Below, in pieces: positions 1 through 64,000 of a stretch of DNA of 64,000 nucleotides. The notes beneath the pieces are model-generated. The model did not search any database. It saw only the letters and a list, made by a program, of their open reading frames with translations, and had not been told where the DNA came from. Position 1 is the stretch's first letter. Each line of letters opens with the position of its first letter. Position numbers and translations under genes: made by a program. The DNA is from Blastococcus sp. HT6-4 (GTDB lineage: Bacteria; Actinomycetota; Actinomycetes; Mycobacteriales; Geodermatophilaceae): assembly GCF_039679125.1 (NCBI RefSeq), contig NZ_CP155551.1:1674001-1738000 (forward strand). The letters are read 5' to 3'.

Positions 1-1
1 C

Positions 2-1066
2 ACCGACGACCTGGGCATGCCCGAGCTGGCGATGATGCTGGTCACCGACCTGGCGGTCCTCGACCACAGCGACGGATCGGTGCTCCTGATCGCCAACGCG
101 CTGCGTGGTGGCAGCGGCTACGACGACGCCGTCGCCCGGCTGGACGAGATGGCCGCCGCCCTCGTGGCGCCCACCGCCCCGGCGGTCGCGGTGTTCGAGC
201 CCGCGGACGCCCCGCCGGTGCGCAGCAATCTCGCTCCCGGGGCGTTCCGGGACGGCGTCGAGCGCGTGCGCGAGCACATCCGCGCCGGGGACGCCTTCCA
301 GGTGGTGCTGGCCCAGCGCTTCGAGCTGGAGACCGACGTCGAGGCCCTCGACCTCTACCGGGTGCTCCGGGCCACCAATCCGTCGCCGTACATGTACCTG
401 CTGCGCTTCGCCGGACGGGAGACGCCGTTCGACGTCGTCGGCTCCTCGCCGGAGGCGCTGGTGACCGTGACCGGCTCGTCGGCGGTCGTGCACCCTCCGG
501 CGGGCACGCGGCCGCGCGGCGCGACGCCGGAGGAGGACGTGCGGCTGGCCGACGGGCTGCTCGCCGACCCCAAGGAGCGAGCCGAGCACGTGATGCTGGT
601 CGACCTGGCCCGCAACGACCTGGGCCGGGTCTGCGTGCCGGGCAGCGTCGAGGTGCCCGACTTCATGCGTGTGGAGCACTACAGCCACGTCATGCACCTG
701 GTCTCCACCGTCGCCGGCCAGGTCAGCCCCGGCTGCGACGCGCTCGACGTCTTCGACGCCACGTTCCCCGCGGGCACCGTCTCGGGCGCGCCCAAGCCGA
801 GCGCGATGACGATCATCGAGACCCTGGAGCCGACCCGGCGGGCGCTGTACGCGGGCACCGTCGGGTACGTCGACGCCAGCGGCGACATGGACATGGCGAT
901 CGCCATCCGCACCGCCGTCCTGCACCAGGGGCGCGCCTACGTGCAGGCCGGCGCGGGGATCGTGGCCGACAGCGACGCGGAGACCGAGGAGGCCGAGACC
1001 CGGCACAAGGCGCGTGCGGTGCTCTCGGCGATCGCGACGGCCGAGGGGCTGCGGGAGCTCCCGTGA
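2..1066 (+). CDS. trpE: Anthranilate synthase component I (5'-truncated by window edge)
   Basis: Converts chorismate with glutamine-derived ammonia to anthranilate, the first committed step of tryptophan synthesis. Only the C-terminal ~354 residues are present; the reading frame is open to the first base, so the start and the N-terminal feedback-binding region lie upstream. The chorismate-binding domain is intact: KERAEHVMLVDLARNDLGRV, HYSHVMHLVS, then GTVSGAPKPSAM, ending in the usual AGAGIVADSDAE-type segment. Its TGA stop overlaps the GTG start of the next gene (GTGA), indicating translational coupling. Gene order trpE - membrane protein - trpC - trpB - trpA - lgt separates TrpE from the similar isochorismate and aminodeoxychorismate synthases. 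Confidence 0.95.
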   Translation, partial: TDDLGMPELAMMLVTDLAVLDHSDGSVLLIANALRGGSGYDDAVARLDEMAAALVAPTAPAVAVFEPADAPPVRSNLAPGAFRDGVERVREHIRAGDAFQVVLAQRFELETDVEALDLYRVLRATNPSPYMYLLRFAGRETPFDVVGSSPEALVTVTGSSAVVHPPAGTRPRGATPEEDVRLADGLLADPKERAEHVMLVDLARNDLGRVCVPGSVEVPDFMRVEHYSHVMHLVSTVAGQVSPGCDALDVFDATFPAGTVSGAPKPSAMTIIETLEPTRRALYAGTVGYVDASGDMDMAIAIRTAVLHQGRAYVQAGAGIVADSDAETEEAETRHKARAVLSAIATAEGLRELP

Positions 1067-1719
1067 GCGAGGCGCCCGGCAGGGACCAGCCGGCGCGCCG
1101 GCCGGGGTCGGGCCGCCGGGAGCTCACCGGCGTCGTGCTCGGCGGTGCGCTGGCCGGGGCGCTGGCGCTGACGGCCGCCGCCCAGACCTGGGCCGCCGTC
1201 ACCGCCGAGCGCCGGCCGCCGCTGCCCCCGGTGTCGGGCACCCTCTCCGGCGCCGAGGCCGCACCGCTGGGGACCGCGGCGGGGCTCGTGCTCCTGGCGG
1301 CCGCGCTCGCCCTCCTCGCCGTCCGGGGGACCGGCCGGGCCGTCGTGGGCCTGCTCATGGCCGCTGCGGGGGGTGCGCTGCTGTGGTCGGGGGTGCGGGT
1401 GCTCGGCGGGGGAGTGGCCGACGCCGCCGCCGACCTGCCGGGCCTCGGTGGTGGGAGCACCACCGCGACCACCGTGGAGGTCTCGGTGACCTGGCCGGTG
1501 CTGGCACTGGTCGCCGGCGGGCTGGGAGTGGCCGCCGGCCTGGTGGCGGCCGTGCGCGGCAGTTCGTGGCCCGGCATGGGCGAGCGCTACGAGCGCAGCC
1601 CCGGCCCGGCGCCGGTGCGCTCGGAGGAGGACCGCGCCGAGGACGCCTGGAAGGCGCTCGACCGCGGCGAGGACCCGACCGACCCCTCGTCGACGACGCG
1701 GCCCGGGCCGGGCCGGTAG
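1063..1719 (+). CDS. Trp biosynthesis-associated membrane protein (Trp_oprn_chp family)
   Basis: A 218-residue integral membrane protein of the family found between trpE and trpC in actinobacteria (Rv1610-like); its biochemical role is unknown. Four hydrophobic segments are visible at about residues 20-45, 67-85, 90-113 and 145-165. The cytoplasmic tail has the family hallmark W-x-x-M-G-x-RYE (WPGMGERYE) followed by EDAWKALDRGEDPT. It starts at a GTG overlapping the trpE stop and so is probably co-translated with it. The family call rests on position, length, topology and the tail motif. Confidence 0.85.
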   Translation: MSEAPGRDQPARRPGSGRRELTGVVLGGALAGALALTAAAQTWAAVTAERRPPLPPVSGTLSGAEAAPLGTAAGLVLLAAALALLAVRGTGRAVVGLLMAAAGGALLWSGVRVLGGGVADAAADLPGLGGGSTTATTVEVSVTWPVLALVAGGLGVAAGLVAAVRGSSWPGMGERYERSPGPAPVRSEEDRAEDAWKALDRGEDPTDPSSTTRPGPGR

Positions 1720-1777
1720 CGGAACCGGGTGGGTCCACGTCCACGGCCCCCGGGCCAGGGGTGCTCCGGGCCGCCTC

Positions 1778-1783
1778 TAGAGT
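1778..1783 (+). promoter_or_regulatory. Possible internal -10 hexamer (TAGAGT) before trpC
   Basis: TAGAGT fits the actinobacterial TANNNT -10 pattern and lies in the 159-bp gap between the membrane-protein gene and trpC. A start site just downstream would give a leader of about 50 nt covering the small reading frame at 1838. No convincing -35 element is seen. Confidence 0.35.
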
Positions 1784-1837
1784 GGGTCCACCCATCCGCC
1801 GTGTGGCGGGATCGACGTGCGAGAGGTAGTGGCGCAG

Positions 1838-1882
1838 ATGAGCAACCGCGACACCTCACCCGACGCTGCGACGACGCCGTGA
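1838..1882 (+). CDS. Putative 14-codon leader peptide coupled to trpC
   Basis: ATG at 1838 opens a 14-codon frame ([14 protein letters not shown]) whose TGA stop overlaps the trpC GTG start as GTGA. A GAGAGG-like ribosome-binding sequence lies at about 1821-1827, whereas trpC has no Shine-Dalgarno sequence of its own. The likely role is to deliver ribosomes to trpC. It contains no tryptophan codon, so it is not a classical attenuator peptide. It could be the remnant of the small gene often found here in other actinobacteria, or chance. Confidence 0.35.
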
Positions 1883-2688
1883 GCGTGCTCGACGAGATCG
1901 TCGCCGGCGTCCGGGCCGACCTCGCCGTCCGCGAGGCCGGCACGCCGCTGGACGAGGTGAAGGCAGCCGCCCGGGCGGCCCGGCCGGCGCTGGACGCGCT
2001 CGCGGCCCTGCGCGCCCCCGGGGTCGGCGTCATCGCCGAGGTCAAGCGGCGCAGCCCCTCGAAGGGTGACCTGGCCGACATCCCCGATCCGGCCGACCTC
2101 GCCCAGCAGTACGCGGCCGGGGGAGCGCGGGTCATCTCCGTGCTCACCGAGCGCCGCCACTTCCACGGCTCGTACGCCGACCTCGCCGCCGTCCGCGCGG
2201 TGGTCGACGTCCCGGTGCTGTGCAAGGACTTCATCGTCAGCAGCTACCAGGTGCACGAGGCGCGGGCGCACGGCGCCGACGTCGTGCTGCTCATCGTCGC
2301 CGCGCTGGAGCAGAACGTGCTGGTCGGGCTGCTCGAGCGGGTGGAGTCGCTCGGGATGACGGCGCTGGTGGAGGTGCACACCGAGGCCGAGGCCGACCGG
2401 GCGCTCGACGCCGGTGCGTCGGTCATCGGGGTCAACGCCCGTGACCTCACCACCCTCCAGGTCGACCGGTCGACGTTCGAGCGGATCGCTCCCGGCCTGC
2501 CCTCGGAGGTCGTCAAGGTCGCCGAGTCCGGTGTCCGCGGCCCGCACGACCTCATCGGCTACGCCGGCGCCGGCGCCGACGCCGTCCTCGTCGGCGAGGG
2601 CCTGGTGACCGCCGGGGACGCCCGCCAGGCGGTGGCCGACCTGGTCACGGCCGGCTCGCACCCGGCGACGCCCCGCACGAGTCGCTGA
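1879..2688 (+). CDS. trpC: Indole-3-glycerol phosphate synthase
   Basis: Closes the pyrrole ring of carboxyphenylamino-deoxyribulose phosphate to give indole-3-glycerol phosphate, the TrpA substrate. This 269-residue (beta/alpha)8 protein has the family landmarks in order: [15 protein letters not shown] near residue 53, [17 protein letters not shown] (catalytic Lys), [23 protein letters not shown] and VAESGV. The frame runs open further upstream, but homologous sequence begins at [14 protein letters not shown], so GTG 1879 is chosen. That start overlaps the stop of a 14-codon reading frame. Downstream is trpB after 42 nt. Confidence 0.95.
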
Positions 2689-2730
2689 CCCCCTCCACCT
2701 CCTGCCGGGCCGACGCGGGACACTGATCCC

Positions 2731-4080
2731 ATGACGACCACCAGCCCACCGCAGCCCGGAGAACTCTCCCTCCCGGCGCGCCCGGGCTGGCCCGACGCGA
2801 CCGGGCACTTCGGCGTCTTCGGCGGCCGGTTCGTGCCCGAGGCGCTGATCGCCGCGCTCGACGAGCTGACCGAGGCATACGAGGCCATGCGCGTGGACCC
2901 GGCCTTCCTCACCGAGTTCGCCCGCCTGCAGCGCGACTACACGGGCCGGCCCAGCCCGGTCACCGAGGTGCCCAAGTTCGCCGAGCACTGCGGTGGTGCC
3001 CGCGTCCTGCTCAAGCGCGAGGACCTCAACCACACCGGTTCCCACAAGATCAACAACGTGCTGGGCCAGGCGCTGCTGACCCGGCGGATCGGCAAGAGCC
3101 GGGTCATCGCCGAGACCGGCGCGGGGCAGCACGGGGTGGCGACGGCCACGGCCGCGGCGCTCATGGGGCTCTCCTGCACCATCTACATGGGCGAGGAGGA
3201 CACCCGCCGCCAGGCGCTCAACGTCGCCCGCATGCGGTTGCTGGGCGCCGAGGTCGTCCCGGTGACCACCGGATCGCGCACCCTGAAGGACGCGATCAAC
3301 GAGGCCTTCCGCGACTGGGTGACCAACGTGGAGACCACCAACTACGTCTTCGGCACCGTCGCCGGCCCGCACCCGTTCCCGGCGATGGTGCGCGACTTCC
3401 AGCGGGTCATCGGTGACGAGGCCCGCGGGCAGGTGCTCGAACGGGAGGGCCGGCTGCCCGACGCGGTGCTGGCCTGCGTCGGCGGTGGCTCCAACGCCAT
3501 CGGCATCTTCACCGCCTTCGTGCCCGACGACGGCGTGCGGCTGGTCGGCCTGGAGGCCGGTGGCGACGGCGTGGACACCGGCCGGCACGCGGCGACCATC
3601 ACCGGCGGCACCCCGGGCGTGCTGCACGGTGCCCGGTCCTACCTGCTGCAGGACGACAACGGCCAGACGATCGAGTCGCACTCCATCAGCGCCGGCCTGG
3701 ACTATCCCGGCGTCGGCCCCGAGCACTCCTACCTGCACGACATCGGGCGGGCCGAGTACCGCGCGGTCACCGACGCCGAGGCGATGGAGGCGTTCGCGCT
3801 CCTGTGCCGCACCGAGGGGATCATCCCGGCGATCGAGTCGGCCCACGCGCTGGCCGGCGTCATGAAGCTCGGCCGGGAGCTCGGCCGGGACGCGCTGTTG
3901 CTGGTCAACCTCTCCGGCCGCGGCGACAAGGACGTGGAGACCGCCTCGGCGTGGTTCGGGCTGGGCGACCGCGAGCAGGTCGACCCCGGGCCGGGCCTGG
4001 ACACCGACCAGCAGCCCACCGAGGGCGCGGTCAGCAACGACGACGCGGTGCCCGGTGAGCAGGCAGGAGAGACGGCATGA
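2731..4080 (+). CDS. trpB: Tryptophan synthase beta chain
   Basis: PLP enzyme that condenses indole, channelled from TrpA, with serine to form tryptophan. 449 residues, with a slightly long C-terminal tail. The PLP lysine is in [15 protein letters not shown], the substrate-carboxylate loop is [12 protein letters not shown], and the phosphate loop is [18 protein letters not shown] near the N-terminus is typical of TrpB1. The stop overlaps the trpA start (ATGA), as expected for subunits of one complex. The C-terminal ~35 residues are acidic, Pro/Gly-rich and probably disordered. Confidence 0.96.
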
Positions 4081-4877
4081 GCCGGCTGGCCGAGCGCCTC
4101 GACGCGGCGAAGCGGGAGGGGCGGGCGGCGCTCATCGCCTACGTCCCGGTCGGCTATCCGGACGTCGACGGATCGATCGATGCCATGCGGGCCGCCGTCG
4201 AGGCGGGGGCCGACGTCATCGAGGTCGGGGTGCCCTACAGCGACCCCGGCATGGACGGGCCGGTCATCCAGCAGGCCGTGGACGTCGCCGTGCGGGCCGG
4301 GGTGGGCATGCCCGACGTGCTGCGCGCGGTCGAGGCGGTGGCCGCAGCCGGCGCCGTGGCGGTGGTGATGAGCTACTGGAACCCGATCGAGCGCTACGGG
4401 GTCGACCGGTTCGCCACCGATCTCGCCGCGGCCGGGGGCGCGGGGGCCATCACCCCCGACCTCATCCCCGACGAGGCCGGGGCGTGGATCGCGGCGAGCG
4501 ACCGCGCCGGCCTCGACCGCGTCTTCCTGGTGGCGCCGTCGTCCACGGACGCGCGGCTGGCCTCGACCGCCGCCGCCTGCCGGGGCTTTGTCTACGCCGC
4601 CTCCACCATGGGCGTCACCGGCACCCGCGCGACGGTGGGGGACGCGGCCGAGACGCTGGTCGCCCGCACCCGCTCCGCCGCCCCCGACCGGCACGTGTGC
4701 GTCGGGCTGGGCGTCTCGAACGGCGACCAGGCCGCCGAGGTGGCCGCCTTCGCCGACGGCGTCATCGTCGGGTCGGCCTACGTGCGGGAGCTGCTCGAGG
4801 GCCGGGGCGCCGACGGCGTCCGGGCCCTCACCGAGGACCTGGCCGCCGGCGTCCGGCGGGCGGGGGTGCGGGCATGA
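4077..4877 (+). CDS. trpA: Tryptophan synthase alpha chain
   Basis: Cleaves indole-3-glycerol phosphate to indole and glyceraldehyde 3-phosphate, passing indole to TrpB. 266 residues, TIM barrel. Motifs: [11 protein letters not shown] near the N-terminus, then [20 protein letters not shown] with the catalytic Glu and Asp, [20 protein letters not shown] and [13 protein letters not shown] with the phosphate-binding IVGSAYV. The lgt start overlaps its stop (ATGA), so lgt is probably the last gene of the trp transcript. Confidence 0.96.
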
Positions 4878-5818
4878 CCGTGCTCGCCGCCATCCCGAGC
4901 CCCACGCAGGGCGTCTGGGAGCTGGGGCCGCTGCCGATCCGCGCCTACGCGCTGGCCATCATCGTCGGCATCGTCCTGGCCGTCTGGATCACCCAGAAAC
5001 GCTGGGTCGCCCGGGGTGGGCTGGCCGAGGACGTGCTGGACATCGCCGTCTGGGCGGTGCCGTTCGGCATCGTCGGTGGGCGGCTCTATCACGTCGTCTC
5101 CAGCCCGCGCCCGTACTTCGGTGAGGACGGGGACCCCCTGCGCGCCTTCGCCATCTGGGAGGGCGGGCTCGGCATCTGGGGCGCGATCGCCCTGGGCGGG
5201 GTCGGTGCGCGGATCGCCTGCCGGCGCCGCGGCATCCCGCTCCCGGCCTTCGCCGACGCGGTGGCCCCCGGGCTGCTGGTGGCCCAGGCCGTCGGCCGGC
5301 TGGGCAACTGGTTCAACAACGAGCTCTACGGCGGCCCGACCGACCTGCCGTGGGCGCTGACCATCTACGAGTGGAGCAGCGGCCGGGCGGTGACCGGGCC
5401 GGACGGCGAGCCGGTGGTCCTGGGCACGTTCCACCCGACCTTCCTGTACGAGATGCTCTGGAACCTCGCCGCGGCGGCGCTGGTCATCTGGGCCGACCGG
5501 CGCTTCCGGCTGGGCCACGGCCGGGTGTTCGCCCTGTACGTGGCGTCCTACTGCGCCGGGCGGCTGTGGATCGAGCTGCTGCGCACCGATCCGGCCGAGA
5601 CCTTCTTCGGGGTCCGGGTCAACGTGTTCACCTCGATCATCGTCGGCCTGCTCGCGGTGGCCTACTTCGTCTGGCAGCGCGGCCGTCCCCGCGAGGTGAT
5701 CACCCGCCGCGCCGAGGCCGCCGCCGCCGAGTCGCCGGCGGCCGCCGACCGGGCCGCCGGGGCGTCGCCGGCCCGGATACGTGAGGACGATCACCAACCG
5801 CCGTCGTCCACCACCTGA
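4874..5818 (+). CDS. lgt: Prolipoprotein diacylglyceryl transferase
   Basis: Transfers diacylglycerol from phosphatidylglycerol to the lipobox cysteine of prolipoproteins; an essential early step of lipoprotein maturation at the membrane. 314 residues with about seven membrane segments. The Lgt signature is seen as GRLGNWFNNELYGGPTDLPW, with GGRLYHVVSSP and the conserved HPTFLYEMLWN further along. A ~40-residue Ala/Glu-rich cytoplasmic tail follows the last helix. The ATG overlaps the trpA stop. Its clients in this window include the lipoproteins at 17881 and 37086. Confidence 0.95.
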   Translation: MTVLAAIPSPTQGVWELGPLPIRAYALAIIVGIVLAVWITQKRWVARGGLAEDVLDIAVWAVPFGIVGGRLYHVVSSPRPYFGEDGDPLRAFAIWEGGLGIWGAIALGGVGARIACRRRGIPLPAFADAVAPGLLVAQAVGRLGNWFNNELYGGPTDLPWALTIYEWSSGRAVTGPDGEPVVLGTFHPTFLYEMLWNLAAAALVIWADRRFRLGHGRVFALYVASYCAGRLWIELLRTDPAETFFGVRVNVFTSIIVGLLAVAYFVWQRGRPREVITRRAEAAAAESPAAADRAAGASPARIREDDHQPPSSTT

Positions 5819-6172
5819 GGCCGGTGTTCGCGCAGGTCCGGCCGCATATCGCCGGTTTCCGTCCGACCATCACGGATCGGCTTCGGCGGTATCAGTTGGG
5901 TGTTACGGCTGTGTACCCTTCGGGCTGACCCGCCGGCGATCCCGGCGGGGTCGTAGTGTGTCGGAACCGGGCCAGCGCTGCCCCGCGGACGACGGCCCAG
6001 CGGCACCACCGGTGGGCTCGCGCCGGCCGGCCGGTGCACCGCTGTCCGGTCGGCACCCGGCGCTCCGCACGTGCCGCAATCTCCGCAGCCCTTGACCTCC
6101 GGCCGGGCCCCCGCCCCCCGTCCCACCCCCTCGCCCCGAGGGGGAGGACGGTGCGCCGACGACGGGAGTGAC
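5819..6172 (+). other. 354-bp intergenic region, lgt to gltB
   Basis: No credible gene. A TGTGTACCCT stretch at 5910-5919 resembles an extended -10 element and would give a gltB leader of about 250 nt; no good -35 partner is seen. No strong terminator hairpin follows lgt. The part just before gltB is C-rich, and a GGGAG ribosome-binding sequence stands at about 6164-6168. Confidence 0.4.
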
Positions 6173-9100
6173 ATGACCGACTTCCACGCCCCCGCCACCA
6201 CGGCAGTTCCCGGCTCCGCCATGCCGCCGGCCGTCCCGTTCTCCGCGGTGCCCGCCCCGGTGGGCCTCTACGACCCGGCGAACGACAAGGACGCCTGCGG
6301 TGTCGCCTTCGTGGCCGACGCCCGGGGACGCCGGAGCCGCCGCATCGTGCAGGCCGGTCTGACCGCGCTGCACAACCTCGACCACCGGGGCGCCGCCGGG
6401 TCCGAGCCGAACTCCGGCGACGGCGCCGGGATCCTCACCCAGATCCCGGACGCCCTCCTGCGGGCCGGCGTCGACTTCGACCTCCCGCCGTTGGGCGAGT
6501 ACTCGGTCGGCATCGCCTTCATGCCCGTCGACCCCGACGAGCGCGCCGCTCGCGTCGCCGACGTCGCCCGGCTGGCCGAGGAGGAGGGGCTGACCGTCCT
6601 CGGGTGGCGCGACGTGCCCGTCGACCCCGACGGCGCCGACCTCGGGCCCACGGCCCGCGCGGTCATGCCGCACTTCGCCCAGCTCTTCGTCGCCGAGACC
6701 ATGGGCGCGCGGGCCGACGAGAAGGCCTTCGGCGGCAACGTCGTCTGCAACGGCGTCACCCGCCTCGAGCGGCGCTCCTTCGTGCTGCGCAAGCGCGCCG
6801 AGCGCGCCGCCGTCGACGCCGGCAGCTCCCTGTACGTCACCTCGCTGTCGTCGCGGACGATCACCTACAAGGGCATGCTGACCACCGACCAGCTGCCGCT
6901 GTTCTTCCCCGACCTGCGCGACGAGCGCTACGAGTCGGCGATCGCGCTGGTGCACAGCCGGTTCTCGACCAACACGTTCCCGAGCTGGCCGCTGGCCCAC
7001 CCGTTCCGCTTCATCGCGCACAACGGCGAGATCAACACGATCAAGGGCAACCGCAACCGCATGCGGGCCCGTGAGGCCAAGCTCGCCACCGAGCTGTTCG
7101 ACGGCCCCGCCGGCCCGGCGTCCGAGCTGGGCCTGGAGCGCATCTTCCCGGTCACCGCCAGCGACTTCAGCGACTCGGCGACGTTCGACGAGGTGCTGGA
7201 GCTGCTGCACCTGTCCGGCCGCTCGCTGCCGCACGCGGTGCTCATGATGATCCCGGAGGCGTGGGAGAACCACGAGGAGATGGACCCGGCCCGCCGGGCC
7301 TTCTACCGGTTCCACTCCTCGATCATGGAGCCGTGGGACGGGCCGGCCGCGGTCTGCTTCACCGACGGCACGCTGATCGGCGCGGTCCTCGACCGCAACG
7401 GCCTGCGCCCGGGTCGCTGGTGGCACACCAAGGACGACCTCGTCGTCATGGCCAGCGAGGTCGGCGTGCTGGACATCCCGGCCGCCGACGTCGTCGCCAA
7501 GGGTCGGCTGCAGCCGGGCCGGATGTTCCTCGTGGACACCGCCTCTGGGCGGATCGTCTCCGACGAGGACGTCAAGGGCGCCCTGGCCGCCGAGCAGCCG
7601 TACGAGGACTGGCTGCACGCCGGCCTGGTGCACCTGCCCGCGCTGCCCGAGCGCCGGCGCTCGCGGCCGAGCCACGAGTCCGTCGTCCGCCGGCAGATGC
7701 TCTTCGGGTACACCGAGGAGGACCTGCGCATGCTGGTGACGCCGATGGCGGCCAGCGGTGCCGAGCCGATCGGGTCGATGGGCACCGACACCCCGATCGC
7801 CTCGCTGTCGGACCGCTCCCGGCTGCTCTACGACTACTTCGGGCAGCTGTTCGCCCAGGTGACCAACCCGCCGCTGGACGCCATCCGCGAGGAGCTGGTG
7901 ACCAGCCTCGGCCGCACCTTCGGGCCCGAGCAGAACCTCCTGCAGGCCTCCCCGGCCTCCTGCCGGCAGGTGCACCTGCCGTTCCCGGTCATCGACAACG
8001 ACGAGCTGGCCAAGATCCTGCACATCGACGACGACGGCGACCTGCCCGGTTACGCCGCCGTCCGGATCACCGGCCACTTCGACGTCAACGGTGGCGGGGC
8101 CGCGCTCGCCGAGGCCGTCGAGCAGCTGCGCAGCAAGGTCAGCAAGGCGATCGCCGCCGGCGCCCGGATCATCGTGCTCTCCGACCGGGACTGCGACGAG
8201 CAGCGCGCCCCGATCCCGTCGCTGCTGATGACCGCCGCGGTCCACCACCACCTGGTGCGGGAGAAGACCCGCATGGAGGTCGGGCTCGTGGTCGAGTCCG
8301 GCGACTGCCGCGAGGTCCACCACGTCGCCCTGCTGCTGGGTTACGGCGCCGCGGCGGTCAACCCGTACCTGGCGTTCGAGTCCATCGAGGACCTGATCCG
8401 CGACGGCGCCCTCACCGGCGTCGAGCCGGCGCAGGCCGTCCGCAACATGGTCAAGGCGCTGGGCAAGGGCGTCCTCAAGGTCATGAGCAAGATGGGCATC
8501 AGCACCGTCGGGTCGTACACGATGGCGCAGATCTTCGAGGCCGTCGGCCTGTCCCAGGATCTCGTCGACGAGTACTTCACCGGCACCTCCTGCCCGCTGG
8601 GCGGCGTCGGCATCGACGTGCTCGCCGAGGAGGTGGCCATGCGCCACCGCCGCGCCTACCCGGAGAACCCCACCGAGCGGGCGCACCGCCGGCTGGAGAC
8701 CGGCGGCGAGTACCAGTGGCGCCGCGAGGGCGAGGTGCACCTGTTCAACCCGGAGACGGTGTTCCTGCTCCAGCACGCCACCCGGTCCCGCCAGTACGAC
8801 GTGTTCGAGAAGTACACGCAGACGGTCGACCAGATGTCGGCGGACGCGGCGACGCTGCGCGGGATGTTCACGCTGAAGACCGGCGTGCGGCCCCCGGTGC
8901 CGATCGACGAGGTCGAGCCGGTCAGCGAGATCGTCAAGCGGTTCAACACCGGCGCGATGAGCTACGGCTCCATCTCGCAGGAGGCGCACGAGACCCTCGC
9001 CATCGCCATGAACCGCCTCGGTGGACGCTCCAACACCGGTGAGGGCGGCGAGGACCCCGACCGCTTCACGCCCGACCCGAACGGCGACCTGCGCCGCTCG

Positions 9101-10849
9101 GCGATCAAGCAGGTGGCGTCGGGCCGGTTCGGTGTGACCAGCGAGTACCTGGTGAACGCCGACGACATCCAGATCAAGATGGCGCAGGGCGCCAAGCCGG
9201 GCGAGGGTGGGCAGCTGCCCGGCGGCAAGGTCTACCCGTGGGTGGCCCGTACCCGGCACTCGACGCCGGGCGTCGGCCTGATCAGCCCGCCGCCGCACCA
9301 CGACATCTACTCGATCGAAGACCTCAAGCAGCTGATCCACGACCTCAAGAACGCGAACAACGAGGCGCGGGTCCACGTCAAGCTGGTCGCCGAGGTCGGC
9401 GTCGGCACCGTCGCGGCCGGGGTCAGCAAGGCGCACGCCGACGTCGTCCTGATCTCCGGGTTCGACGGCGGCACCGGCGCCGCACCGCTGACCTCGCTCA
9501 AGCACGCCGGCTCCCCGTGGGAGCTGGGGCTGGCCGAGACGCAGCAGACCCTGCTGGCCAACGGCCTGCGCGACCGCATCGTGGTCCAGGTCGACGGGCA
9601 GATGAAGACCGGGCGCGACGTGATCGTCGCGGCGCTGCTCGGTGCCGAGGAGTTCGGTTTCGCGACCGCGCCGCTGGTGGTCTCCGGCTGCGTGATGATG
9701 CGGGTCTGCCACCTCGACACCTGCCCGGTCGGTGTGGCCACGCAGAACCCGGAGCTGCGCAAGCGGTTCACCGGCCGGCCGGAGTTCGTCGTCACCTTCT
9801 TCGAGTTCCTCGCCGAGCAGGTGCGCCACTACCTGGCGGAGCTGGGCTTCCGGTCGGTCGAGGAGGCCATCGGCCACGCCGAGCTGCTCGACACCCGGAA
9901 GGCCGTCGACCACTGGAAGGCCGCGGGGCTGAACCTCTCGCCGATGCTGGTCGTGCCCGAGCTGCCCGAGGGCACGCCGCGGCGCGCGGTGCGCGGGCAG
10001 GACCACGGCCTGGACGTGGCGCTGGACCAGACGCTGATCCAGCTGTGCGAGGGCGCGCTGCTGGACGCGCGGCCGGTCAGCCTCGAGCTGCCGGTCCGCA
10101 ACGTCAACCGCACCGTCGGCACGATGCTGGGGTCGATGGTCACCCGCCGCTTCGGCGGCGAGGGCCTGCCCGACGGCACGATCGACCTCACCTTCGGCGG
10201 GTCGGCCGGGCAGTCGTTCGGCGCCTTCGTGCCGCGCGGCATCACCATGCGGCTGTTCGGTGACGCCAACGACTACGTCGGCAAGGGGCTGTCGGGTGGC
10301 CGGATCGTCGTCCGGCCTTCCCGCGAGGCGTCCTTCCTGGCCGAGGACAACGTCATCGCCGGCAACGTGATCGGCTACGGCGCCACGAGCGGGGAGATCT
10401 TCCTGCGCGGCCGGGTGGGGGAGCGCTTCTGCGTCCGCAACTCCGGCGCGCTGGCCGTCGTCGAGGGCGTGGGTGACCACGCGCTCGAGTACATGACCGG
10501 TGGTCGTGCGGTGATCCTCGGGCCCACCGGCCGGAACATCGCGGCGGGCATGTCCGGTGGCATCGGCTACGTGCTCGACCTCGCCCGGCACCGGGTGAAC
10601 ACTGAGATGGTCGACGTCGAGCCGCTGGACGGCGAGTCCGCGCAGTGGCTGCGCGACGTCCTCGTCCGGTACGTCACGGACACCGAGTCCACGGTGGCGC
10701 ACGCCCTGCTGGCCGACTGGGGCCGCTGGTCGGAGCAGTTCAGCGTGATCATGCCGCGCGACTACCGGCGGGCCCTGGACGCCCGGCGGGCGGCCGAGGC
10801 CGCGGGCACGGACGTCGACCGGGCGGTCATGGAGGCCGCGCGTGGCTGA
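6173..10849 (+). CDS. gltB: Glutamate synthase (NADPH-type) large subunit
   Basis: Large subunit of GOGAT, which makes two glutamates from glutamine and 2-oxoglutarate and is the main ammonium-assimilation route together with glutamine synthetase. 1558 residues. The N-terminal nucleophile is Cys42 in [10 protein letters not shown], so a 41-residue propeptide should be removed. The FMN-binding barrel includes [17 protein letters not shown] and [13 protein letters not shown]. The 3Fe-4S cluster cysteines are in [15 protein letters not shown]. The C-terminal beta-helix has [11 protein letters not shown] and GGR repeats. ATG 6173 follows GGGAG; a longer upstream frame lacks homology-like sequence. 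gltD follows after 53 nt. Confidence 0.97.
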
Positions 10850-10902
10850 GATGCGTGTGCGATGCGTCCGCGGAACGAACGAGCAGCAGAGGGAGGCAGC
10901 AC

Positions 10903-12393
10903 GTGGCTGACCAGACCGGTTTCCTGAAGTACGAGCGCGGCCTCCCGCCGCGGCGTCCGGTCGAGCTCCGGATCATGGACTGGAAGGATGTCTACACCCG
11001 GCGCCAGAACGGCGAGGACCCGCTGTTCCCGACGGCGGAGGTGCGCAAGCAGGCGGCGCGCTGCATGGACTGCGGCATCCCGTTCTGCCACCACGCCTGC
11101 CCCGTGGCGAACCTGATCCCGGAGTGGAACGACCTGTCCCGCCGCGACGACTGGCAGGACGCCATCGAGCGGCTGCACGCGACGAACAACTTCCCGGAGT
11201 TCACCGGGAAGCTCTGCCCGGCGCCGTGCGAGGGCTCCTGCGTGCTCAACCTGCAGGAGTCGCCGGTGACGATCAAGCAGATCGAGTGGGAGATCATCGA
11301 CCGGGCGTGGGACGAGGGCTGGGTCACCCCGCAGACCCCGGCCGAGCGCACCGGCAAGAAGGTCGCCGTCATCGGCTCCGGGCCCGCGGGCCTGGCCGCC
11401 GCCCAGCAGCTCACCCGGGCCGGGCACGACGTCACCGTCTACGAGCGTGCGGACCGGGTCGGCGGGCTGCTCCGCTACGGCATCCCCGAGTTCAAGATGG
11501 AGAAGTCGGTCCTCGACCGGCGGCTGGACCAGATGCGCGCCGAGGGCACCCGGTTCGTGACCGGTGTCGACGTGGGCGGCAGCGCCGAGGGCGACCTGTC
11601 GGTGGAGCAGCTGCGCGCCGACTTCGACGCCGTGGTCCTCGCCGGCGGGGCGACCGTCGGCCGTGACCTGCCCGCCCCGGGCCGGGAGCTGTCGGGCATC
11701 CACCTGGCCATGGAGTACCTGCCCTACGGCAACCGGCAGGCCCTCGGCGAGCTGGACTCCCCGCCGATCGACGCGCACGGCAAGCACGTGGTGATCATCG
11801 GTGGCGGTGACACCGGCGCCGACTGCCTCGGCACCGCGCACCGGCAGGGGGCGGCCTCGGTCGCCCAGCTGGAGATCATGCCGGCGCCGCCGGAGCGGCG
11901 CGCCCAGGACACCAACCCCTGGCCGACCTACCCGATGATCATGCGCGTCTCCAGTGCGCACGAGGAGGGCGGCGAGCGGCTCTACTCGGTCAACACCGAG
12001 CGCTTCGTGGGAGACGAGCACGGCAACGTGCGGGCGCTGCTCATCCACGAGGTGGAGCGGGTGGACGGCCGGTTCCAGAAGATCGAGGGGTCCGACCGCG
12101 AGCTCCCGGCCGACCTGGTGTTCCTGGCGATGGGGTTCACCGGGGCGCAGCGGGAGGGCCTGGTCGACACCCTCGGCGTCGAGGTCGACGGACGCGGCAA
12201 CGTCGTCCGGGACGACGCGTTCATGACCACCGTCCCGGGTGTGTTCGTGGCCGGTGACATGGGCCGCGGCCAGTCGCTGATCGTCTGGGCGATCGCCGAG
12301 GGGCGCGCCGCGGCCGCCGGCGTCGACACCTGGCTGACCGGCGAGTCGATGCTGCCGGCACCGGTGACCCCGACGGCGGTCGCCCTGCGATAA
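10903..12393 (+). CDS. gltD: Glutamate synthase small subunit
   Basis: Flavoprotein subunit that feeds NAD(P)H electrons to GltB. 496 residues. The N-terminal ferredoxin-like domain carries the two cysteine clusters CMDCGIPFCHHACPVAN and CPAPCEGSCVLN, followed by an FAD site (VIGSGPAGLAAAQQL) and an NAD(P)H site (VIIGGGDTGADCLG); it closes with GVFVAGDMGRGQSLIVWAI. The GTG start is preceded by a good AGGGAGG ribosome-binding site. It lies directly behind gltB, so the two form one operon, which ends at the hairpin at 12401. Confidence 0.96.
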   Translation: MADQTGFLKYERGLPPRRPVELRIMDWKDVYTRRQNGEDPLFPTAEVRKQAARCMDCGIPFCHHACPVANLIPEWNDLSRRDDWQDAIERLHATNNFPEFTGKLCPAPCEGSCVLNLQESPVTIKQIEWEIIDRAWDEGWVTPQTPAERTGKKVAVIGSGPAGLAAAQQLTRAGHDVTVYERADRVGGLLRYGIPEFKMEKSVLDRRLDQMRAEGTRFVTGVDVGGSAEGDLSVEQLRADFDAVVLAGGATVGRDLPAPGRELSGIHLAMEYLPYGNRQALGELDSPPIDAHGKHVVIIGGGDTGADCLGTAHRQGAASVAQLEIMPAPPERRAQDTNPWPTYPMIMRVSSAHEEGGERLYSVNTERFVGDEHGNVRALLIHEVERVDGRFQKIEGSDRELPADLVFLAMGFTGAQREGLVDTLGVEVDGRGNVVRDDAFMTTVPGVFVAGDMGRGQSLIVWAIAEGRAAAAGVDTWLTGESMLPAPVTPTAVALR

Positions 12394-12400
12394 CACCGCG

Positions 12401-12450
12401 CTCCTCCGGACCGCACCGCGGCCAACGGCCGTCCCCCGGTCCGGAGGAGC
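12401..12450 (+). terminator. Hairpin terminator of gltBD
   Basis: Thirteen-bp perfect inverted repeat (CTCCTCCGGACCG at 12401-12413, its complement at 12438-12450), with a 24-nt loop holding a smaller GGCC...GGCC stem. It begins 8 nt after the gltD stop. There is no T-tract, as is common in very GC-rich actinobacteria. Confidence 0.7.
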
Positions 12451-12559
12451 GTCTCCGTCCCGCCTGCGCGGAGCCCTCCGGGCCCCACTCGGCGCGACAC
12501 CGCGGCCAACGGCCGTCCCCCGGTCCGGAGGAGCGTCTCCGTCCCGCCTGCGCGGAGCC
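12414..12559. repeat. Exact 62-bp direct repeat, two copies 84 bp apart
   Basis: Positions 12414-12475 recur without change at 12498-12559. The first copy contains the loop and right arm of the gltD hairpin; the second copy has no matching left arm, so it looks like a duplication of the terminator's 3' part. The 22 bp between the copies are unrelated. The repeat is non-coding on both strands as far as I can judge. Confidence 0.9.
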
Positions 12560-12621
12560 GCTCGGCGGGACACGTCGTCGCCGCCGCGCGGGTCGCGTGG
12601 GCCGGTGGTTCGGCGGACCAC

Positions 12622-12627
12622 TAGCGT
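12622..12627 (+). promoter_or_regulatory. -10 hexamer TAGCGT of pyk
   Basis: TAGCGT with 7 nt to the ATG at 12635, the spacing expected for a leaderless transcript. There is no Shine-Dalgarno sequence in the gap. Confidence 0.55.
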
Positions 12628-12634
12628 TATCGCC

Positions 12635-14050
12635 ATGTCCCGCCGCGCGAAGATCGTCTGCACCCTGGGTCCGGCCACCAGCTCGGCCGAGCAGGTCACC
12701 GCCCTCGTCGAGTCGGGCATGGACGTCGCCCGGCTCAACTTCAGCCACGGTTCGCACGAGGACCACGCATCGGCCTACCGGCTGGTGCGCGCCGCCTCCG
12801 ACGCCACCGGTCGCGCCGTCGCCATCCTCGCCGACCTGCAGGGGCCCAAGATCCGGCTCGGCACGTTCGCCGAGGGCCCCGTCGTCTGGGAGACCGGCAG
12901 CCAGATCTGCATCACCGTCGAGGACGTCCCCGGTACCGCCGAGCGGGTCTCCACGACCTACAAGGACCTGCACAACGACGTCCGGGTGGGCGACCGGCTG
13001 CTCGTCGACGACGGCAACCTCTCGCTGAGCGTCGTGCGGGTGGACGGCCCCGACGTCTACTGCCTCGTCGTCGAGGGCGGCACCGTCTCCAACAACAAGG
13101 GCCTCTCGCTGCCCGGCGTCTCGGTGAGCGTGCCGGCGCTGTCGGACAAGGACGAGGAGGACCTCCGCTTCGCCCTGCACCTGGGAGCCGACTTCATCGC
13201 GCTGTCCTTCGTGCGCTCGCCGACCGACGTCGCACTGGTGCGCGACATCATGCGGCAGGAGGACATCCACGTCCCGGTCATCGCCAAGCTGGAGAAGCCA
13301 GAGGCGGTCCGGAACCTCGACGCCATCGTGGAGGCCTTCGACGGCGTCATGGTCGCCCGCGGCGACCTGGGCGTGGAGCTGCCCCTGGAGCAGGTCCCGC
13401 TGGTGCAGAAGCGCGCCATCCAGGCGGCCCGCGAGCGCAACAAGCCGGTCATCGTCGCCACGCAGATGCTCGAGTCGATGATCACCAACTCCCGGCCCAC
13501 GCGCGCAGAGGCCTCCGACGTCGCCAACGCCGTGCTCGACGGGACCGATGCGGTCATGCTCTCGGGCGAGACGTCCGTCGGTGCCTACCCCATCGGCGCC
13601 GTGCGCACGATGGAGCGGATCATCGACGCGGTCGAGAACGACCACCTGTGGGCGCCGGACCTGGCGCGCCGGTCGCGGTCGCGATCGGGCGCGATCGTCC
13701 GCGCGGCGCGGGACATCGGTGAGTCGCTGGACGTGAAGGCGCTGTGCACCTTCACGCAGACGGGCGAGACCGCCCGCCGGCTGGCGGCGCTGCACCCCCG
13801 GCAGCCGCTGCTGGCCTTCACCGTGGACGCCCGGGTGCGCAGCCAGCTGGCCCTCGCGTGGGGCGTGGAGACCTTCCTCGTGCCGACGGTGGAGCACACC
13901 GACGACATGGTGGAGCAGGTCGACTTCTCCCTGCTCTCGATCGGCCGGCTCAAGGTCGGCGACCGCGTCGTCGTCGTCGCGGGCAGCCCGCCGAACACGG
14001 TGGGGTCCACCAACCTCATCCGCGTCCACGAGGTGGGTACCGACTCGTGA
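12635..14050 (+). CDS. pyk: Pyruvate kinase
   Basis: Last step of glycolysis: phosphoenolpyruvate plus ADP to pyruvate plus ATP. 471 residues, the normal bacterial length. N-terminal RRAKIVCTLGPATS, the LNFSHG loop, a substrate site with VIAKLEKPEAV and MVARGDLGVELP, the signature ATQMLESMITNSRPTRAEASDVANAVLDG shown in parts, and SGETSVGAYP. The C-terminal allosteric domain is complete. ATG 12635 is chosen because homology starts there and because a -10 hexamer sits 8 nt upstream. The TGA stop overlaps the next gene's GTG. Confidence 0.96.
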   Translation: MSRRAKIVCTLGPATSSAEQVTALVESGMDVARLNFSHGSHEDHASAYRLVRAASDATGRAVAILADLQGPKIRLGTFAEGPVVWETGSQICITVEDVPGTAERVSTTYKDLHNDVRVGDRLLVDDGNLSLSVVRVDGPDVYCLVVEGGTVSNNKGLSLPGVSVSVPALSDKDEEDLRFALHLGADFIALSFVRSPTDVALVRDIMRQEDIHVPVIAKLEKPEAVRNLDAIVEAFDGVMVARGDLGVELPLEQVPLVQKRAIQAARERNKPVIVATQMLESMITNSRPTRAEASDVANAVLDGTDAVMLSGETSVGAYPIGAVRTMERIIDAVENDHLWAPDLARRSRSRSGAIVRAARDIGESLDVKALCTFTQTGETARRLAALHPRQPLLAFTVDARVRSQLALAWGVETFLVPTVEHTDDMVEQVDFSLLSIGRLKVGDRVVVVAGSPPNTVGSTNLIRVHEVGTDS

Positions 14051-14928
14051 GCGAGCCGGCGGCCGACAGCCAGGCGTCGGCCCTGATGTCGGTGCTGGAC
14101 CTGGAGCAGCGGGACGACGACCTGTTCGTCGGGCAGACACCGAGCACGCCGCTGCAGCGCATCTTCGGCGGCCAGGTGGCCGGGCAGGCGCTGATGGCGG
14201 CCACCCGCACGCTGCCGGAGGACCGCACCGTCCACTCGCTGCACTCGTACTTCCTGCGGCCGGGCGACCCGAACGAGGAGATCCGCTACGCCGTCGACCG
14301 GATCCGTGACGGCCGTACCTTCACCACCCGTCGCGTGATCGCCTGCCAGCGGCGCAAGGGGGAGGACGTCGCGATCTTCTCGCTCACCGCGGACGCCTCG
14401 GCCCCGCAGCCCGCCGTCGCCGAGCACGCGCTGCCGATGCCGGACGTGCCGCGACCGGAGACGCTGCCGACCCTGGCCGAGATGGTGGCGCCCTACGGGG
14501 AGCACGCCGCGGCTGCCCTGGCCATCAGCCGCGCGGTGGAGCAGCGGCTCATGGAGGACCCGTTCAACCGGGAACCGAAGCGGCCACCGCACACCCGGAC
14601 CTACGCCTGGATGCGGGTGGCGGGCCGGCTGCCGGAGGTGCCGGCGGTGCACACCGCGGCGCTCACCTTCGCCAGCGATCTCACGCTGCTGTCCGCGGGC
14701 CTGGCCCGGCTGGGCGGCGGCTGGGGTGGCCGATTCGTGGGCGCGAGCCTCGACCACGCCGTGTGGTTCCACCAGCAGGTCCGGTCCGACGAGTGGTTCC
14801 TGTACCAGACCGACAGCCCCGCCGCCTCGGCCGGCCGGGCGCTGTGCTTCGGGGAGGTCTGGGCCGCGGACGGCACGCACGTCGCCACGGTCGCCCAGCA
14901 GGGCCTCATCCGCTCGTTGAAGGGCTGA
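14047..14928 (+). CDS. tesB: Acyl-CoA thioesterase II
   Basis: Hydrolyses medium- to long-chain acyl-CoA to fatty acid and CoA. 293 residues forming two hotdog repeats: the first has FGGQVAGQALMAA and HSLHSYFLRPGD, the second FASDLTLLSAG, ASLDHAVWFH and the closing TVAQQGLIR. The Asp, Thr/Ser and Gln expected for the TesB catalytic triad fall in these motifs. The start is a GTG overlapping the pyk stop (GTGA); ATG 14086 is the alternative. Its last 23 bp overlap, tail to tail, with the decarboxylase on the other strand. Confidence 0.92.
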   Translation: MSEPAADSQASALMSVLDLEQRDDDLFVGQTPSTPLQRIFGGQVAGQALMAATRTLPEDRTVHSLHSYFLRPGDPNEEIRYAVDRIRDGRTFTTRRVIACQRRKGEDVAIFSLTADASAPQPAVAEHALPMPDVPRPETLPTLAEMVAPYGEHAAAALAISRAVEQRLMEDPFNREPKRPPHTRTYAWMRVAGRLPEVPAVHTAALTFASDLTLLSAGLARLGGGWGGRFVGASLDHAVWFHQQVRSDEWFLYQTDSPAASAGRALCFGEVWAADGTHVATVAQQGLIRSLKG

Positions 14929-16645
14929 CCGGGCCGCCCGGACCGCTCGGGCCGGCCTGCACGGCATCGGTCTCGTCGAGGACCGCGGCCGTCTCGTCGA
15001 CCGGCGGCGGAGCCGACGCGTCGGACTTCTCGCGTTCGGCCTGCCCGTGGCCCGCCGGTTCCGGCTCCGCCTGCTCCCGCCCCGCCTGCTGGCGCTCGGC
15101 CCGGGCGCGGTCCCGCTCCGCCCGCTCGGCCTCGGCCCGCTCGCGCTCGGCGGCCCGAGCCGCCGCCTGTTCCGCCGCCTGGGCGGCGAAATCCGCGGCG
15201 AGCCAGTCGTGGCCCTCCTTGAGCAGCGTCCACACGCGCTCGACGTGCGCACGGGTCGTCGCCGGCGAGCCGATCGCGACGCGGAGCACCGGCTGGCGTT
15301 CGACCGTCGTGTGGGTCAGGAACACCTCCCCGCCGTCGTTCAGCCGCTCGAGGAGCGTCATCGTCGCGACGTCGGCGTCGACCCCGTCGGGCCAGCGGGG
15401 CCGCAGGCACACCAGGGAGAGCGGGTGCGGGGCCACGACGTCGAAGCGCTCGTCGGCGGCCGCCCAGGCGGCGAGCTCCTGCGCCAGGGCGACGTGCCCG
15501 CGGATGTGGGCCCGCAGCCCCTCGGCGCCGTACCAACGGAGCACGAACCACAGCTTGAGCGCGCGGAAGCGGCGGCCCAGTTCGATCTGCCAGTCGCGGT
15601 AGTCCACCACCGTGCCGGCGTCGGTGGCGGCGTTGCGCAGGTAGTCGGGGAGGATCGCCAGCGCGCCGGTCAGCGCTGCGCGGTCGGCGACCCAGAACAG
15701 GGTGGCGTCGAAGCCGGTCAGCAGCCACTTGTGCGCGTCGGTGGTGTAGCTGTCGGCCCACTCGACGCCGGCCTGCAGCTGCCGGAGCTCGGGGACGACG
15801 GCGCTGACGCCGGCGTAGGCGGCGTCGACGTGCAGCCAGACGCCGTACTTCTGGCAGATCGGGCCGATGGCGGCGAGCGGGTCGACGGCCGTGGTCGACG
15901 TCGTGCCGACGGTCGCGCAGACCAGCACCGGCCGGTACCCGCGGGCCGTGTCGCGCTCGAGGCGGGCGGCTAGCGCACCCGGGTTCATCGCGAGGTCGCC
16001 GTCCACCTCCACGATCCGGACCGCGTCGGTGCCCAGGCCGGCGATGCGCACGGCCTTCTCCATCGAGGAGTGCGTCTCGGCGGAGACGTAGACGGTGGCG
16101 CGGTCGGGCTGCACCCCGCCGCGCACGGTGGCCCCGCCGGAGGCGCGGTGGAGGGCGGCCAGCAGCGCGACGAGGTTGGCCCCGGAGCTGGAGTCCTGGA
16201 CGACGCCACCGCCGGTACCCGTGGACAGGAAGGACTCCGGCAGGCCGAGCAGGCCGGCGAACCAGTCCATGACGTGCTGTTCCAGCTCGGTCGCCGCCGG
16301 GCTGGTCACCCAGGACATGCCCTGCACGCCCAGGCCCGCCGAGACCAGGTCGCCGAGCACCGACGGGCCGGAGGTGTTGGCCGGGAAGTAGCCGAAGAAC
16401 CCCGGGTGCTGCCAGTGCGTGATGCCCGGCATGACCACGCGGTCCAGATCGGCCAGCACCGCGGAGAACGGTTCACCCGACTCCGGGGGGTCCGCGGGCA
16501 GCGCCGCGCGGACGTCGCCGGGGGAGACCTGCGAGCGCACCGGGAAGGAGCCGATCCGCGTCCAGTAGTCGGCGATCCAGTCGACCACCTCGTGGCCGTG
16601 GCGCCGGAACTGCTCGGGGGTCATGTGCGGGGCGGGCTCGGTCAC
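14906..16645 (-). CDS. PLP-dependent group II amino-acid decarboxylase
   Basis: Aromatic-L-amino-acid/glutamate decarboxylase superfamily. 579 residues. The PLP lysine is K306 in TTDAHKWLLTG and the PLP aspartate D274 in LHVDAAYAG; HWQHPGFFGYFPAN near residue 80 and SSSGANL near 153 are typical of tyrosine/tryptophan/DOPA decarboxylases. The substrate cannot be read from the sequence. Residues 487-579 form an unusual Ala/Glu/Arg-rich, coiled-coil-like and then Pro/Gly-rich tail absent from ordinary members. The GTG start lies 6 nt after a TACGGT hexamer, which supports it. It runs against the flanking genes and looks like an independent unit. Confidence 0.9.
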   Translation of the reverse strand: MTEPAPHMTPEQFRRHGHEVVDWIADYWTRIGSFPVRSQVSPGDVRAALPADPPESGEPFSAVLADLDRVVMPGITHWQHPGFFGYFPANTSGPSVLGDLVSAGLGVQGMSWVTSPAATELEQHVMDWFAGLLGLPESFLSTGTGGGVVQDSSSGANLVALLAALHRASGGATVRGGVQPDRATVYVSAETHSSMEKAVRIAGLGTDAVRIVEVDGDLAMNPGALAARLERDTARGYRPVLVCATVGTTSTTAVDPLAAIGPICQKYGVWLHVDAAYAGVSAVVPELRQLQAGVEWADSYTTDAHKWLLTGFDATLFWVADRAALTGALAILPDYLRNAATDAGTVVDYRDWQIELGRRFRALKLWFVLRWYGAEGLRAHIRGHVALAQELAAWAAADERFDVVAPHPLSLVCLRPRWPDGVDADVATMTLLERLNDGGEVFLTHTTVERQPVLRVAIGSPATTRAHVERVWTLLKEGHDWLAADFAAQAAEQAAARAAERERAEAERAERDRARAERQQAGREQAEPEPAGHGQAEREKSDASAPPPVDETAAVLDETDAVQAGPSGPGGPVSPSTSG

Positions 16646-16651
16646 GGTGCC

Positions 16652-16657
16652 ACCGTA
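16652..16657 (-). promoter_or_regulatory. -10 hexamer TACGGT of the decarboxylase gene
   Basis: Read on the minus strand, TACGGT is followed by 6 nt and then the GTG start at 16645, predicting a leaderless mRNA. Confidence 0.55.
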
Positions 16658-16895
16658 TTAGGTGCGGGGACGGCGCCCGGGCGCGGTGCGGGGGGTGTTG
16701 CCGTGCCGAGGGGCCCGCGGTCGGGTCCGGTGGGAGAAGCCGGCCTCGCGGTCGGGCTCGCGGTGGAGGTCCTCCTCGCGAGGGTGCGGATCACCGAGGC
16801 GGTGGCCTTCGGGCGGGCCCACCGCCGGGCGCGGTGGGCCGAGCCGAGGGGCGGCACGAGTCCGCCGTGCGATCCGGCGGATCGGATGAGCAGGG

Positions 16896-16969
16896 TGCCC
16901 CCGGTGCGACTCGAACGCACACTGCGCGGGTTTTGAATCCGCTCCCTCTGCCGATTGGGGTACGGGGGC
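16896..16969 (-). tRNA. tRNA-Leu(CAA)
   Basis: Seventy-four nt including the discriminator A. The acceptor stem GCCCCCG/CGGGGGC pairs fully, the T arm is GTGCG-TTCGAGT-CGCAC, and the anticodon loop TTCAAAA gives CAA (codon UUG). The variable region is only 5 nt, unlike the long arm normal for tRNA-Leu; I recall a similar short-armed form in mycobacteria. The last anticodon-stem pair is A-C. CCA is not encoded. Confidence 0.85.
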
Positions 16970-17031
16970 GTGCCGGGGTGACCCGGCTGCCCGAGCAGAG
17001 TAGCGGGGCGGTGCCGGCGACCGGACCTCGC

Positions 17032-17037
17032 TAGGCT
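17032..17037 (+). promoter_or_regulatory. -10 hexamer TAGGCT of pdtaR
   Basis: TAGGCT followed by 8 nt and the GTG start at 17046; consistent with a leaderless or nearly leaderless transcript. Confidence 0.5.
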
Positions 17038-17045
17038 CTCGTGCC

Positions 17046-17645
17046 GTGACCAGCAAGCCGATCCGCGTCGTGATCGCCGAGGACGAGGCGCTCATCCGTC
17101 TCGACCTCAAGGAGATGCTCGAGGAGGAGGGGTACACGGTCGTCGCCGAGGTCGGTGACGGCCAGCAGGCGATCGACCGGGCCGAGGAGCTGCGCCCCGA
17201 CCTGGTGATCGTCGACATCCAGATGCCCGTCCTCGACGGGTTGTCCGCGGCGGAGCGGATCGCATCGGCGCGGATCGCGCCCGTCATCGTGCTGACGGCG
17301 TTCAGCCAGCGGGAGCTCGTCGAACGGGCCCGCGACGCCGGGGCGATGGCTTACCTGGTCAAGCCGTTCTCGAAGAACGACCTCGTCCCGGCGATCGAGG
17401 TGGCGCGCGGCCGGTTCGCCGAGATGACGGCGCTCGACAGCGAGGTCAAGACCCTCGAGGAGCGCCTGGAGACGCGGAAGGTCGTCGAGCAGGCGAAGGG
17501 GCGGCTGATGGCCGACCAGGGGATGACCGAGGCCGAGGCCTTCCGGTGGATCCAGCGCACGGCCATGAACGAGCGGACGAGCATGAAGGCGCTGGCGGAG
17601 GCCATCCTGGCCGGCGGCCCCGCCACCGAGGAGAGCTCCGCCTGA
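17046..17645 (+). CDS. pdtaR: ANTAR-domain response regulator, PdtaR type
   Basis: Two-component regulator that acts on RNA rather than DNA: ANTAR domains bind paired hexaloop hairpins and prevent termination. 199 residues. The receiver domain has IAEDEAL (acidic pocket), the phospho-acceptor Asp in IVDIQMPVLDG, and LVKPF with the conserved Lys. A linker coiled coil (LEERLETRKVVEQAKG) leads into the ANTAR domain (GRLMADQGMTEAEAFRWIQR). Length and layout match mycobacterial Rv1626. The partner kinase PdtaS is not in the window. The GTG start is fixed by the -10 hexamer just upstream. Confidence 0.93.
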   Translation: MTSKPIRVVIAEDEALIRLDLKEMLEEEGYTVVAEVGDGQQAIDRAEELRPDLVIVDIQMPVLDGLSAAERIASARIAPVIVLTAFSQRELVERARDAGAMAYLVKPFSKNDLVPAIEVARGRFAEMTALDSEVKTLEERLETRKVVEQAKGRLMADQGMTEAEAFRWIQRTAMNERTSMKALAEAILAGGPATEESSA

Positions 17646-17880
17646 CCCGCTGGGCGCGCGCGGCGAGCGGTCCGGCGGCTGCATGTTGCGCGGGTGTGAC
17701 TCTGTGTACCAGATGTTCCATGTTGCCTACGCCCAGGTCACGACCTCATCACTATCCCTCTGCGGTCGGGTGCATCTCCATGATCGGCGGCTAGGTTCTG
17801 CGAACTGATCGGTGTTCGATCGGCAGTTGTCGCGCATGCGCAACGGCCACGGACGCACTGATGACACTGGGAGTTGCTTG

Positions 17881-19230
17881 ATGCGCACTGGCAAGAATGC
17901 CCGCGGCATCGCCGTGACCGGTGCCGCCCTGCTCGCCCTCACCGCATGCGGCGGCGGCGACGAGGGCGGCACGCCTGCTGCCGAGGGCGGCGACGGCGGC
18001 GTCGGCGGCGGCGAGAAGTTGGTCAACGTCTACGGGACCGACGGGAACATGGGGAACGCCCTGGGCGAGTCCTTCACCACCGAGGGCGCCCTGGCCGGGA
18101 TGCGGGGCACCACGCCACTGACGGAGCTGTCCTCGGACTTCACCGACCGGCTCCTGGCGATCGATCCCGATCTGCAGGACTTCAACTACGCGGGTGAGAC
18201 CTACGACGCGATCATCGTGAGCGCGCTGGCCGCCCAGCTGGCCGGCAGCACCGAGCCCACGGAGTTCGCGCCCTACATCAACGGCATCACCTTCGGCGGC
18301 GAGACCTGCGAGGACTTCGTCTCCTGCAAGGAGATCATCGACGCGGGCGGCAACCCCGACTACGACGGCGTGTCCGGTCCGCTCGAGTTCACCGAGCCCG
18401 GCGAGCCGGCGGTGGCCAGCTTCGGCATCCTGGAGTTCGGCCAGGACAACCAGATCGACTCCGACGCCACCGAGTTCGTGCTCGCCGGTGACGCGGACAA
18501 CGCGGCCAGTGACGAGGGTCCGGCCCCGGCGCCTCCGGGCGCCACGACGGACGACCCGCTGGTCATCGGCACCCTGCTGCCGCTCACCGGTAACCTCGCG
18601 TTCCTCGGCCCCCCGGAGGTCGCCGGCGCCCGGCTGGCCGTCCAGGAGATCAACGAGGCCGGTGGCGTGCTCGGCCAGGATGTGGAGCTGATCGAGGGTG
18701 ACTCGGGCGACGCGTCGACCGACACCGCCTCGCAGACGGTCGACCGGTTGCTGCAGGAGAACGTCGACGTCATCGTCGGTGCCGCGTCCTCCGGGGTGAG
18801 CCTGACCGTCATCGACGCCATCACCCGCGCCGGTGTGGTGCAGTTCTCGCCGGCCAACACGTCGGACCAGTTCACGACCTACAACGACAACGGTCTGTAC
18901 TTCCGGACGGCTCCGCCGGACACCCTGCAGGCCCGGGCGCTGTCCGACCTGATCATCAACGACGGCAACAACACCGTCGGGATCATGGCACTGAACGACC
19001 CGTACGGCACCGGTCTCATGGAGAACACCGTGGAGAACCTGCAGGCCGCAGGTCTGTCGGAGGACAGCATCCAGACGCTGACCTACGACCCGCAGGCGGC
19101 GAACTTCGACTCCGAGATCCAGCAGATGGTCGAGTTCAACCCCGACGCTGTGGTGGTGATCGGCTTCGAGGAGTCGGCGCGGATCATCGAAGGCCTCAAC
19201 GCGGAGGGCATCGGCCCGGCGCGCGACTGA
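17881..19230 (+). CDS. ABC transporter substrate-binding lipoprotein, LivK type, with permuted halves
   Basis: Extracytoplasmic binding protein of the branched-chain amino-acid/amide type (Peripla_BP_6 fold). 449 residues: lipoprotein signal with lipobox LTAC (Cys23), then a Gly-rich linker. Residues 46-195 (KLVNVYGTDGNMGNALGE onward, YAGETYDA, YDGVSGPLEF, GILEFG) match what is normally the C-terminal half. A Pro/Ala-rich linker (196-225) follows, then residues 226-449 (DPLVIGTLLPLTGNLAFLGP, NEAGGVLG, ENVDVIVGAASSG, VVVIGFEESARII), normally the N-terminal half. The protein stops at IGPARD, exactly where the first block would continue. Two cysteines (143, 149) may pair. ATG 17881 sits at the signal peptide. 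The permease genes are convergent at 19757-24037. Confidence 0.88.
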   Translation: MRTGKNARGIAVTGAALLALTACGGGDEGGTPAAEGGDGGVGGGEKLVNVYGTDGNMGNALGESFTTEGALAGMRGTTPLTELSSDFTDRLLAIDPDLQDFNYAGETYDAIIVSALAAQLAGSTEPTEFAPYINGITFGGETCEDFVSCKEIIDAGGNPDYDGVSGPLEFTEPGEPAVASFGILEFGQDNQIDSDATEFVLAGDADNAASDEGPAPAPPGATTDDPLVIGTLLPLTGNLAFLGPPEVAGARLAVQEINEAGGVLGQDVELIEGDSGDASTDTASQTVDRLLQENVDVIVGAASSGVSLTVIDAITRAGVVQFSPANTSDQFTTYNDNGLYFRTAPPDTLQARALSDLIINDGNNTVGIMALNDPYGTGLMENTVENLQAAGLSEDSIQTLTYDPQAANFDSEIQQMVEFNPDAVVVIGFEESARIIEGLNAEGIGPARD

Positions 19231-19244
19231 CGCAGTCCGGCTTG

Positions 19245-19268
19245 CCCGGGTCACCACGGTGACCCGGG
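19245..19268 (+). terminator. Hairpin terminator after the binding-protein gene
   Basis: CCCGGGTCACC, 2 nt, then its exact complement: an 11-bp inverted repeat beginning 15 nt after the stop codon. The innermost pairs must open to form a loop. Confidence 0.65.
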
Positions 19269-19287
19269 CGGGCCGACCGCCCGGTCG

Positions 19288-19323
19288 CAGTGGCCCGGCA
19301 CCCCACGGGGTGCCGGGCCACTG
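19288..19323. terminator. Second hairpin, 17-bp perfect inverted repeat
   Basis: CAGTGGCCCGGCACCCC at 19288-19304 and its exact complement at 19307-19323. With the preceding hairpin it forms a tandem terminator. The right arm is continuous with, and part of, the first unit of the 17-bp tandem array. Confidence 0.65.
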
Positions 19324-19430
19324 TGCTGTCCGGGCCACTGTGCTGTCCGGGCCACTGTGCTGTCCGGGCCACTGTGCTGTCCGGGCCACTGTGCTGTCCG
19401 GGCCACTGTGCTGTCCGGGCCACTGTGCTG
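19313..19430. repeat. Tandem array, seven copies of a 17-bp unit
   Basis: Unit CCGGGCCACTGTGCTGT starts at 19313, 19330, 19347, 19364, 19381, 19398 and 19415. Copies are identical except that the last lacks its final T. The unit length is not a multiple of three and the array lies outside any credible gene, between the convergent binding-protein gene and liv operon. Confidence 0.95.
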
Positions 19431-19700
19431 CCCCTCCGGCCCGCTGTGCGGGGCGCTGGGCCCGTCTTCCGCCCCGGCCGGGGCCCCGGTGCTCACTCGC
19501 CGGTGCGAGGAGCGCGTCAGCCGGCTGCCGGGCGGGCGCTGGAGCGGGGAGCAGTGCGGTGGCGCGCCAGGGAGCACCGCGGCCGGGGCATCAGGTCCTG
19601 CCGTGGCCTCGGCGACCGTGCGGCGGTTCGAGCGCGGGCAGGCGGCACTGCGCTCGGGGCGGAGAGGTCGTCATGAGCCGGCTACGCGCCCGGAAAGCGG
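19431..19700. other. Non-coding spacer after the tandem array
   Basis: I see no gene, promoter or further repeat in these 270 bp. Frames that stay open here have arginine/proline-rich shadow composition. Confidence 0.5.
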
Positions 19701-19736
19701 TCCGGCGCCGCCCCCTGTCGAGGGGACGGCGCCGGA
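19701..19736 (-). terminator. Hairpin terminator of the liv operon
   Basis: A 16-bp stem with one C/A mismatch (TCCGGCGCCG... paired with ...CGGCGCCGGA) and a 4-nt loop, 20 nt beyond the livF stop in the direction of transcription. Confidence 0.6.
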
Positions 19737-19756
19737 GGGCCGAACGGGTGGACCCG

Positions 19757-20671
19757 TCAGTGCGCCTTGGCCAGCGTGCCCAGGTAGAGCTCGATGACCT
19801 TGGGGTCGTGCATCAGCGACTCACCGGTGGCCGTGTAGGCGTTGCGGCCCTGGTCGAGCACGTAACCCCGGTCGCAGATCTGCAGGCAACGGCGGGCGTT
19901 CTGCTCGACCATGATGATCGACACGCCCGTGGCGTTGATCCGCCGGCAGCGGATGAACACCTCGTCCTGGTACGCGGGGGAGAGGCCGGCCGAGGGCTCG
20001 TCCAGGAGCAGCACCGACGGCTCCATCATCAACGCACGGCCCATGGCGACCATCTGGCGTTCGCCACCGGACAGCGAACCGGCCTTGGTCCGACGCCGCT
20101 CACCCAGCATGGGGAACAGCTCGGCGACGTAGTCGAAACGCTCCTTGAACGACTTCGGCCGCAGGTAGACGCCCATCTGCATGTTCTCCTCGATGGTCAG
20201 CGAGGGGAACACGTTGTTGTTCTGCGGCACGTAGCCCACGCCCAGGGACACCAGTCGGTGCGCGGGCGCCGAGGTGATGTTCTCCCCGCGCAGCGTCACC
20301 GAACCGGAGCGCACCGGGATCAGGCCGAACAGCGCCTTGAGCAACGTCGACTTGCCGGCACCGTTCGGCCCGATGATGCCGACCAGTTCGCCCTCGTTGA
20401 GATAGAAGTCGCACTCGTTGAGGATGTTCACCCCCGGCAGGTAGCCGGCGACCAGCTCGTCGGCGCGGATCAGCGCATCGCCGGCCAGCCGGACGTGCTC
20501 CTCGCGGGTGGCCGCCTGCTCGGCGGGGGAGAGGTCGCCGGCCGCCTCGGGCCGGCTCGGTCCCCGACCGACCGCTCCCGCACCGTCCCCCTGGTCGGCC
20601 GGTCGGTCGAACTCGTACTCCGGGTCGGTGCTCTCACGTGGGTCCTTGCCCTGACCGGGATCGATCGTCAT
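19757..20671 (-). CDS. livF: Branched-chain amino-acid-type ABC transporter, ATPase LivF
   Basis: Cytoplasmic ATPase of a high-affinity amino-acid or amide importer. 304 residues. Walker A is IGPNGAGKST, the Q-loop lies in VPQNNNVFPSLT, the signature is LSGGERQM, Walker B is VLLLDEPSAGLSP, and the switch histidine position is EQNARR-like as usual in LivF. An N-terminal extension of about 65 acidic residues precedes the ATPase fold and is not typical; its function is unknown. Its ATG overlaps the livG stop. It is the last gene of livH-livM-livG-livF. Substrate is uncertain; urea or amides are alternatives to Leu/Ile/Val. Confidence 0.93.
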   Translation of the reverse strand: MTIDPGQGKDPRESTDPEYEFDRPADQGDGAGAVGRGPSRPEAAGDLSPAEQAATREEHVRLAGDALIRADELVAGYLPGVNILNECDFYLNEGELVGIIGPNGAGKSTLLKALFGLIPVRSGSVTLRGENITSAPAHRLVSLGVGYVPQNNNVFPSLTIEENMQMGVYLRPKSFKERFDYVAELFPMLGERRRTKAGSLSGGERQMVAMGRALMMEPSVLLLDEPSAGLSPAYQDEVFIRCRRINATGVSIIMVEQNARRCLQICDRGYVLDQGRNAYTATGESLMHDPKVIELYLGTLAKAH

Positions 20672-21678
20672 CGGTCCGTCCCCTTCTCGCGCTTAGGCTC
20701 CGGACGCCGGACGTCGGCCGTGGATTCCTCGCGGGAGATGCTGGCCGCGGCCTCGGCGAGCTGGCGGTCCTCGTCCTCGGTGGTGAGCGCGGCATCGTGG
20801 TGTGCACCGAGGTAGGCGTCGACCACGGCCTGGTTCTGGCTGATCGACTCGGGGGGGCCCTCGGCGATGACCTTGCCCGCGGCCATCACGACGACCCAGT
20901 CGCTGATGTCCCGGACGACGTCCATGTCGTGCTCGACGAAGACCACCGTCATGCCCTGCTCGCGCAGGTCCTTGACGTGCCCCAGCAGGCTCTGCGTCAG
21001 CGCCGGGTTCACCCCGGCCATCGGCTCGTCGAGCATGACGACCTTGGGGTCGCTCATCAGCGCGCGGGCCATCTCGAGCAGCTTGCGCTGTCCGCCCGAC
21101 AGCGTGCCGGCGAAGTCATCCTTCTTCGTGTCGAGCTTGAACCGGCGCAGCAGCTCCATGGCCTTCTCGGTGTTGGCCTGCTCCTGCGCCCGCCAGATCC
21201 CCGGGATCAGTGCACGGAAGAAGCTCTCGCCCTTCTGCCCCTGCGCGCCGAGCAGCATGTTCTGCAGCACGGTCAGCCGGGACAGGGCCTTGGTCAGCTG
21301 GAAGGTGCGGACCACGCCGAGACGCGCCACCTGGTGCGAGGCCAGCTTGCCGAGCGGGCGGCCGTCGAAGGACCACGAGCCCCCGTCGGGCTGGTCGAAC
21401 CCGGTGAGCAGGTTGAACAGGGTGGTCTTGCCGGCCCCGTTGGGCCCGATGAGGCCCGTGATCCCACCGCGCTGGATCTCCAGGTGGTCGACCGAGACGG
21501 CGGTGAGACCGCCGAAGGTGCGCACGACGCCGTCCACCACGATGGCGGGATCGGGCTTGGCGACGCCGACCTCCCATGGCAGGTCGCGGAGGGCGGCCTG
21601 CGCCAGCCGCCGTGGGGCTGCCGGAGCGCCTGCGGAACTCGCGTGCGCGCCGCTCGTGGGGGTGGGGTCAGCGGGCAT
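20668..21678 (-). CDS. livG: Branched-chain amino-acid-type ABC transporter, ATPase LivG
   Basis: Second ATPase of the importer, partner of LivF. 336 residues. Walker A LIGPNGAGKTTL, signature LSGGQRKLLEMARAL, Walker B VVMLDEPMAGVNP and switch histidine in VFVEHDMDVV. FNLLTGFDQPDGG is typical of LivG. About 45 extra N-terminal residues and a charged ~35-residue C-terminal tail flank the core. It overlaps livM by 11 bp and livF by 4 bp, so the four liv genes are probably one transcript. Confidence 0.93.
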   Translation of the reverse strand: MPADPTPTSGAHASSAGAPAAPRRLAQAALRDLPWEVGVAKPDPAIVVDGVVRTFGGLTAVSVDHLEIQRGGITGLIGPNGAGKTTLFNLLTGFDQPDGGSWSFDGRPLGKLASHQVARLGVVRTFQLTKALSRLTVLQNMLLGAQGQKGESFFRALIPGIWRAQEQANTEKAMELLRRFKLDTKKDDFAGTLSGGQRKLLEMARALMSDPKVVMLDEPMAGVNPALTQSLLGHVKDLREQGMTVVFVEHDMDVVRDISDWVVVMAAGKVIAEGPPESISQNQAVVDAYLGAHHDAALTTEDEDRQLAEAAASISREESTADVRRPEPKREKGTDR

Positions 21679-22666
21679 CGAGCATCACCTCTCGTCGGTC
21701 ACCGAAGATGCCCTGCGGCCGGAAGATCAGCAGCAGGATCAGCCCGAGACCGATCAGGACGAACCGGATCTGGGCCACGTCGGTGGCCGACAGCAGGTCC
21801 TCGGGGATGACCCCGTTGCTGATCAGCGTACGCAGCCCGGTGTCGGCGAACTGGACGATGAAGTACAGGATCATCGCGCCGATGACGGGCCCGAGGACCC
21901 GTGCCGCACCGCCCAGGATCAGTGCCGCGTACGCCAGGAAGGTGTTCGCGTTCTGGTACTGGTCCGGGGTGGCGGACGCCGTCCCGACGGCGTACACCAT
22001 GCCGCCCAGCGCACCGAGCACGCCGCCCAGCACGAGGGCCTGCATCTTGTAGACGTAGACGTTCTTGCCCAGGGCTCGCACCGCGTCCTCGTCCTCGCGG
22101 ATGGACTTCACCACCCGGCCCCAGGGGCTACGGACGAGCAGCCACACCAGCAGGCAGGCCAGTGCGACCAGCACCCAGCCGACGAGCGTGACCCACAGGT
22201 CCGCGCCGCTCCAGCGGGTGCCCAGGAGACTGTAGCGGCGCGCGGTGTCCCAGGGCGCAAGATCGACGAAGGGATCGCTGAACCCGGAGAGCCCCCGGGT
22301 GCCCGCGGTGATCGGCGTCGCCGAGACCGACCGGAACGTGAGCCGGAGTCCCTCGGCGGCGGCGATGGTGGCGATGGCCAGGTAGTCGGCGCGCAGTCGC
22401 AGCGTCGGGATGCCCAGCAGCAGGGCGAGCAGGACGGCGGCGGCGATGCCGATGAGCACGCCGACCCAGAAGGGGAGCCCCCATTGGGCCACGGAGATCG
22501 CGATCCCGTAGCCGCCCAGCATGGCGAAGGCGATCTGACCGAAGTTCAGCAGCCCCGTGTAGCCGAACTGGATGTTGAGTCCGATGGCGAGCAGCGCGAA
22601 GAAGACGGCCTGGAAGCCGATCCCCGCCTTGAGTGCGACGGCGAGTGCGTCGAGGAGTTCAGCCAT
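21668..22666 (-). CDS. livM: Branched-chain amino-acid-type ABC transporter permease LivM
   Basis: Membrane subunit that pairs with LivH. 332 residues with about nine hydrophobic segments; LNIQFGYTGLLNFGQIAF near residue 30 and the cytoplasmic coupling motif SPWGRVVKSIREDEDAVRALG (contacting the ATPases) identify the family. The start ATG lies 3 nt after the livH stop, and its end overlaps livG. Confidence 0.94.
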   Translation of the reverse strand: MAELLDALAVALKAGIGFQAVFFALLAIGLNIQFGYTGLLNFGQIAFAMLGGYGIAISVAQWGLPFWVGVLIGIAAAVLLALLLGIPTLRLRADYLAIATIAAAEGLRLTFRSVSATPITAGTRGLSGFSDPFVDLAPWDTARRYSLLGTRWSGADLWVTLVGWVLVALACLLVWLLVRSPWGRVVKSIREDEDAVRALGKNVYVYKMQALVLGGVLGALGGMVYAVGTASATPDQYQNANTFLAYAALILGGAARVLGPVIGAMILYFIVQFADTGLRTLISNGVIPEDLLSATDVAQIRFVLIGLGLILLLIFRPQGIFGDRREVMLDAR

Positions 22667-22669
22667 GGC

Positions 22670-24037
22670 TCAACCAATCCGGGCCCGGCTGCCGAGGATG
22701 CCCTGCGGCCGCACGATGAGGATGACGATCAGGAGGAGCAGACCGCCTACGTACTTCATGTCGTTGGGGATGACCAGCGTCGACATCTGGACGAAGACGC
22801 CGACCACGATGCTGCCGACGAGGGCGCCGTAGGCGGTGCCGAGACCACCCAGCGTGACGCCGGCGAACATCAGCAGCAGGAGCCGGAAGCCCATGTCCCA
22901 CTGGACCTCGTCCGAGAGGCCCAGCAGCACGCCGCCCAGGGCGGCCAGTGAGCCACCGACCATCCAGACCACCAGGATCACTCGGTTGACGTCGATCCCG
23001 GAGGAGGCGGCGAGGTCGCGGTTGTCGGAGACGGCCCGCATGGCCTTGCCCATCTTGGTCCGCTGCAGCATCAGCGCGACGAGGACGAGGACGCCCAGCG
23101 CCACCAACATCGACGTGAGGTCCTTGTTGGTCATCGAGAAGGCGCCGTAGTCGACGGTGCGCTGACCCCGGTAGTCGGCGAAAGCGTTGGAGCGGCCACC
23201 GTAGATGACCTGGTAGAGGTACCGGAGCAGCAGCGACAGGCCGATCGAGATGACGAGTGCGGCCACCAGGCCGGTGCCCCGGCGGCGCAGCGGTCGCCAC
23301 AGGGCGACTTCGTTGAGGGCACCGATGCCGGCGCCCACGATCATCGCCAGGATCGCCGCGGCGATCAGCGGTACTCCGCCCCCCACGTTGATGAACCAGG
23401 CCACGATCGCGCCGATGGTCACCAGTTCGCCGTGCGCGAAGTTCACCAGCCCGGTGGTGCCGAAGATCAGCGACAGGCCGATGGCCGCCATGGCGATGAG
23501 CAGGCCGAAGCGGAGCCCCGAGACCAGCAACTCGACCCAGCGGACGGACCCGCCGCCGGATTCCCGGGAGCCGTCGTTGAGCCCGATGATCACACCTTGG
23601 CTGCGTCCGGGGTCGACGGTGACCGTGCGGCTGTTCCCCGCGTTGAACTCCACACCCTCGGGGAGGGAGTCCTCGGGGATGGTCACCGTGTACTCACCGG
23701 GGCCCGGCAGGTCGACGACGAAGCGGCCGTTCTCGTCGGTCTCGTCGGTGCCCACCACGTCGCCGTCCGGCGTGGTGACCACCACCTCGACCCCTTCGAT
23801 GGGGCCGCTCAGGCTCGTCCGCAGCGTGCCGGAGACCTGCTCGCCCTCCCCGTCCGCCGCGTGCGCGACACCGGGGACGAGGGTGGCCAGTCCGGCGGTG
23901 AACAGCGCCACCAGCAGCAGCCGTACCGCCGCGGCCAGCCCTCTGCGCGGCGGTCCACCAGCCGGCCTCCGAGCCACCGCTCTCGCGGGACTGCTGCGTC
24001 GACCGTGCCGGCGGACACGGTCCGTCGGGTGCGTCAC
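22670..24037 (-). CDS. livH: LivH-type ABC permease with secreted N-terminal Ig-like domain
   Basis: Permease subunit of the importer (about residues 165-455), recognisable by AIGLSLIFGTTGLVNFAHGEL and the coupling motif GKAMRAVSDNRDLAASSGID. It is preceded by a signal peptide (hydrophobic core 36-55, AHAA cleavage-like site near 60) and a carboxypeptidase-regulatory/Ig-like beta domain (about 66-153: GTLRTSLSGPIEGVEVVV, GTDETDENGRFVVDLPGPG). Ordinary LivH proteins have about 290-300 residues and lack this part. GTG 24037 is chosen for the AGGAGG sequence 5 nt upstream and the intact signal peptide. It is the first gene of the liv operon; a TAGGTT hexamer lies at 24069-24074. Confidence 0.88.
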   Translation of the reverse strand: MTHPTDRVRRHGRRSSPARAVARRPAGGPPRRGLAAAVRLLLVALFTAGLATLVPGVAHAADGEGEQVSGTLRTSLSGPIEGVEVVVTTPDGDVVGTDETDENGRFVVDLPGPGEYTVTIPEDSLPEGVEFNAGNSRTVTVDPGRSQGVIIGLNDGSRESGGGSVRWVELLVSGLRFGLLIAMAAIGLSLIFGTTGLVNFAHGELVTIGAIVAWFINVGGGVPLIAAAILAMIVGAGIGALNEVALWRPLRRRGTGLVAALVISIGLSLLLRYLYQVIYGGRSNAFADYRGQRTVDYGAFSMTNKDLTSMLVALGVLVLVALMLQRTKMGKAMRAVSDNRDLAASSGIDVNRVILVVWMVGGSLAALGGVLLGLSDEVQWDMGFRLLLLMFAGVTLGGLGTAYGALVGSIVVGVFVQMSTLVIPNDMKYVGGLLLLIVILIVRPQGILGSRARIG

Positions 24038-24068
24038 TCGACCTCCTCGGCGGATTCGTTGAGGTCGG

Positions 24069-24074
24069 AACCTA
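24069..24074 (-). promoter_or_regulatory. Possible -10 hexamer TAGGTT of the liv operon
   Basis: On the minus strand TAGGTT lies about 32 nt before the livH GTG, leaving room for a short leader with the AGGAGG ribosome-binding site. No clear -35 element. Confidence 0.4.
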
Positions 24075-24240
24075 ACGTAGTTGTCCACCCAGGCCGCCTC
24101 CGTGCACCGACCTGTGACCTTTCTGCGACACGCCGTGCCGTTCGAGGAGCGCTGCGTGGCGGCCCGCCGCACGATCGGGTGATGCGCCGAGGGTCCGAGC
24201 GGGGGCCCGGCCGTCGACCGGGGCGGTCGGCCAGGCCGGC

Positions 24241-24654
24241 TCAGGTCTTCGACGCGTCGAGGGTCATGCAGGTCAGCCGTGCGGTCGCGGTCCGCCGGCC
24301 CTGGTCGTCGGTGATGTCGATGAGGAACGTCGACAGCGTCCGGCCGCGGCGGACCGGCGTGCAGACGGCGGTCACGGAGCCCGAGGTGGCCGCACGCAGG
24401 TAGCTGACGTTGAGCTCGATGCCCACCACCTGACGGTCGGGCCCGGCGCCCACGGCGGCGGCCATCGACCCGATGGTCTCGGCCAGCGTGCACGTCGCGC
24501 CGCCGTGGAGCAGCCCGAAGGGTTGCTGGTTGCCGTCCACCGGCATCGTCGCGACCAGCCGGTCGGGGTTCCAGTCGGTCATCCGCACGCCGAGCTTGTC
24601 GTCGAGGGGGCTGCTGATACCGGCCGGCAGCCAGTCCGGGGGAGGGGTGCTCAC
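24241..24654 (-). CDS. Hotdog-fold thioesterase, PaaI/YdiI type
   Basis: Small acyl-CoA (or aryl-CoA) thioesterase of 137 residues. The motif LLHGGATCTLAETIGSMAA, with HGG and the downstream acidic Glu, is the PaaI/YdiI hallmark; GIELNVSYLRAATSG completes the fold. The physiological substrate is unknown. GTG 24654 is preceded by TACGGT and 6 nt, which fixes the start and predicts a leaderless mRNA. It is divergent from polA, with 66 bp between the two starts. Confidence 0.85.
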   Translation of the reverse strand: MSTPPPDWLPAGISSPLDDKLGVRMTDWNPDRLVATMPVDGNQQPFGLLHGGATCTLAETIGSMAAAVGAGPDRQVVGIELNVSYLRAATSGSVTAVCTPVRRGRTLSTFLIDITDDQGRRTATARLTCMTLDASKT

Positions 24655-24660
24655 GCCGGG

Positions 24661-24666
24661 ACCGTA
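24661..24666 (-). promoter_or_regulatory. -10 hexamer TACGGT of the hotdog thioesterase
   Basis: Minus-strand TACGGT, then 6 nt, then GTG at 24654. Confidence 0.55.
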
Positions 24667-24706
24667 TCGGCCGCGTCGGCCGCGCCGTCCTGTCGGGGAG
24701 CGCACC

Positions 24707-24712
24707 TAGGAT
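24707..24712 (+). promoter_or_regulatory. -10 hexamer TAGGAT of polA
   Basis: TAGGAT with 8 nt to the ATG at 24721 and no ribosome-binding sequence between; probably leaderless. Confidence 0.55.
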
Positions 24713-24720
24713 CGACCGCG

Positions 24721-27468
24721 ATGTCCGCTCCGGTGAGTACCCCCAGCGCCCCGCCGTCCGCCGCCCCGATCAGCACGGGTCCGCGCCCACGGCTGCTTCT
24801 GCTCGACGGGCACTCCCTGGCCTACCGCGCGTTCTTCGCGCTGCCGGTGGAGAACTTCTCGACCACCACCGGGCAGCCGACGAACGCCGTCTACGGCTTC
24901 ACGTCGATGCTGATCAACATCCTGCGCGACGAGCAGCCCACCCACCTCGCCGTCGCGTTCGACGTCGGCCGGAAGACCTTCCGCAGCGAGATCTACGCCG
25001 AGTACAAGGCCAACCGGGCCGAGAGCCCGACCGATTTCCGCGGCCAGGTGAGCCTCGTCCAGGAGGTCCTCGGCGCCCTGCGCGTCCCGGTGATCACCGC
25101 CGAGGGCTACGAGGCCGACGACGTCATCGCCACCCTCACCGTGCAGGCGGTCGAGCAGGGCCTCGACGTGCTGATCGCCACCGGCGACCGCGACGCCCTG
25201 CAGCTGGTCAACGACCACGTCACCGTGCTCTACCCCCGCAAGGGCGTCTCGGACATGACCCGCTTCACCCCTGAGGAGGTCGAGACCAAGTACGGCCTGA
25301 CGCCGGCGCAGTACCCCGACTTCGCCGCGCTGCGGGGGGACCCGAGCGACAACCTGCCGAGCATCCCCAGCGTGGGCGAGAAGACCGCCGCCAAGTGGGT
25401 GCGCGAGTACGGCTCCCTCGACGCGCTCGTCGACCAGGTCGACACAGTCAAGGGCAAGGTCGGCGAGAAGCTCCGCGAGCACCTCTCCGCGGTGCTGCAG
25501 AACCGGCGGCTCACCGAGCTCGACCGTTCGGTGCCCCTCGAGGTGGGCCCGCAGGACCTGGCGGTCCAGGCGTGGGACCGCAACGAGGTGCACACGCTCT
25601 TCGACAACCTGCAGTTCCGCGTTCTGCGCGACCGCCTCTTCGCGACCCTCACCAGCGCCGAGCCCGAGGTCGAGGGAGGCTTCGACGTCCAGGCCGACGA
25701 GGTGCCCGCAGGGGGGCTCGGGGAGTGGCTGCAGGCCAACGCCCGCACCGGCCGCACCGGCGTCATCTTCCGGGGCACCTGGGGACGCGGCACCGGTGAG
25801 CTCACCGGCATCGCGCTCGCGGCGGGCAACGGCCACGCGACGTTCGTCGACGTCGGCCCCGACCTCGACGCCGCCGACGAGCAGGCGCTGGCCGCCTGGC
25901 TCGCCGACCCCGCCGCCGAGAAGGTGGTGCACGAGGTCAAGGGCCCGCTGCTGGCCGTGTGGGCCCGCGGCTGGGAGCTGGCCGGCATCGTCAGCGACAC
26001 GGCGCTGGCCGCGTACCTGGCGCTGCCCGGCCAGCGGTCCTTCGACCTGGGCGACCTCGCCGTCCGCTACCTGCGGCGGGAGCTCAAGGACGCCGCCCAG
26101 CCGGAGGGGCAGCTCACGCTCGACGGGCTCGGCCCCAGCGAGGACGACGTCGCCCGCGAGGCCGCGCACGCCGACGTCCTCAAGGCCGTCGCCGTCAACG
26201 ACCTCTCCGCCGCCCTCGAGACGGTCATGGGCCAGCGCGGCGGCGACCACCTGCTCGGCGGGATCGAGCTGCCGCTGACGCGGGTGCTGGCCGCCATGGA
26301 GTTCCGGGGCATCGCCGCCGACCTGGACTTCCTGCGCGAGCTGCAGCGCGAGTTCGCCGACGGCGTCGCCGCCGCCGCGGCCGAGTGCTACGCGGTGATC
26401 GGTCGCGAGGTCAACCTCGGTTCCCCCAAGCAGCTGCAGGCGGTGCTCTTCGACGAGCTGGGCCTGCCCAAGACCAAGAAGAACAAGACCGGGTACACGA
26501 CCGACGCCGAGGCGCTCACCACGCTGCTGGCCCAGACCGGCCACCCGTTCCTCGAGCACCTGATGCGCCACCGCGACGTCACGCGGCTGCGCACGGTCAT
26601 CGACGGGCTGATCCCGATGGTCGACGACGGCGGCCGGATCCACACCACGTTCCAGCAGACGATCGCCGCCACCGGACGGCTGTCCTCGACCGACCCGAAC
26701 CTGCAGAACATCCCGATCCGCACCGCCGAGGGCCGGCGCATCCGGCAGGCGTTCGTCGTCGGGCAGGGCTACGAGTCGCTGATGACGGCCGACTACAGCC
26801 AGATCGAGATGCGGATCATGGCCCACCTCTCCGGCGACGAGGGGCTGATCGAGGCGTTCACGTCGGGGGAGGACCTGCACTCCTTCGTCGCCTCCAGGGC
26901 GTTCGACATCCCCATCGCGGAGGTCGACCCGGAGATGCGCCGCCGGATCAAGGCGATGAGCTACGGCCTGGCCTACGGACTGAGCGCCTACGGGCTGTCC
27001 GGGCAGCTGCGCATCTCGGTCGAGGAGGCGCGCGAGCAGATGCACGCCTACTTCGAGCGGTTCGGTGGCATCCGCGACTACCTGGACGGCGTCGTGGACG
27101 ACGCCCGGCAGACCGGCTACACCGAGACGACGCTGGGGCGACGGCGCTACCTGCCCGACCTCACCAGCGACAACGGGCAGCGCCGGCAGATGGCCGAGCG
27201 CATGGCGCTCAACGCACCGATCCAGGGCTCGGCGGCCGATGTGATCAAGGTGGCGATGCTCGACGTGGAGAAGGCGATCGCCGCCGAGGGGCTGAACTCA
27301 CGGATGCTCCTGCAGGTCCACGACGAACTCGTGCTCGAGGTCGCGCCGGGGGAGCGGGAGGCGCTGGAGGCGCTGGTGCGCCGGGAGATGGCCGGGGCGG
27401 CGCAGCTGTCGGTGCCGCTGGAGGTCTCGGTCGGCTTCGGGGCGAGCTGGGACGCCGCCGCGCACTGA
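24721..27468 (+). CDS. polA: DNA polymerase I
   Basis: Repair and Okazaki-fragment-maturation polymerase, 915 residues. The 5' nuclease domain (about 20-310) has LLLDGHSLAYRAFFA, VAFDVGRKTFR, YEADDVIATL and ATGDRDALQL. The middle 3'-5' exonuclease-like domain (about 320-530) lacks the D-x-E metal motif, so proofreading is probably absent, as in mycobacterial PolA. The polymerase domain has motif A TADYSQIEMRIMAHLSGD, the O-helix RRRIKAMSYGLAYGLS and motif C QVHDELVLEV. The ATG is chosen at the start of conserved sequence and at leaderless spacing from the -10 hexamer. Confidence 0.97.
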   Translation: MSAPVSTPSAPPSAAPISTGPRPRLLLLDGHSLAYRAFFALPVENFSTTTGQPTNAVYGFTSMLINILRDEQPTHLAVAFDVGRKTFRSEIYAEYKANRAESPTDFRGQVSLVQEVLGALRVPVITAEGYEADDVIATLTVQAVEQGLDVLIATGDRDALQLVNDHVTVLYPRKGVSDMTRFTPEEVETKYGLTPAQYPDFAALRGDPSDNLPSIPSVGEKTAAKWVREYGSLDALVDQVDTVKGKVGEKLREHLSAVLQNRRLTELDRSVPLEVGPQDLAVQAWDRNEVHTLFDNLQFRVLRDRLFATLTSAEPEVEGGFDVQADEVPAGGLGEWLQANARTGRTGVIFRGTWGRGTGELTGIALAAGNGHATFVDVGPDLDAADEQALAAWLADPAAEKVVHEVKGPLLAVWARGWELAGIVSDTALAAYLALPGQRSFDLGDLAVRYLRRELKDAAQPEGQLTLDGLGPSEDDVAREAAHADVLKAVAVNDLSAALETVMGQRGGDHLLGGIELPLTRVLAAMEFRGIAADLDFLRELQREFADGVAAAAAECYAVIGREVNLGSPKQLQAVLFDELGLPKTKKNKTGYTTDAEALTTLLAQTGHPFLEHLMRHRDVTRLRTVIDGLIPMVDDGGRIHTTFQQTIAATGRLSSTDPNLQNIPIRTAEGRRIRQAFVVGQGYESLMTADYSQIEMRIMAHLSGDEGLIEAFTSGEDLHSFVASRAFDIPIAEVDPEMRRRIKAMSYGLAYGLSAYGLSGQLRISVEEAREQMHAYFERFGGIRDYLDGVVDDARQTGYTETTLGRRRYLPDLTSDNGQRRQMAERMALNAPIQGSAADVIKVAMLDVEKAIAAEGLNSRMLLQVHDELVLEVAPGEREALEALVRREMAGAAQLSVPLEVSVGFGASWDAAAH

Positions 27469-27492
27469 CCCTCACCCTCCAGTAGAGGGTCT

Positions 27493-28623
27493 GTGTCGAC
27501 CGGGCGATGTGTCAGCGCGGTCCTGGTGGTCAACATCCGTCAGGTGAGTGCTGCTGCTGAGCCACGTCCCGACCGGCCCACCACGCAGGCGCCCGACTGG
27601 CTGGTGCGGAGCGCCGCGGTGGGTGGGCGGCTGCTGGTGCTGGCCGTCCTGCTGTGGCTGCTCGCCGGCTTCGCCGTCAAGCTGACCCTGCTCCTGGTCG
27701 CGCTCCTCGTCGCACTGCTGGTGGCCGGGATCCTGACCCCCCTCGCGCAGTGGGCCCGCCGAATGGGAGCTCCGCCGTGGCTCGCCGCGGGCGGTCCGCT
27801 CCTGCTCCTGGTCGCCCCGCTGGCCGGCCTGGCCGTCGTCCTGGGAGCGCGCGTCGCCGAGCAGCTGCCGCGCCTGCGCGAGCAGTTCGACCAGGTCGCC
27901 TCGCAGATCTCGGACCGGTTCGGCGTCGACGTGCCCGGTTTCGGCTCGGGATCAGGCTCCGGCGCGTCCCAGGGCTCGGGTGGGGGGACGAGCGCGGGCT
28001 CGCTCCTCGGCCCGGTGCAGACGGTGTCCGAGGTCCTGATCGGCATCTTCCTCACCCTGGCCTTCGCGTTCCTGTTCCTGCACGGGGGCCAGGCGATCTG
28101 GCGGTGGCTCGTCGGCAAGTTCGGCGGTCGCCTGCGGGAGGACGTCGACGCCGGGGGCCGGGCGGCCTGGACCACGGTCGGCGCCTACGTGCGCGGACTC
28201 ACGATCGTCGCCCTCTTCGACGCCGTCTTCATCGGCGCGGGCCTGCTGCTGATCGGCGTACCGCTGGCCCTGACCTTGGGCGCCCTGCAGTTCCTCGCCT
28301 CCTACATCCCCACGATCGGAGCGTTCGTCGCCGGACTGCTCGCCGTGGTGGTGGCCTACGGCTCCGGCGGGCTCGGGACGGCCGCCCTCGTCCTCGCGCT
28401 CGTCGTCGTGGTGCAGCAGGTCGGCAACGACGTCGTCGAGCCGTACGTGATGCGCAACCGGCTGCCGCTCAACGCCCTCATGGTGCTGGTGGCCGTCACC
28501 GCCGGTGGACTGCTGTGGGGCATAGCCGGTGCCCTCCTGTTCGTCCCGCTGGCCGCTGCGGTGTCGGCCGGCGCCCACGAGGTGTGGGTGCGCCACGGCT
28601 CACCGCCGGTGGCCGGCCGCTGA
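27493..28623 (+). CDS. AI-2E family (PF01594-type) membrane transporter
   Basis: Polytopic membrane protein of 376 residues with about seven to eight hydrophobic segments. Members export various small molecules or sodium; despite the family name the substrate here is unknown. Family landmarks: a central soluble stretch with LREQFDQVASQISDRFG, then LTLAFAFLFLHGG, ASYIPTIGAFVAGLLAVVVA and the late VEPYVMRNRLPLNALMVLVAV. A Ser/Gly-rich linker (about 153-173) is inserted before the second half. The start is uncertain: GTG 27493 or GTG 27544. Confidence 0.85.
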   Translation: MSTGRCVSAVLVVNIRQVSAAAEPRPDRPTTQAPDWLVRSAAVGGRLLVLAVLLWLLAGFAVKLTLLLVALLVALLVAGILTPLAQWARRMGAPPWLAAGGPLLLLVAPLAGLAVVLGARVAEQLPRLREQFDQVASQISDRFGVDVPGFGSGSGSGASQGSGGGTSAGSLLGPVQTVSEVLIGIFLTLAFAFLFLHGGQAIWRWLVGKFGGRLREDVDAGGRAAWTTVGAYVRGLTIVALFDAVFIGAGLLLIGVPLALTLGALQFLASYIPTIGAFVAGLLAVVVAYGSGGLGTAALVLALVVVVQQVGNDVVEPYVMRNRLPLNALMVLVAVTAGGLLWGIAGALLFVPLAAAVSAGAHEVWVRHGSPPVAGR

Positions 28624-28693
28624 GCCGGCGCCGGCCGGTGGCCGCCTCGGCCGGACGAGAGCCCGTTCCCCGGGCGAGCCGGTTGCAGCCCCC

Positions 28694-29539
28694 TCAGAGG
28701 CGGCAGACCAGGACGAGCGTTCCCGGCACGAGAGCGCCGCGCTCGGGTGACCACTGCCCCCAGTTCTCCGTGCGGCCGGGTGTCCACTCGGGCTCCAGGA
28801 GGTCCTCGAGCACGAGGCCGGCGCCTACGACGGCCCGGACCCAGTCCCCGACGGTCCGGTGGTGCTCGACGTAGACGGCGGCGCCGCCGTGGTCGGTCTC
28901 CACGTACGGCGTGCGGTCGAAGTACGACGAGACGATCCGCAGGTCGTCGGGGTCGGGGGAGTCGGGGAACGGCCAGCGCATCGGGTGGTTGACCGACGCG
29001 ACGAAGCGCCCGCCCGGCCGGAGCACGCGCGCCACCTCCCGCAGCGCCCCCTCGACGTCAGCGACGAACGGCAGCCCGCCGAAGGCCGAGCACGCGAGGT
29101 CCACGCTCGAGTCGGTGAGCGGCAGCGCACCGGCGTCGGCCTGCACCAGGGGCACGGGGATGCCGGTCGTCCGGTTGAGCTCGGCCGCCCGCGAGAGCAT
29201 GCCGGCCGACAGGTCCAGCGCGACGACGTCCGCGCCTGCCGACCGGAGCCAGCGGGAGCACGGTGCCGATCCGCAGCCGATCTCCAGCACCCGCCGGCCG
29301 GCGACGTCGCCCAGCAGGTGTGCATCGGCCTCGCGCAGCCCTTCGGGGCACCAGAGGAAGTCGGCGTCCCCGAGGTCGGAGCCGTGCTCGGCCAGGTAGG
29401 CCGGCGCCGCCGCGTCCCACCAGCGGCGGTTGGCGCGCACCGACTCCTCGGCGCCCGCGGAGCGGCGGGCGACGCCGCCGGCGGCCGGATAGCCGTCGCT
29501 GCCGATGGGGAGGCCCGGCCCGGGGGAGGGTGCGTTCAT
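28694..29539 (-). CDS. SAM-dependent class I methyltransferase
   Basis: 281-residue Rossmann-fold methyltransferase. Motif I is VLEIGCGSAPCSRWL, followed by ALDLSAGML (motif II), AGALPLTDSSVDLACSAFG (motif III/Methyltransf_11-like) and LRPGGRFVASVNHP. The target is not evident. The N-terminal RANRRWWDAAAPAYLAEHG segment resembles methyltransferases common in actinobacteria. ATG 29539 is chosen as the first start before conserved sequence. It is transcribed away from rpsA and converges with the AI-2E-family gene. Confidence 0.85.
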   Translation of the reverse strand: MNAPSPGPGLPIGSDGYPAAGGVARRSAGAEESVRANRRWWDAAAPAYLAEHGSDLGDADFLWCPEGLREADAHLLGDVAGRRVLEIGCGSAPCSRWLRSAGADVVALDLSAGMLSRAAELNRTTGIPVPLVQADAGALPLTDSSVDLACSAFGGLPFVADVEGALREVARVLRPGGRFVASVNHPMRWPFPDSPDPDDLRIVSSYFDRTPYVETDHGGAAVYVEHHRTVGDWVRAVVGAGLVLEDLLEPEWTPGRTENWGQWSPERGALVPGTLVLVCRL

Positions 29540-29615
29540 GACACGCCGATCGTGACACGCCGCCGACCGGGCACGACCGGTCCCACCCAGGTGGACCGGA
29601 TGCGCCCGGCGTCCG

Positions 29616-29621
29616 TACGAT
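29616..29621 (+). promoter_or_regulatory. Possible -10 hexamer TACGAT of rpsA
   Basis: TACGAT in the divergent intergenic region would give an rpsA leader of about 130 nt, long enough for post-transcriptional control. Confidence 0.4.
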
Positions 29622-29757
29622 GGGGAGGCGCCAGAGGTCTGTCGTGCCCTTCCCTCCCGGGAATGCCCCGCCGGTTCTCCCCGCTGCACTTCCCCGCGGT
29701 CCGACGGCCGCGGGTCGTCCTGTCCCTACGCATAAACCGTCCGGAGCAACCAACCAC

Positions 29758-31227
29758 ATGACCTCCACTCAGGTCCGTCCTTCCAGCACCCCCCAGGTCG
29801 CCATCAACGACATCGGTACGGCCGAGGACTTCCTCGCCGCCATCGACCAGACGATCAAGTACTTCAACGATGGCGACATCGTCGAGGGCGTCATCGTCAA
29901 GGTGGACCGGGACGAGGTGCTGCTGGACATCGGCTACAAGACCGAGGGCGTCATCCCCTCGCGCGAGCTGTCCATCAAGCACGACGTCGACCCGAACGAG
30001 GTCGTGAGCGTCGGCGACGAGGTGGAAGCGCTTGTTCTCCAGAAGGAGGACAAGGAAGGCCGGCTGATCCTCTCCAAGAAGCGCGCCCAGTACGAGCGCG
30101 CCTGGGGCACGATCGAGGCCAAGAAGGAAGCCGACGAGGTCGTCACCGGCACCGTCATCGAGGTCGTCAAGGGTGGTCTCATCCTGGACATCGGCCTGCG
30201 CGGCTTCCTCCCGGCCTCGCTGGTCGAGATGCGCCGGGTCCGCGACCTGCAGCCCTACGTGGGCCGCGAGCTCGAGGCGAAGATCATCGAGTTGGACAAG
30301 AACCGCAACAACGTCGTCCTGTCCCGCCGTCAGTGGCTGGAGCAGACGCAGTCCGAGGTCCGCAGCGAGTTCCTCAACAAGCTCGCCAAGGGCCAGGTGC
30401 GCTCGGGTGTCGTCTCCTCGATCGTCAACTTCGGTGCGTTCGTCGACCTGGGTGGCGTGGACGGCCTGGTGCACGTCTCCGAGCTGTCCTGGAAGCACAT
30501 CGACCACCCGTCCGAGGTCGTCGAGGTGGGCCAGGAGGTCACCGTCGAGGTCCTCGACGTCGACCTGGACCGCGAGCGGGTCTCCCTGTCGCTGAAGGCG
30601 ACGCAGGAGGACCCGTGGCGTCAGTTCGCCCGCACCCACCAGATCGGGCAGGTCGTGCCCGGCAAGGTCACGAAGCTGGTTCCCTTCGGTGCGTTCGTGC
30701 GCGTCGACGAGGGCATCGAGGGCCTGGTGCACATCTCCGAGCTGGCCGAGCGCCACGTGGAGATCCCGGAGCAGGTCGTGCAGGTCGGCGACGAGATCCT
30801 GGTCAAGGTCATCGACATCGACCTGGACCGCCGCCGGATCTCGCTGTCGCTCAAGCAGGCCAACGAGGGCGTCGTCGGCGACGAGGAGCAGTTCGACCCG
30901 GCTGCCTACGGCATGGCCGCCTCGTACGACGAGCAGGGCAACTACATCTACCCCGAGGGCTTCGACCCGGAGACCGGCGAGTGGCTCGAGGGCTACGACG
31001 AGGCCCGCGAGACGTGGGAGCGGCAGTACGCCGAGGCCCAGGCCCGCTTCGAGGCTCACCGCAAGCAGATCGCGGCCGCCAAGGAGGCCGACGCCGAGGC
31101 GGCGGCCGGTGGCAGCTACTCCAGCGACGACGCTGCCGGCCCGGACGCCCCGGCCAGCACCGGCGGCACGCTGGCCAGCGACGAGGCGCTCGCCGCGCTC
31201 CGTGCCAAGCTGGCCGGCGGGGAGTGA
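29758..31227 (+). CDS. rpsA: 30S ribosomal protein S1
   Basis: RNA-binding ribosomal protein that helps recruit mRNA. 489 residues with four S1 repeats (about 38-107, 124-192, 211-281, 297-367), each closing in a DxDRxRISLSLK-like strand. The tail (370-489) is acidic with Ala/Glu/Ser-rich sequence, typical of the shorter actinobacterial S1. ATG 29758 is chosen where homology begins; the frame is open upstream but not conserved-looking. polA - rpsA - coaE order matches Mycobacterium. A hairpin terminator follows at 31262. Confidence 0.96.
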
Positions 31228-31261
31228 CCTGAGGGTCTGACCCGCTGGCTCTGCACGTCGG

Positions 31262-31290
31262 AGGCCCAGGACCGATCCGGTCCTGGGCCT
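31262..31290 (+). terminator. rpsA terminator hairpin
   Basis: AGGCCCAGGACCG, ATC loop, then the exact complement: 13-bp stem, 34 nt after the rpsA stop. Confidence 0.8.
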
Positions 31291-31323
31291 CTGGCGTTCC
31301 CGCGGGAGCTACGCGAGCACGAC

Positions 31324-31358
31324 GACGAGGCCCGCGGATGCTCTCCGCGGGCCTCGTC
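31324..31358 (-). terminator. Hairpin downstream of the small minus-strand gene
   Basis: GACGAGGCCCGCGGA and its complement form a perfect 15-bp stem with a 5-nt loop. It lies 64 nt past the end of the reading frame at 31422-31694, in that gene's direction, and may also back up the rpsA terminator. Confidence 0.6.
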
Positions 31359-31421
31359 GAGGTCCGGTGGCGGCGGCCGCCGGCCGCGGGGGAGGGGCGC
31401 CCCGTGGCCGGCGGGCGCGGA

Positions 31422-31694
31422 TCAGAGGCTGAGGATGATGGCGAACGCCGTGCGGGGGCGGCCGCCGGAGCCGGCCAGGAAGCTCCAGGTGTGGCGCCCC
31501 GTGGTCGGCGTCTGGAACATCCAGCGCAGCAGCGAGCTGCGGTGCGCCACGGCCGGCCGCTGGAACTGCATCCGCTCGCGCACGGCGGGGATGTCGGCGC
31601 AACGCACGCCGGTGGCGGCGCCGGGCCGGTGCCGGCCGGCGCCACGGCGGGCGGCACGGGTCGACGGGGATGCAGGGGGCGTGTGACCGGACAT
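31422..31694 (-). CDS. Small hypothetical basic protein
   Basis: I do not recognise this 90-residue frame. The N-terminal 40 residues are Pro/Arg/Gly-rich; the C-terminal half (RERMQFQRPAVAHRSSLL, then TPTTGRHTWSFLAG and a hydrophobic AFAIILSL end) looks like real protein rather than GC shadow. A GAGAGAGG-like sequence lies about 11 nt before the ATG, and a strong hairpin follows the stop. No overlapping gene competes for the 610-bp rpsA-coaE gap. There are no predicted membrane segments beyond the short hydrophobic C-terminus. Confidence 0.5.
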   Translation of the reverse strand: MSGHTPPASPSTRAARRGAGRHRPGAATGVRCADIPAVRERMQFQRPAVAHRSSLLRWMFQTPTTGRHTWSFLAGSGGRPRTAFAIILSL

Positions 31695-31825
31695 GTCTCG
31701 TTCTGCCTCTCTCGGCGGGGAAGATCGCCAGGACGCACGTTAGTGATGGGGCGCGTGTGACTACTGCGACGCGCCGGACGGACGGGGCGTGCGTTACCGC
31801 TCCGTGATCTTCCTCGGTCGGTCGC

Positions 31826-31831
31826 TACTGT
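31826..31831 (+). promoter_or_regulatory. -10 hexamer TACTGT of coaE
   Basis: TACTGT with 6 nt to the ATG at 31838: leaderless spacing. Confidence 0.55.
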
Positions 31832-31837
31832 CCGTGC

Positions 31838-32434
31838 ATGCTGAGGATCGGACTGACCGGCGGGATCGGCTCGGGCAAGAGCACCGTGTCGAAGCTGCTG
31901 GCCGAGCGGGGCGCGATCATCGTGGACGCCGACCGGATCGCCCGCGAGGTGCTCGAGCCGGGGACGCCCGGCCTGGCCGGCGTGGTGGACGCGTTCGGCA
32001 GCGGAGTGCTGGCCGGGGACGGGTCCCTGGACCGCGCGGCGCTGGCGGCGATCGTCTTCGCCGACGAGGGTGCCCGCCGGCGACTCGACGCCCTGGTGCA
32101 CCCGCTGGTCCGGCAGCGGTCGGGCGAGCTGATCGCGGTGGCGCCCGCGGACGCCGTCGTGGTCAACGACGTCCCCCTGCTGGTGGAGACGGGGCAGGCG
32201 GGGTCCTACGACCTCGTGGTGGTGGTCGAGGCCGATCCCGAGGTGCGGGTGGCGCGCCTGGTCGAGCGTGGTCTCACGGAGGCCGACGCCCGGGCCAGGA
32301 TCGCCGCCCAGGCCACCGACGAGCAGCGGCGTGCGGCCGCGGACGTCCTGCTGGACAACAGCGGGACCCTCGAGGAGCTGGCCGAGCAGGTCGACCGCTT
32401 CTGGGTCGAGCGGGTCGTGCCGGCGACGCGCTGA
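31838..32434 (+). CDS. coaE: Dephospho-CoA kinase
   Basis: Phosphorylates dephospho-CoA at the ribose 3'-OH, the final step of coenzyme A synthesis. 198 residues, single domain; many actinobacterial CoaE proteins carry an extra C-terminal GrpB-like domain that is missing here. P-loop [22 protein letters not shown] with the catalytic Asp, and [11 protein letters not shown] with [14 protein letters not shown] are typical. It starts at leaderless spacing from TACTGT. Its stop lies 1 nt short of the end of the frameshifted gene on the other strand. Confidence 0.95.
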
Positions 32435-32435
32435 G

Positions 32436-32910
32436 TCACCGACGCCGCCGGCCGGCCACGCGCGGCCGGCGCGGTGCGAGGGCGCCCCAGGCGGCTGCAC
32501 GACGGCTCCGGCGCGCCGCCCGGCGCACGCGGCGGCGACCGTCGCCGGGGGCGAACGCCCACCACCCGTGCTCCGGCTCCGGCAGTGCGTCCCCGCCGGC
32601 GAGCAGCTCGCCCAGGAGTCGCTGCAGGCGCGGCTCGTCGTCGAGCAGCGCCGTCCTCCAGCCCGCCGAGCCCCTCGGCCGCGACGAAGACGCTCAGGCG
32701 CCGGAGAGCGCCCTGGCCGAACACGGCCATCGCCGTGTCCTGCAGGAAGTGCACCGCGTCGTCGACCCGCGCCCCTGACGCGAGCGCGCCCTCGGCGGCC
32801 AGCCAGGCGCGCAGCGTGAACAGGTCGGGCCCGCCGGGCACGGGTGGTCGGGTCGGCGGGGGCGGCGGGGCGTCGGGCGCGGTCACCTGCGCCATCATGC
32901 TGATCGTCAC
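32436..32910 (-). pseudogene. Frameshifted unknown gene (about 155 codons when repaired)
   Basis: I do not recognise the family. From a GTG at 32910 (or ATG 32898) a protein-like frame runs PDLFTLRAWLAAEGALA, VDDAVHFLQDTAMAVFG, RRLSVFVAAEGLGGLEDG and then turns into Arg/Ala-rich shadow. At about 32646-32653 the protein-like sequence moves to another minus-strand frame: LLDDEPRLQRLLGELLAG, EPEHGWWAFAPGDGR, ending in a basic tail at a TGA (32436-32438). Two missing bases or one extra base in GGCGCTGCTC would join them. It converges with coaE with no room to spare, as an intact neighbour would. A true mutation, a sequencing error or programmed frameshifting cannot be told apart here. Confidence 0.6.
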
Positions 32911-32948
32911 ATCCGTCCCGGTCGGTGGGGACGTGCCCGGACATGCGA

Positions 32949-32977
32949 AGAGCCCCAGATCATCGACCTGGGGCTCT
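32949..32977 (-). terminator. Terminator of the tRNA-Gly-Cys-Val cluster
   Basis: AGAGCCCCAG with its complement CTGGGGCTCT, 9-nt loop, immediately 3' of tRNA-Val(GAC) on the minus strand. Confidence 0.75.
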
Positions 32978-32983
32978 CTGTGG

Positions 32984-33055
32984 TGGGCGATACTGGGTTC
33001 GAACCAGTGACCTCTTCCGTGTCAAGGAAGCGCGCTACCACTGCGCCAATCGCCC
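32984..33055 (-). tRNA. tRNA-Val(GAC)
   Basis: Seventy-two nt; acceptor GGGCGAT/ATCGCCC plus A, anticodon stem CTTCC/GGAAG with loop TTGACAC (anticodon GAC), T arm CTGG-TTCGAAC-CCAG. Last gene of a Gly-Cys-Val tRNA cluster. Confidence 0.95.
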
Positions 33056-33112
33056 GATCCGGCCAACGGGCCGGTTCCCTCCTCCGCGCTCGTGCCCCGC
33101 GAGGAAGCGACG

Positions 33113-33183
33113 AGGTGGAGACGGGATTTGAACCCGTGTAGACGGCTTTGCAGGCCGTTGCCTCGCCTCTCGGCCACTCCACC
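33113..33183 (-). tRNA. tRNA-Cys(GCA)
   Basis: Seventy-one nt; acceptor GGTGGAG/CTCCACC with the U discriminator expected for tRNA-Cys, anticodon loop CTGCAAA, T loop TTCAAAT. Middle gene of the cluster. Confidence 0.95.
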
Positions 33184-33224
33184 GCACGCGGGCGCCAGTC
33201 TCTCGACCGGCGCCCGAGGTTCCG

Positions 33225-33297
33225 AGCGGACGACGGGATTCGAACCCGCGACCCTCACCTTGGCAAGGTGATGCTCTACCAGCTGAGCCACGTCCGC
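33225..33297 (-). tRNA. tRNA-Gly(GCC)
   Basis: Seventy-three nt; acceptor GCGGACG/CGTCCGC with U discriminator, anticodon stem CACCT/AGGTG and loop TGCCA centred on GCC, T loop TTCGAAT. First gene of the cluster. Confidence 0.95.
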
Positions 33298-33391
33298 GTT
33301 ACGAGAAGAACTGTAGCGGACGTCCGGAGGCGGTTCGAAGGGGGGGTCCCCCGCCTCCCTCCGGACCCTTCCGCGGAGCTGTTTCCGCAGG

Positions 33392-33850
33392 TCAGTGGCC
33401 CGGTGCGTCCGGGCCACCGTTCTGCAGGAGCGCATCGAGCTCCTCGTCCAGGGGCAGCAGTGCGCTCTCCGAGCCGAAGGGCACCAGGGCTTCGGTGTGC
33501 CGGAGGAATGCCGCGACGGTCGCGCGCGAGAGCTCGAAGAGCGCCTCGCCCGACGGTGCGCGCAGGTGGAGGAAGAGCACGTCGGTCGTCGCGCGGGCCG
33601 GCCAGACGCGGACGTCGCCGTCCCCCGTCGGGCGCTCGAGGCCGGTCTGCAGCAGCTCGCGGCCCACCAGCCAGGCGATGCCGTCGTCCGCCTCGTGGTC
33701 AGGTTCACCCGACTCACCGAAGGCGATCCGGACGGCGAAGGGGTCGGCCGGGTCGTAGCAGAGCAGGGCCGGCACCTCGGTCCAGGACTGAGGGCCGACG
33801 AGCTGAAGGGTGATGGGGGTGATGTGGCCGGGCATCCATCGGCTCGTCAT
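33392..33850 (-). CDS. SsgA-like protein (SALP), SsgB-type
   Basis: Actinobacteria-specific SsgA/SsgB family; in Streptomyces SsgB recruits FtsZ to sporulation septum sites. 152 residues from ATG 33850. Family landmarks: VPALLCYDPADPFAVRIAF, then a segment near WLVGRELLQTGLERPTGDGDVRVWPA, SGEALFELSRATVAAFL and the closing ELDALL. In lineages with a single member it is usually SsgB-like, which I infer here. No convincing ribosome-binding sequence precedes any candidate start (33883, 33850, 33835). It lies divergent from the ECF sigma gene. Confidence 0.88.
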   Translation of the reverse strand: MTSRWMPGHITPITLQLVGPQSWTEVPALLCYDPADPFAVRIAFGESGEPDHEADDGIAWLVGRELLQTGLERPTGDGDVRVWPARATTDVLFLHLRAPSGEALFELSRATVAAFLRHTEALVPFGSESALLPLDEELDALLQNGGPDAPGH

Positions 33851-33975
33851 GTCAGGTGAACGACCGGGGCGCGGGAAAGTCACGAGGAACGGCGAGTCGC
33901 GTCACACCCGCATCATGCGCCACATCGGTGCCGCCGAACCGGACGGGTGCGTTCCTGCGAACGTCTCGTGTGACG

Positions 33976-34626
33976 ATGGGAGCCGTGAGCCGACCGGTCA
34001 GCCGGCCGGAGGACGGCGTCGGCGACGACGAGATCCTCCGGCGCATCCGCGGCGGTGACCGTGGCGCCGTCGACGAGCTGTACGAGCGCTTCCGTCGCCC
34101 CGCGTTCGCCCTGGCGCGTCGCATCCTCGCCGACGACGGTCTCGCCGAGGACGTCCTGCAGGAGGTCTTCCTCGGCGTGTGGCGCGACCCGAGCGCCTAC
34201 GACCGCGCCCGGGGCAGCTTCGCGTCCTGGTTGCTCGCCGTCGTGCACCACAAGGCGGTCGACGCCGTGCGCCGGGAGGAGTCGCAGCGACGGCGGCAGG
34301 CGCGGGCGGAGGACCAGGCGGTGCTCGACGTGCCGGGCGCGACCCGCCACGTGGAGGACGACGCGTGGGCGCGGGTGGTCGCCGACCAGGTGCGGTCGGC
34401 CCTGGGGGAGCTGCCGCCACCGCAGCGGGAGGCCCTCGCGCTCGCCTACTACGGCGGCTACACGCAGCGCGAGGTGGCCGCCCTGACCGGCGCGCCCCTC
34501 GGCACGGTCAAGACCCGGATGCTGGCGGGCATGCGGAGGCTGAAGGCCGAGCTGGGCGGGCTGTCCGGCTCGGCGGGAGGGGGCGCGCTGGACGGCGCCG
34601 CCCCACTGGACGGGACGACTCGATGA
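33976..34626 (+). CDS. ECF-type RNA polymerase sigma factor
   Basis: 216-residue group 4 sigma factor. Region 2 (about 20-90) includes DELYERFRRPAFALARRIL, AEDVLQEVFLGVW and SFASWLLAVVHHKAVDAVR; region 4 (about 135-195) includes LGELPPPQREALALAYYGGYTQREVAALTGAPLGTVKTRM in the usual order. Sequence style and the following RskA-type gene place it near SigK/SigL-like factors. The stop overlaps the anti-sigma start (ATGA). The start is uncertain: ATG 33976, or GTG 33991 which has GGGAG very close upstream. I did not find a clear autoregulatory GGAAC...CGTC promoter. Confidence 0.92.
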   Translation: MGAVSRPVSRPEDGVGDDEILRRIRGGDRGAVDELYERFRRPAFALARRILADDGLAEDVLQEVFLGVWRDPSAYDRARGSFASWLLAVVHHKAVDAVRREESQRRRQARAEDQAVLDVPGATRHVEDDAWARVVADQVRSALGELPPPQREALALAYYGGYTQREVAALTGAPLGTVKTRMLAGMRRLKAELGGLSGSAGGGALDGAAPLDGTTR

Positions 34627-35447
34627 CCGGCGACCACCCCTACGACGAGCTCGCCGTCGGCTGGGCGCTGCACGCGCTCGAGCCGGAGGACGAGGCGGCC
34701 TTCGCCCGCCACCTCGCCGGGTGCGCGCGGTGCACCCGCACGGTCGCGGAGACCTCGGAGGTCATGGCGGCCATGGCCCGTGACCTGCCCCTGTCGGAGC
34801 CCTCGCCCGGCCTGCGCTCCCGCCTCCGCGCAGCCGTGGACGAGACCGAGCAGCTCCCGCCGCGCGGGTCCGGGGCGGTGCCCGGCGTCGGCGCGACGCG
34901 CACGGCCGCGGGGGCGAGCGCCGCCGAGCAGGCCGGGCCGGTGCCGGTCCCGCGAGGGGGCCGCACCCGGCGTCAGCTGCTGCCCCGGGCGCTGGCCGCG
35001 GCCGCGGTCGCCGCGGTGGTCGGCCTCGGCGCCTGGGTCGCGGTGCTCGCCCAGACGGAGGACGAGCTACGTTCCACGCTGGCGGCGCAGGACGCCGTCG
35101 TGGCCGAGCTGACCCGGCCCGGGGAGGCGCTGATCACCCCGCTGGCCTCCGACGAGGGTCAGGTCGCCACCGTGGTGGTGCGCGACGGCGACCTGTCCGT
35201 CCTCACCGACGGGCTGCCGCCCAACGACGCGGCATCGTCGACCTACGTGGTGTGGGGACTCGGCGAGGGAGATCCGGTGGCTCTCGGCACGTTCGACGTC
35301 GTGAGGTCACAGATCGACATCCGGACCGTAGGCTCCGGGGAGGCCGGAATCGACGAGTTCCCCGAGTACGGGATCAGCATCGAGCCCGGTCAACAGGCTC
35401 CGTCGTCCCCGACGGAGGTCGTCGCGACCGGGCAGGTGACCAGCTGA
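34623..35447 (+). CDS. RskA-type membrane anti-sigma factor
   Basis: Holds the upstream sigma factor inactive at the membrane until released, typically by regulated proteolysis. 274 residues. The cytoplasmic zinc-binding anti-sigma domain has H-x3-C-x2-C (HLAGCARC) near residue 30, a Gly/Ala-rich linker follows, one membrane helix lies at about 122-142, and an extracytoplasmic domain (145-274) contains TYVVWGLGEGDPVALGTF, characteristic of RskA (PF10099). It overlaps the sigma gene by 4 bp, as is standard for cognate pairs. The inducing signal is unknown. Confidence 0.92.
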   Translation: MTGDHPYDELAVGWALHALEPEDEAAFARHLAGCARCTRTVAETSEVMAAMARDLPLSEPSPGLRSRLRAAVDETEQLPPRGSGAVPGVGATRTAAGASAAEQAGPVPVPRGGRTRRQLLPRALAAAAVAAVVGLGAWVAVLAQTEDELRSTLAAQDAVVAELTRPGEALITPLASDEGQVATVVVRDGDLSVLTDGLPPNDAASSTYVVWGLGEGDPVALGTFDVVRSQIDIRTVGSGEAGIDEFPEYGISIEPGQQAPSSPTEVVATGQVTS

Positions 35448-35464
35448 ACGGAACGGAGACCAGG

Positions 35465-35932
35465 GTGTCGGCTGCCGGGCGCCCCACCCCCGAGACCGCC
35501 GGGGAACGACGGGCCCGCTACGACGCCGACGGGATGCACAGCCTGCGCGAGCGGGTCGCGCTGCTGCGCTGGCGACGCTGGCTGGCCGCGCGCCGCGGCA
35601 TCGACCACGGCTACCGCGTGGGCGTGGGCATCGTCGGCGCCCTGATCGTGTCCGTGGGGATCGTCACGATCCCGCTTCCCGGGCCGGGCTGGCTCACGGT
35701 CATCGCCGGCCTCTTCGTGCTCGCCAGCGAGTTCACCTGGGCGGAGCGGCTGCTGGAGTTCACCAAGCGGCACGTCTCGCGCTGGACCGACTGGGTCACC
35801 GCGCAGCCGCTGTGGGTCCGGATGCTGCTCGGGCTCGGGACGGCGGCTGTCGTCTACGGCCTCCTCGTCGTCACCCTGCACCTGATGGGCGTGCCGGACT
35901 GGGTGCCGGGGTGGGTGCCGCTCTGGCGGTGA
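35465..35932 (+). CDS. PGPGW-motif transmembrane protein (TIGR02611-like)
   Basis: 155-residue predicted membrane protein. The PGPGW signature is present as PLPGPGWLTVIAGLFVLASEF, with flanking helices at about residues 57-78 and 80-97 and a third hydrophobic segment near 125-145. The first ~50 residues are charged and cytoplasmic-looking. Function unknown for the family. It follows the anti-sigma gene by 17 nt and is probably co-transcribed; GTG 35465 is preceded by GGAG at good spacing. Confidence 0.8.
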   Translation: MSAAGRPTPETAGERRARYDADGMHSLRERVALLRWRRWLAARRGIDHGYRVGVGIVGALIVSVGIVTIPLPGPGWLTVIAGLFVLASEFTWAERLLEFTKRHVSRWTDWVTAQPLWVRMLLGLGTAAVVYGLLVVTLHLMGVPDWVPGWVPLWR

Positions 35933-35958
35933 GCGTCTGGCACAATCGGACGCGTACC

Positions 35959-36030
35959 GGGCGATTGGCTCAGTGGTAGAGCGCTTCGTTCACACCGAAG
36001 AGGTCACTGGTTCGAACCCAGTATCGCCCA
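35959..36030 (+). tRNA. tRNA-Val(CAC)
   Basis: Seventy-two nt; acceptor GGGCGAT/ATCGCCC, anticodon stem CTTCG/CGAAG with loop TTCACAC. It differs from the tRNA-Val(GAC) at 32984-33055 at only five positions by my count. Confidence 0.95.
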
Positions 36031-36035
36031 CCGGC

Positions 36036-36075
36036 ACGAGAGGCCCGGCCCGCAGCAGCGGGCCGGGCCTCTCGT
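36036..36075 (+). terminator. tRNA-Val(CAC) terminator
   Basis: Eighteen-bp perfect stem (ACGAGAGGCCCGGCCCGC and its complement) with an AGCA loop, starting 6 nt after the tRNA. Confidence 0.85.
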
Positions 36076-36126
36076 CGTCCCGGCGCCGCGCCCGGCCGAC
36101 GGCGCACGTCCCACGGACGAGGGACC

Positions 36127-36519
36127 ATGGGAGAGGTGAGCGCCCAGCCCGACCGCGCGGCCCGGCTGCAGCTGATCCTCGACCGCGACGGGCCGACCTG
36201 CGTGTGGTGCGGACGGGACTTCTCCCCGCTGGTCCGGCCCACCACCGAGCACGTGGTGCCCCGCGTCAAGGGCGGACCCTCCTGGCTGGAGAACGAGGTG
36301 GCGGCCTGCGGCCGCTGCAACGGGGAGCGCGGGCACCGCACCCCGGTGGAGTGGCTCGAGGAGTGCCGGCGGCGCGGCTGGGCCGCGGACGAGGCCCGGC
36401 TCGCCCGGACGCTGGCCGCCCTCACCGACGCGATCGCCCGGGCCGGCGGTCAGCGGCGGGCCCGGCCCTACCTCGACGCGCAGCTCCGCCGCCTGCGTCG
36501 ACTCCGGCCGGCCGCCTAG
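36127..36519 (+). CDS. HNH endonuclease-like protein
   Basis: 130-residue protein with a compact HNH nuclease fold: CVWCGRDF (first zinc knuckle), TTEHVVPRVKGGPSWLENEV (catalytic His and the G-x-S-x-x-N core) and CGRCNGERGHRTP (second knuckle). The C-terminal half is a charged helical tail. Free-standing HNH proteins of this size are common in actinobacteria and their role is unknown. Its TAG stop forms the first three bases of the presumed -10 hexamer of the next gene. Confidence 0.85.
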   Translation: MGEVSAQPDRAARLQLILDRDGPTCVWCGRDFSPLVRPTTEHVVPRVKGGPSWLENEVAACGRCNGERGHRTPVEWLEECRRRGWAADEARLARTLAALTDAIARAGGQRRARPYLDAQLRRLRRLRPAA

Positions 36520-36522
36520 GGT
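36517..36522 (+). promoter_or_regulatory. -10 hexamer TAGGGT overlapping the HNH stop codon
   Basis: TAGGGT, 7 nt, then GTG 36530. The first three bases are the stop codon of the preceding gene. Confidence 0.5.
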
Positions 36523-36529
36523 CGCGACC

Positions 36530-37075
36530 GTGACGACGACCGCCCGCGTGGCCCAGCTCTGGGTCTATCCCGTGAAGTCCCTCGGCGGAACGGCGCGCGA
36601 CCGGGTGCGCCTGGCGCCGGCGGGACCGGAGGGCGACCGGGCGTACACGGTCGTCGACGCGGCCAGCGGCGAGGTGCTCCGCGGGAAGCACGCACCGGGG
36701 TTGGGGGAGCTGGCCCCGACGGGCGATCCGCGGGCCGACGCGCGCGCGGTCACCGGCGCCCTCGGCCGGCCGGTGCGGATCGAGCCGGCGTCCGGGGGCA
36801 GCGGTGCCGATGCCGCCGCGGTGCACCTGGTCTCCCGCCAGGCGATCGAACGGGCCGCGAACGGCGACGTCCCGGAGGGCTGCTCGGCCGACGACCCGCG
36901 CGCCAACGTGCTGCTCGACCTGCCCGACGACGACGAGCGTGCCTGGGTCGGCCGCACCGTGCGCATCGGCTCGGCCGAGCTGCACGTCACCCGGACGCCG
37001 AAGCACTGCCTGGGCGTCTACGCGGAGGTGCGCCGACCCGGTGAGATCGCCGTCGGGGACGCCGTCCTGCTCTAG
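36530..37075 (+). CDS. MOSC-domain protein, compact
   Basis: 181-residue member of the MOSC family, molybdenum-cofactor-binding proteins related to the mARC/YiiM enzymes. The N-terminal beta-barrel part starts with VAQLWVYPVKSLGGTARDR and GDRAYTVVDAASGEVL; the C-terminal part has VHLVSRQAIE, DDPRANVLLDL and TPKHCLGVYAEV, where the Cys is the candidate cofactor ligand. It is shorter than most MOSC_N-MOSC fusions, so loops are trimmed. Substrate unknown. The GTG start is at leaderless spacing from a hexamer formed with the HNH stop codon. Confidence 0.85.
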   Translation: MTTTARVAQLWVYPVKSLGGTARDRVRLAPAGPEGDRAYTVVDAASGEVLRGKHAPGLGELAPTGDPRADARAVTGALGRPVRIEPASGGSGADAAAVHLVSRQAIERAANGDVPEGCSADDPRANVLLDLPDDDERAWVGRTVRIGSAELHVTRTPKHCLGVYAEVRRPGEIAVGDAVLL

Positions 37076-37078
37076 CCT
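37073..37078 (+). promoter_or_regulatory. -10 hexamer TAGCCT overlapping the MOSC stop codon
   Basis: TAGCCT, 7 nt, then GTG 37086. The TAG is the stop codon of the MOSC gene. Confidence 0.5.
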
Positions 37079-37085
37079 CGCCTCC

Positions 37086-38225
37086 GTGGTGCGACGTGCG
37101 GTGGCGGGGACGGCCATCATCGGGCTGCTGCTGACCGCCTGCGGCACGACCACGGAGGAGCCGGCGGCCGGGTCGGCTGCCACCACGACGGCCCCCGACC
37201 CGACGGAGCCGGCGGCGCCGACGACGGCGAGCGAGCCGGAGCAGATCACCGTGCTCGCGACCGGCGACGTCCTCGTGCACCAGGGCCGGGCGCTGACCGC
37301 CGGCGCGCGGCAGGCCGACGGCAGCTACGACTTCTCCGGGGTCTTCGCGCCGGTCGCCCCGCTGGTGAGCGCGGCCGACCTGGCCATCTGCCACCTGGAG
37401 ACGCCGGTGGCGCCGGACGGCGGCCCGTACCGCGGCTATCCCAGCTTCGCCGTCCAGCCCGAGATCGTCGACGCCCTCGCCGGCGCCGGCTACGACCTGT
37501 GCACCACGGCCTCCAACCACTCGCTGGACGCCGGCTTCGACGGGCTGGTCCGCACCCTCGACGAGCTCGAGGCGGCCGGCATCACCCCCGAGGGCACCTA
37601 CCGGACCGAGGCGGCGAGCGAGGAACCGACGATCGTGGACGTCGACGGCGTCCGGGTGGGTTCCGTCGCGGGCACGTTCAGCCTCAACGGCGTCCCGCTG
37701 CCGGCCGGGCGGGAGTGGTCGGTCGACGTCGTCCCGGTGCCCGACGTGACGCCGATGCTGGAGGCGGCCGCCCGGGCGCGTGGAGCCGGTGCCGAGATCG
37801 TCGTCGCCAGCCTGCACTGCTGCACCGAGTACCGGCACGACCCGACCGCGGCGCAGGAGGCCGCGGTGCGCACGCTGCTGGCCTCGCCCGACGTCGACCT
37901 GGTGCTCGGGCACCACGCCCACGTGGTGCAGCCGTTCGAGCGCATCGACGGGGAGTGGGTCGCCTACGGGCTCGGCAACCACCTGGCCGAGCACGCCACC
38001 CGCGGGTACCCGACGGAGGACTCCGTTGCGGCGCGGTTCACCTTCACCCGGGGGGCGGACGGCCGGTTCGCCGTGACCGCGGCCGAGGCGGTGCCGCTCG
38101 TGATCGACATGGGCAGCGACGCGGTCACCGTGCGGCCCGCGGATCCGGCCACGTACGACCGCGTCTCGGCCGTGCTCGACCGCCGGGGCGCCGTCGCCGA
38201 CGGGCTGGCGGTCGTCCCCGGGTAA
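37086..38225 (+). CDS. CapA-family lipoprotein (poly-gamma-glutamate synthesis-like)
   Basis: 379-residue predicted lipoprotein: short signal peptide with lipobox LTAC near residue 19, a Thr/Ala/Pro-rich spacer, then a PGA_cap (CapA) calcineurin-like phosphatase domain with [51 protein letters not shown] and [13 protein letters not shown]. CapA proteins take part in poly-gamma-glutamate capsule export in Bacillus, but many actinobacterial members stand alone, as here, and their role is unclear. GTG 37086 lies 7 nt after TAGCCT. Confidence 0.88.
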
Positions 38226-38253
38226 TGGCCGCAGGCCCGGCCGGGGAGCGCAC

Positions 38254-38259
38254 TAGGCT
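38254..38259 (+). promoter_or_regulatory. -10 hexamer TAGGCT of the thrS-PIM operon
   Basis: TAGGCT about 64 nt before the thrS start, which has its own GGGAG ribosome-binding sequence; a leadered transcript is expected. Confidence 0.45.
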
Positions 38260-38323
38260 CGGGGCCGGCGTCGGGCCTGCCCGGTCGCCGACGACGACGC
38301 CGCAACGACCCCCGGGAGCTCCT

Positions 38324-40351
38324 GTGTCCACCCCGCCCTCGCCAACCGCCGTCGGCCCGATCCGGGTGCCGGCCGGGACGACGGCGCAGCAGGCGCTCAA
38401 GGACGCCGGGGTGCCCCTCAAGGGCCCCGACGGCGCCGTCGTCGTCCGCGACCTGGCCAGCGGTGACCTCAAGGACCTCGCCTGGGTGCCCGACGCCGAC
38501 GCCGAGGTCGACCCGGTCGCGGCCGCCAGCGCCGAGGGCCGCGCGGTCATCCGGCACTCGGCCGCCCACGTGCTCGCCCAGGCCGTGCAGGAGCTCTTCC
38601 CCGGCACCCGGCTGGGCATCGGGCCGCCGGTGGAGAACGGCTTCTACTACGACTTCGACCCGGAGCGGCCGTTCACCCCCGAGGACCTGCAGGCCCTCGA
38701 GAAGAAGATGACCGAGATCGTCCGGGCCGGGCAGCACTTCGCCCGCCGGGAGATCAGCGACGCCGATGCCCAGGCCGAGCTCGCGCACGAGCCGTACAAG
38801 CTCGAGCTGATCGGTCTCAAGGGCGGTGCCGGGGAGGCTGCCGAGGGGGCCGACGTCGAGGTCGGCGGCGCCCAGCTGACCATGTACGACAACCTCGACC
38901 CGCGCAGCGGCGACCGGGTATGGACCGATCTGTGCCGAGGCCCGCACCTGCCGCGCACGTCGGGCATCCCGGCGTTCTCCCTCACCCGCAGCGCCGCGGC
39001 GTACTGGCGCGGCAGCGAGAAGAACCCGCAGCTCCAGCGGGTCTACGGCACCGCGTGGGAGAGCAAGGACGCGCACAAGGCCTACCTGGAGCACCTGGCG
39101 GAGGCCGAGCGCCGTGATCACCGCCGGCTCGGCGTCGAGCTGGACCTCTTCAGCTTCCCGGACGAGATCGGCTCCGGCCTCCCCGTCTTCCACCCCAAGG
39201 GCGGGGTGATCAAGCGGGAGATGGAGGACTACGTCCGGCGCCGGCACCTGGAGGAGGGGTTCGACTACGTCGGCACCCCGCACATCAGCAAGAGCGGGCT
39301 GTTCGAGACCTCCGGTCACCTCCCGTACTACGAGGAGACCATGTTCCCGGGCATGGACCTGGACAACGCGAAGTACTACCTCAAGGCCATGAACTGCCCC
39401 ATGCACAACCTGATCTTCCGGTCGCGCGGGCGGTCCTACCGCGAGCTGCCGCTGCGGCTGTTCGAGTTCGGGTCGGTCTACCGGTACGAGCAGTCCGGCG
39501 TGGTGCACGGCCTGACCCGGGTGCGCGGGTTCGCCCAGGACGACTCGCACAGCTACGTCACCCCCGAGCAGGCCCCGGGCGAGATCCGGCACCTGCTGCA
39601 CTTCGTGCTCGGTCTGCTGCGCGACTTCGGCCTCGACGACTACTACCTGGAGCTGTCCACGCGCGACGACTCCGACAAGTTCATCGGCTCCGACGCGGAG
39701 TGGACGGTCGCCACGGCCGTCCTCGAGGAGGCGGCGAAGGAGACCGGCCTGGAACTGGTGCCGGATCCGGGCGGGGCGGCCTACTACGGGCCGAAGATCT
39801 CCGTCCAGGCCCGGGACGCCATCGGGCGCACCTGGCAGATGTCGACGATCCAGTACGACTTCAACCAGCCCGCGCGGTTTGGCCTCGAGTACACCTCCGC
39901 CGACGGCGGGCGGCAGCAGCCGGTGATGATCCACTCGGCGAAGTTCGGCTCGATCGAGCGGTTCTTCGGTGTCCTCACCGAGCACTACGCCGGCGCCTTC
40001 CCGGCCTGGCTGGCGCCGGTGCAGGTGGTCGGCATCCCGGTCACCGACGAGCAGGTGCCCTACCTGACCGACGTGGCGCTGAAGCTGCGCGCCCGCGGCA
40101 TCCGGGTGGAGATCGACGACTCCGACGACCGGATGCAGAAGAAGATCCGCACCGCCAGCAAGCAGAAGGTGCCGTTCGTGCTCATCGCGGGCGCGACCGA
40201 CGCCGAGGCCGGCGCGGTCTCCTTCCGGTACCGCGACGGCAGCCAGCGCAACGGCATCCCGGTGGACGACGCCGTCGGGGAGATCGCCGCCTGGGTCGCC
40301 GCCCGCAGCAACGCCGACCCCACGGCCGACAACACGGCGGTCCCCGGATGA
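38324..40351 (+). CDS. thrS: Threonine--tRNA ligase
   Basis: Class II synthetase charging tRNA-Thr. 675 residues: TGS domain (about 5-70), second additional/editing-type domain with [17 protein letters not shown] and the zinc-type [11 protein letters not shown] motif, catalytic core with [34 protein letters not shown] region and [13 protein letters not shown], then the anticodon-binding domain ([12 protein letters not shown] onward). The catalytic zinc ligands Cys and His (NCPMHN) are present. GTG 38324 follows GGGAG. The stop overlaps the next start; synteny thrS - HIT - PIP synthase - patA - pimA matches Mycobacterium. Confidence 0.96.
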
Positions 40352-40929
40352 CCACCGGCCCGAACGAGCCGTACCGGGTCGCCGTGTCCTCCGACGACGG
40401 CGGCCCGGCAACGGTGTTCGAGCACCTGTGGACGCCCTACCGGATGGCCTACATCCGGGGGGAGGGGAAGCCCACGGGCTCCCACGACTGCCCGTTCTGC
40501 GTCATCCCGACCCTCGACGACGAGGCCGGGCTGGTGGTCGCGCGGGGGACGTCGGTCTTCGCCGTCCTCAACCTGTACCCGTACAACGCCGGCCACCTGA
40601 TGCTGGTCCCGTACCGGCACGTGCCCGACTACACCGACCTCACCGCCGAGGAGGTGGCCGAGCTCGGGGCGTTCACGCAGACGGCGATGCGGGTGGTGCG
40701 TGCGGTCACCGGCGCGCACGGGTTCAACATCGGCATGAACCAGGGTTCGGTGGCCGGGGCCGGCATCGCCGACCACCTGCACCAGCACGCGGTGCCGCGC
40801 TGGGGCGGGGACACCAACTTCATGCCGGTCGTCGGTCTCACCCGGGTGCTGCCGCAGGTGCTGGGGGAGACCCGCGCGCTGCTGGCCGCCGCCTGGGCCG
40901 AGTACGTCACACCGGTCTCGGAGGCCTGA
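40348..40929 (+). CDS. HIT-family hydrolase/phosphorylase (Ap4A phosphorylase-like)
   Basis: 193-residue histidine-triad nucleotide-binding protein. The triad is HLHQHAV at about residue 142; [18 protein letters not shown] at about 46 and [16 protein letters not shown] at about 77 complete the fold. The mycobacterial gene in this position (Rv2613c) is described as an Ap4A phosphorylase, so that activity is the best inference. It is coupled to thrS by an ATGA overlap. Threonyl-tRNA synthetases make Ap4A as a side reaction, which would fit the pairing. Confidence 0.9.
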
Positions 40930-41547
40930 GTGCTCGGCGTCAACGCCCGTCCCGTCGTGGCCAAGGTGGTGAACCCCCTGGCCGTCCGACTGGCGCGCAT
41001 CGGGGTCACCCCGGACATGGTCACCATCACCGGGACCGTCGGCGCCGTGGTGGCCTCCGCCGCGCTCATCGCCACCGGGCACCTGTTCTGGGGCGCCTTC
41101 GCGGTGACCCTCTTCGTGCTGCTCGACATGCTCGACGGTGCGCTGGCCCGGCTGCGCGGCGGGGGCTCGCTGTTCGGCGCGGTCCTCGACTCCACCGGCG
41201 ACCGCGCCGCGGACGCCGCGATCTTCGGTGCGCTCGTGTGGTGGTTCTCCGGAGCGGGGGACAACCGCCTGCTGGTCCTGCTCGCGCTGCTCTGCCTCGT
41301 GCTCGGGGTGCTGACGTCCTACATCAAGGCGCGCGCGGAGGGCATGGGGCTGGCCTGCGACGTCGGGGTGGTGGAGCGCACCGAGCGGCTGATCCTCGTC
41401 CTCGTCGGCACCGGCTTCACCGGGCTCGGGATCCCGTACGCCGTCGACGTCGCCCTGTGGGTGCTGCTGGTCGGCAGCGCGGTCACGGTGGGGCAGCGCG
41501 TCCTGGCCGTGAAGCGGGCGGCGGCCGGCCGGCGGATCACCTCGTGA
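40930..41547 (+). CDS. pgsA: Phosphatidylinositol phosphate synthase (CDP-alcohol phosphatidyltransferase)
   Basis: Joins CDP-diacylglycerol and inositol 1-phosphate, the entry to phosphatidylinositol and its mannosides. 205 residues with about six hydrophobic segments. The invariant D-x2-D-G-x2-A-R-x8-G-x3-D-x3-D motif is complete: DMLDGALAR, LRGGGSLF, GAVLDSTGD. The context with patA and pimA points to the inositol-phosphate enzyme (PgsA1, Rv2612c type) rather than phosphatidylglycerophosphate synthase. GTG 40930 directly follows the HIT stop and the end overlaps patA. Confidence 0.92.
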   Translation: MLGVNARPVVAKVVNPLAVRLARIGVTPDMVTITGTVGAVVASAALIATGHLFWGAFAVTLFVLLDMLDGALARLRGGGSLFGAVLDSTGDRAADAAIFGALVWWFSGAGDNRLLVLLALLCLVLGVLTSYIKARAEGMGLACDVGVVERTERLILVLVGTGFTGLGIPYAVDVALWVLLVGSAVTVGQRVLAVKRAAAGRRITS

Positions 41548-42488
41548 GCGGGGCCCGGCAGCAGCTGGCCGAGCGGCTCTCCGACGCCGGCTACGCCGCC
41601 GGCTGGCGCGCGGTGCGCGCGCTCCCCGAGCCGGTCGCCCGGGCCGCCTTCGACCGCGCCGGCCGCTGGACGGCCGGGCGCGACGGGGTGGGCGTCCGCC
41701 AGCTCCGGGCCAACCTGCGCGTCGCGACGCGCGGTGCGCTCAGCGAGGCCGCCCTGGACGACCTCACCGCCGAGGCGCTGAGCTCCTACGCGCGCTACTG
41801 GCAGGAGGCGTTCCGGCTGCCGACCCTCACCGCCGAGCGGATCCGCCGGGACACCGCACTCCCCGGGATCGAGCACATCGCCCGTGCCCGCGAGGAGGGG
41901 CGCGGCGTGGTCATCGCCCTGCCGCACAGCGGCAACTGGGACGCGGCCGGTGCCTGGTTCGTCGACTGGCTCGGCGGACCCTTCATGACCGTCGCCGAAC
42001 GGCTGAAGCCGGAGTCGCTCTACCGGCGCTTCCTCGAGTACCGGGAGTCCCTGGGCATGCGGGTCGTGCCGCTCACCGGCGGCGAACGGCCCAGCGCCGA
42101 CGTGCTGCGGGAGTGGCTCGCCGACGGCGGCGTGGCGTGCCTGCTGGTCGACCGCAACCTCGGCGCGGGCGGCGTCCCGGTCACCTTCTTCGGCCGCGCG
42201 GCCACCATGCCGGGCGGCCCGGCGCTCCTGGCCGACCGCACCGGCGCCGCCCTCGTCCCGGCCGTCGGCCAGTTCACCGACACCGGCTGGCGGGTGTGCG
42301 TCCACCCCGAGGTGCCGGTGCAGGGGCCCGGCCGGCTCAAGGACCGGGTGGCGACGGCGATGCAGGGCGTGGCCGACGCGTTCACCACGACGATCGCGCA
42401 GCGGCCCGTGGACTGGCACATGCTCGGCCGTGTCTGGCCCGACGTCCCCGCCGACCCGCCACGGCGCGGCGAGGGAGCGACCGCCTGA
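41544..42488 (+). CDS. patA: Phosphatidylinositol mannoside acyltransferase
   Basis: Acylates the mannose of phosphatidylinositol mannosides at the inner face of the membrane. 314 residues of the LpxL/HtrB acyltransferase superfamily. IALPHSGNWDAAGAWF holds the catalytic H-x5-D/E-type pair, followed by AERLKPESLYRRFLEYRESLG, LLVDRNLGAGGVPVTFFG and the closing RPVDWHMLGRVWPD. It begins at a GTG overlapping the previous stop, and its TGA overlaps the pimA ATG (TGATG), so the PIM genes are tightly coupled. Confidence 0.93.
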   Translation: MSGARQQLAERLSDAGYAAGWRAVRALPEPVARAAFDRAGRWTAGRDGVGVRQLRANLRVATRGALSEAALDDLTAEALSSYARYWQEAFRLPTLTAERIRRDTALPGIEHIARAREEGRGVVIALPHSGNWDAAGAWFVDWLGGPFMTVAERLKPESLYRRFLEYRESLGMRVVPLTGGERPSADVLREWLADGGVACLLVDRNLGAGGVPVTFFGRAATMPGGPALLADRTGAALVPAVGQFTDTGWRVCVHPEVPVQGPGRLKDRVATAMQGVADAFTTTIAQRPVDWHMLGRVWPDVPADPPRRGEGATA

Positions 42489-43702
42489 TGCGCGTCGGCC
42501 TGGTCTGCCCGTACCGCTGGGACGTCCCCGGCGGGGTGCAGTACCACGTCCGCGACCTGGCCGAGACGCTGCGCGGCCTGGGCCACCACGTGGAGGTGCT
42601 CACGCCCGCGGAGCGGGAGGAGTCGGTCACCGACCCCTTCCTCACCTTCGCCGGCCGGACCGTCCCGGTTCCCTACAACGGCTCGATGGCCAGCCTCCAG
42701 TTCGGCCCGGTCTCGGCGGCGCGGGTGCGGCGCTGGCTGCGCGAGGGCCGCTTCGACGTCGTCCACGTGCACGAGCCGGCGACGCCGTCGGTGTCGCTGC
42801 TGGTCTGCATGATCGCGACCGGCCCGATCGTGGCGACGTTCCACGCGGCGACGACGCGCTCGAAGTGGCTGGCCGTGGTCGGCCCCATGGCGCGGCCGTG
42901 GCTGGAGAAGATCAGCGGCCGGATCGCCGTCTCGGACTTCGCGCGCCGCGTCCAGGTGGAGCACCTCGGGGGAGACGCGGTGATCCTCCCCAACGGGGTG
43001 CACGTGCCCTTCTTCGCCGAGGGCCCGGCGCTGCCCGGCTACGGGCGCGGCACCGGTGGCCCGCCGACCATCGGCTTCCTGGGCCGCTACGACGAGCCGC
43101 GCAAGGGCCTGCCGGTGCTGCTCCAGGCGATGCGCGAGGTGGCCCGGGAGCACCCCGACGTGCGTCTGCTGATCGCCGGCCGGGGGGACGCCGACGAGCT
43201 GTGGCGGCTGGTGGGGGAGGAGCTGCGGCCGAACGTGACGCTGCTGGGCGAGATCTCGGAGGCGGACAAGGCGGCGTTCCTCCGGTCGGTCGACGTGTAC
43301 TGCGCCCCGAACCTGCTCGGCGAGTCCTTCGGCGTGATCCTCATCGAGGCGATGGCGGCCGGTGCCCCCATCGTCGCGAGCGACCTGGACGCGTTCTCGC
43401 GGGTCCTGGACGGTGGCTCCGCCGGTGTGCTGGTGCGCCGCAACGACCCCGCGGCCCTCGCGCGGGCCCTCGGTGCGCTGCTCGCCGACCCGGCCCGCCG
43501 CGCCGAGCTGGCGGCCTGCGGGTCGCAGGCCGCCGCGCGGTACGACTGGCAGGTGCTCACCCGCCGCATCCTCGCCGTCTACGAGACGGTGCTGCCCCCT
43601 GGCGGGGGTGTGGTCACGGTGGGTGACGACGACGACTTCCCGGGTGTGCCGCCGACAGGCACCGCGGCGCAACCTCCCCGCATCCGGCGCGCGCGCCGCT
43701 AG
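42488..43702 (+). CDS. pimA: Phosphatidylinositol alpha-mannosyltransferase
   Basis: GT4 glycosyltransferase adding the first mannose to phosphatidylinositol from GDP-mannose. 404 residues with two Rossmann domains: RVGLVCPYRWDVPGGVQYHV at the N-terminus, VVHVHEPATPSVS, ATFHAATTRSKW and then the nucleotide-sugar site GFLGRYDEPRKGLPVL and the E-x7-E signature ESFGVILIE. The C-terminal ~30 residues are an extra tail. With PIP synthase and PatA it completes the first committed PIM steps, so the organism should have a PIM-containing membrane. Its TAG stop starts the next gene's -10 hexamer. Confidence 0.94.
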   Translation: MRVGLVCPYRWDVPGGVQYHVRDLAETLRGLGHHVEVLTPAEREESVTDPFLTFAGRTVPVPYNGSMASLQFGPVSAARVRRWLREGRFDVVHVHEPATPSVSLLVCMIATGPIVATFHAATTRSKWLAVVGPMARPWLEKISGRIAVSDFARRVQVEHLGGDAVILPNGVHVPFFAEGPALPGYGRGTGGPPTIGFLGRYDEPRKGLPVLLQAMREVAREHPDVRLLIAGRGDADELWRLVGEELRPNVTLLGEISEADKAAFLRSVDVYCAPNLLGESFGVILIEAMAAGAPIVASDLDAFSRVLDGGSAGVLVRRNDPAALARALGALLADPARRAELAACGSQAAARYDWQVLTRRILAVYETVLPPGGGVVTVGDDDDFPGVPPTGTAAQPPRIRRARR

Positions 43703-43705
43703 CCT
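43700..43705 (+). promoter_or_regulatory. -10 hexamer TAGCCT overlapping the pimA stop codon
   Basis: TAGCCT, 8 nt, then GTG 43714; the TAG terminates pimA. Confidence 0.5.
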
Positions 43706-43713
43706 CGGCCCCC

Positions 43714-44265
43714 GTGACGTCCCAGGCCTGGTTGCTGCTCGCCACCGGAGTCCTCCTGGTCCTCGTCGCCTGGACCGGCTGGACCCTGACCCGGCTGCGC
43801 CGGCTGGCCGCCCGCGTCGACCGCGCGTGGGCCGCCCTGGACATGCAGCTGCAGCGTCGCGCCGGCCTGGCCGGGGAGCTGGCTCGGAACCACCCCGCGG
43901 CCCTGGGCGAGGCGCTGGCCGCACGGCTGGCCGCCGGAGCCGCCGAGGCGCGGGCCGCCCGGACCGACGGGGATCGCGAGCTGGCCGAGAACGCCCTCGG
44001 GCACGACCTGCGCGAGCTGCCGGACGAGCTGCCGGGGGTGCCGCCGGCGCTGCGCACCGACCTCGACGGCACGCAGACGCGGGTGGCGCTGGCCCGGCGG
44101 TTCTACAACGACGCCGTCCGCGACACCCGGGAACTCCGCGGCGGCCGCTTCGCGCGCTGGGCCGGGCTGCACCGGTCCCGTCGGCTGCCGCGCTACTTCG
44201 ACATCGACGACCGCGTCGGCTCTGTGAGCAAGGACGCGGACCCGGCCGGTCGCCCGGCGGGCTGA
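43714..44265 (+). CDS. LemA-like membrane-anchored protein (Rv2609c-like position)
   Basis: 183 residues with a single N-terminal membrane helix (about 6-27) and a helical cytoplasmic or extracytoplasmic domain. The segments ARVDRAWAALDMQLQRRAGLAGEL and ALARRFYNDAVRDTREL resemble the LemA helical repeat, ending in LPRYFDIDD. The gene after pimA in Mycobacterium (Rv2609c) has a related N-terminal part. Function unknown. The GTG start stands 8 nt after a hexamer formed with the pimA stop. Confidence 0.7.
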   Translation: MTSQAWLLLATGVLLVLVAWTGWTLTRLRRLAARVDRAWAALDMQLQRRAGLAGELARNHPAALGEALAARLAAGAAEARAARTDGDRELAENALGHDLRELPDELPGVPPALRTDLDGTQTRVALARRFYNDAVRDTRELRGGRFARWAGLHRSRRLPRYFDIDDRVGSVSKDADPAGRPAG

Positions 44266-44316
44266 CGGCCGTACCGTTGTGCGCCAGTGACCTCGTCTAC
44301 CCGAAGGCGGACAGCA

Positions 44317-45225
44317 GTGGCAGCGCAGATCGACCCGACGGACACCTCGACCGGGACCGACCGGGTGAAGCGCGGCATGGCCGAGCAGCTCAAGGGTGGC
44401 GTCATCATGGACGTGGTCACCCCGGAGCAGGCCAAGATCGCCGAGGACGCCGGCGCGGTCGCCGTCATGGCGCTGGAGCGGGTGCCGGCCGACATCCGCG
44501 CCCAGGGCGGGATCGCCCGGATGAGCGACCCCGACATGATCGAGGGCATCATCGACGCCGTCTCCATCCCGGTGATGGCCAAGGCGCGCATCGGGCACTT
44601 CGTCGAGGCCCAGGTGCTGCAGTCACTCGGCGTGGACTACATCGACGAGTCCGAGGTGCTGACCCCGGCCGACGAGGCGCACCACATCGCCAAGAGCGCG
44701 TTCACCGTCCCGTTCGTCTGCGGCGCCACCGACCTCGGCGAGGCGCTGCGGCGCATCTCCGAGGGCGCGGCGATGATCCGCTCCAAGGGTGAGGCGGGCA
44801 CCGGCAACGTCGTCGAGGCCACCCGGCACATGCGGTCCATCCGGGCCGGCATCAAGGCGCTGGGCACGCTCGACGAGACCGAGCTGTTCGTCGCGGCCAA
44901 GGAGCTGCGGGCGCCGTACGACCTGGTGGCCGAGGTGGCCCGGCTCGGCAAGCTGCCGGTGGTGCTGTTCACCGCCGGTGGGATCGCCACCCCGGCCGAT
45001 GCGGCGATGATGATGCAGCTCGGCGCCGAGGGCGTGTTCGTGGGCTCGGGCATCTTCAAGTCCGGCGACCCGGCGCTGCGCGCGGCGGCCATCGTCCAGG
45101 CCGCGACCTTCTTCGACGACCCCGACGTGATCGCCAAGGTGTCGCGGGGCCTGGGTGAGCCGATGGTCGGGATCAACGTCTCCACGTTGCCGGAGAGCGA
45201 GCGGTACGCCACCCGCGGCTGGTGA
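44317..45225 (+). CDS. pdxS: Pyridoxal 5'-phosphate synthase, lyase subunit
   Basis: With PdxT makes vitamin B6 (PLP) from ribose 5-phosphate, glyceraldehyde 3-phosphate and glutamine-derived ammonia. 302 residues from GTG 44317; TIM barrel. [18 protein letters not shown] opens the conserved part; catalytic lysines are in IMDVV-adjacent KGG and AKARIGH, and the phosphate site lies in [13 protein letters not shown] and [12 protein letters not shown] start at GTG 44287 is also possible: a TACCGT hexamer at 44273-44278 lies 8-9 nt before it. The stop overlaps the next gene's GTG. Confidence 0.93.
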
Positions 45226-46331
45226 CGTACGACCCGGGGGTGGGGCCGGACCGCATCGCGGGCCTGGACCTCGCCCGCGGGCTGGCCGTGCTGGGCATGT
45301 TCGGTGCCCACCTCCGCATCAGCGACGAGCTGCACGCGGACCCGTCGACGTGGGGGGCGGTCGTCGACGGCCGCTCGTCCATCCTGTTCGCCACCCTGGC
45401 CGGCGTCTCGATCGCGCTCCTCACGGGGCGGTCCCGGCCGGCCGACGGCGTGGACCTGGTCCGGGCCCGGCTGCGCATCCTCGTCCGGGCCGCGTGGATC
45501 GTCGCGATCGGCGCGGTGCTGGAGTGGCTGGACACGTTCGTCGCGATCATCCTCGGCGTCTACGGCACGCTGTTCGTGCTCGCGCTGCCCTTCCTCCGCC
45601 GGCCGACGCGGCGGTTGCTCGTCGCCGCGGGGGTCGTGGCCGTGGCGGGACCGCCGCTGAACGCGCTCCTCGGCCAGGTCCTGTCGGCCGCCGACGCGAA
45701 GTCCCACTACGTCGCGGAGCTGCTGGTCACCGGCACCTACCCCGCGATGCTCTGGCTGGCGTTCGTGCTGGTCGGGCTGGCCGTCGGGCGGCTCGACCTG
45801 GCTGCCACGGGCGTCCGGGCGCGCCTGGCCGGGGCGGGCGCGGCCGCCGCCGTGCTGGGCTACGGGGGCGGCTGGGTGAGCACCCGGGCCGTCGCCGACG
45901 GCGTCTCGTCCGCCGGCCCCCGGGAGGGGTTCGCCTCGCCGGTGGGGGAGTGGGAGGCGGCGTGGCTGACGGGAGCCGAGCCGCACAGCGGCACGACCTT
46001 CGAGCTGGTCGGGTCGTGCGGCGTCGCCTTGCTCGTGATCGCCGGCTGCCTGGTGGTCGCCGACCGGCTGCCGCTGCCCACCGCTCCGCTGCGTGCCGTC
46101 GGCGCGATGGCGCTGTCGGTCTACACCTTGCACATCGTCGCCCTGTGGGCGCTGCTGCTCACGGGCGATCCGGCCGCCGCGCGGGGCGTCGGCGTGTGGC
46201 TGCTGTTCGTCCTGACGGCGCTCGCGGCGGCCGGCACGTGGCGGTGGAAGCTCGGGCGGGGACCGCTGGAGCGGCTGCTGACGTGGAGCTCGTCGCGCGC
46301 CGCCGCCGTCCAGCCCACGCGGCGGACCTGA
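45222..46331 (+). CDS. DUF418/HGSNAT-like multi-span membrane protein
   Basis: 369 residues with about nine to ten hydrophobic segments. The N-terminal [20 protein letters not shown] and the late [21 protein letters not shown] with a histidine in a membrane helix are typical of DUF418 and heparan-alpha-glucosaminide acetyltransferase-like acyltransferases. Substrate unknown; cell-envelope acylation is a guess. It overlaps pdxS by GTGA and sits between pdxS and pdxT, where mycobacteria have a thioesterase gene, so its presence here is lineage-specific. Confidence 0.8.
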
Positions 46332-46390
46332 GCCGGCACGAGTGGGCCGACGACGGAGGCGCCGCGGGGCGCGCCGTACCGTCGGACCCC

Positions 46391-47049
46391 GTGTCCACCG
46401 TTTCTGCCCGGCCCGTGATCGGGGTCCTCGCGCTCCAGGGCGACGTCCGCGAGCACCTCGCGGTGCTGCGCGCGGAGGGCGCCGAGCCGCGGCCGGTCCG
46501 CCGCCCGGAGGAGCTCGCCGAGGTGGACGGGCTGGTCGTGCCCGGCGGCGAGTCGACGACGATGGCCAAGCTCGCCGGCCGGTTCGGCCTGCTCGAGCCG
46601 CTGCGCGACGCCGTCCGCGCCGGGCTGCCCGCCTACGGCACCTGCGCCGGCATGATCCTGCTGGCCGACCGGCTGGTCGACGCCCCGCCGGGCCAGCCGA
46701 CAGTGGGCGGGCTCGACGTCACCGTGCGGCGCAACGCCTTCGGCCGCCAGGTCGACTCCTTCGAGTCGCACGTCGAGCTGGCGGGCGTCGACGGCGGGCC
46801 GCTGCACGCCGTCTTCATCCGTGCGCCGTGGGTCGAGCAGGCCGGCCCCGGGGTCGAGGTCCTCGGCCGGGTCGTCGGGGGTCCGGCCGACGGTAGGATC
46901 GTCGCGGTCCGCCAGGGCGACGTGGTGGCCACCAGCTTCCACCCCGAGCTGACCGGGGACCGCCGGGTGCACGCGCTGTTCGTCGACATCGTGCGCCGTC
47001 ACCTGGCCGACGCAGGCCGGATCGACGACGCCGGCAGGAGAGGAGAGCC

Positions 47050-47053
<4 letters not shown>
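46391..47053 (+). CDS. pdxT: Pyridoxal 5'-phosphate synthase, glutaminase subunit
   Basis: Class I glutamine amidotransferase supplying ammonia to PdxS. 220 residues. The nucleophile is in [10 protein letters not shown], the His-Glu pair in [10 protein letters not shown], and GGESTT and [12 protein letters not shown] are PdxT hallmarks. GTG 46391 is used; GTG 46412 is nearer the conserved VIGVLALQG. It is separated from pdxS by the membrane-protein gene but lies on the same strand. Its last codons overlap the yebC GTG. Confidence 0.94.
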
Positions 47054-47811
<758 letters not shown>

Positions 47812-47853
47812 CCTCACCGGGCGTGTTGGCGGGGTCCGGTCGTCCCTGCCGGT

Positions 47854-47859
47854 TAGCCT
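47854..47859 (+). promoter_or_regulatory. Possible -10 hexamer TAGCCT of ruvCAB
   Basis: TAGCCT in the 84-bp yebC-ruvC gap, giving a leader of about 30 nt that includes the AGGAG ribosome-binding site. Confidence 0.4.
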
Positions 47860-47895
47860 CGGTCGAACACCAGTTCGGCCGACAGGAGCGTGACC

Positions 47896-48465
47896 ATGCG
47901 GGTGCTCGGCATCGACCCGGGCCTCACCCGGTGCGGGTGGGGAGTGGTCGACGGGCGCCCCGGGGCGCGTCCGACGGCGGTCGGGGTCGGCGTCGTCCGC
48001 ACGCTGCCGGAGCTCGACCTCGAGCTCCGGCTGCTGGAGCTGCACACCGCCGTCACCGCGCTGCTGCGCGAGCACCGGCCGGACGTCGTGGCGATCGAGC
48101 GGGTGTTCACCCAGAACAACAAGGGCACCGCCACCGGCACCGCCCAGGCGGCCGGGGTCGCGGCGCTCGCGGCGGCGCAGGCCGACCGGCCGGTCGCCTG
48201 GCACACGCCCAGCGAGGTGAAGGCCGCCATCTCCGGGAACGGCCGCGCGGACAAGGAGCAGGTCACCCTCATGGTCACCCGAGTGCTCGGCCTCGGCGCC
48301 GCGCCCAAGCCGGCCGATGCCGCCGACGCCCTGGCGCTCGCGGTCTGCCACGCCTGGCGCGGGCCGGCGCAGCAGCGCCTGCGCACGGCTGCGATCGCCG
48401 GCGGGATCGGCGCGCCCGTGCGCGCCACCACGCTGCCGCGCTGGACGGGGGTGGCGGCCCGATGA
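47896..48465 (+). CDS. ruvC: Crossover junction endodeoxyribonuclease RuvC
   Basis: Cuts Holliday junctions during recombination repair. 189 residues. Catalytic acidic residues are in [34 protein letters not shown] and the late [18 protein letters not shown] 47896 is preferred because AGGAG lies 7 nt upstream; GTG 47890 would leave only 1-2 nt. It overlaps ruvA (ATGA) in the operon ruvC-ruvA-ruvB. Confidence 0.95.
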
Positions 48466-49100
48466 TCGCCAGCGTGCACGGCCGGGTCGCCGCGGTGGGG
48501 CCCGACGGCGCCGTCGTCGAGGTCGGCGGCATCGGGCTGTCGGTGCAGTGCACCCCCGGCACGATCGCCCGGCTGCAGGTCGGCGAGGCCGCGCGCCTGG
48601 CCACCAGCCTCGTGGTGCGCGAGGACTCGCTGACGCTCTACGGGTTCACCGACGACGACGAGCGCCAGCTGTTCGAGCTGCTGCAGACGGCGAACGGCGT
48701 CGGCCCGCGGCTGGCCCAGGCGGTGCTGGCCATCCACCCGCCGCGGGAGGTCCGCAGGGCGGTGTCGACCGCCGACGTCAAGGCGCTGATGCAGGTGCCC
48801 GGCATCGGCAAGAAGGGCGCCGAGCGGCTGATCCTGGAGCTGCGGGACCGCCTCGGCTCGACCAGCACCGACACCTCCTTGGACGGTCCCGCACCGGCCG
48901 GGCTGCCGCCGGTGACGCCGGTCGCCCCCTGGCGGGACCAGCTGACCTCGGCGCTCGTCGGGCTGGGCTGGAGCGCCAAGGAGGCCGAGACCGCGGTGGG
49001 GCAGCTGGCCCCGGTGGCCGACGAGCAGCTCGCCGCGACCGGCACCGTCGAGGTCGCCGTCCTGCTGCGGCAGGCCCTCCAGCTGCTGGGTAGGACGTGA
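48462..49100 (+). CDS. ruvA: Holliday junction branch-migration protein RuvA
   Basis: Tetrameric junction-binding subunit that loads RuvB. 212 residues. Domain I starts [23 protein letters not shown]; domain II has two helix-hairpin-helix motifs, [12 protein letters not shown] and [16 protein letters not shown]; domain III (about 150-212) has [17 protein letters not shown] and contacts RuvB. Overlaps ruvC by ATGA and ruvB by GTGA. Confidence 0.95.
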
Positions 49101-50221
49101 CCGCCCCGTTCGACCGGTCGCTGACCGGAGAGCTCGCCGGTGACGCCCCGCCGGAGTGGTCGGTGTCGCCGCAGGCCGGTGACGAGGAGCGGGTCGTCGA
49201 GTCGGCGCTGCGGCCGCATTCGCTGCACGACTTCATCGGCCAGCCGAAGGTCGCCCGCCAGCTCGCGCTCGTCCTCGAGGGTGCCAAGCGGCGTGGCCGC
49301 ACCCCCGACCACGTGCTCCTGTCCGGCCCGCCCGGGCTCGGCAAGACGAGCCTGGCGCTGATCATCGGCTCCGAGCTGGGCACGGCGGTGAAGATCACCA
49401 GCGGTCCGGCGATCGAGCGGTCCGGTGACCTCGCCGCGATGCTGTCCAACCTGGCGCCCGGCGACGTGCTCTTCATCGACGAGATCCACCGCATTGCCCG
49501 GCCCGCCGAGGAACTGCTCTACATGGCGATGGAGGACTTCCGGGTCGACGTCGTCGTCGGCAAGGGGCCGGGGGCGACGGCGATCCCGCTGGAGATCAAC
49601 CCCTTCACCCTCGTCGGCGCCACCACCCGGGCCGGCCTGCTCACCGGCCCGCTGCGCGACCGGTTCGGGTTCGTGGGCCAGATGGAGTTCTACGAGCCGG
49701 CCGAGCTGCAGCGGGTCCTGGCCCGGAGCGCCGCGCTGCTCGGCGTGGAGCTGACCGACGAGGGGTCGGCCGAGATCGCCGGCCGCTCCCGGGGGACGCC
49801 CCGGATCGCCAACCGGCTGCTGCGCCGGGTGCGCGACTACGCCGAGGTCGAGGCCGACGGCCGGGTGACCCGCGAGGTGGCCGAGGCGGCCCTCGCGCTC
49901 TACGACGTCGACCACCTGGGCCTGGACCGGCTGGACCGCGAGGTGCTCGAAGCCCTCGTAGGGAAGTTCGGCGGGGGGCCGGTCGGGGTCGCCACCCTCG
50001 CCGTCGCGGTGGGGGAGGAGCCGCACACCGTCGAGGAGGTGTGCGAGCCGTTCCTGGTCCGCGCCGGGTTGCTGGCCCGTACGCCGCGCGGCCGGGTGGC
50101 CACCGAGGCCGCATGGCACCACCTCGGCCGGCCCCTGCCCCGGGGCGGGATCCCGCTCGGCCGGGTCACAGCAGACCCACAGGTACCAGGGTCGTCGTCA
50201 GAGGCCCTGTTCGACGCCTAG
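49097..50221 (+). CDS. ruvB: Holliday junction DNA helicase RuvB
   Basis: Hexameric AAA+ motor for branch migration. 374 residues. [17 protein letters not shown], Walker [15 protein letters not shown], Walker [11 protein letters not shown], sensor 1 [20 protein letters not shown], arginine finger [16 protein letters not shown], and a winged-helix end. A C-terminal extension of about 25 residues is present. Its TAG stop is also the start of a TAGACT hexamer. Confidence 0.96.
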
Positions 50222-50224
50222 ACT
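50219..50224 (+). promoter_or_regulatory. -10 hexamer TAGACT overlapping the ruvB stop codon
   Basis: TAGACT at the ruvB stop would give a yajC-secD-secF transcript with a leader of about 140 nt. Confidence 0.4.
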
Positions 50225-50369
50225 CCCGGACGCTGGCGCGCAACTCGCAGGCCGGGCCACGCGCGTCCCGTCTGGTCGCCGCGCGTGCCGGCACCGACGT
50301 ACCCGAGCGGTCCCGTCCCGGACCGCACCCACCGCGGTGCACCAGTCGCGGAAGAGAGGCACACCTGTC

Positions 50370-50681
50370 GTGGAGTACTTCCCGCTGATCATGCTGGCCC
50401 TGCTGGCCGTCCTGCTCTTCGTGCTGCCCGCCCGGCAGCGCAAGAAGATGCAGGAGCAGGCCGCCGCCATGCAGGCGTCGCTGACGATCGGCACCCCGGT
50501 CATGACGTCGAGCGGGCTGCACGGGACGGTGGCCGCGCTCGGCGAGACCACGGTCGACCTGGAGATCGCCCCCGGCGTGGTCGTCACCTTCGCCCGCCCG
50601 GCGATCCTCGAGGTGCGTCGCCCGGCCGGCGCGGACGCGGTCGGCGACGACCCCTCGCGTCCGGCCGACGGCACCGTCTGA
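50370..50681 (+). CDS. yajC: Preprotein translocase subunit YajC
   Basis: Small accessory subunit of the SecDF complex. 103 residues: one N-terminal membrane helix (FPLIMLALLAVLLFVLPARQRKK, residues 4-21, followed by the positive stop), then the YajC beta domain with IGTPVMTSSGLHGTVAALGETTVDLEI and GVVVTFARPAI. GTG 50370 is chosen because GAGAGG lies about 10 nt upstream and the helix then begins at once. secD follows after 13 nt. Confidence 0.93.
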   Translation: MEYFPLIMLALLAVLLFVLPARQRKKMQEQAAAMQASLTIGTPVMTSSGLHGTVAALGETTVDLEIAPGVVVTFARPAILEVRRPAGADAVGDDPSRPADGTV

Positions 50682-50694
50682 CCCGGAGGACCCC

Positions 50695-52347
50695 GTGGCC
50701 AATCGCTCGCTGCCCGCGGGGCGGTACTTCGGCGCCTTCGCGCTGATCGTCGCCCTGCTCTACGGGCTCGTCTTCTTCACCGGGGACACCCGCACCCCCC
50801 AGCTCGGGCTCGACCTGCGCGGCGGCACGACGGTCACCCTGACCGCGCGAACGCCCGACGGCGCCGCGCCGGCCCAGGAGGACCTGGAGCTGGCCCGCCG
50901 CATCATCGAGCAGCGGGTGAACGGCCTCGGCGTCTCCGAGGCCGAGGTGGTCACCGAGGGCGACTCGAACATCGTCATCTCCGTCCCCGGGGACGACGGC
51001 GAGCAGGCCCGCGAACTCGGCGCCACGGCCCAGCTGCGCTTCCGGCCGGTCGTGGGTGGTCCCGCCCCGGCGGCCCCCGCCGAGGAGGACGCCGCGGCCG
51101 ACGAGGACGCCGGGGTCGAGGAGGACGCCGCGGTCGAGGAGGGCACCGACGACGCGGAGGCCGCCGAGGGGGATGCCGAGCCCACGGACGCCGCCACCGA
51201 CGGCGCGGCCGAGGAGCCGGCGCCGGCCGACCCGGACGCGCCCCCCGTCACGCAGGAGGAGGCGGCCGCGGAGTTCGCGACCCTGACCTGCGATGTGGAG
51301 GAGCTCGCCGGTGAGGTCGCCCGCCCCGACTCCTACGTCGCCGCCTGCAGCGAGGACGGCTCGGCCAAGTACCTGCTCGGCCCCACGATCATCGAGGGCA
51401 CCGAGATCGACGACGCGTCGGCCGGCACCGAGCCCGGGACCGGCGAGTGGATCGTGCTGCTGGAGTTCCAGTCCGACGGCCTGGCCTCCTGGGCGGAGTA
51501 CACCACGGCCAACGTCGGGCAGAACGTCGCCTTCACGCTCGACGGGCGGGTGATCTCCGCGCCGACGATCAACCAGCCCATCACCACGAACCCGACCACC
51601 ATCACCGGGCAGTTCGACCAGGAGTCGGCCACCGAGCTGGCCAACCAGCTGAGGTACGGCGCCCTGCCGCTGACCTTCACGCAGGCGACGGCGCAGTCGA
51701 TCTCCACCGAGCTCGGCGAGGAGCAGCTGGAGGCCGGCCTGATCGCCGGCGGGCTCGGCATCGCGCTGGTCTTCGTCTACGCCTTGTTCTACTACCGGCT
51801 GCTGGGCCTGGTCATGATCGCCAGCCTCGCCCTGTCCGCGGTGGTGGTCTACGGCGTCCTCGTGGTGCTGGGCCGGGAGATCGGCTTCACGCTGAGCCTC
51901 GCGGGCATCGCCGGGTTCATCGTCTCGATCGGCATCACCGCCGACTCGTTCGTCGTCTACTTCGAACGGCTCAAGGACGAGATCCGCGAGGGCCGGTCGC
52001 TGCGCTCGGCCGTCCCGCGGGCCTGGGTGCGCGCCCGGCGCACGATCCTGTCCGCCGACGCGGTCAGCTTCCTCGCGGCGGCGATCCTCTACGTGCTGGC
52101 CATCGGTGACGTGAAGGGCTTCGCCTTCACGCTCGGCATGTCCACGGTGCTGGACCTCGTCGTCGTCTTCCTCTTCACCCACCCGCTGATGGCGGTGCTG
52201 TCCCGGTTCAAGTCGTTCGGCAGCAGCCGGTTCTCCGGCCTCGGCCAGGTCGAGCACACCCGCCGCGCCGGTGCGCCGGCCCGCCGGCGTGACCTCGTCG
52301 GCGCCACCGCGTCCGGTGACGGCCGCCAGGACAGGAGCACGTCATGA
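50695..52347 (+). CDS. secD: Protein translocase subunit SecD
   Basis: Proton-driven RND-like component that completes protein export with SecF. 550 residues: first membrane helix at about 11-28, LGLDLRGGTTVTL signature, a large extracytoplasmic domain, and a C-terminal five-helix block beginning near residue 345 with the conserved GLIAGGLGIALVFVYALFYYR and LAGIAGFIVSIGITADSFVVYFER. Residues 123-190 are an insertion of Ala/Glu/Asp/Pro repeats, acidic and probably unstructured, splitting the P1 region. GTG 50695 has GGAGG upstream. Overlaps secF by ATGA. Confidence 0.95.
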   Translation: MANRSLPAGRYFGAFALIVALLYGLVFFTGDTRTPQLGLDLRGGTTVTLTARTPDGAAPAQEDLELARRIIEQRVNGLGVSEAEVVTEGDSNIVISVPGDDGEQARELGATAQLRFRPVVGGPAPAAPAEEDAAADEDAGVEEDAAVEEGTDDAEAAEGDAEPTDAATDGAAEEPAPADPDAPPVTQEEAAAEFATLTCDVEELAGEVARPDSYVAACSEDGSAKYLLGPTIIEGTEIDDASAGTEPGTGEWIVLLEFQSDGLASWAEYTTANVGQNVAFTLDGRVISAPTINQPITTNPTTITGQFDQESATELANQLRYGALPLTFTQATAQSISTELGEEQLEAGLIAGGLGIALVFVYALFYYRLLGLVMIASLALSAVVVYGVLVVLGREIGFTLSLAGIAGFIVSIGITADSFVVYFERLKDEIREGRSLRSAVPRAWVRARRTILSADAVSFLAAAILYVLAIGDVKGFAFTLGMSTVLDLVVVFLFTHPLMAVLSRFKSFGSSRFSGLGQVEHTRRAGAPARRRDLVGATASGDGRQDRSTS

Positions 52348-53693
52348 CCCGCCCGACCGACCCGGAGGACCTCACGTCGGCGGACGTGCCGCCGGAGGAG
52401 ACGACGGCGCGCAGCGGCGAGGACGCGCTGGCCGACGCGGGCCTGCCGCAGGACCCCGGTGGCGCGGACACCGTGGCGCCGGCAGCCGCGCAGGGACGCA
52501 GCGGCGGGCTCGCCCACCGCCTCTACAACGGCGAGGTCGGCCTCGACGTCGTCGGGCGCAGCCGGCTCATCTACCGGATCACCGCCGTGGTGCTGCTGCT
52601 CTGCATCGCCTCGATGGTGTTCCGGGGGTTCAACTTCGGCATCGACTTCGAGGGCGGCAACAGCTTCCGGCTGCCCGGCAGCGAGCAGCAGCTCGCCGAG
52701 GCGCGCGAGGCGGCGGAGGAGGCCGGCGCGGAGGTCGCCACGGCGCAGGTCGTCGGCGGCAACACGCTGCTGCTGCGCACCGAGCAGCTGGACAACGAGA
52801 CCGAGCGCGCTGTCGTCGAGGCGCTGGCCGGCGTGGCCGGCATCGCGCCGGACGACGTCAGCCCCGAGTCGGTGAGCGCCGACTGGGGCCAGGACATCAC
52901 CCAGCAGGCGCTCGTGGCGCTGGCGGTCTTCCTGGTCGCCGTCGTGCTCTTCCTCGCGGTGCGCTTCCAGCCGAAGATGGCCGTCGGCGCCATGGCGGCG
53001 CTGGCGCACGACATCATCCTCACCGCGGGCATCTACTCGCTGATCGGTTTCGAGGTGACGCCCTCGACGGTGATCGGCTTCCTCACCATCCTCGGGTTCT
53101 CCCTCTACGACACCGTGGTCGTCTTCGACAAGGTCGACGAGAACACCCGCGACCTGGAGCGCAGCGCCCGCATGACGTGGGGCGAGGCGGCGAACCTCGC
53201 GGTCAACCAGACCCTGATGCGGTCGATCAACACGTCGGTCATCGCGCTGCTGCCGGTCGCCGGGCTGCTGTTCGTCGGCGCCGGCCTGCTCGGCGTCGGG
53301 ACGCTCAAGGACCTCGCCCTCGTGCTGTTCGTCGGTCTGGCCGCCGGCACCTACTCGTCGATCTTCCTGGCGACGCCGGTCGTGGCCGACCTCAAGGAGC
53401 GCGAGCCGGCGCAGGAGGCGCTGCGCCGCCGGGTGCTCGCCCGGCGGTCCTCGGCCGCCCGCACCGGCGCCGCCGCCATGCCGGCCGGGCCGGTGGCCAG
53501 CGCCCGCCGGCGCCGGCCCGCCGGCGGGGTGGCCGTGGCCGACCTGCCCGAGAGCGTGCCCGCCGACGTCGTCGTCGAGTCGCCGGCGACGGTGCGCCCC
53601 GAGCCGGGCCGCGGCGGTGCCACCGCGCCGCGACCGGGCGCGCGGCCGCAGCGCGCCGGCTCCAGCCGGCCCGCCGGCAAGCGCCGCCGGTGA
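52344..53693 (+). CDS. secF: Protein translocase subunit SecF
   Basis: Partner of SecD. 449 residues: an acidic N-terminal extension of about 50 residues, then LAHRLYNGEVGLDVVGRSRL, FNFGIDFEGGNSFRL after the first helix, and the C-terminal block with GFSLYDTVVVFDKVDENTRD and NQTLMRSINTSV, hallmarks of SecF. A ~100-residue basic, Ala/Arg/Pro-rich tail follows the last helix. The GTG of apt overlaps its stop. Confidence 0.95.
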   Translation: MTRPTDPEDLTSADVPPEETTARSGEDALADAGLPQDPGGADTVAPAAAQGRSGGLAHRLYNGEVGLDVVGRSRLIYRITAVVLLLCIASMVFRGFNFGIDFEGGNSFRLPGSEQQLAEAREAAEEAGAEVATAQVVGGNTLLLRTEQLDNETERAVVEALAGVAGIAPDDVSPESVSADWGQDITQQALVALAVFLVAVVLFLAVRFQPKMAVGAMAALAHDIILTAGIYSLIGFEVTPSTVIGFLTILGFSLYDTVVVFDKVDENTRDLERSARMTWGEAANLAVNQTLMRSINTSVIALLPVAGLLFVGAGLLGVGTLKDLALVLFVGLAAGTYSSIFLATPVVADLKEREPAQEALRRRVLARRSSAARTGAAAMPAGPVASARRRRPAGGVAVADLPESVPADVVVESPATVRPEPGRGGATAPRPGARPQRAGSSRPAGKRRR

Positions 53694-54277
53694 CCGGCAC
53701 CGCGGCCGGGCTGCCGCTGGACGAGCTCATCGCCGGGCTGACCGTCGACGTGCCCGACCACCCCATGCCCGGGGTGGTGTTCCGCGACCTGACCCCGGTG
53801 TTCGCCGACGGGCCGGCCTTCCGGCGCATGGTCGAGGGGCTGGCGGCGCCGGCGGGGTCCGATCCCCGGGCGGCCGCCGTGGCCGCCGGTGCGGCCGGGG
53901 AGCGGGACTTCGACGTGGTCGTCGGGGTGGAGGCCCGCGGGTTCCTGCTCGCGGCCGCGGTCGCGCTCGACGCGGGCGTGGGGGTGGTGCCGGTGCGCAA
54001 GGCCGGGAAGCTGCCGCGCGAGCGCATCGCCGCCGACTACGCGCTCGAGTACGGGACCGCGACCCTCGAGCTGCACGCCGACTCCATCCGGCCGGGGCAG
54101 CGGGTGCTCGTCGTCGACGACGTGCTGGCCACGGGTGGCACGCTCGCCGCCGCGGTCGCCCTGGTCGAGCAGCTGGGCGGCGTGGTCACCGCCGTGTCGG
54201 TGGTCGTGGAGCTGGCCGCACTGGGCGGCCGGCAGCGGCTGGCCCCGCACACCGTGCACGCCCTCTGGGCCACCTGA
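53690..54277 (+). CDS. apt: Adenine phosphoribosyltransferase
   Basis: Salvages adenine to AMP with PRPP. 195 residues. [18 protein letters not shown] and [14 protein letters not shown] are type I PRTase landmarks, and the PRPP loop is [20 protein letters not shown]. It contains a short Ala-rich insertion at about residues 52-70 relative to typical Apt. The gene is coupled to secF and followed by rel, the order seen in many actinobacteria (secDF-apt-rel). Confidence 0.94.
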
Positions 54278-54325
54278 CCGGGTCGGGTCCGCGAGCCGGC
54301 GCGCCTGCCTCCGGGCTCCTGCGGC

Positions 54326-54331
54326 TAGCAT
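54326..54331 (+). promoter_or_regulatory. -10 hexamer TAGCAT of rel
   Basis: TAGCAT lies 37 nt before the rel GTG, with the AGGAG ribosome-binding sequence in the leader. Confidence 0.45.
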
Positions 54332-54368
54332 GGGGAGGGTCTGTCCTCCTCGACCCGCAGGAGTCGCC

Positions 54369-56822
54369 GTGGCCTCCGACGTGACCGCCGACGCGGTTGC
54401 CGCGCGGGCCGCCGCGGCCGCAGGTGGTCAGGCGTCCCTCCCCGGCGGGGTGGACGAGGCCCCGGTCCGCAGCCCGCTGCCCGAACGGCCCGTGGTGCGC
54501 CGGCCCGACGACGTCGGCACCGAGCCGGTCGACCCGGAGTCGGGGGCGCCCCGGCGCCGGGTCCGCGACCGCCTCGCTCGCCGGATCGTCTCCGGCCAGC
54601 GCAGCGGCCTGGTCCGGCCGGTGCTCGAACCGCTGGCGGTCCTGCACCGGCAGAGCCATCCGAAGGCCGACCTGGTGCTCCTGCAGCGGGCCTACGACGT
54701 CGCCGAGGCGGCGCACTCGACGCAGCGGCGCAAGAGCGGCGATCCGTACATCACCCACCCGCTCGCCGTCGCCACGATCCTGGCCGGGCTGGGCATGGAC
54801 ACCACCACCCTGATCGCGGCGCTGCTGCACGACACGGTCGAGGACACCGGCGTCACGCTGGAGACGATCACCACCGACTTCGGCTCCGAGGTCGCCCACC
54901 TCGTCGACGGCGTCACCAAGATCGACAAGGTGAAGCTGGGCGACGCCGCCCAGGCCGAGACGATCCGCAAGATGATCGTGGCGATGTCCCGGGACCCGCG
55001 GGTGCTGGTCATCAAGCTCGCCGACCGGCTGCACAACATGCGCACGTTGCGCTTCCTCCCGCCGGAGAAGCAGGAGAAGAAGGCGCGCGAGACGCTGGAG
55101 ATCCTCGCCCCGCTGGCCCACCGGCTGGGTATGAACACCATCAAGTGGGAACTCGAGGACCTCGCGTTCGCCACGCTGTACCCGAAGCGCTACGACGAGA
55201 TCGTGCGGCTGGTGGCCGAGCGCGCCCCGTCGCGGGACACCTATCTCGCCGAGGTCACGACGACCGTCAACGACCAGCTGAAGGCGGCCAAGATCGAGGC
55301 CGTCGTCACCGGCCGGCCCAAGCACTACTACTCGATCTACCAGAAGATGATCGTCCGCGGCCGCGACTTCACCGACATCTGGGACCTCGTCGGCATCCGG
55401 ATCCTCGTCGACTCGGTGCGCGACTGCTACGCCGCGCTGGGCATCATGCACGCCCACTGGCAGCCGGTTCCCGGCCGCTTCAAGGACTTCGTGGCGATGC
55501 CGAAGTTCAACATGTACCAGTCGCTGCACACCACGGTGATCGGGCCGCAGGGCAAGCCGGTCGAGCTGCAGATCCGCACCCACGACATGCACCGCACCGC
55601 CGAGTACGGGATCGCGGCGCACTGGAAGTACAAGGAGAAGGCCCGGGTCGGCGGCAAGCCCAGCGCCGGCGAGTTCGGCGCACCGCCCAAGGCCGGCACG
55701 CCCGACGACATGCTGTGGCTGCGCCAGCTGCTGGACTGGCAGCGCGAGGCCCAGGAACCGGGCGAGTTCCTCGAGACGCTGCGCTACGACCTCGGTCCGC
55801 AGGAGGTCTTCGTCTTCACGCCGAAGGGCGACGTCGTCAGCCTGCCCGGCGAGTCGACGCCGGTGGACTTCGCGTTCGCGGTGCACACCGAGGTCGGCTA
55901 CCGGACGATCGGCGCCCGGGTCAACGGCTCGCTGGTCTCCCTGGACAGCAAGCTCACCAACGGCGACGTCGTGGAGATCTTCACCTCCAAGTCGCCCACG
56001 GCCGGCCCCTCGAAGGACTGGCTCACGTTCGTCGGCTCGTCGCGCGCCCGCACCAAGATCCGGCAGTGGTTCACCAAGGAGCGCCGCGAGGACGCCGTCG
56101 ACGCCGGCAAGGAGGCCCTGACCCGCGCGATGCGCAAGGCCGGCCTGCCGCTGCAGCGGCTGCTCGGTGGGGAGGCGCTGTCCACCCTCGCCAAGGACCT
56201 GCGCCACTCCGACGTGACGGCGCTGTACGCGGCGGTGGGGGAGAACCAGCTCTCGGCCGCCTCGGTGGTCGAGAAGCTCATGATCGCGCTGGGCGGCAGC
56301 GAGGGCGCGGCGGAGGACATCGCCGAGACCGCGATCCCGACCCGGCGCCCGGCCGCGAGACGCCCGGCCGGCGGCGACCCCGGGATCATCGTGCACGGGA
56401 TGACCGACGTCTGGGCCAAGCTCGCCAAGTGCTGCACGCCCGTGCCCGGGGACGACATCCTCGGGTTCGTCACCCGTGGTGGCGGGGTCAGCGTGCACCG
56501 CACCGACTGCACCAACGCCGGCGACCTGCAGCGCAAGCCTGAACGTCTGGTCGAGGTCGAGTGGGCCTCGAATCCGGGCTCGATGTTCCTGGTCGCCATT
56601 CAGGTCGAGGCGCTCGACCGGCACCGGCTGCTCTCCGACGTGACCAAGGCCCTGGCCGACGAGCGGGTGAACATCCTGTCGGCGTCGGTGCAGACCAGCC
56701 GCGACCGCGTCGCCATCAGCCGGTTCACCTTCGAGCTGGCCGACCCGGCACACCTGGGCGCGGTGCTGCAGACGGTGCGCAACGTGGAGGGCGTCTTCGA
56801 CGTCGAGCGCGTCACCGCGTAA
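54369..56822 (+). CDS. rel: Bifunctional (p)ppGpp synthetase/hydrolase
   Basis: Makes and degrades the stringent-response alarmone. 817 residues. A disordered N-terminus (1-70) precedes the HD hydrolase domain with HDTVED at 154-159 and [12 protein letters not shown], so hydrolase activity is expected. The synthetase domain has [34 protein letters not shown] and [14 protein letters not shown] ([18 protein letters not shown]), zinc-finger/CC ([15 protein letters not shown]) and C-terminal ACT domains complete it. GTG 54369 has AGGAG upstream. Length and architecture match the single long RSH of actinobacteria. Confidence 0.96.
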
Positions 56823-56866
56823 GCAGCCGCACCGCCCACGGCCGTCGGCTGCCTCGTCCGCAGTAG

Positions 56867-56926
56867 GCATAGGAGGCTATGCCTACGGTTCCGAGGCGGA
56901 AACCGTAGGCAAAGCCTCCTATGCCG
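56867..56926. terminator. Long hairpin between convergent rel and cyclophilin genes
   Basis: A 13-bp outer arm (GGCATAGGAGGCT, 56867-56879) and an 11-bp inner arm (TGCCTACGGTT, 56881-56891) pair with 56914-56926 and 56902-56912, interrupted by a single A-A mismatch, with a 10-nt loop. It is less GC-rich than its surroundings. It probably terminates both genes. The left half can also fold alone (GTAGGCATA with TATGCCTAC, 56864-56887). Confidence 0.75.
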
Positions 56927-56938
56927 TGCGGGGGCGGA

Positions 56939-57784
56939 TCAGCCGACGACGGCCATGTCCTCGATGGTGACCGGGACGTTCGGCGGGCCGTCACCGGGGC
57001 CCTCGGCGCCCTGGACGCCGCCCGCGGCGACCTCGTCGAGCACGGCCAGCCCGGCCTCGTCCACGGTGCCGACGACGGTGTACTCCGGCGGCAGCTCGGT
57101 GTCGACGAAGGTCAGGAAGAACTGGCCGCCCGTGGTGTTCGGCGCCGCCGTCTTCGCCATGGCGATCGTGCCCCGCGGGTAGGTGGTGTCGGGGGTGACC
57201 TCCTCGGCGTACTTGTACGTCGGGCCGCCGGCACCGGTGCCGGTCGGGTCGCCGCACTGCAGGACGCCGAAGGTCTCGGCGTTCACCAGCCGGTGGCAGG
57301 AGGTGCCGTCGTAGAAGTCCTGCTCCGTCAGGTAGACGAAGCTGGCCGCCGCGCAGGGGGCCGTCTCCCGGTCGAGGGTGAGCGTCAGGTCGCCCTGGTT
57401 CGTGCTCATCAGGACGGTCGCGGTGCCCTGGGCGGGCGTCGACTCCGGGGCCGGCGGCGTGCCGACGTCGGTGAGGTTCGGGTTCCCCGACTCGTCGGGC
57501 AGGTACTCGCAGGTCACCGTGCCGTCGGGGTTGGTGGTCCGCGCCGCCGCGCTGGTGGTGGGCGTGGTCGCCGTGGTCGGGTCGGCCGCGGCGGCGGCGT
57601 CCTCGTCGTCGCCCCCGAGCACGTCCGTGAACAGCAGCGCCGCGCCCACGACGACGACGGCAACCAGCGCGGCGAGCAGGACGCCCAGGTTCCGGCGGCG
57701 CTTCCTGGCCTCCTCCGTGCGGCGCTCCAGCTGTCGCTGCAGGTGACGCTGCGCGGCCTGGCGGCGCTGCTTGTTCGTGGGCAC
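56939..57784 (-). CDS. Membrane-anchored cyclophilin-type peptidyl-prolyl isomerase
   Basis: Catalyses cis-trans isomerisation of prolyl bonds, here outside the membrane. 281 residues: basic cytoplasmic head with a coiled-coil-like stretch (residues 1-31), one membrane helix (about 33-53), a Thr/Ala/Asp-rich spacer, then the cyclophilin domain (about 120-281) with SCHRLVNAE (catalytic Arg), QCGDPTGTGAGGP, GTIAMAKTA and TTGGQFFLTFVD. Equivalent to mycobacterial Rv2582. It converges with rel and is divergent from the MBL gene; a TAGACT hexamer stands at 57872-57877. Confidence 0.93.
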   Translation of the reverse strand: MPTNKQRRQAAQRHLQRQLERRTEEARKRRRNLGVLLAALVAVVVVGAALLFTDVLGGDDEDAAAAADPTTATTPTTSAAARTTNPDGTVTCEYLPDESGNPNLTDVGTPPAPESTPAQGTATVLMSTNQGDLTLTLDRETAPCAAASFVYLTEQDFYDGTSCHRLVNAETFGVLQCGDPTGTGAGGPTYKYAEEVTPDTTYPRGTIAMAKTAAPNTTGGQFFLTFVDTELPPEYTVVGTVDEAGLAVLDEVAAGGVQGAEGPGDGPPNVPVTIEDMAVVG

Positions 57785-57871
57785 GGGGGCGGACTCCTCG
57801 GGCGGACGGGGGGCGAGGCGGCGGTGTGATCGGCGGTGCGGCCGGGGCCGCTGCCCGCTGGTCGGGGAGCG

Positions 57872-57877
57872 AGTCTA
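57872..57877 (-). promoter_or_regulatory. Possible -10 hexamer TAGACT of the cyclophilin gene
   Basis: Minus-strand TAGACT about 87 nt before the ATG at 57784. Confidence 0.35.
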
Positions 57878-57931
57878 GGTGGCGGGCCTGGCGGTTCCCT
57901 GGGAGCGCCGGGCCGGCCGGGGGTGCCCGCG

Positions 57932-57937
57932 TAACCT
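57932..57937 (+). promoter_or_regulatory. -10 hexamer TAACCT of the MBL hydrolase gene
   Basis: TAACCT, 6 nt, then GTG 57944; leaderless spacing. Confidence 0.55.
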
Positions 57938-57943
57938 GCACGG

Positions 57944-58627
57944 GTGCTCATCCGCTCCTTCCCCGCCGGCGCGTTCGGCACCAACTGCTACGCGGTCGCC
58001 TCCGGTCCCGGGCAGGAGTGCGTCGTCGTCGACCCCGGCATGGACGCCGTCGAGCCGCTGGCCCGCATGCTGGCCGACGACGGTCTCAAGCCGGTCGCGG
58101 TCGTGCTGACCCACGGCCACCTCGACCACACCTTCTCGGTGCTGCCGGTGTGCGACGGCTACGACATCCCCGCCTACCTCCACCCGGCCGACAACGGCAT
58201 GCTCTCGGACCCGGTCCGCTGGCACGGCCCGCAGCTGGCCCCGCTGATCACCGGCGTCCGGCTGCCCGACCCGTCCGACGTCCGGGCGCTCGACGACGGC
58301 GCGGTGCTCTCCCTGGCCGGGGTCGACCTCACCGTCCGGCACGCGCCCGGCCACACCCAGGGCTCGGTGGTCTTCGAGCTCGACCTGGGGGAGGCGCCCG
58401 GGCTGCTGGCCGGTGACGTGCTGTTCGCCGGCTCGGTGGGCCGGGTCGACCTGCCCGGCGGCTCCTGGGACGCGATGCTCCGCTCCCTGCAGGACGTGGT
58501 GCTCCCGCTGGACGACGAGACGGTCGTGCTCCCCGGCCACGGCCCGGCGACGACGATCGGCCGCGAGCGCGCGATCAACCCGTACCTCGCCGAGGCGGCC
58601 CAGGCGCCGAAGGGGCGCGGGCTGTGA
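57944..58627 (+). CDS. MBL-fold metallo-hydrolase (glyoxalase II-like)
   Basis: 227-residue metallo-beta-lactamase-fold enzyme. The metal site is T-H-G-H-L-D-H ([12 protein letters not shown]), with further ligands in [12 protein letters not shown] and the late [30 protein letters not shown] carries the bridging Asp. Hydroxyacylglutathione hydrolase-like proteins of this type act on thioesters; the substrate in a glutathione-free actinobacterium is unknown. The stop overlaps the hisS GTG. Same place as mycobacterial Rv2581c. Confidence 0.9.
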
Positions 58628-59886
58628 GTGGATTGACGGCGCCGAAGGGCACGTTCGACACGCTGCCGCCCGAGTCGGCGACGTACCTGGCGGTCCGCGA
58701 CACGCTGACCGCGCCGCTGCGGCGGGCCGGCTACGGCTACGTCGAGACGCCGGTGTTCGAGGAGACCGCCGTCTTCTCCCGCGGGGTGGGCGAGTCGACC
58801 GACGTCGTCACCAAGGAGATGTACACCTTCGACGACCGCGGCGGGCGTTCCCTCACGCTGCGGCCCGAGCTCACCGCCGGGCTGATGCGCGCCTTCATCG
58901 AGCACCGGCTGTACCAGGGCGCGCTGCCGGTGAAGCTGTGGACGGTCGGCTCGGCGTTCCGCTACGAGCGGCCGCAGGCCGGCCGGTACCGGCACTTCAC
59001 CCAGGTGGACATGGAGGCCCTCGGCGTCGACGACCCGGCGCTGGACGCCGAGGTGGTGGCGCTCGGCGTGCAGGGCTTCCGCGACCTGGGGCTCACCGAC
59101 TTCGAGCTGCTGCTCACCTCGCTGGGCGACAGCACGTGCCGGCCGCAGTACCGGGAGCTGCTGGTCGACTACCTGGCCACGCTCGACCTCGACGAGGAGA
59201 CGAGGCGCCGGGCGGCGATCAACCCGCTGCGCGTCCTGGACGACAAGCGGCCCGAGGTGCAGGCGCAGCTCGACGACGCGCCGCTGATGGCCGACCACCT
59301 CTCGGACTCCACGAAGGCGCACTACGACGCCGTCCGGCAGCACCTCACCGACCTCGGGGTGACCTGGACCGAGGCGCCCAGGCTGGTGCGCGGCCTGGAC
59401 TACTACACGAAGACCACCTTCGAGTTCGTGCACAACGGACTCGGCGCGCAGTCGGCCATCGGGGGCGGCGGGCGCTACGACGGGCTGTCCGCGGCGCTCG
59501 GCGGGCCCGACGTCTCCGGGATCGGGTACGCGGTCGGCGTCGACCGGACGCTGCTCGCCGTCCAGGCCGAGGGGCTGGACATCGGCGCGACCGCGGGCGT
59601 ACAGGCGTTCGTCGTCCCGCTGGGGGCCGAGGCGAAGCGGCTGGCGGTCGGGCTGGTCGGCCGGCTGCGCCAGGCCGGCGTCGCGGCCGACACCGTCTAC
59701 GGCGACCGCGGCCTCAAGGGCGCGATGAAGGCCGCCGACCGCTCGGGGGCCTCGCACGTCGTCGTCATCGGTGAGCGGGACCTGGCCGAGGGCGTCGGCC
59801 AGCTGAAGGACATGAGCACCGGCGAGCAGCGGGCGGTCCCGGTGGCCGAGCTGTTCGACACGGTGCGTGCGAGTGTGGAGGGATGA
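58624..59886 (+). CDS. hisS: Histidine--tRNA ligase
   Basis: Class II synthetase, 420 residues. Motif 1 lies around [40 protein letters not shown] and [22 protein letters not shown] make up motif 2, the histidine loop is [15 protein letters not shown], and [29 protein letters not shown] is motif 3 (given in part). A C-terminal anticodon-binding domain follows. GTG 58624 overlaps the MBL gene stop. Confidence 0.95.
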
Positions 59887-59971
59887 GTCCTTCGATGGTG
59901 AGAACGACGCCCGAGCGAGCATCGCAGGGAGCGCTAGCGACCGAGGAGCGGAACGAGGGCGGAGTCGAACG

Positions 59972-60961
59972 ATGAGCATGGAGCAGCGACCGCTCGGCGG
60001 GACCGGGGCCGAGGTCAGCGTGATCGGCCTGGGCACGTGGCAGCTCGGAGGTGACTGGGGCGACGTCGACGACGCGGCGGCCGCCGAGGTCCTCGGCGCG
60101 GCGCTCGACGCCGGCGTCACCCTGCTGGACACCGCCGACGTCTACGGCGACGGCCGCTCGGAGGTCCGCATCCGCCAGGCGCTGGCCCCGCGGTCGGAGC
60201 GGCCGTTCGTCGCCACGAAGGCCGGCCGCCGCGCCGACCCGTTCGAGGCCGCGCAGTACACGCCGGAGAACCTGCGCGCGTGGGTCGACCGGTCGCGCCG
60301 CAACCTCGGCGTGGACACCCTCGACCTGGTGCAGCTGCACTGCCCGCCGACCGCCGTCTACTCCGACCAGCGCCTCTACGACACCCTCGACGGATTCGTG
60401 GCCGACGGCTCGATCGCCGCCTACGGGGTGTCGGTGGAGACCGTCGCCGAGGGCCTGACGGCGCTGGAGCACGAGGGCGTCCAGACGATCCAGGTCATCC
60501 TGAACATCTTCCGGCGCAAGCCGCTGGAGGAGCTGCTGCCCGCCGCGCAGAAGGCCGGCGTCGGCGTCCTCGCCCGTGTGCCCCTGGCGAGCGGGCTGCT
60601 CACCGGCAAGTACGACGAGTCGACGACGTTCCCGGCCGACGACCACCGGAACTTCAACCGCCACGGCGAGGCCTTCGACGTCGGCGAGACCTTCGCCGGC
60701 GTGCCGTTCGAGGTGGGCGTCGAGGCCGCCCGCGAGGTCGCCGCGATCGCCGGCGACGCGGTGCCGACCTCCGCGTTCGCCCTGCGCTGGGTGATCGACC
60801 AGCCCGGCGTCACCACCGTGATCCCCGGGGCGCGCAACGTCACGCAGGTGCGGGGCAACGTCGCGGCCGCGTCGATGGCGCCGCTGTCCGATGCCCAGCT
60901 CGCCGACCTCGAGCGGCTGTACGACGAGCGCATCCGCGCCCACGTGCACGACCGCTGGTAA
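59972..60961 (+). CDS. Aldo/keto reductase
   Basis: NADP(H)-dependent oxidoreductase of 329 residues, TIM barrel. Catalytic tetrad: Asp and Tyr in LLDTADVYGDGRSE, Lys in FVATKAGRRADP, His in LVQLHCPP. NADP-binding C-terminal part has VIPGARNVTQVRGNV. Similar to the YghZ/Tas-like open group; substrate unknown. ATG 59972 is preferred because conserved sequence begins there; the upstream open frame crosses an Arg/Ser/Ala-rich stretch that looks non-coding. It stands between hisS and aspS without overlap. Confidence 0.9.
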   Translation: MSMEQRPLGGTGAEVSVIGLGTWQLGGDWGDVDDAAAAEVLGAALDAGVTLLDTADVYGDGRSEVRIRQALAPRSERPFVATKAGRRADPFEAAQYTPENLRAWVDRSRRNLGVDTLDLVQLHCPPTAVYSDQRLYDTLDGFVADGSIAAYGVSVETVAEGLTALEHEGVQTIQVILNIFRRKPLEELLPAAQKAGVGVLARVPLASGLLTGKYDESTTFPADDHRNFNRHGEAFDVGETFAGVPFEVGVEAAREVAAIAGDAVPTSAFALRWVIDQPGVTTVIPGARNVTQVRGNVAAASMAPLSDAQLADLERLYDERIRAHVHDRW

Positions 60962-60988
60962 GCCACCCCCGTCCTGAGAGGCCCGACC

Positions 60989-62764
60989 TTGCTTCGCACC
61001 CACGACGCCGGAACGCTGCGCGCGTCCGACGCCGGAACCACCGTCACCCTCGCCGGCTGGGTCGCCCGTCGCCGCGACCACGGCGGCGTGGTCTTCCTCG
61101 ACCTGCGCGACGCCTCCGGCTACGTGCAGGTCGTCGTCCGGGAGGAGGAGGCCCACCACCTGCGCAACGAGTACTGCGTGCTCGTGACCGGTGAGGTGCG
61201 CCGCCGTCCGGAGGGCAACGAGAACCCGGAGCTGCCCACCGGCGAGATCGAGGTGGCGACGACGGAGCTGCGCGTGCTCTCCACCTCGGCGCCACTGCCG
61301 TTCCCGATCGAGACCGACCAGGCGGCCTCCGACGACGTCCGCTACAAGTACCGGTACCTCGACCTGCGCCGGCAGGGTCCGGCGAAGGCGATGCGGCTGC
61401 GCTCGGAGATCAGCCGGATCGCCCGCGGGGTCATGGCCGAGCACGGCTTCGTCGAGGTCGAGACGCCGAACCTGACCCGCTCCACGCCCGAGGGCGCCCG
61501 GGACTTCCTCGTCCCCGTCCGCCTCCAGCAGGGCAAGTGGTACGCGCTGCCGCAGTCGCCGCAGCTGTTCAAGCAGCTGCTCATGATCGGTGGCCTGGAG
61601 CGGTACTACCAGATCGCCCGCTGCTTCCGGGACGAGGACTTCCGGGCCGACCGGCAGCCGGAGTTCACCCAGCTGGACTACGAGATGAGCTTCGTCGAGC
61701 GCGACGACGTGCTCGCCGTCGCCGAGGACGTCGTCCGCTCGCTGTGGCGGGAGCTCGCCTCCTACGAGCTCCCGGAGATCCCGCGGATGACCTACCGCGA
61801 GGCGATGGACCGGTTCGGCTCCGACAAGCCCGACCTGCGCTTCGGCGTCGAGCTCACCGAGCTGACGTCCTACTTCGCCGACACCCCCTTCCGCGTCTTC
61901 CAGGCGCCGTACGTCGGCGCGGTCGTCATGCCCGGTGGCGGCTCGCAGCCGCGCCGGGCCTTCGACGCCTGGCAGGACTGGGCGAAGTCGCGGGGCTACC
62001 GCGGCCTGGCCTACGTGACGATCGCCGAGGACGGCACCCTCGGCGGTCCGGTGGCGAAGAACATCTCCGACGCCGAGCGGGCCGGCCTGGTCGAGGCGGT
62101 CGGCGCGGAGCCCGGCGACTGCGTCTTCTTCGCCGCCGGGGCGCGGCGCTCGGCGCAGGAGCTGCTGGGCGCCGCCCGCAACGAGATCGCCAAGCGCCTG
62201 GACCTCATCGAGCCGGGCTCCTGGTCGTTCCTCTTCGTCGTCGACTTCCCGATGTTCGAGGAGACCGAGGACGGCGACTGGACCTTCATGCACCACCCCT
62301 TCACCTCGCCCACCCCCGAGTGGCGCGAGCGGTTCGCCGAGGACAAGGGCGCGGCGCTGTCGGACGCCTACGACATGGTGATCAACGGCAACGAGGTCAT
62401 GAGCGGCTCGGTGCGTATCCACGACGCCGACCTGCAGGAGCGGGTGTTCGAGACCCTCGGCATGTCCCGCGAGGAGGCCCGCGAGCGGTTCGGCTTCTTC
62501 CTCGAGGCGTTCGCCTACGGCCCGCCGCCGCACGCGGGCGCCGCCCTCGGCTGGGACCGGCTCACCGCGCTGCTGGCCGGTGTCGAGTCGATCCGCGAGG
62601 TGATCGCCTTCCCGAAGACCGGCGCCGGCTACGACCCGCTGACCGGCGCGCCGACGCCGATCACCGAGGCGCAGCGCACGGAGTCCGGGATCGACGCGAA
62701 GCCGGAGGAGCCGCCGCTGCCGGGCGAGCCCGGCGCGCCCGGTCCGTCCGACCCGACGAAGTAG
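60989..62764 (+). CDS. aspS: Aspartate--tRNA ligase, TTG start
   Basis: Class II synthetase of 591 residues. The N-terminal OB-fold anticodon domain has [21 protein letters not shown], followed by motif 2 [35 protein letters not shown] (in part), the bacterial insertion domain (about 280-420) and motif 3 [15 protein letters not shown]. The only start that fits homology is the TTG at 60989, with GAGAGG upstream at good spacing. If the genome lacks AsnRS, as many actinobacteria do, it would also charge tRNA-Asn for GatCAB; I cannot check this here. A Pro/Gly-rich tail of about 25 residues ends the protein. Confidence 0.95.
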
Positions 62765-62819
62765 TCCACGCGGGTCCCGCGCAGCCGGTGGTCCGGGGTG
62801 CGGTCGTCGCCCGCGCCGG

Positions 62820-62825
62820 TAGGTT
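62820..62825 (+). promoter_or_regulatory. -10 hexamer TAGGTT of the class V aminotransferase
   Basis: TAGGTT, 7 nt, then ATG 62833; leaderless spacing. Confidence 0.55.
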
Positions 62826-62832
62826 CCCGGGT

Positions 62833-63924
62833 ATGCCGCTGCGCGCCCGCACCCTGCTCGGTCCCGGCCCGTCGAACCCGTACCCGGAGGCGCAGGTCGC
62901 GCTTGGCCGGCCGCTGCTGGGCCACCTCGACCCGGTGTTCCTGCAGGTGCTCGACGAGACGTCGGACCGGCTGCGGCAGGTGTTCGGCACGGCGAACCGC
63001 CGCACGCTCCCGCTCTCGGCGACCGGCTCGGCGGGCATGGAGGCGGCGTTCGTGAACACCGTGGGCCCCGGCGACGTCGTCGTCGTCGCGGTGAACGGGC
63101 TGTTCGGGCAGCGGATGGTCGACGTCGCCGGCCGGTGCGGCGCCGAGGTCGTCGCGGTCGAGCACGACTGGGGGCAGCCGGTCGACGCCGAGCGCGTCCT
63201 GGCCGCGCACCCGTCACCGAAGCTGATCGCCGCCGTCCACGCCGAGACCTCGACCGGCGTGCGCTCCGACCTCGGCCCGCTCGCCGCCGGCAAGGGCGAC
63301 GCGCTGCTGCTGGCCGACTGCGTCACCTCGCTGGGCGGCATCCCGGTGGAGCTGGACGACTGGGGCGTGGACCTGGCCTACTCCGGGTCGCAGAAGTGCC
63401 TGGGCGTGGCACCGGGGCTCGCGCCGTTCACCATCAACGACCGGGCCTGGGAGCGGCGGATCGAGAAGCCGCAGAGCTGGTACCTCGACCTCGGCATGCT
63501 CGGCGGGTACGCGGGCGAGGCCGCCGGGTCGGGAGGCCGGACCTACCACCACACGGCGCCCACCGGGATGGTCGTGTCGCTGCACGCCGGGCTCGGCCGG
63601 ATCCTCGACGAGGGCCTGGACGCCGTCCACGCCCGCCACGCCGAGGCCGGGCGGCTCCTGCACGAGGGGCTGGCCGAGCTCGGGCTGGAGCTCTTCGCGG
63701 CCGAGGGGCACCGGTTGCCCGAGCTGACCACGGTGGCGGTGCCCGAGGGCGTCGACTCGGCCGCCGTCCGCAAGGAGCTGCTGGAGCGCTACGACCTGGA
63801 GATCGGCGGGGGCGTGGGCGCCTACGCCTCGACCGTCTGGCGGATCGGTCTCATGGGCCCGAACGCCTCGCCCGCGAAGGTCGCGCTCGTGCTGGCCGCC
63901 CTGAAGGACGTCCTCGGTCGCTGA
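62833..63924 (+). CDS. Class V aminotransferase (alanine-glyoxylate/serine-pyruvate type)
   Basis: PLP-dependent aminotransferase of 363 residues. LLGPGPSNPYPEAQVAL opens the fold, ATGSAGMEAAFVN binds cofactor phosphate, AVHAETSTGVRSDL is the substrate-side motif, LLADCVTSLGG carries the PLP Asp and AYSGSQKCLGVAPGL holds the PLP lysine. The C-terminal EIGGGVGAYASTVWRIGLMG has the carboxylate-binding Arg. Serine/alanine:glyoxylate or aspartate aminotransferase-like roles are possible. ATG 62833 agrees with a TAGGTT hexamer 7 nt upstream. The remaining 76 bp to the window end show no gene. Confidence 0.92.
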   Translation: MPLRARTLLGPGPSNPYPEAQVALGRPLLGHLDPVFLQVLDETSDRLRQVFGTANRRTLPLSATGSAGMEAAFVNTVGPGDVVVVAVNGLFGQRMVDVAGRCGAEVVAVEHDWGQPVDAERVLAAHPSPKLIAAVHAETSTGVRSDLGPLAAGKGDALLLADCVTSLGGIPVELDDWGVDLAYSGSQKCLGVAPGLAPFTINDRAWERRIEKPQSWYLDLGMLGGYAGEAAGSGGRTYHHTAPTGMVVSLHAGLGRILDEGLDAVHARHAEAGRLLHEGLAELGLELFAAEGHRLPELTTVAVPEGVDSAAVRKELLERYDLEIGGGVGAYASTVWRIGLMGPNASPAKVALVLAALKDVLGR

Positions 63925-64000
63925 CGCCCGGGCGGTCGCGCCACGCCGGCCCAGGCGACGCCCCGGAACGACGTGGCGTGCGGCACACTCCGGCACATGC

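Follow-up and report, generated by a model that had tools for sequence, protein, structure and literature searches.

A closely related described system is TpMglB-2 of Treponema pallidum, a naturally permuted type I binding lipoprotein of solved structure that is classed as "Type Ic / Cluster Bc" (PMC4990184). According to the accessible portions of that paper, the first three N-lobe strands of this glucose-binding MglB relative are now C-terminal while the order of the C-lobe is unaffected, and topology is raised as a possible adaptation to membrane anchoring; horizontal sharing is suggested, and those portions hold no discussion of several origins. Permutation by duplication, that is, tandem duplication, fusion and trimming with predicted intermediates, is an established model and is outlined in the accessible text on DNA methyltransferases and saposin/swaposin (PMC3320104).

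The gene analysed here lies in a window, the whole stretch of 64,000 nucleotides under study, together with its transporter genes (Table 1). Compared with canonical LivK/LivJ-type proteins (PF13458; PDB: 3td9, 3ipc, 4gnr), its block A aligns to approximately the first 220 residues, an unpermuted sister from this locus aligns over its full length, and liv-type transporter genes adjoin here as well, but the window protein has exchanged blocks, an extra linker and new ends at positions 282-286 (lobe 2 by analogy) of a 442-position profile built from 19 unpermuted relatives, to which all profile positions below refer unless PF13458 is named. It resembles TpMglB-2 in being a circularly permuted type I binding lipoprotein, but its family is cut much later in the chain (profile 282-286 or 305-307) rather than after the first three strands as given in the accessible description. 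The original prediction could not take account of this precedent for a permuted type I binding protein. The DNA methyltransferase and saposin cases, as outlined in the portions of PMC3320104 referred to above, share the expected route in other folds, whereas here the same cut recurs among orthologues whose position in the chromosome is conserved. Among the literature matches listed, no paper described a natural permutation in the LivK branch or one that had recurred at fixed sites within a single orthologous locus; subscription literature lay mostly outside the search, so this is no proof of absence, and such recurrence appears to be new.

Table 1. Features of the permuted gene and its neighbours, with positions in the window.
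Feature	Position	Strand	Basis or remark
Response regulator with ANTAR domain, frequent upstream neighbour	17046..17645	+	neighbourhood comparison
CDS of permuted LivK-type substrate-binding lipoprotein	17881..19230	+	449 aa, stop included
Signal peptide (lipobox LTAC), with Cys23 as predicted lipid anchor	17881..17949	+	sequence
Gly/Ala/Glu-rich, low-complexity spacer preceding block B	17950..18000	+	sequence; residues 1-43 have pLDDT under 50
Block B, residues 41-201 = profile 282-438 (C-terminal part of unpermuted orthologues)	18001..18483	+	profile
Linker, residues ~202-223, from old C-terminus to old mature N-terminus	18484..18549	+	profile, linker comparison
Block A, residues 224-449 = profile ~60-285 (N-terminal part of unpermuted orthologues)	18550..19227	+	PF13458, profile
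livF-like ABC ATPase, convergent with the binding-protein gene	19757..20671	-	neighbourhood comparison
livG-like ABC ATPase with BCA_ABC_TP_C	20668..21678	-	domain match
livM-like permease (BPD_transp_2)	21668..22666	-	domain match
livH-like permease ORF (BPD_transp_2) with N-terminal CarboxypepD_reg-like domain (PF13620), true start not fixed	22670..24493	-	domain match

Block order and fold of the window protein

The original prediction described a LivK-type binding protein with swapped halves, and the profile of unpermuted relatives bears this out with two complementary envelopes in reversed rather than normal order: residues 41-201 match 282-438 (204 bits) and residues 202-447 match 39-285 (384 bits). 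The canonical N-to-C order of PF13458-type halves is therefore absent, and the proposed junction proved correct to within a few residues. Unpermuted L112 and L103, both members of the profile, give a single envelope (1-441), as does unpermuted L135 from outside it (3-439). The reversal is seen on this profile, and PF13458 (Peripla_BP_6) itself covers block A only, matching residues 227-441 to its positions 2-212 of 343 with 126.6 bits against a gathering cut-off of 31.7; in two unpermuted relatives the match reaches positions 315 and 320. The best NCBIfam matches are likewise confined to block A and all fall under their cut-offs, so that annotation is affected by the permutation. BLASTP against five unpermuted relatives returned the reversed segment pair in every case (43-64% identity), for example with the L103 protein, where residues 212-447 align to 52-287 (64% identity, 293 bits) and residues 40-205 to 283-444 (51% identity, 157 bits); the top score of 200 shuffled queries was 28.5 bits. 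The window protein is one complete LivK-type binding protein with a single cut and its old ends joined, so that what is normally the C-terminal third (B) stands ahead of the N-terminal two thirds (A).

Block A terminates at GIGPARD, and a palindrome read from the sequence follows the stop codon (19244-19269). The absence of the missing continuation nearby, also part of the original prediction, extends to the relatives: at the thresholds used, 183 of the 185 permuted ORF records, in which some loci overlap and some flanks are short, showed no remnant of either block within 1.5 kb. The other two records with a flanking block match are a pair of tandem permuted genes on L334, where two site-2 genes (see below) stand side by side. 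No close unpermuted paralogue was found in the window's own genome, whose next match has an E value of 2.7e-6. A perfect 17-bp tandem repeat of 6.9 copies lies just 3' of the gene (19313-19430).

The predicted model of the window protein is a single confident fold (pLDDT 87.8) and not two independent incomplete domains. Within each block the order of secondary-structure elements is the same as in an unpermuted sister, with the blocks exchanged and one helix of block B split in two. Block B alone gave no convincing match among PDB sequences, and no Foldseek or VIA-align match covered it; the latter says nothing about block B because an aligner bound to sequence order tracks a single block. A loop between a helix and a strand (profile 282-286) holds the new ends.

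In LivJ-type proteins, Ser, Thr and Glu residues hold the amino and carboxyl groups of the ligand. S304, T327 and E431 are invariant in the 56 permuted proteins compared, as is C23, and align with Ser, Thr and Glu of 4gnr, a solved LivJ. Because liv genes adjoin, the predicted ligand is likely amino-acid- or amide-like. By analogy with LivK, the lipid anchor would now lead into lobe 2.

Occurrence, cut points and gene neighbourhood

A search of 60 genomes (the window's own and relatives) found a full-length, stop-free permuted gene in 28 of the 36 genomes from the window's family, f1, and also in G050, from another family of the same order; G057 has the normal order. Searching 298 genomes of the order found it in 46 of 51 f1 genomes, so the permutation, predicted to be rare, is not rare within this family. 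Counted from the same listing, all 43 genomes of genus g27 (family f16) that matched at E 1e-30 gave one colinear match, and our own counts give the permuted order in 41 of 71 matching genomes of f81 (two of them incomplete) and in 13 of 102 of f41. Judging by named rows in the same clades, f16 should be Micromonosporaceae and f41 Nocardioidaceae. Both orders occur within one genus in g134, which belongs to the family of G202, and in g315 and g278 of f81. The original prediction had advised searching related genomes for both forms, and both were found; it was silent on the wide spread and the multiple origins of the permuted one. A second, more divergent full-length permuted copy is present in the g4 genomes G025 (locus L042, with no liv genes adjacent), G487, G527 and G630.

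An artefact of assembly or annotation, or a decaying pseudogene, was considered as the source of the order, since the linker of one relative, L101, reads as frame-shifted in a metagenome assembly. The identical, stop-free order in the 28 f1 genomes, the one-contig source genome among them, leaves this explanation hardly any probability, and assembly error as such is excluded by the recurrence of full-length permuted genes in many separately sequenced genomes. Against eight relatives, dN/dS is low (0.17-0.32 for the whole gene, 0.11-0.36 for block A and 0.19-0.37 for block B; simple counting method, no formal test).

The cut was compared in 137 distinct permuted and 141 distinct unpermuted genes. 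In all 137 permuted proteins the A and B pieces are complementary, with an overlap or gap of at most 6 positions, and they fall into two sets. At site 1 (101 proteins) block A ends at profile 282-286 and block B starts at 279-288; at site 2 (36 proteins), approximately 22 residues further on, block A ends at 305-307 and block B starts at 302-308. These numbers are no measure of frequency, since permuted genes were largely found with permuted queries. Site 2 was first met in L101, from an Acidimicrobiales metagenome bin, and then found in other families of the phylum that lack the linker defect of that sequence.

In other lineages this chromosomal position is taken by unpermuted orthologues, and a common arrangement in both orders is an ANTAR regulator, the binding-protein gene and then convergent livF-livG-livM-livH. 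Counting distinct genes with enough flank, a convergent livF lies within 3.5 kb of 69 of 72 unpermuted, 61 of 69 site-1 and 5 of 6 site-2 genes; L256 is among those five through a weak 28% match only, its own liv genes being upstream. An ANTAR gene was found upstream of 41 of 81 unpermuted, 85 of 99 site-1 and none of 34 site-2 genes, many upstream flanks being just 1.5 kb long. The permuted forms L036, L102, L109, L175, L260 and L263, of the group called PLA below, are not adjacent to liv genes; the gene next to L109 is cytochrome b-like, and G608 carries both permuted L260 without liv neighbours and unpermuted L261 beside liv genes. An N-terminal LivH extension of similar appearance to that in the window occurs at permuted and unpermuted loci (L035, L103, L112, L113, L115, L117, L258 and L259), and because several unpermuted loci have it, it is not tied to permutation. 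Nor is it universal, as L116 and L165 have just 28 and 41 open residues at that place.

Origins of the permuted order

Trees were built from rotated A+B alignments. The first set (97 rows) required four changes of order, three of them forced by starred branches, and a careful subset (78 rows) required four, all forced, with a bootstrap range of 4-5. With site-2 proteins included (85 rows, leaving out seven unpermuted loci that failed the motif split: L235, L238, L242, L243, L247, L248 and L254), the best tree has five changes, four forced by well-supported branches (bootstrap 5-5), and a further set of 89 rows analysed by a quick method agrees (five changes, four forced). Each block alone also needs five changes, with four forced for block A and three for block B. 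Near-duplicate or long-branched rows were removed from the 78-, 85- and 89-row trees and from the single-block trees. Change counts alone give no direction, and the normal order is taken as ancestral from the LivK family at large.

Clade constraints were judged by AU tests, with groups named after a first tree: GEO (f1 with L099 and L264; named loci are Blastococcus, Geodermatophilus, Modestobacter and Klenkia), PLA (f16 with Planosporangium/Dactylosporangium proteins), NOC (the Nocardioides clade, contained in f41), the families coded F39 and F49, and the site-2 proteins (S2). A single clade of all permuted proteins was rejected at a cost of 238 log-likelihood units (p 4e-38, smaller set), as was one of all site-1 proteins (225 units, p 2e-70). 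Among pairs, GEO+PLA could be joined neither with NOC (191 units, p 1e-98) nor with F39+F49 (103 units, p 0.0001), and NOC not with F39+F49 (88 units, p 1e-32, smaller set only). Site-2 rows were paired with GEO+PLA only among the site-1 clades, and joining the four main site-2 rows to it was rejected as well (25 units, p 0.001); L101 alone with GEO+PLA was not (p 0.11, smaller set). These pairwise rejections separate three site-1 clades from one another, and site 2 from the window's clade. The permutation thus arose several times: site 1 accounts for three distinct clades and site 2 for at least one. A fifth event is uncertain because the five site-2 rows as one clade were not rejected (p 0.21). 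GEO and PLA as one clade were not rejected either (p 0.44, smaller set); they are joined at 99/97 in the 85-row tree and stand apart with weak support in one smaller tree, and the window's family and Micromonosporaceae likely share one permutation event.

A history of one ancient permutation followed by horizontal transfer, with A and B then separately overwritten by resident unpermuted genes through gene conversion, would make the permuted genes merely appear native to each lineage. Transfer is suggested by the occurrence of both orders within g134, g315 and g278 and by a permuted protein named Nonomuraea that falls within the Nocardioides clade; linker lengths are alike, and the block-B tree places unpermuted L135 within NOC. 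Such overwriting is nevertheless improbable, given the large likelihood differences at which one clade is rejected, overall and for each site-1 pair, the five changes that each block still needs by itself, the existence of two cut points, and linkers whose middles, compared by eye, look different between clades while their ends resemble the unpermuted termini of their own lineage. We prefer several independent origins.

Route of permutation and its possible meaning

The linkers comprise approximately 18-30 residues and connect the natural end of block B with sequence that resembles the mature N-terminus found in unpermuted relatives, in agreement with the original prediction that a linker connects the old C- and N-termini. 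By eye, NOC and the majority of site-2 rows carry the motif GDG.[LF].[IV]G at the 3' end, where the window's clade has ..DPL.IG (compare ..TDPLIIG in Pseudonocardia). Block-A envelopes start at profile 34-59, ahead of the domain, which marks the linker as derived from the old terminus.

These features are those expected of permutation by duplication. An unpermuted gene would have been duplicated in tandem and in frame, both copies would have fused with the signal peptide kept, the first A and the last B would have been lost, and selection would have kept one complete fold. The product would still serve the neighbouring ABC importer of LivFGMH type by capturing an amino-acid- or amide-like ligand, and its own membrane tether would now run via lobe 2, formerly via lobe 1. 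Tandem duplication with loss of the outer halves, as originally predicted, remains the best supported route, although the fused intermediate it calls for (ABAB, BAB or ABA) was not found among the loci examined.

Real permutations could also have come about without tandem duplication, either through fission and fusion or through a DNA circle that was excised and then reinserted; the closely complementary pieces in the 137 proteins are what a one-step circle would give, and the lack of a fused intermediate fits as well. A simple circle leaves the signal peptide at the front unexplained, however, and the old mature N-terminus-like stretch retained in the linker, the tandem unpermuted copies at the locus in L183 and L184 (family f31, in which no permuted gene was seen) and the absence of half-genes beside permuted genes (apart from the tandem pair on L334) all speak against these routes, to which we give a small but appreciable chance. 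Taken as a whole, it is highly probable that the gene encodes a natural circularly permuted LivK/PF13458 lipoprotein that arose by duplication, fusion and trimming, with several origins, and that its predicted role in ligand capture for LivFGMH was kept.

To our knowledge, most natural circular permutations go back to one ancient event each, of which the ancestor and the steps can hardly be traced. In the present gene, related lineages carry both orders at a shared locus; there are several origins, two cuts and tandem copies that may represent first steps, and the cognate transporter adjoins most of these permuted and unpermuted genes. The DNA steps of permutation thereby become testable, as does the question of whether new termini are constrained by the fold or selected via anchor position. 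The CarboxypepD_reg-like domain of LivH may serve to dock the binding protein and might thereby make an anchor on lobe 1 less necessary. More speculatively, and to our mind with the odds against it, one orthologous gene in one conserved place across the phylum would have undergone permutation on four to five or more independent occasions, at two neighbouring loops, because a shift of the anchor from lobe 1 to lobe 2 was advantageous or was made harmless by an outer docking domain of LivH, a case of parallel topology evolution. The cut points indicate positions at which new ends are tolerated in a type I binding protein, and this could help sensor design.

P0006 and P0021 have a repeated start of block A and may be assembly chimaeras, because their longest contigs are only 1,610 and 1,544 bases. 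L163, taken at first sight as a B-A-B arrangement, instead holds a separate paralogue that lacks a large part of A and lies upstream of an intact unpermuted gene. This paralogue (L163:2972-3745) and a like region of L196 appear to retain the beginning of A and a portion of B without the middle, and are perhaps single-lobe binding proteins.
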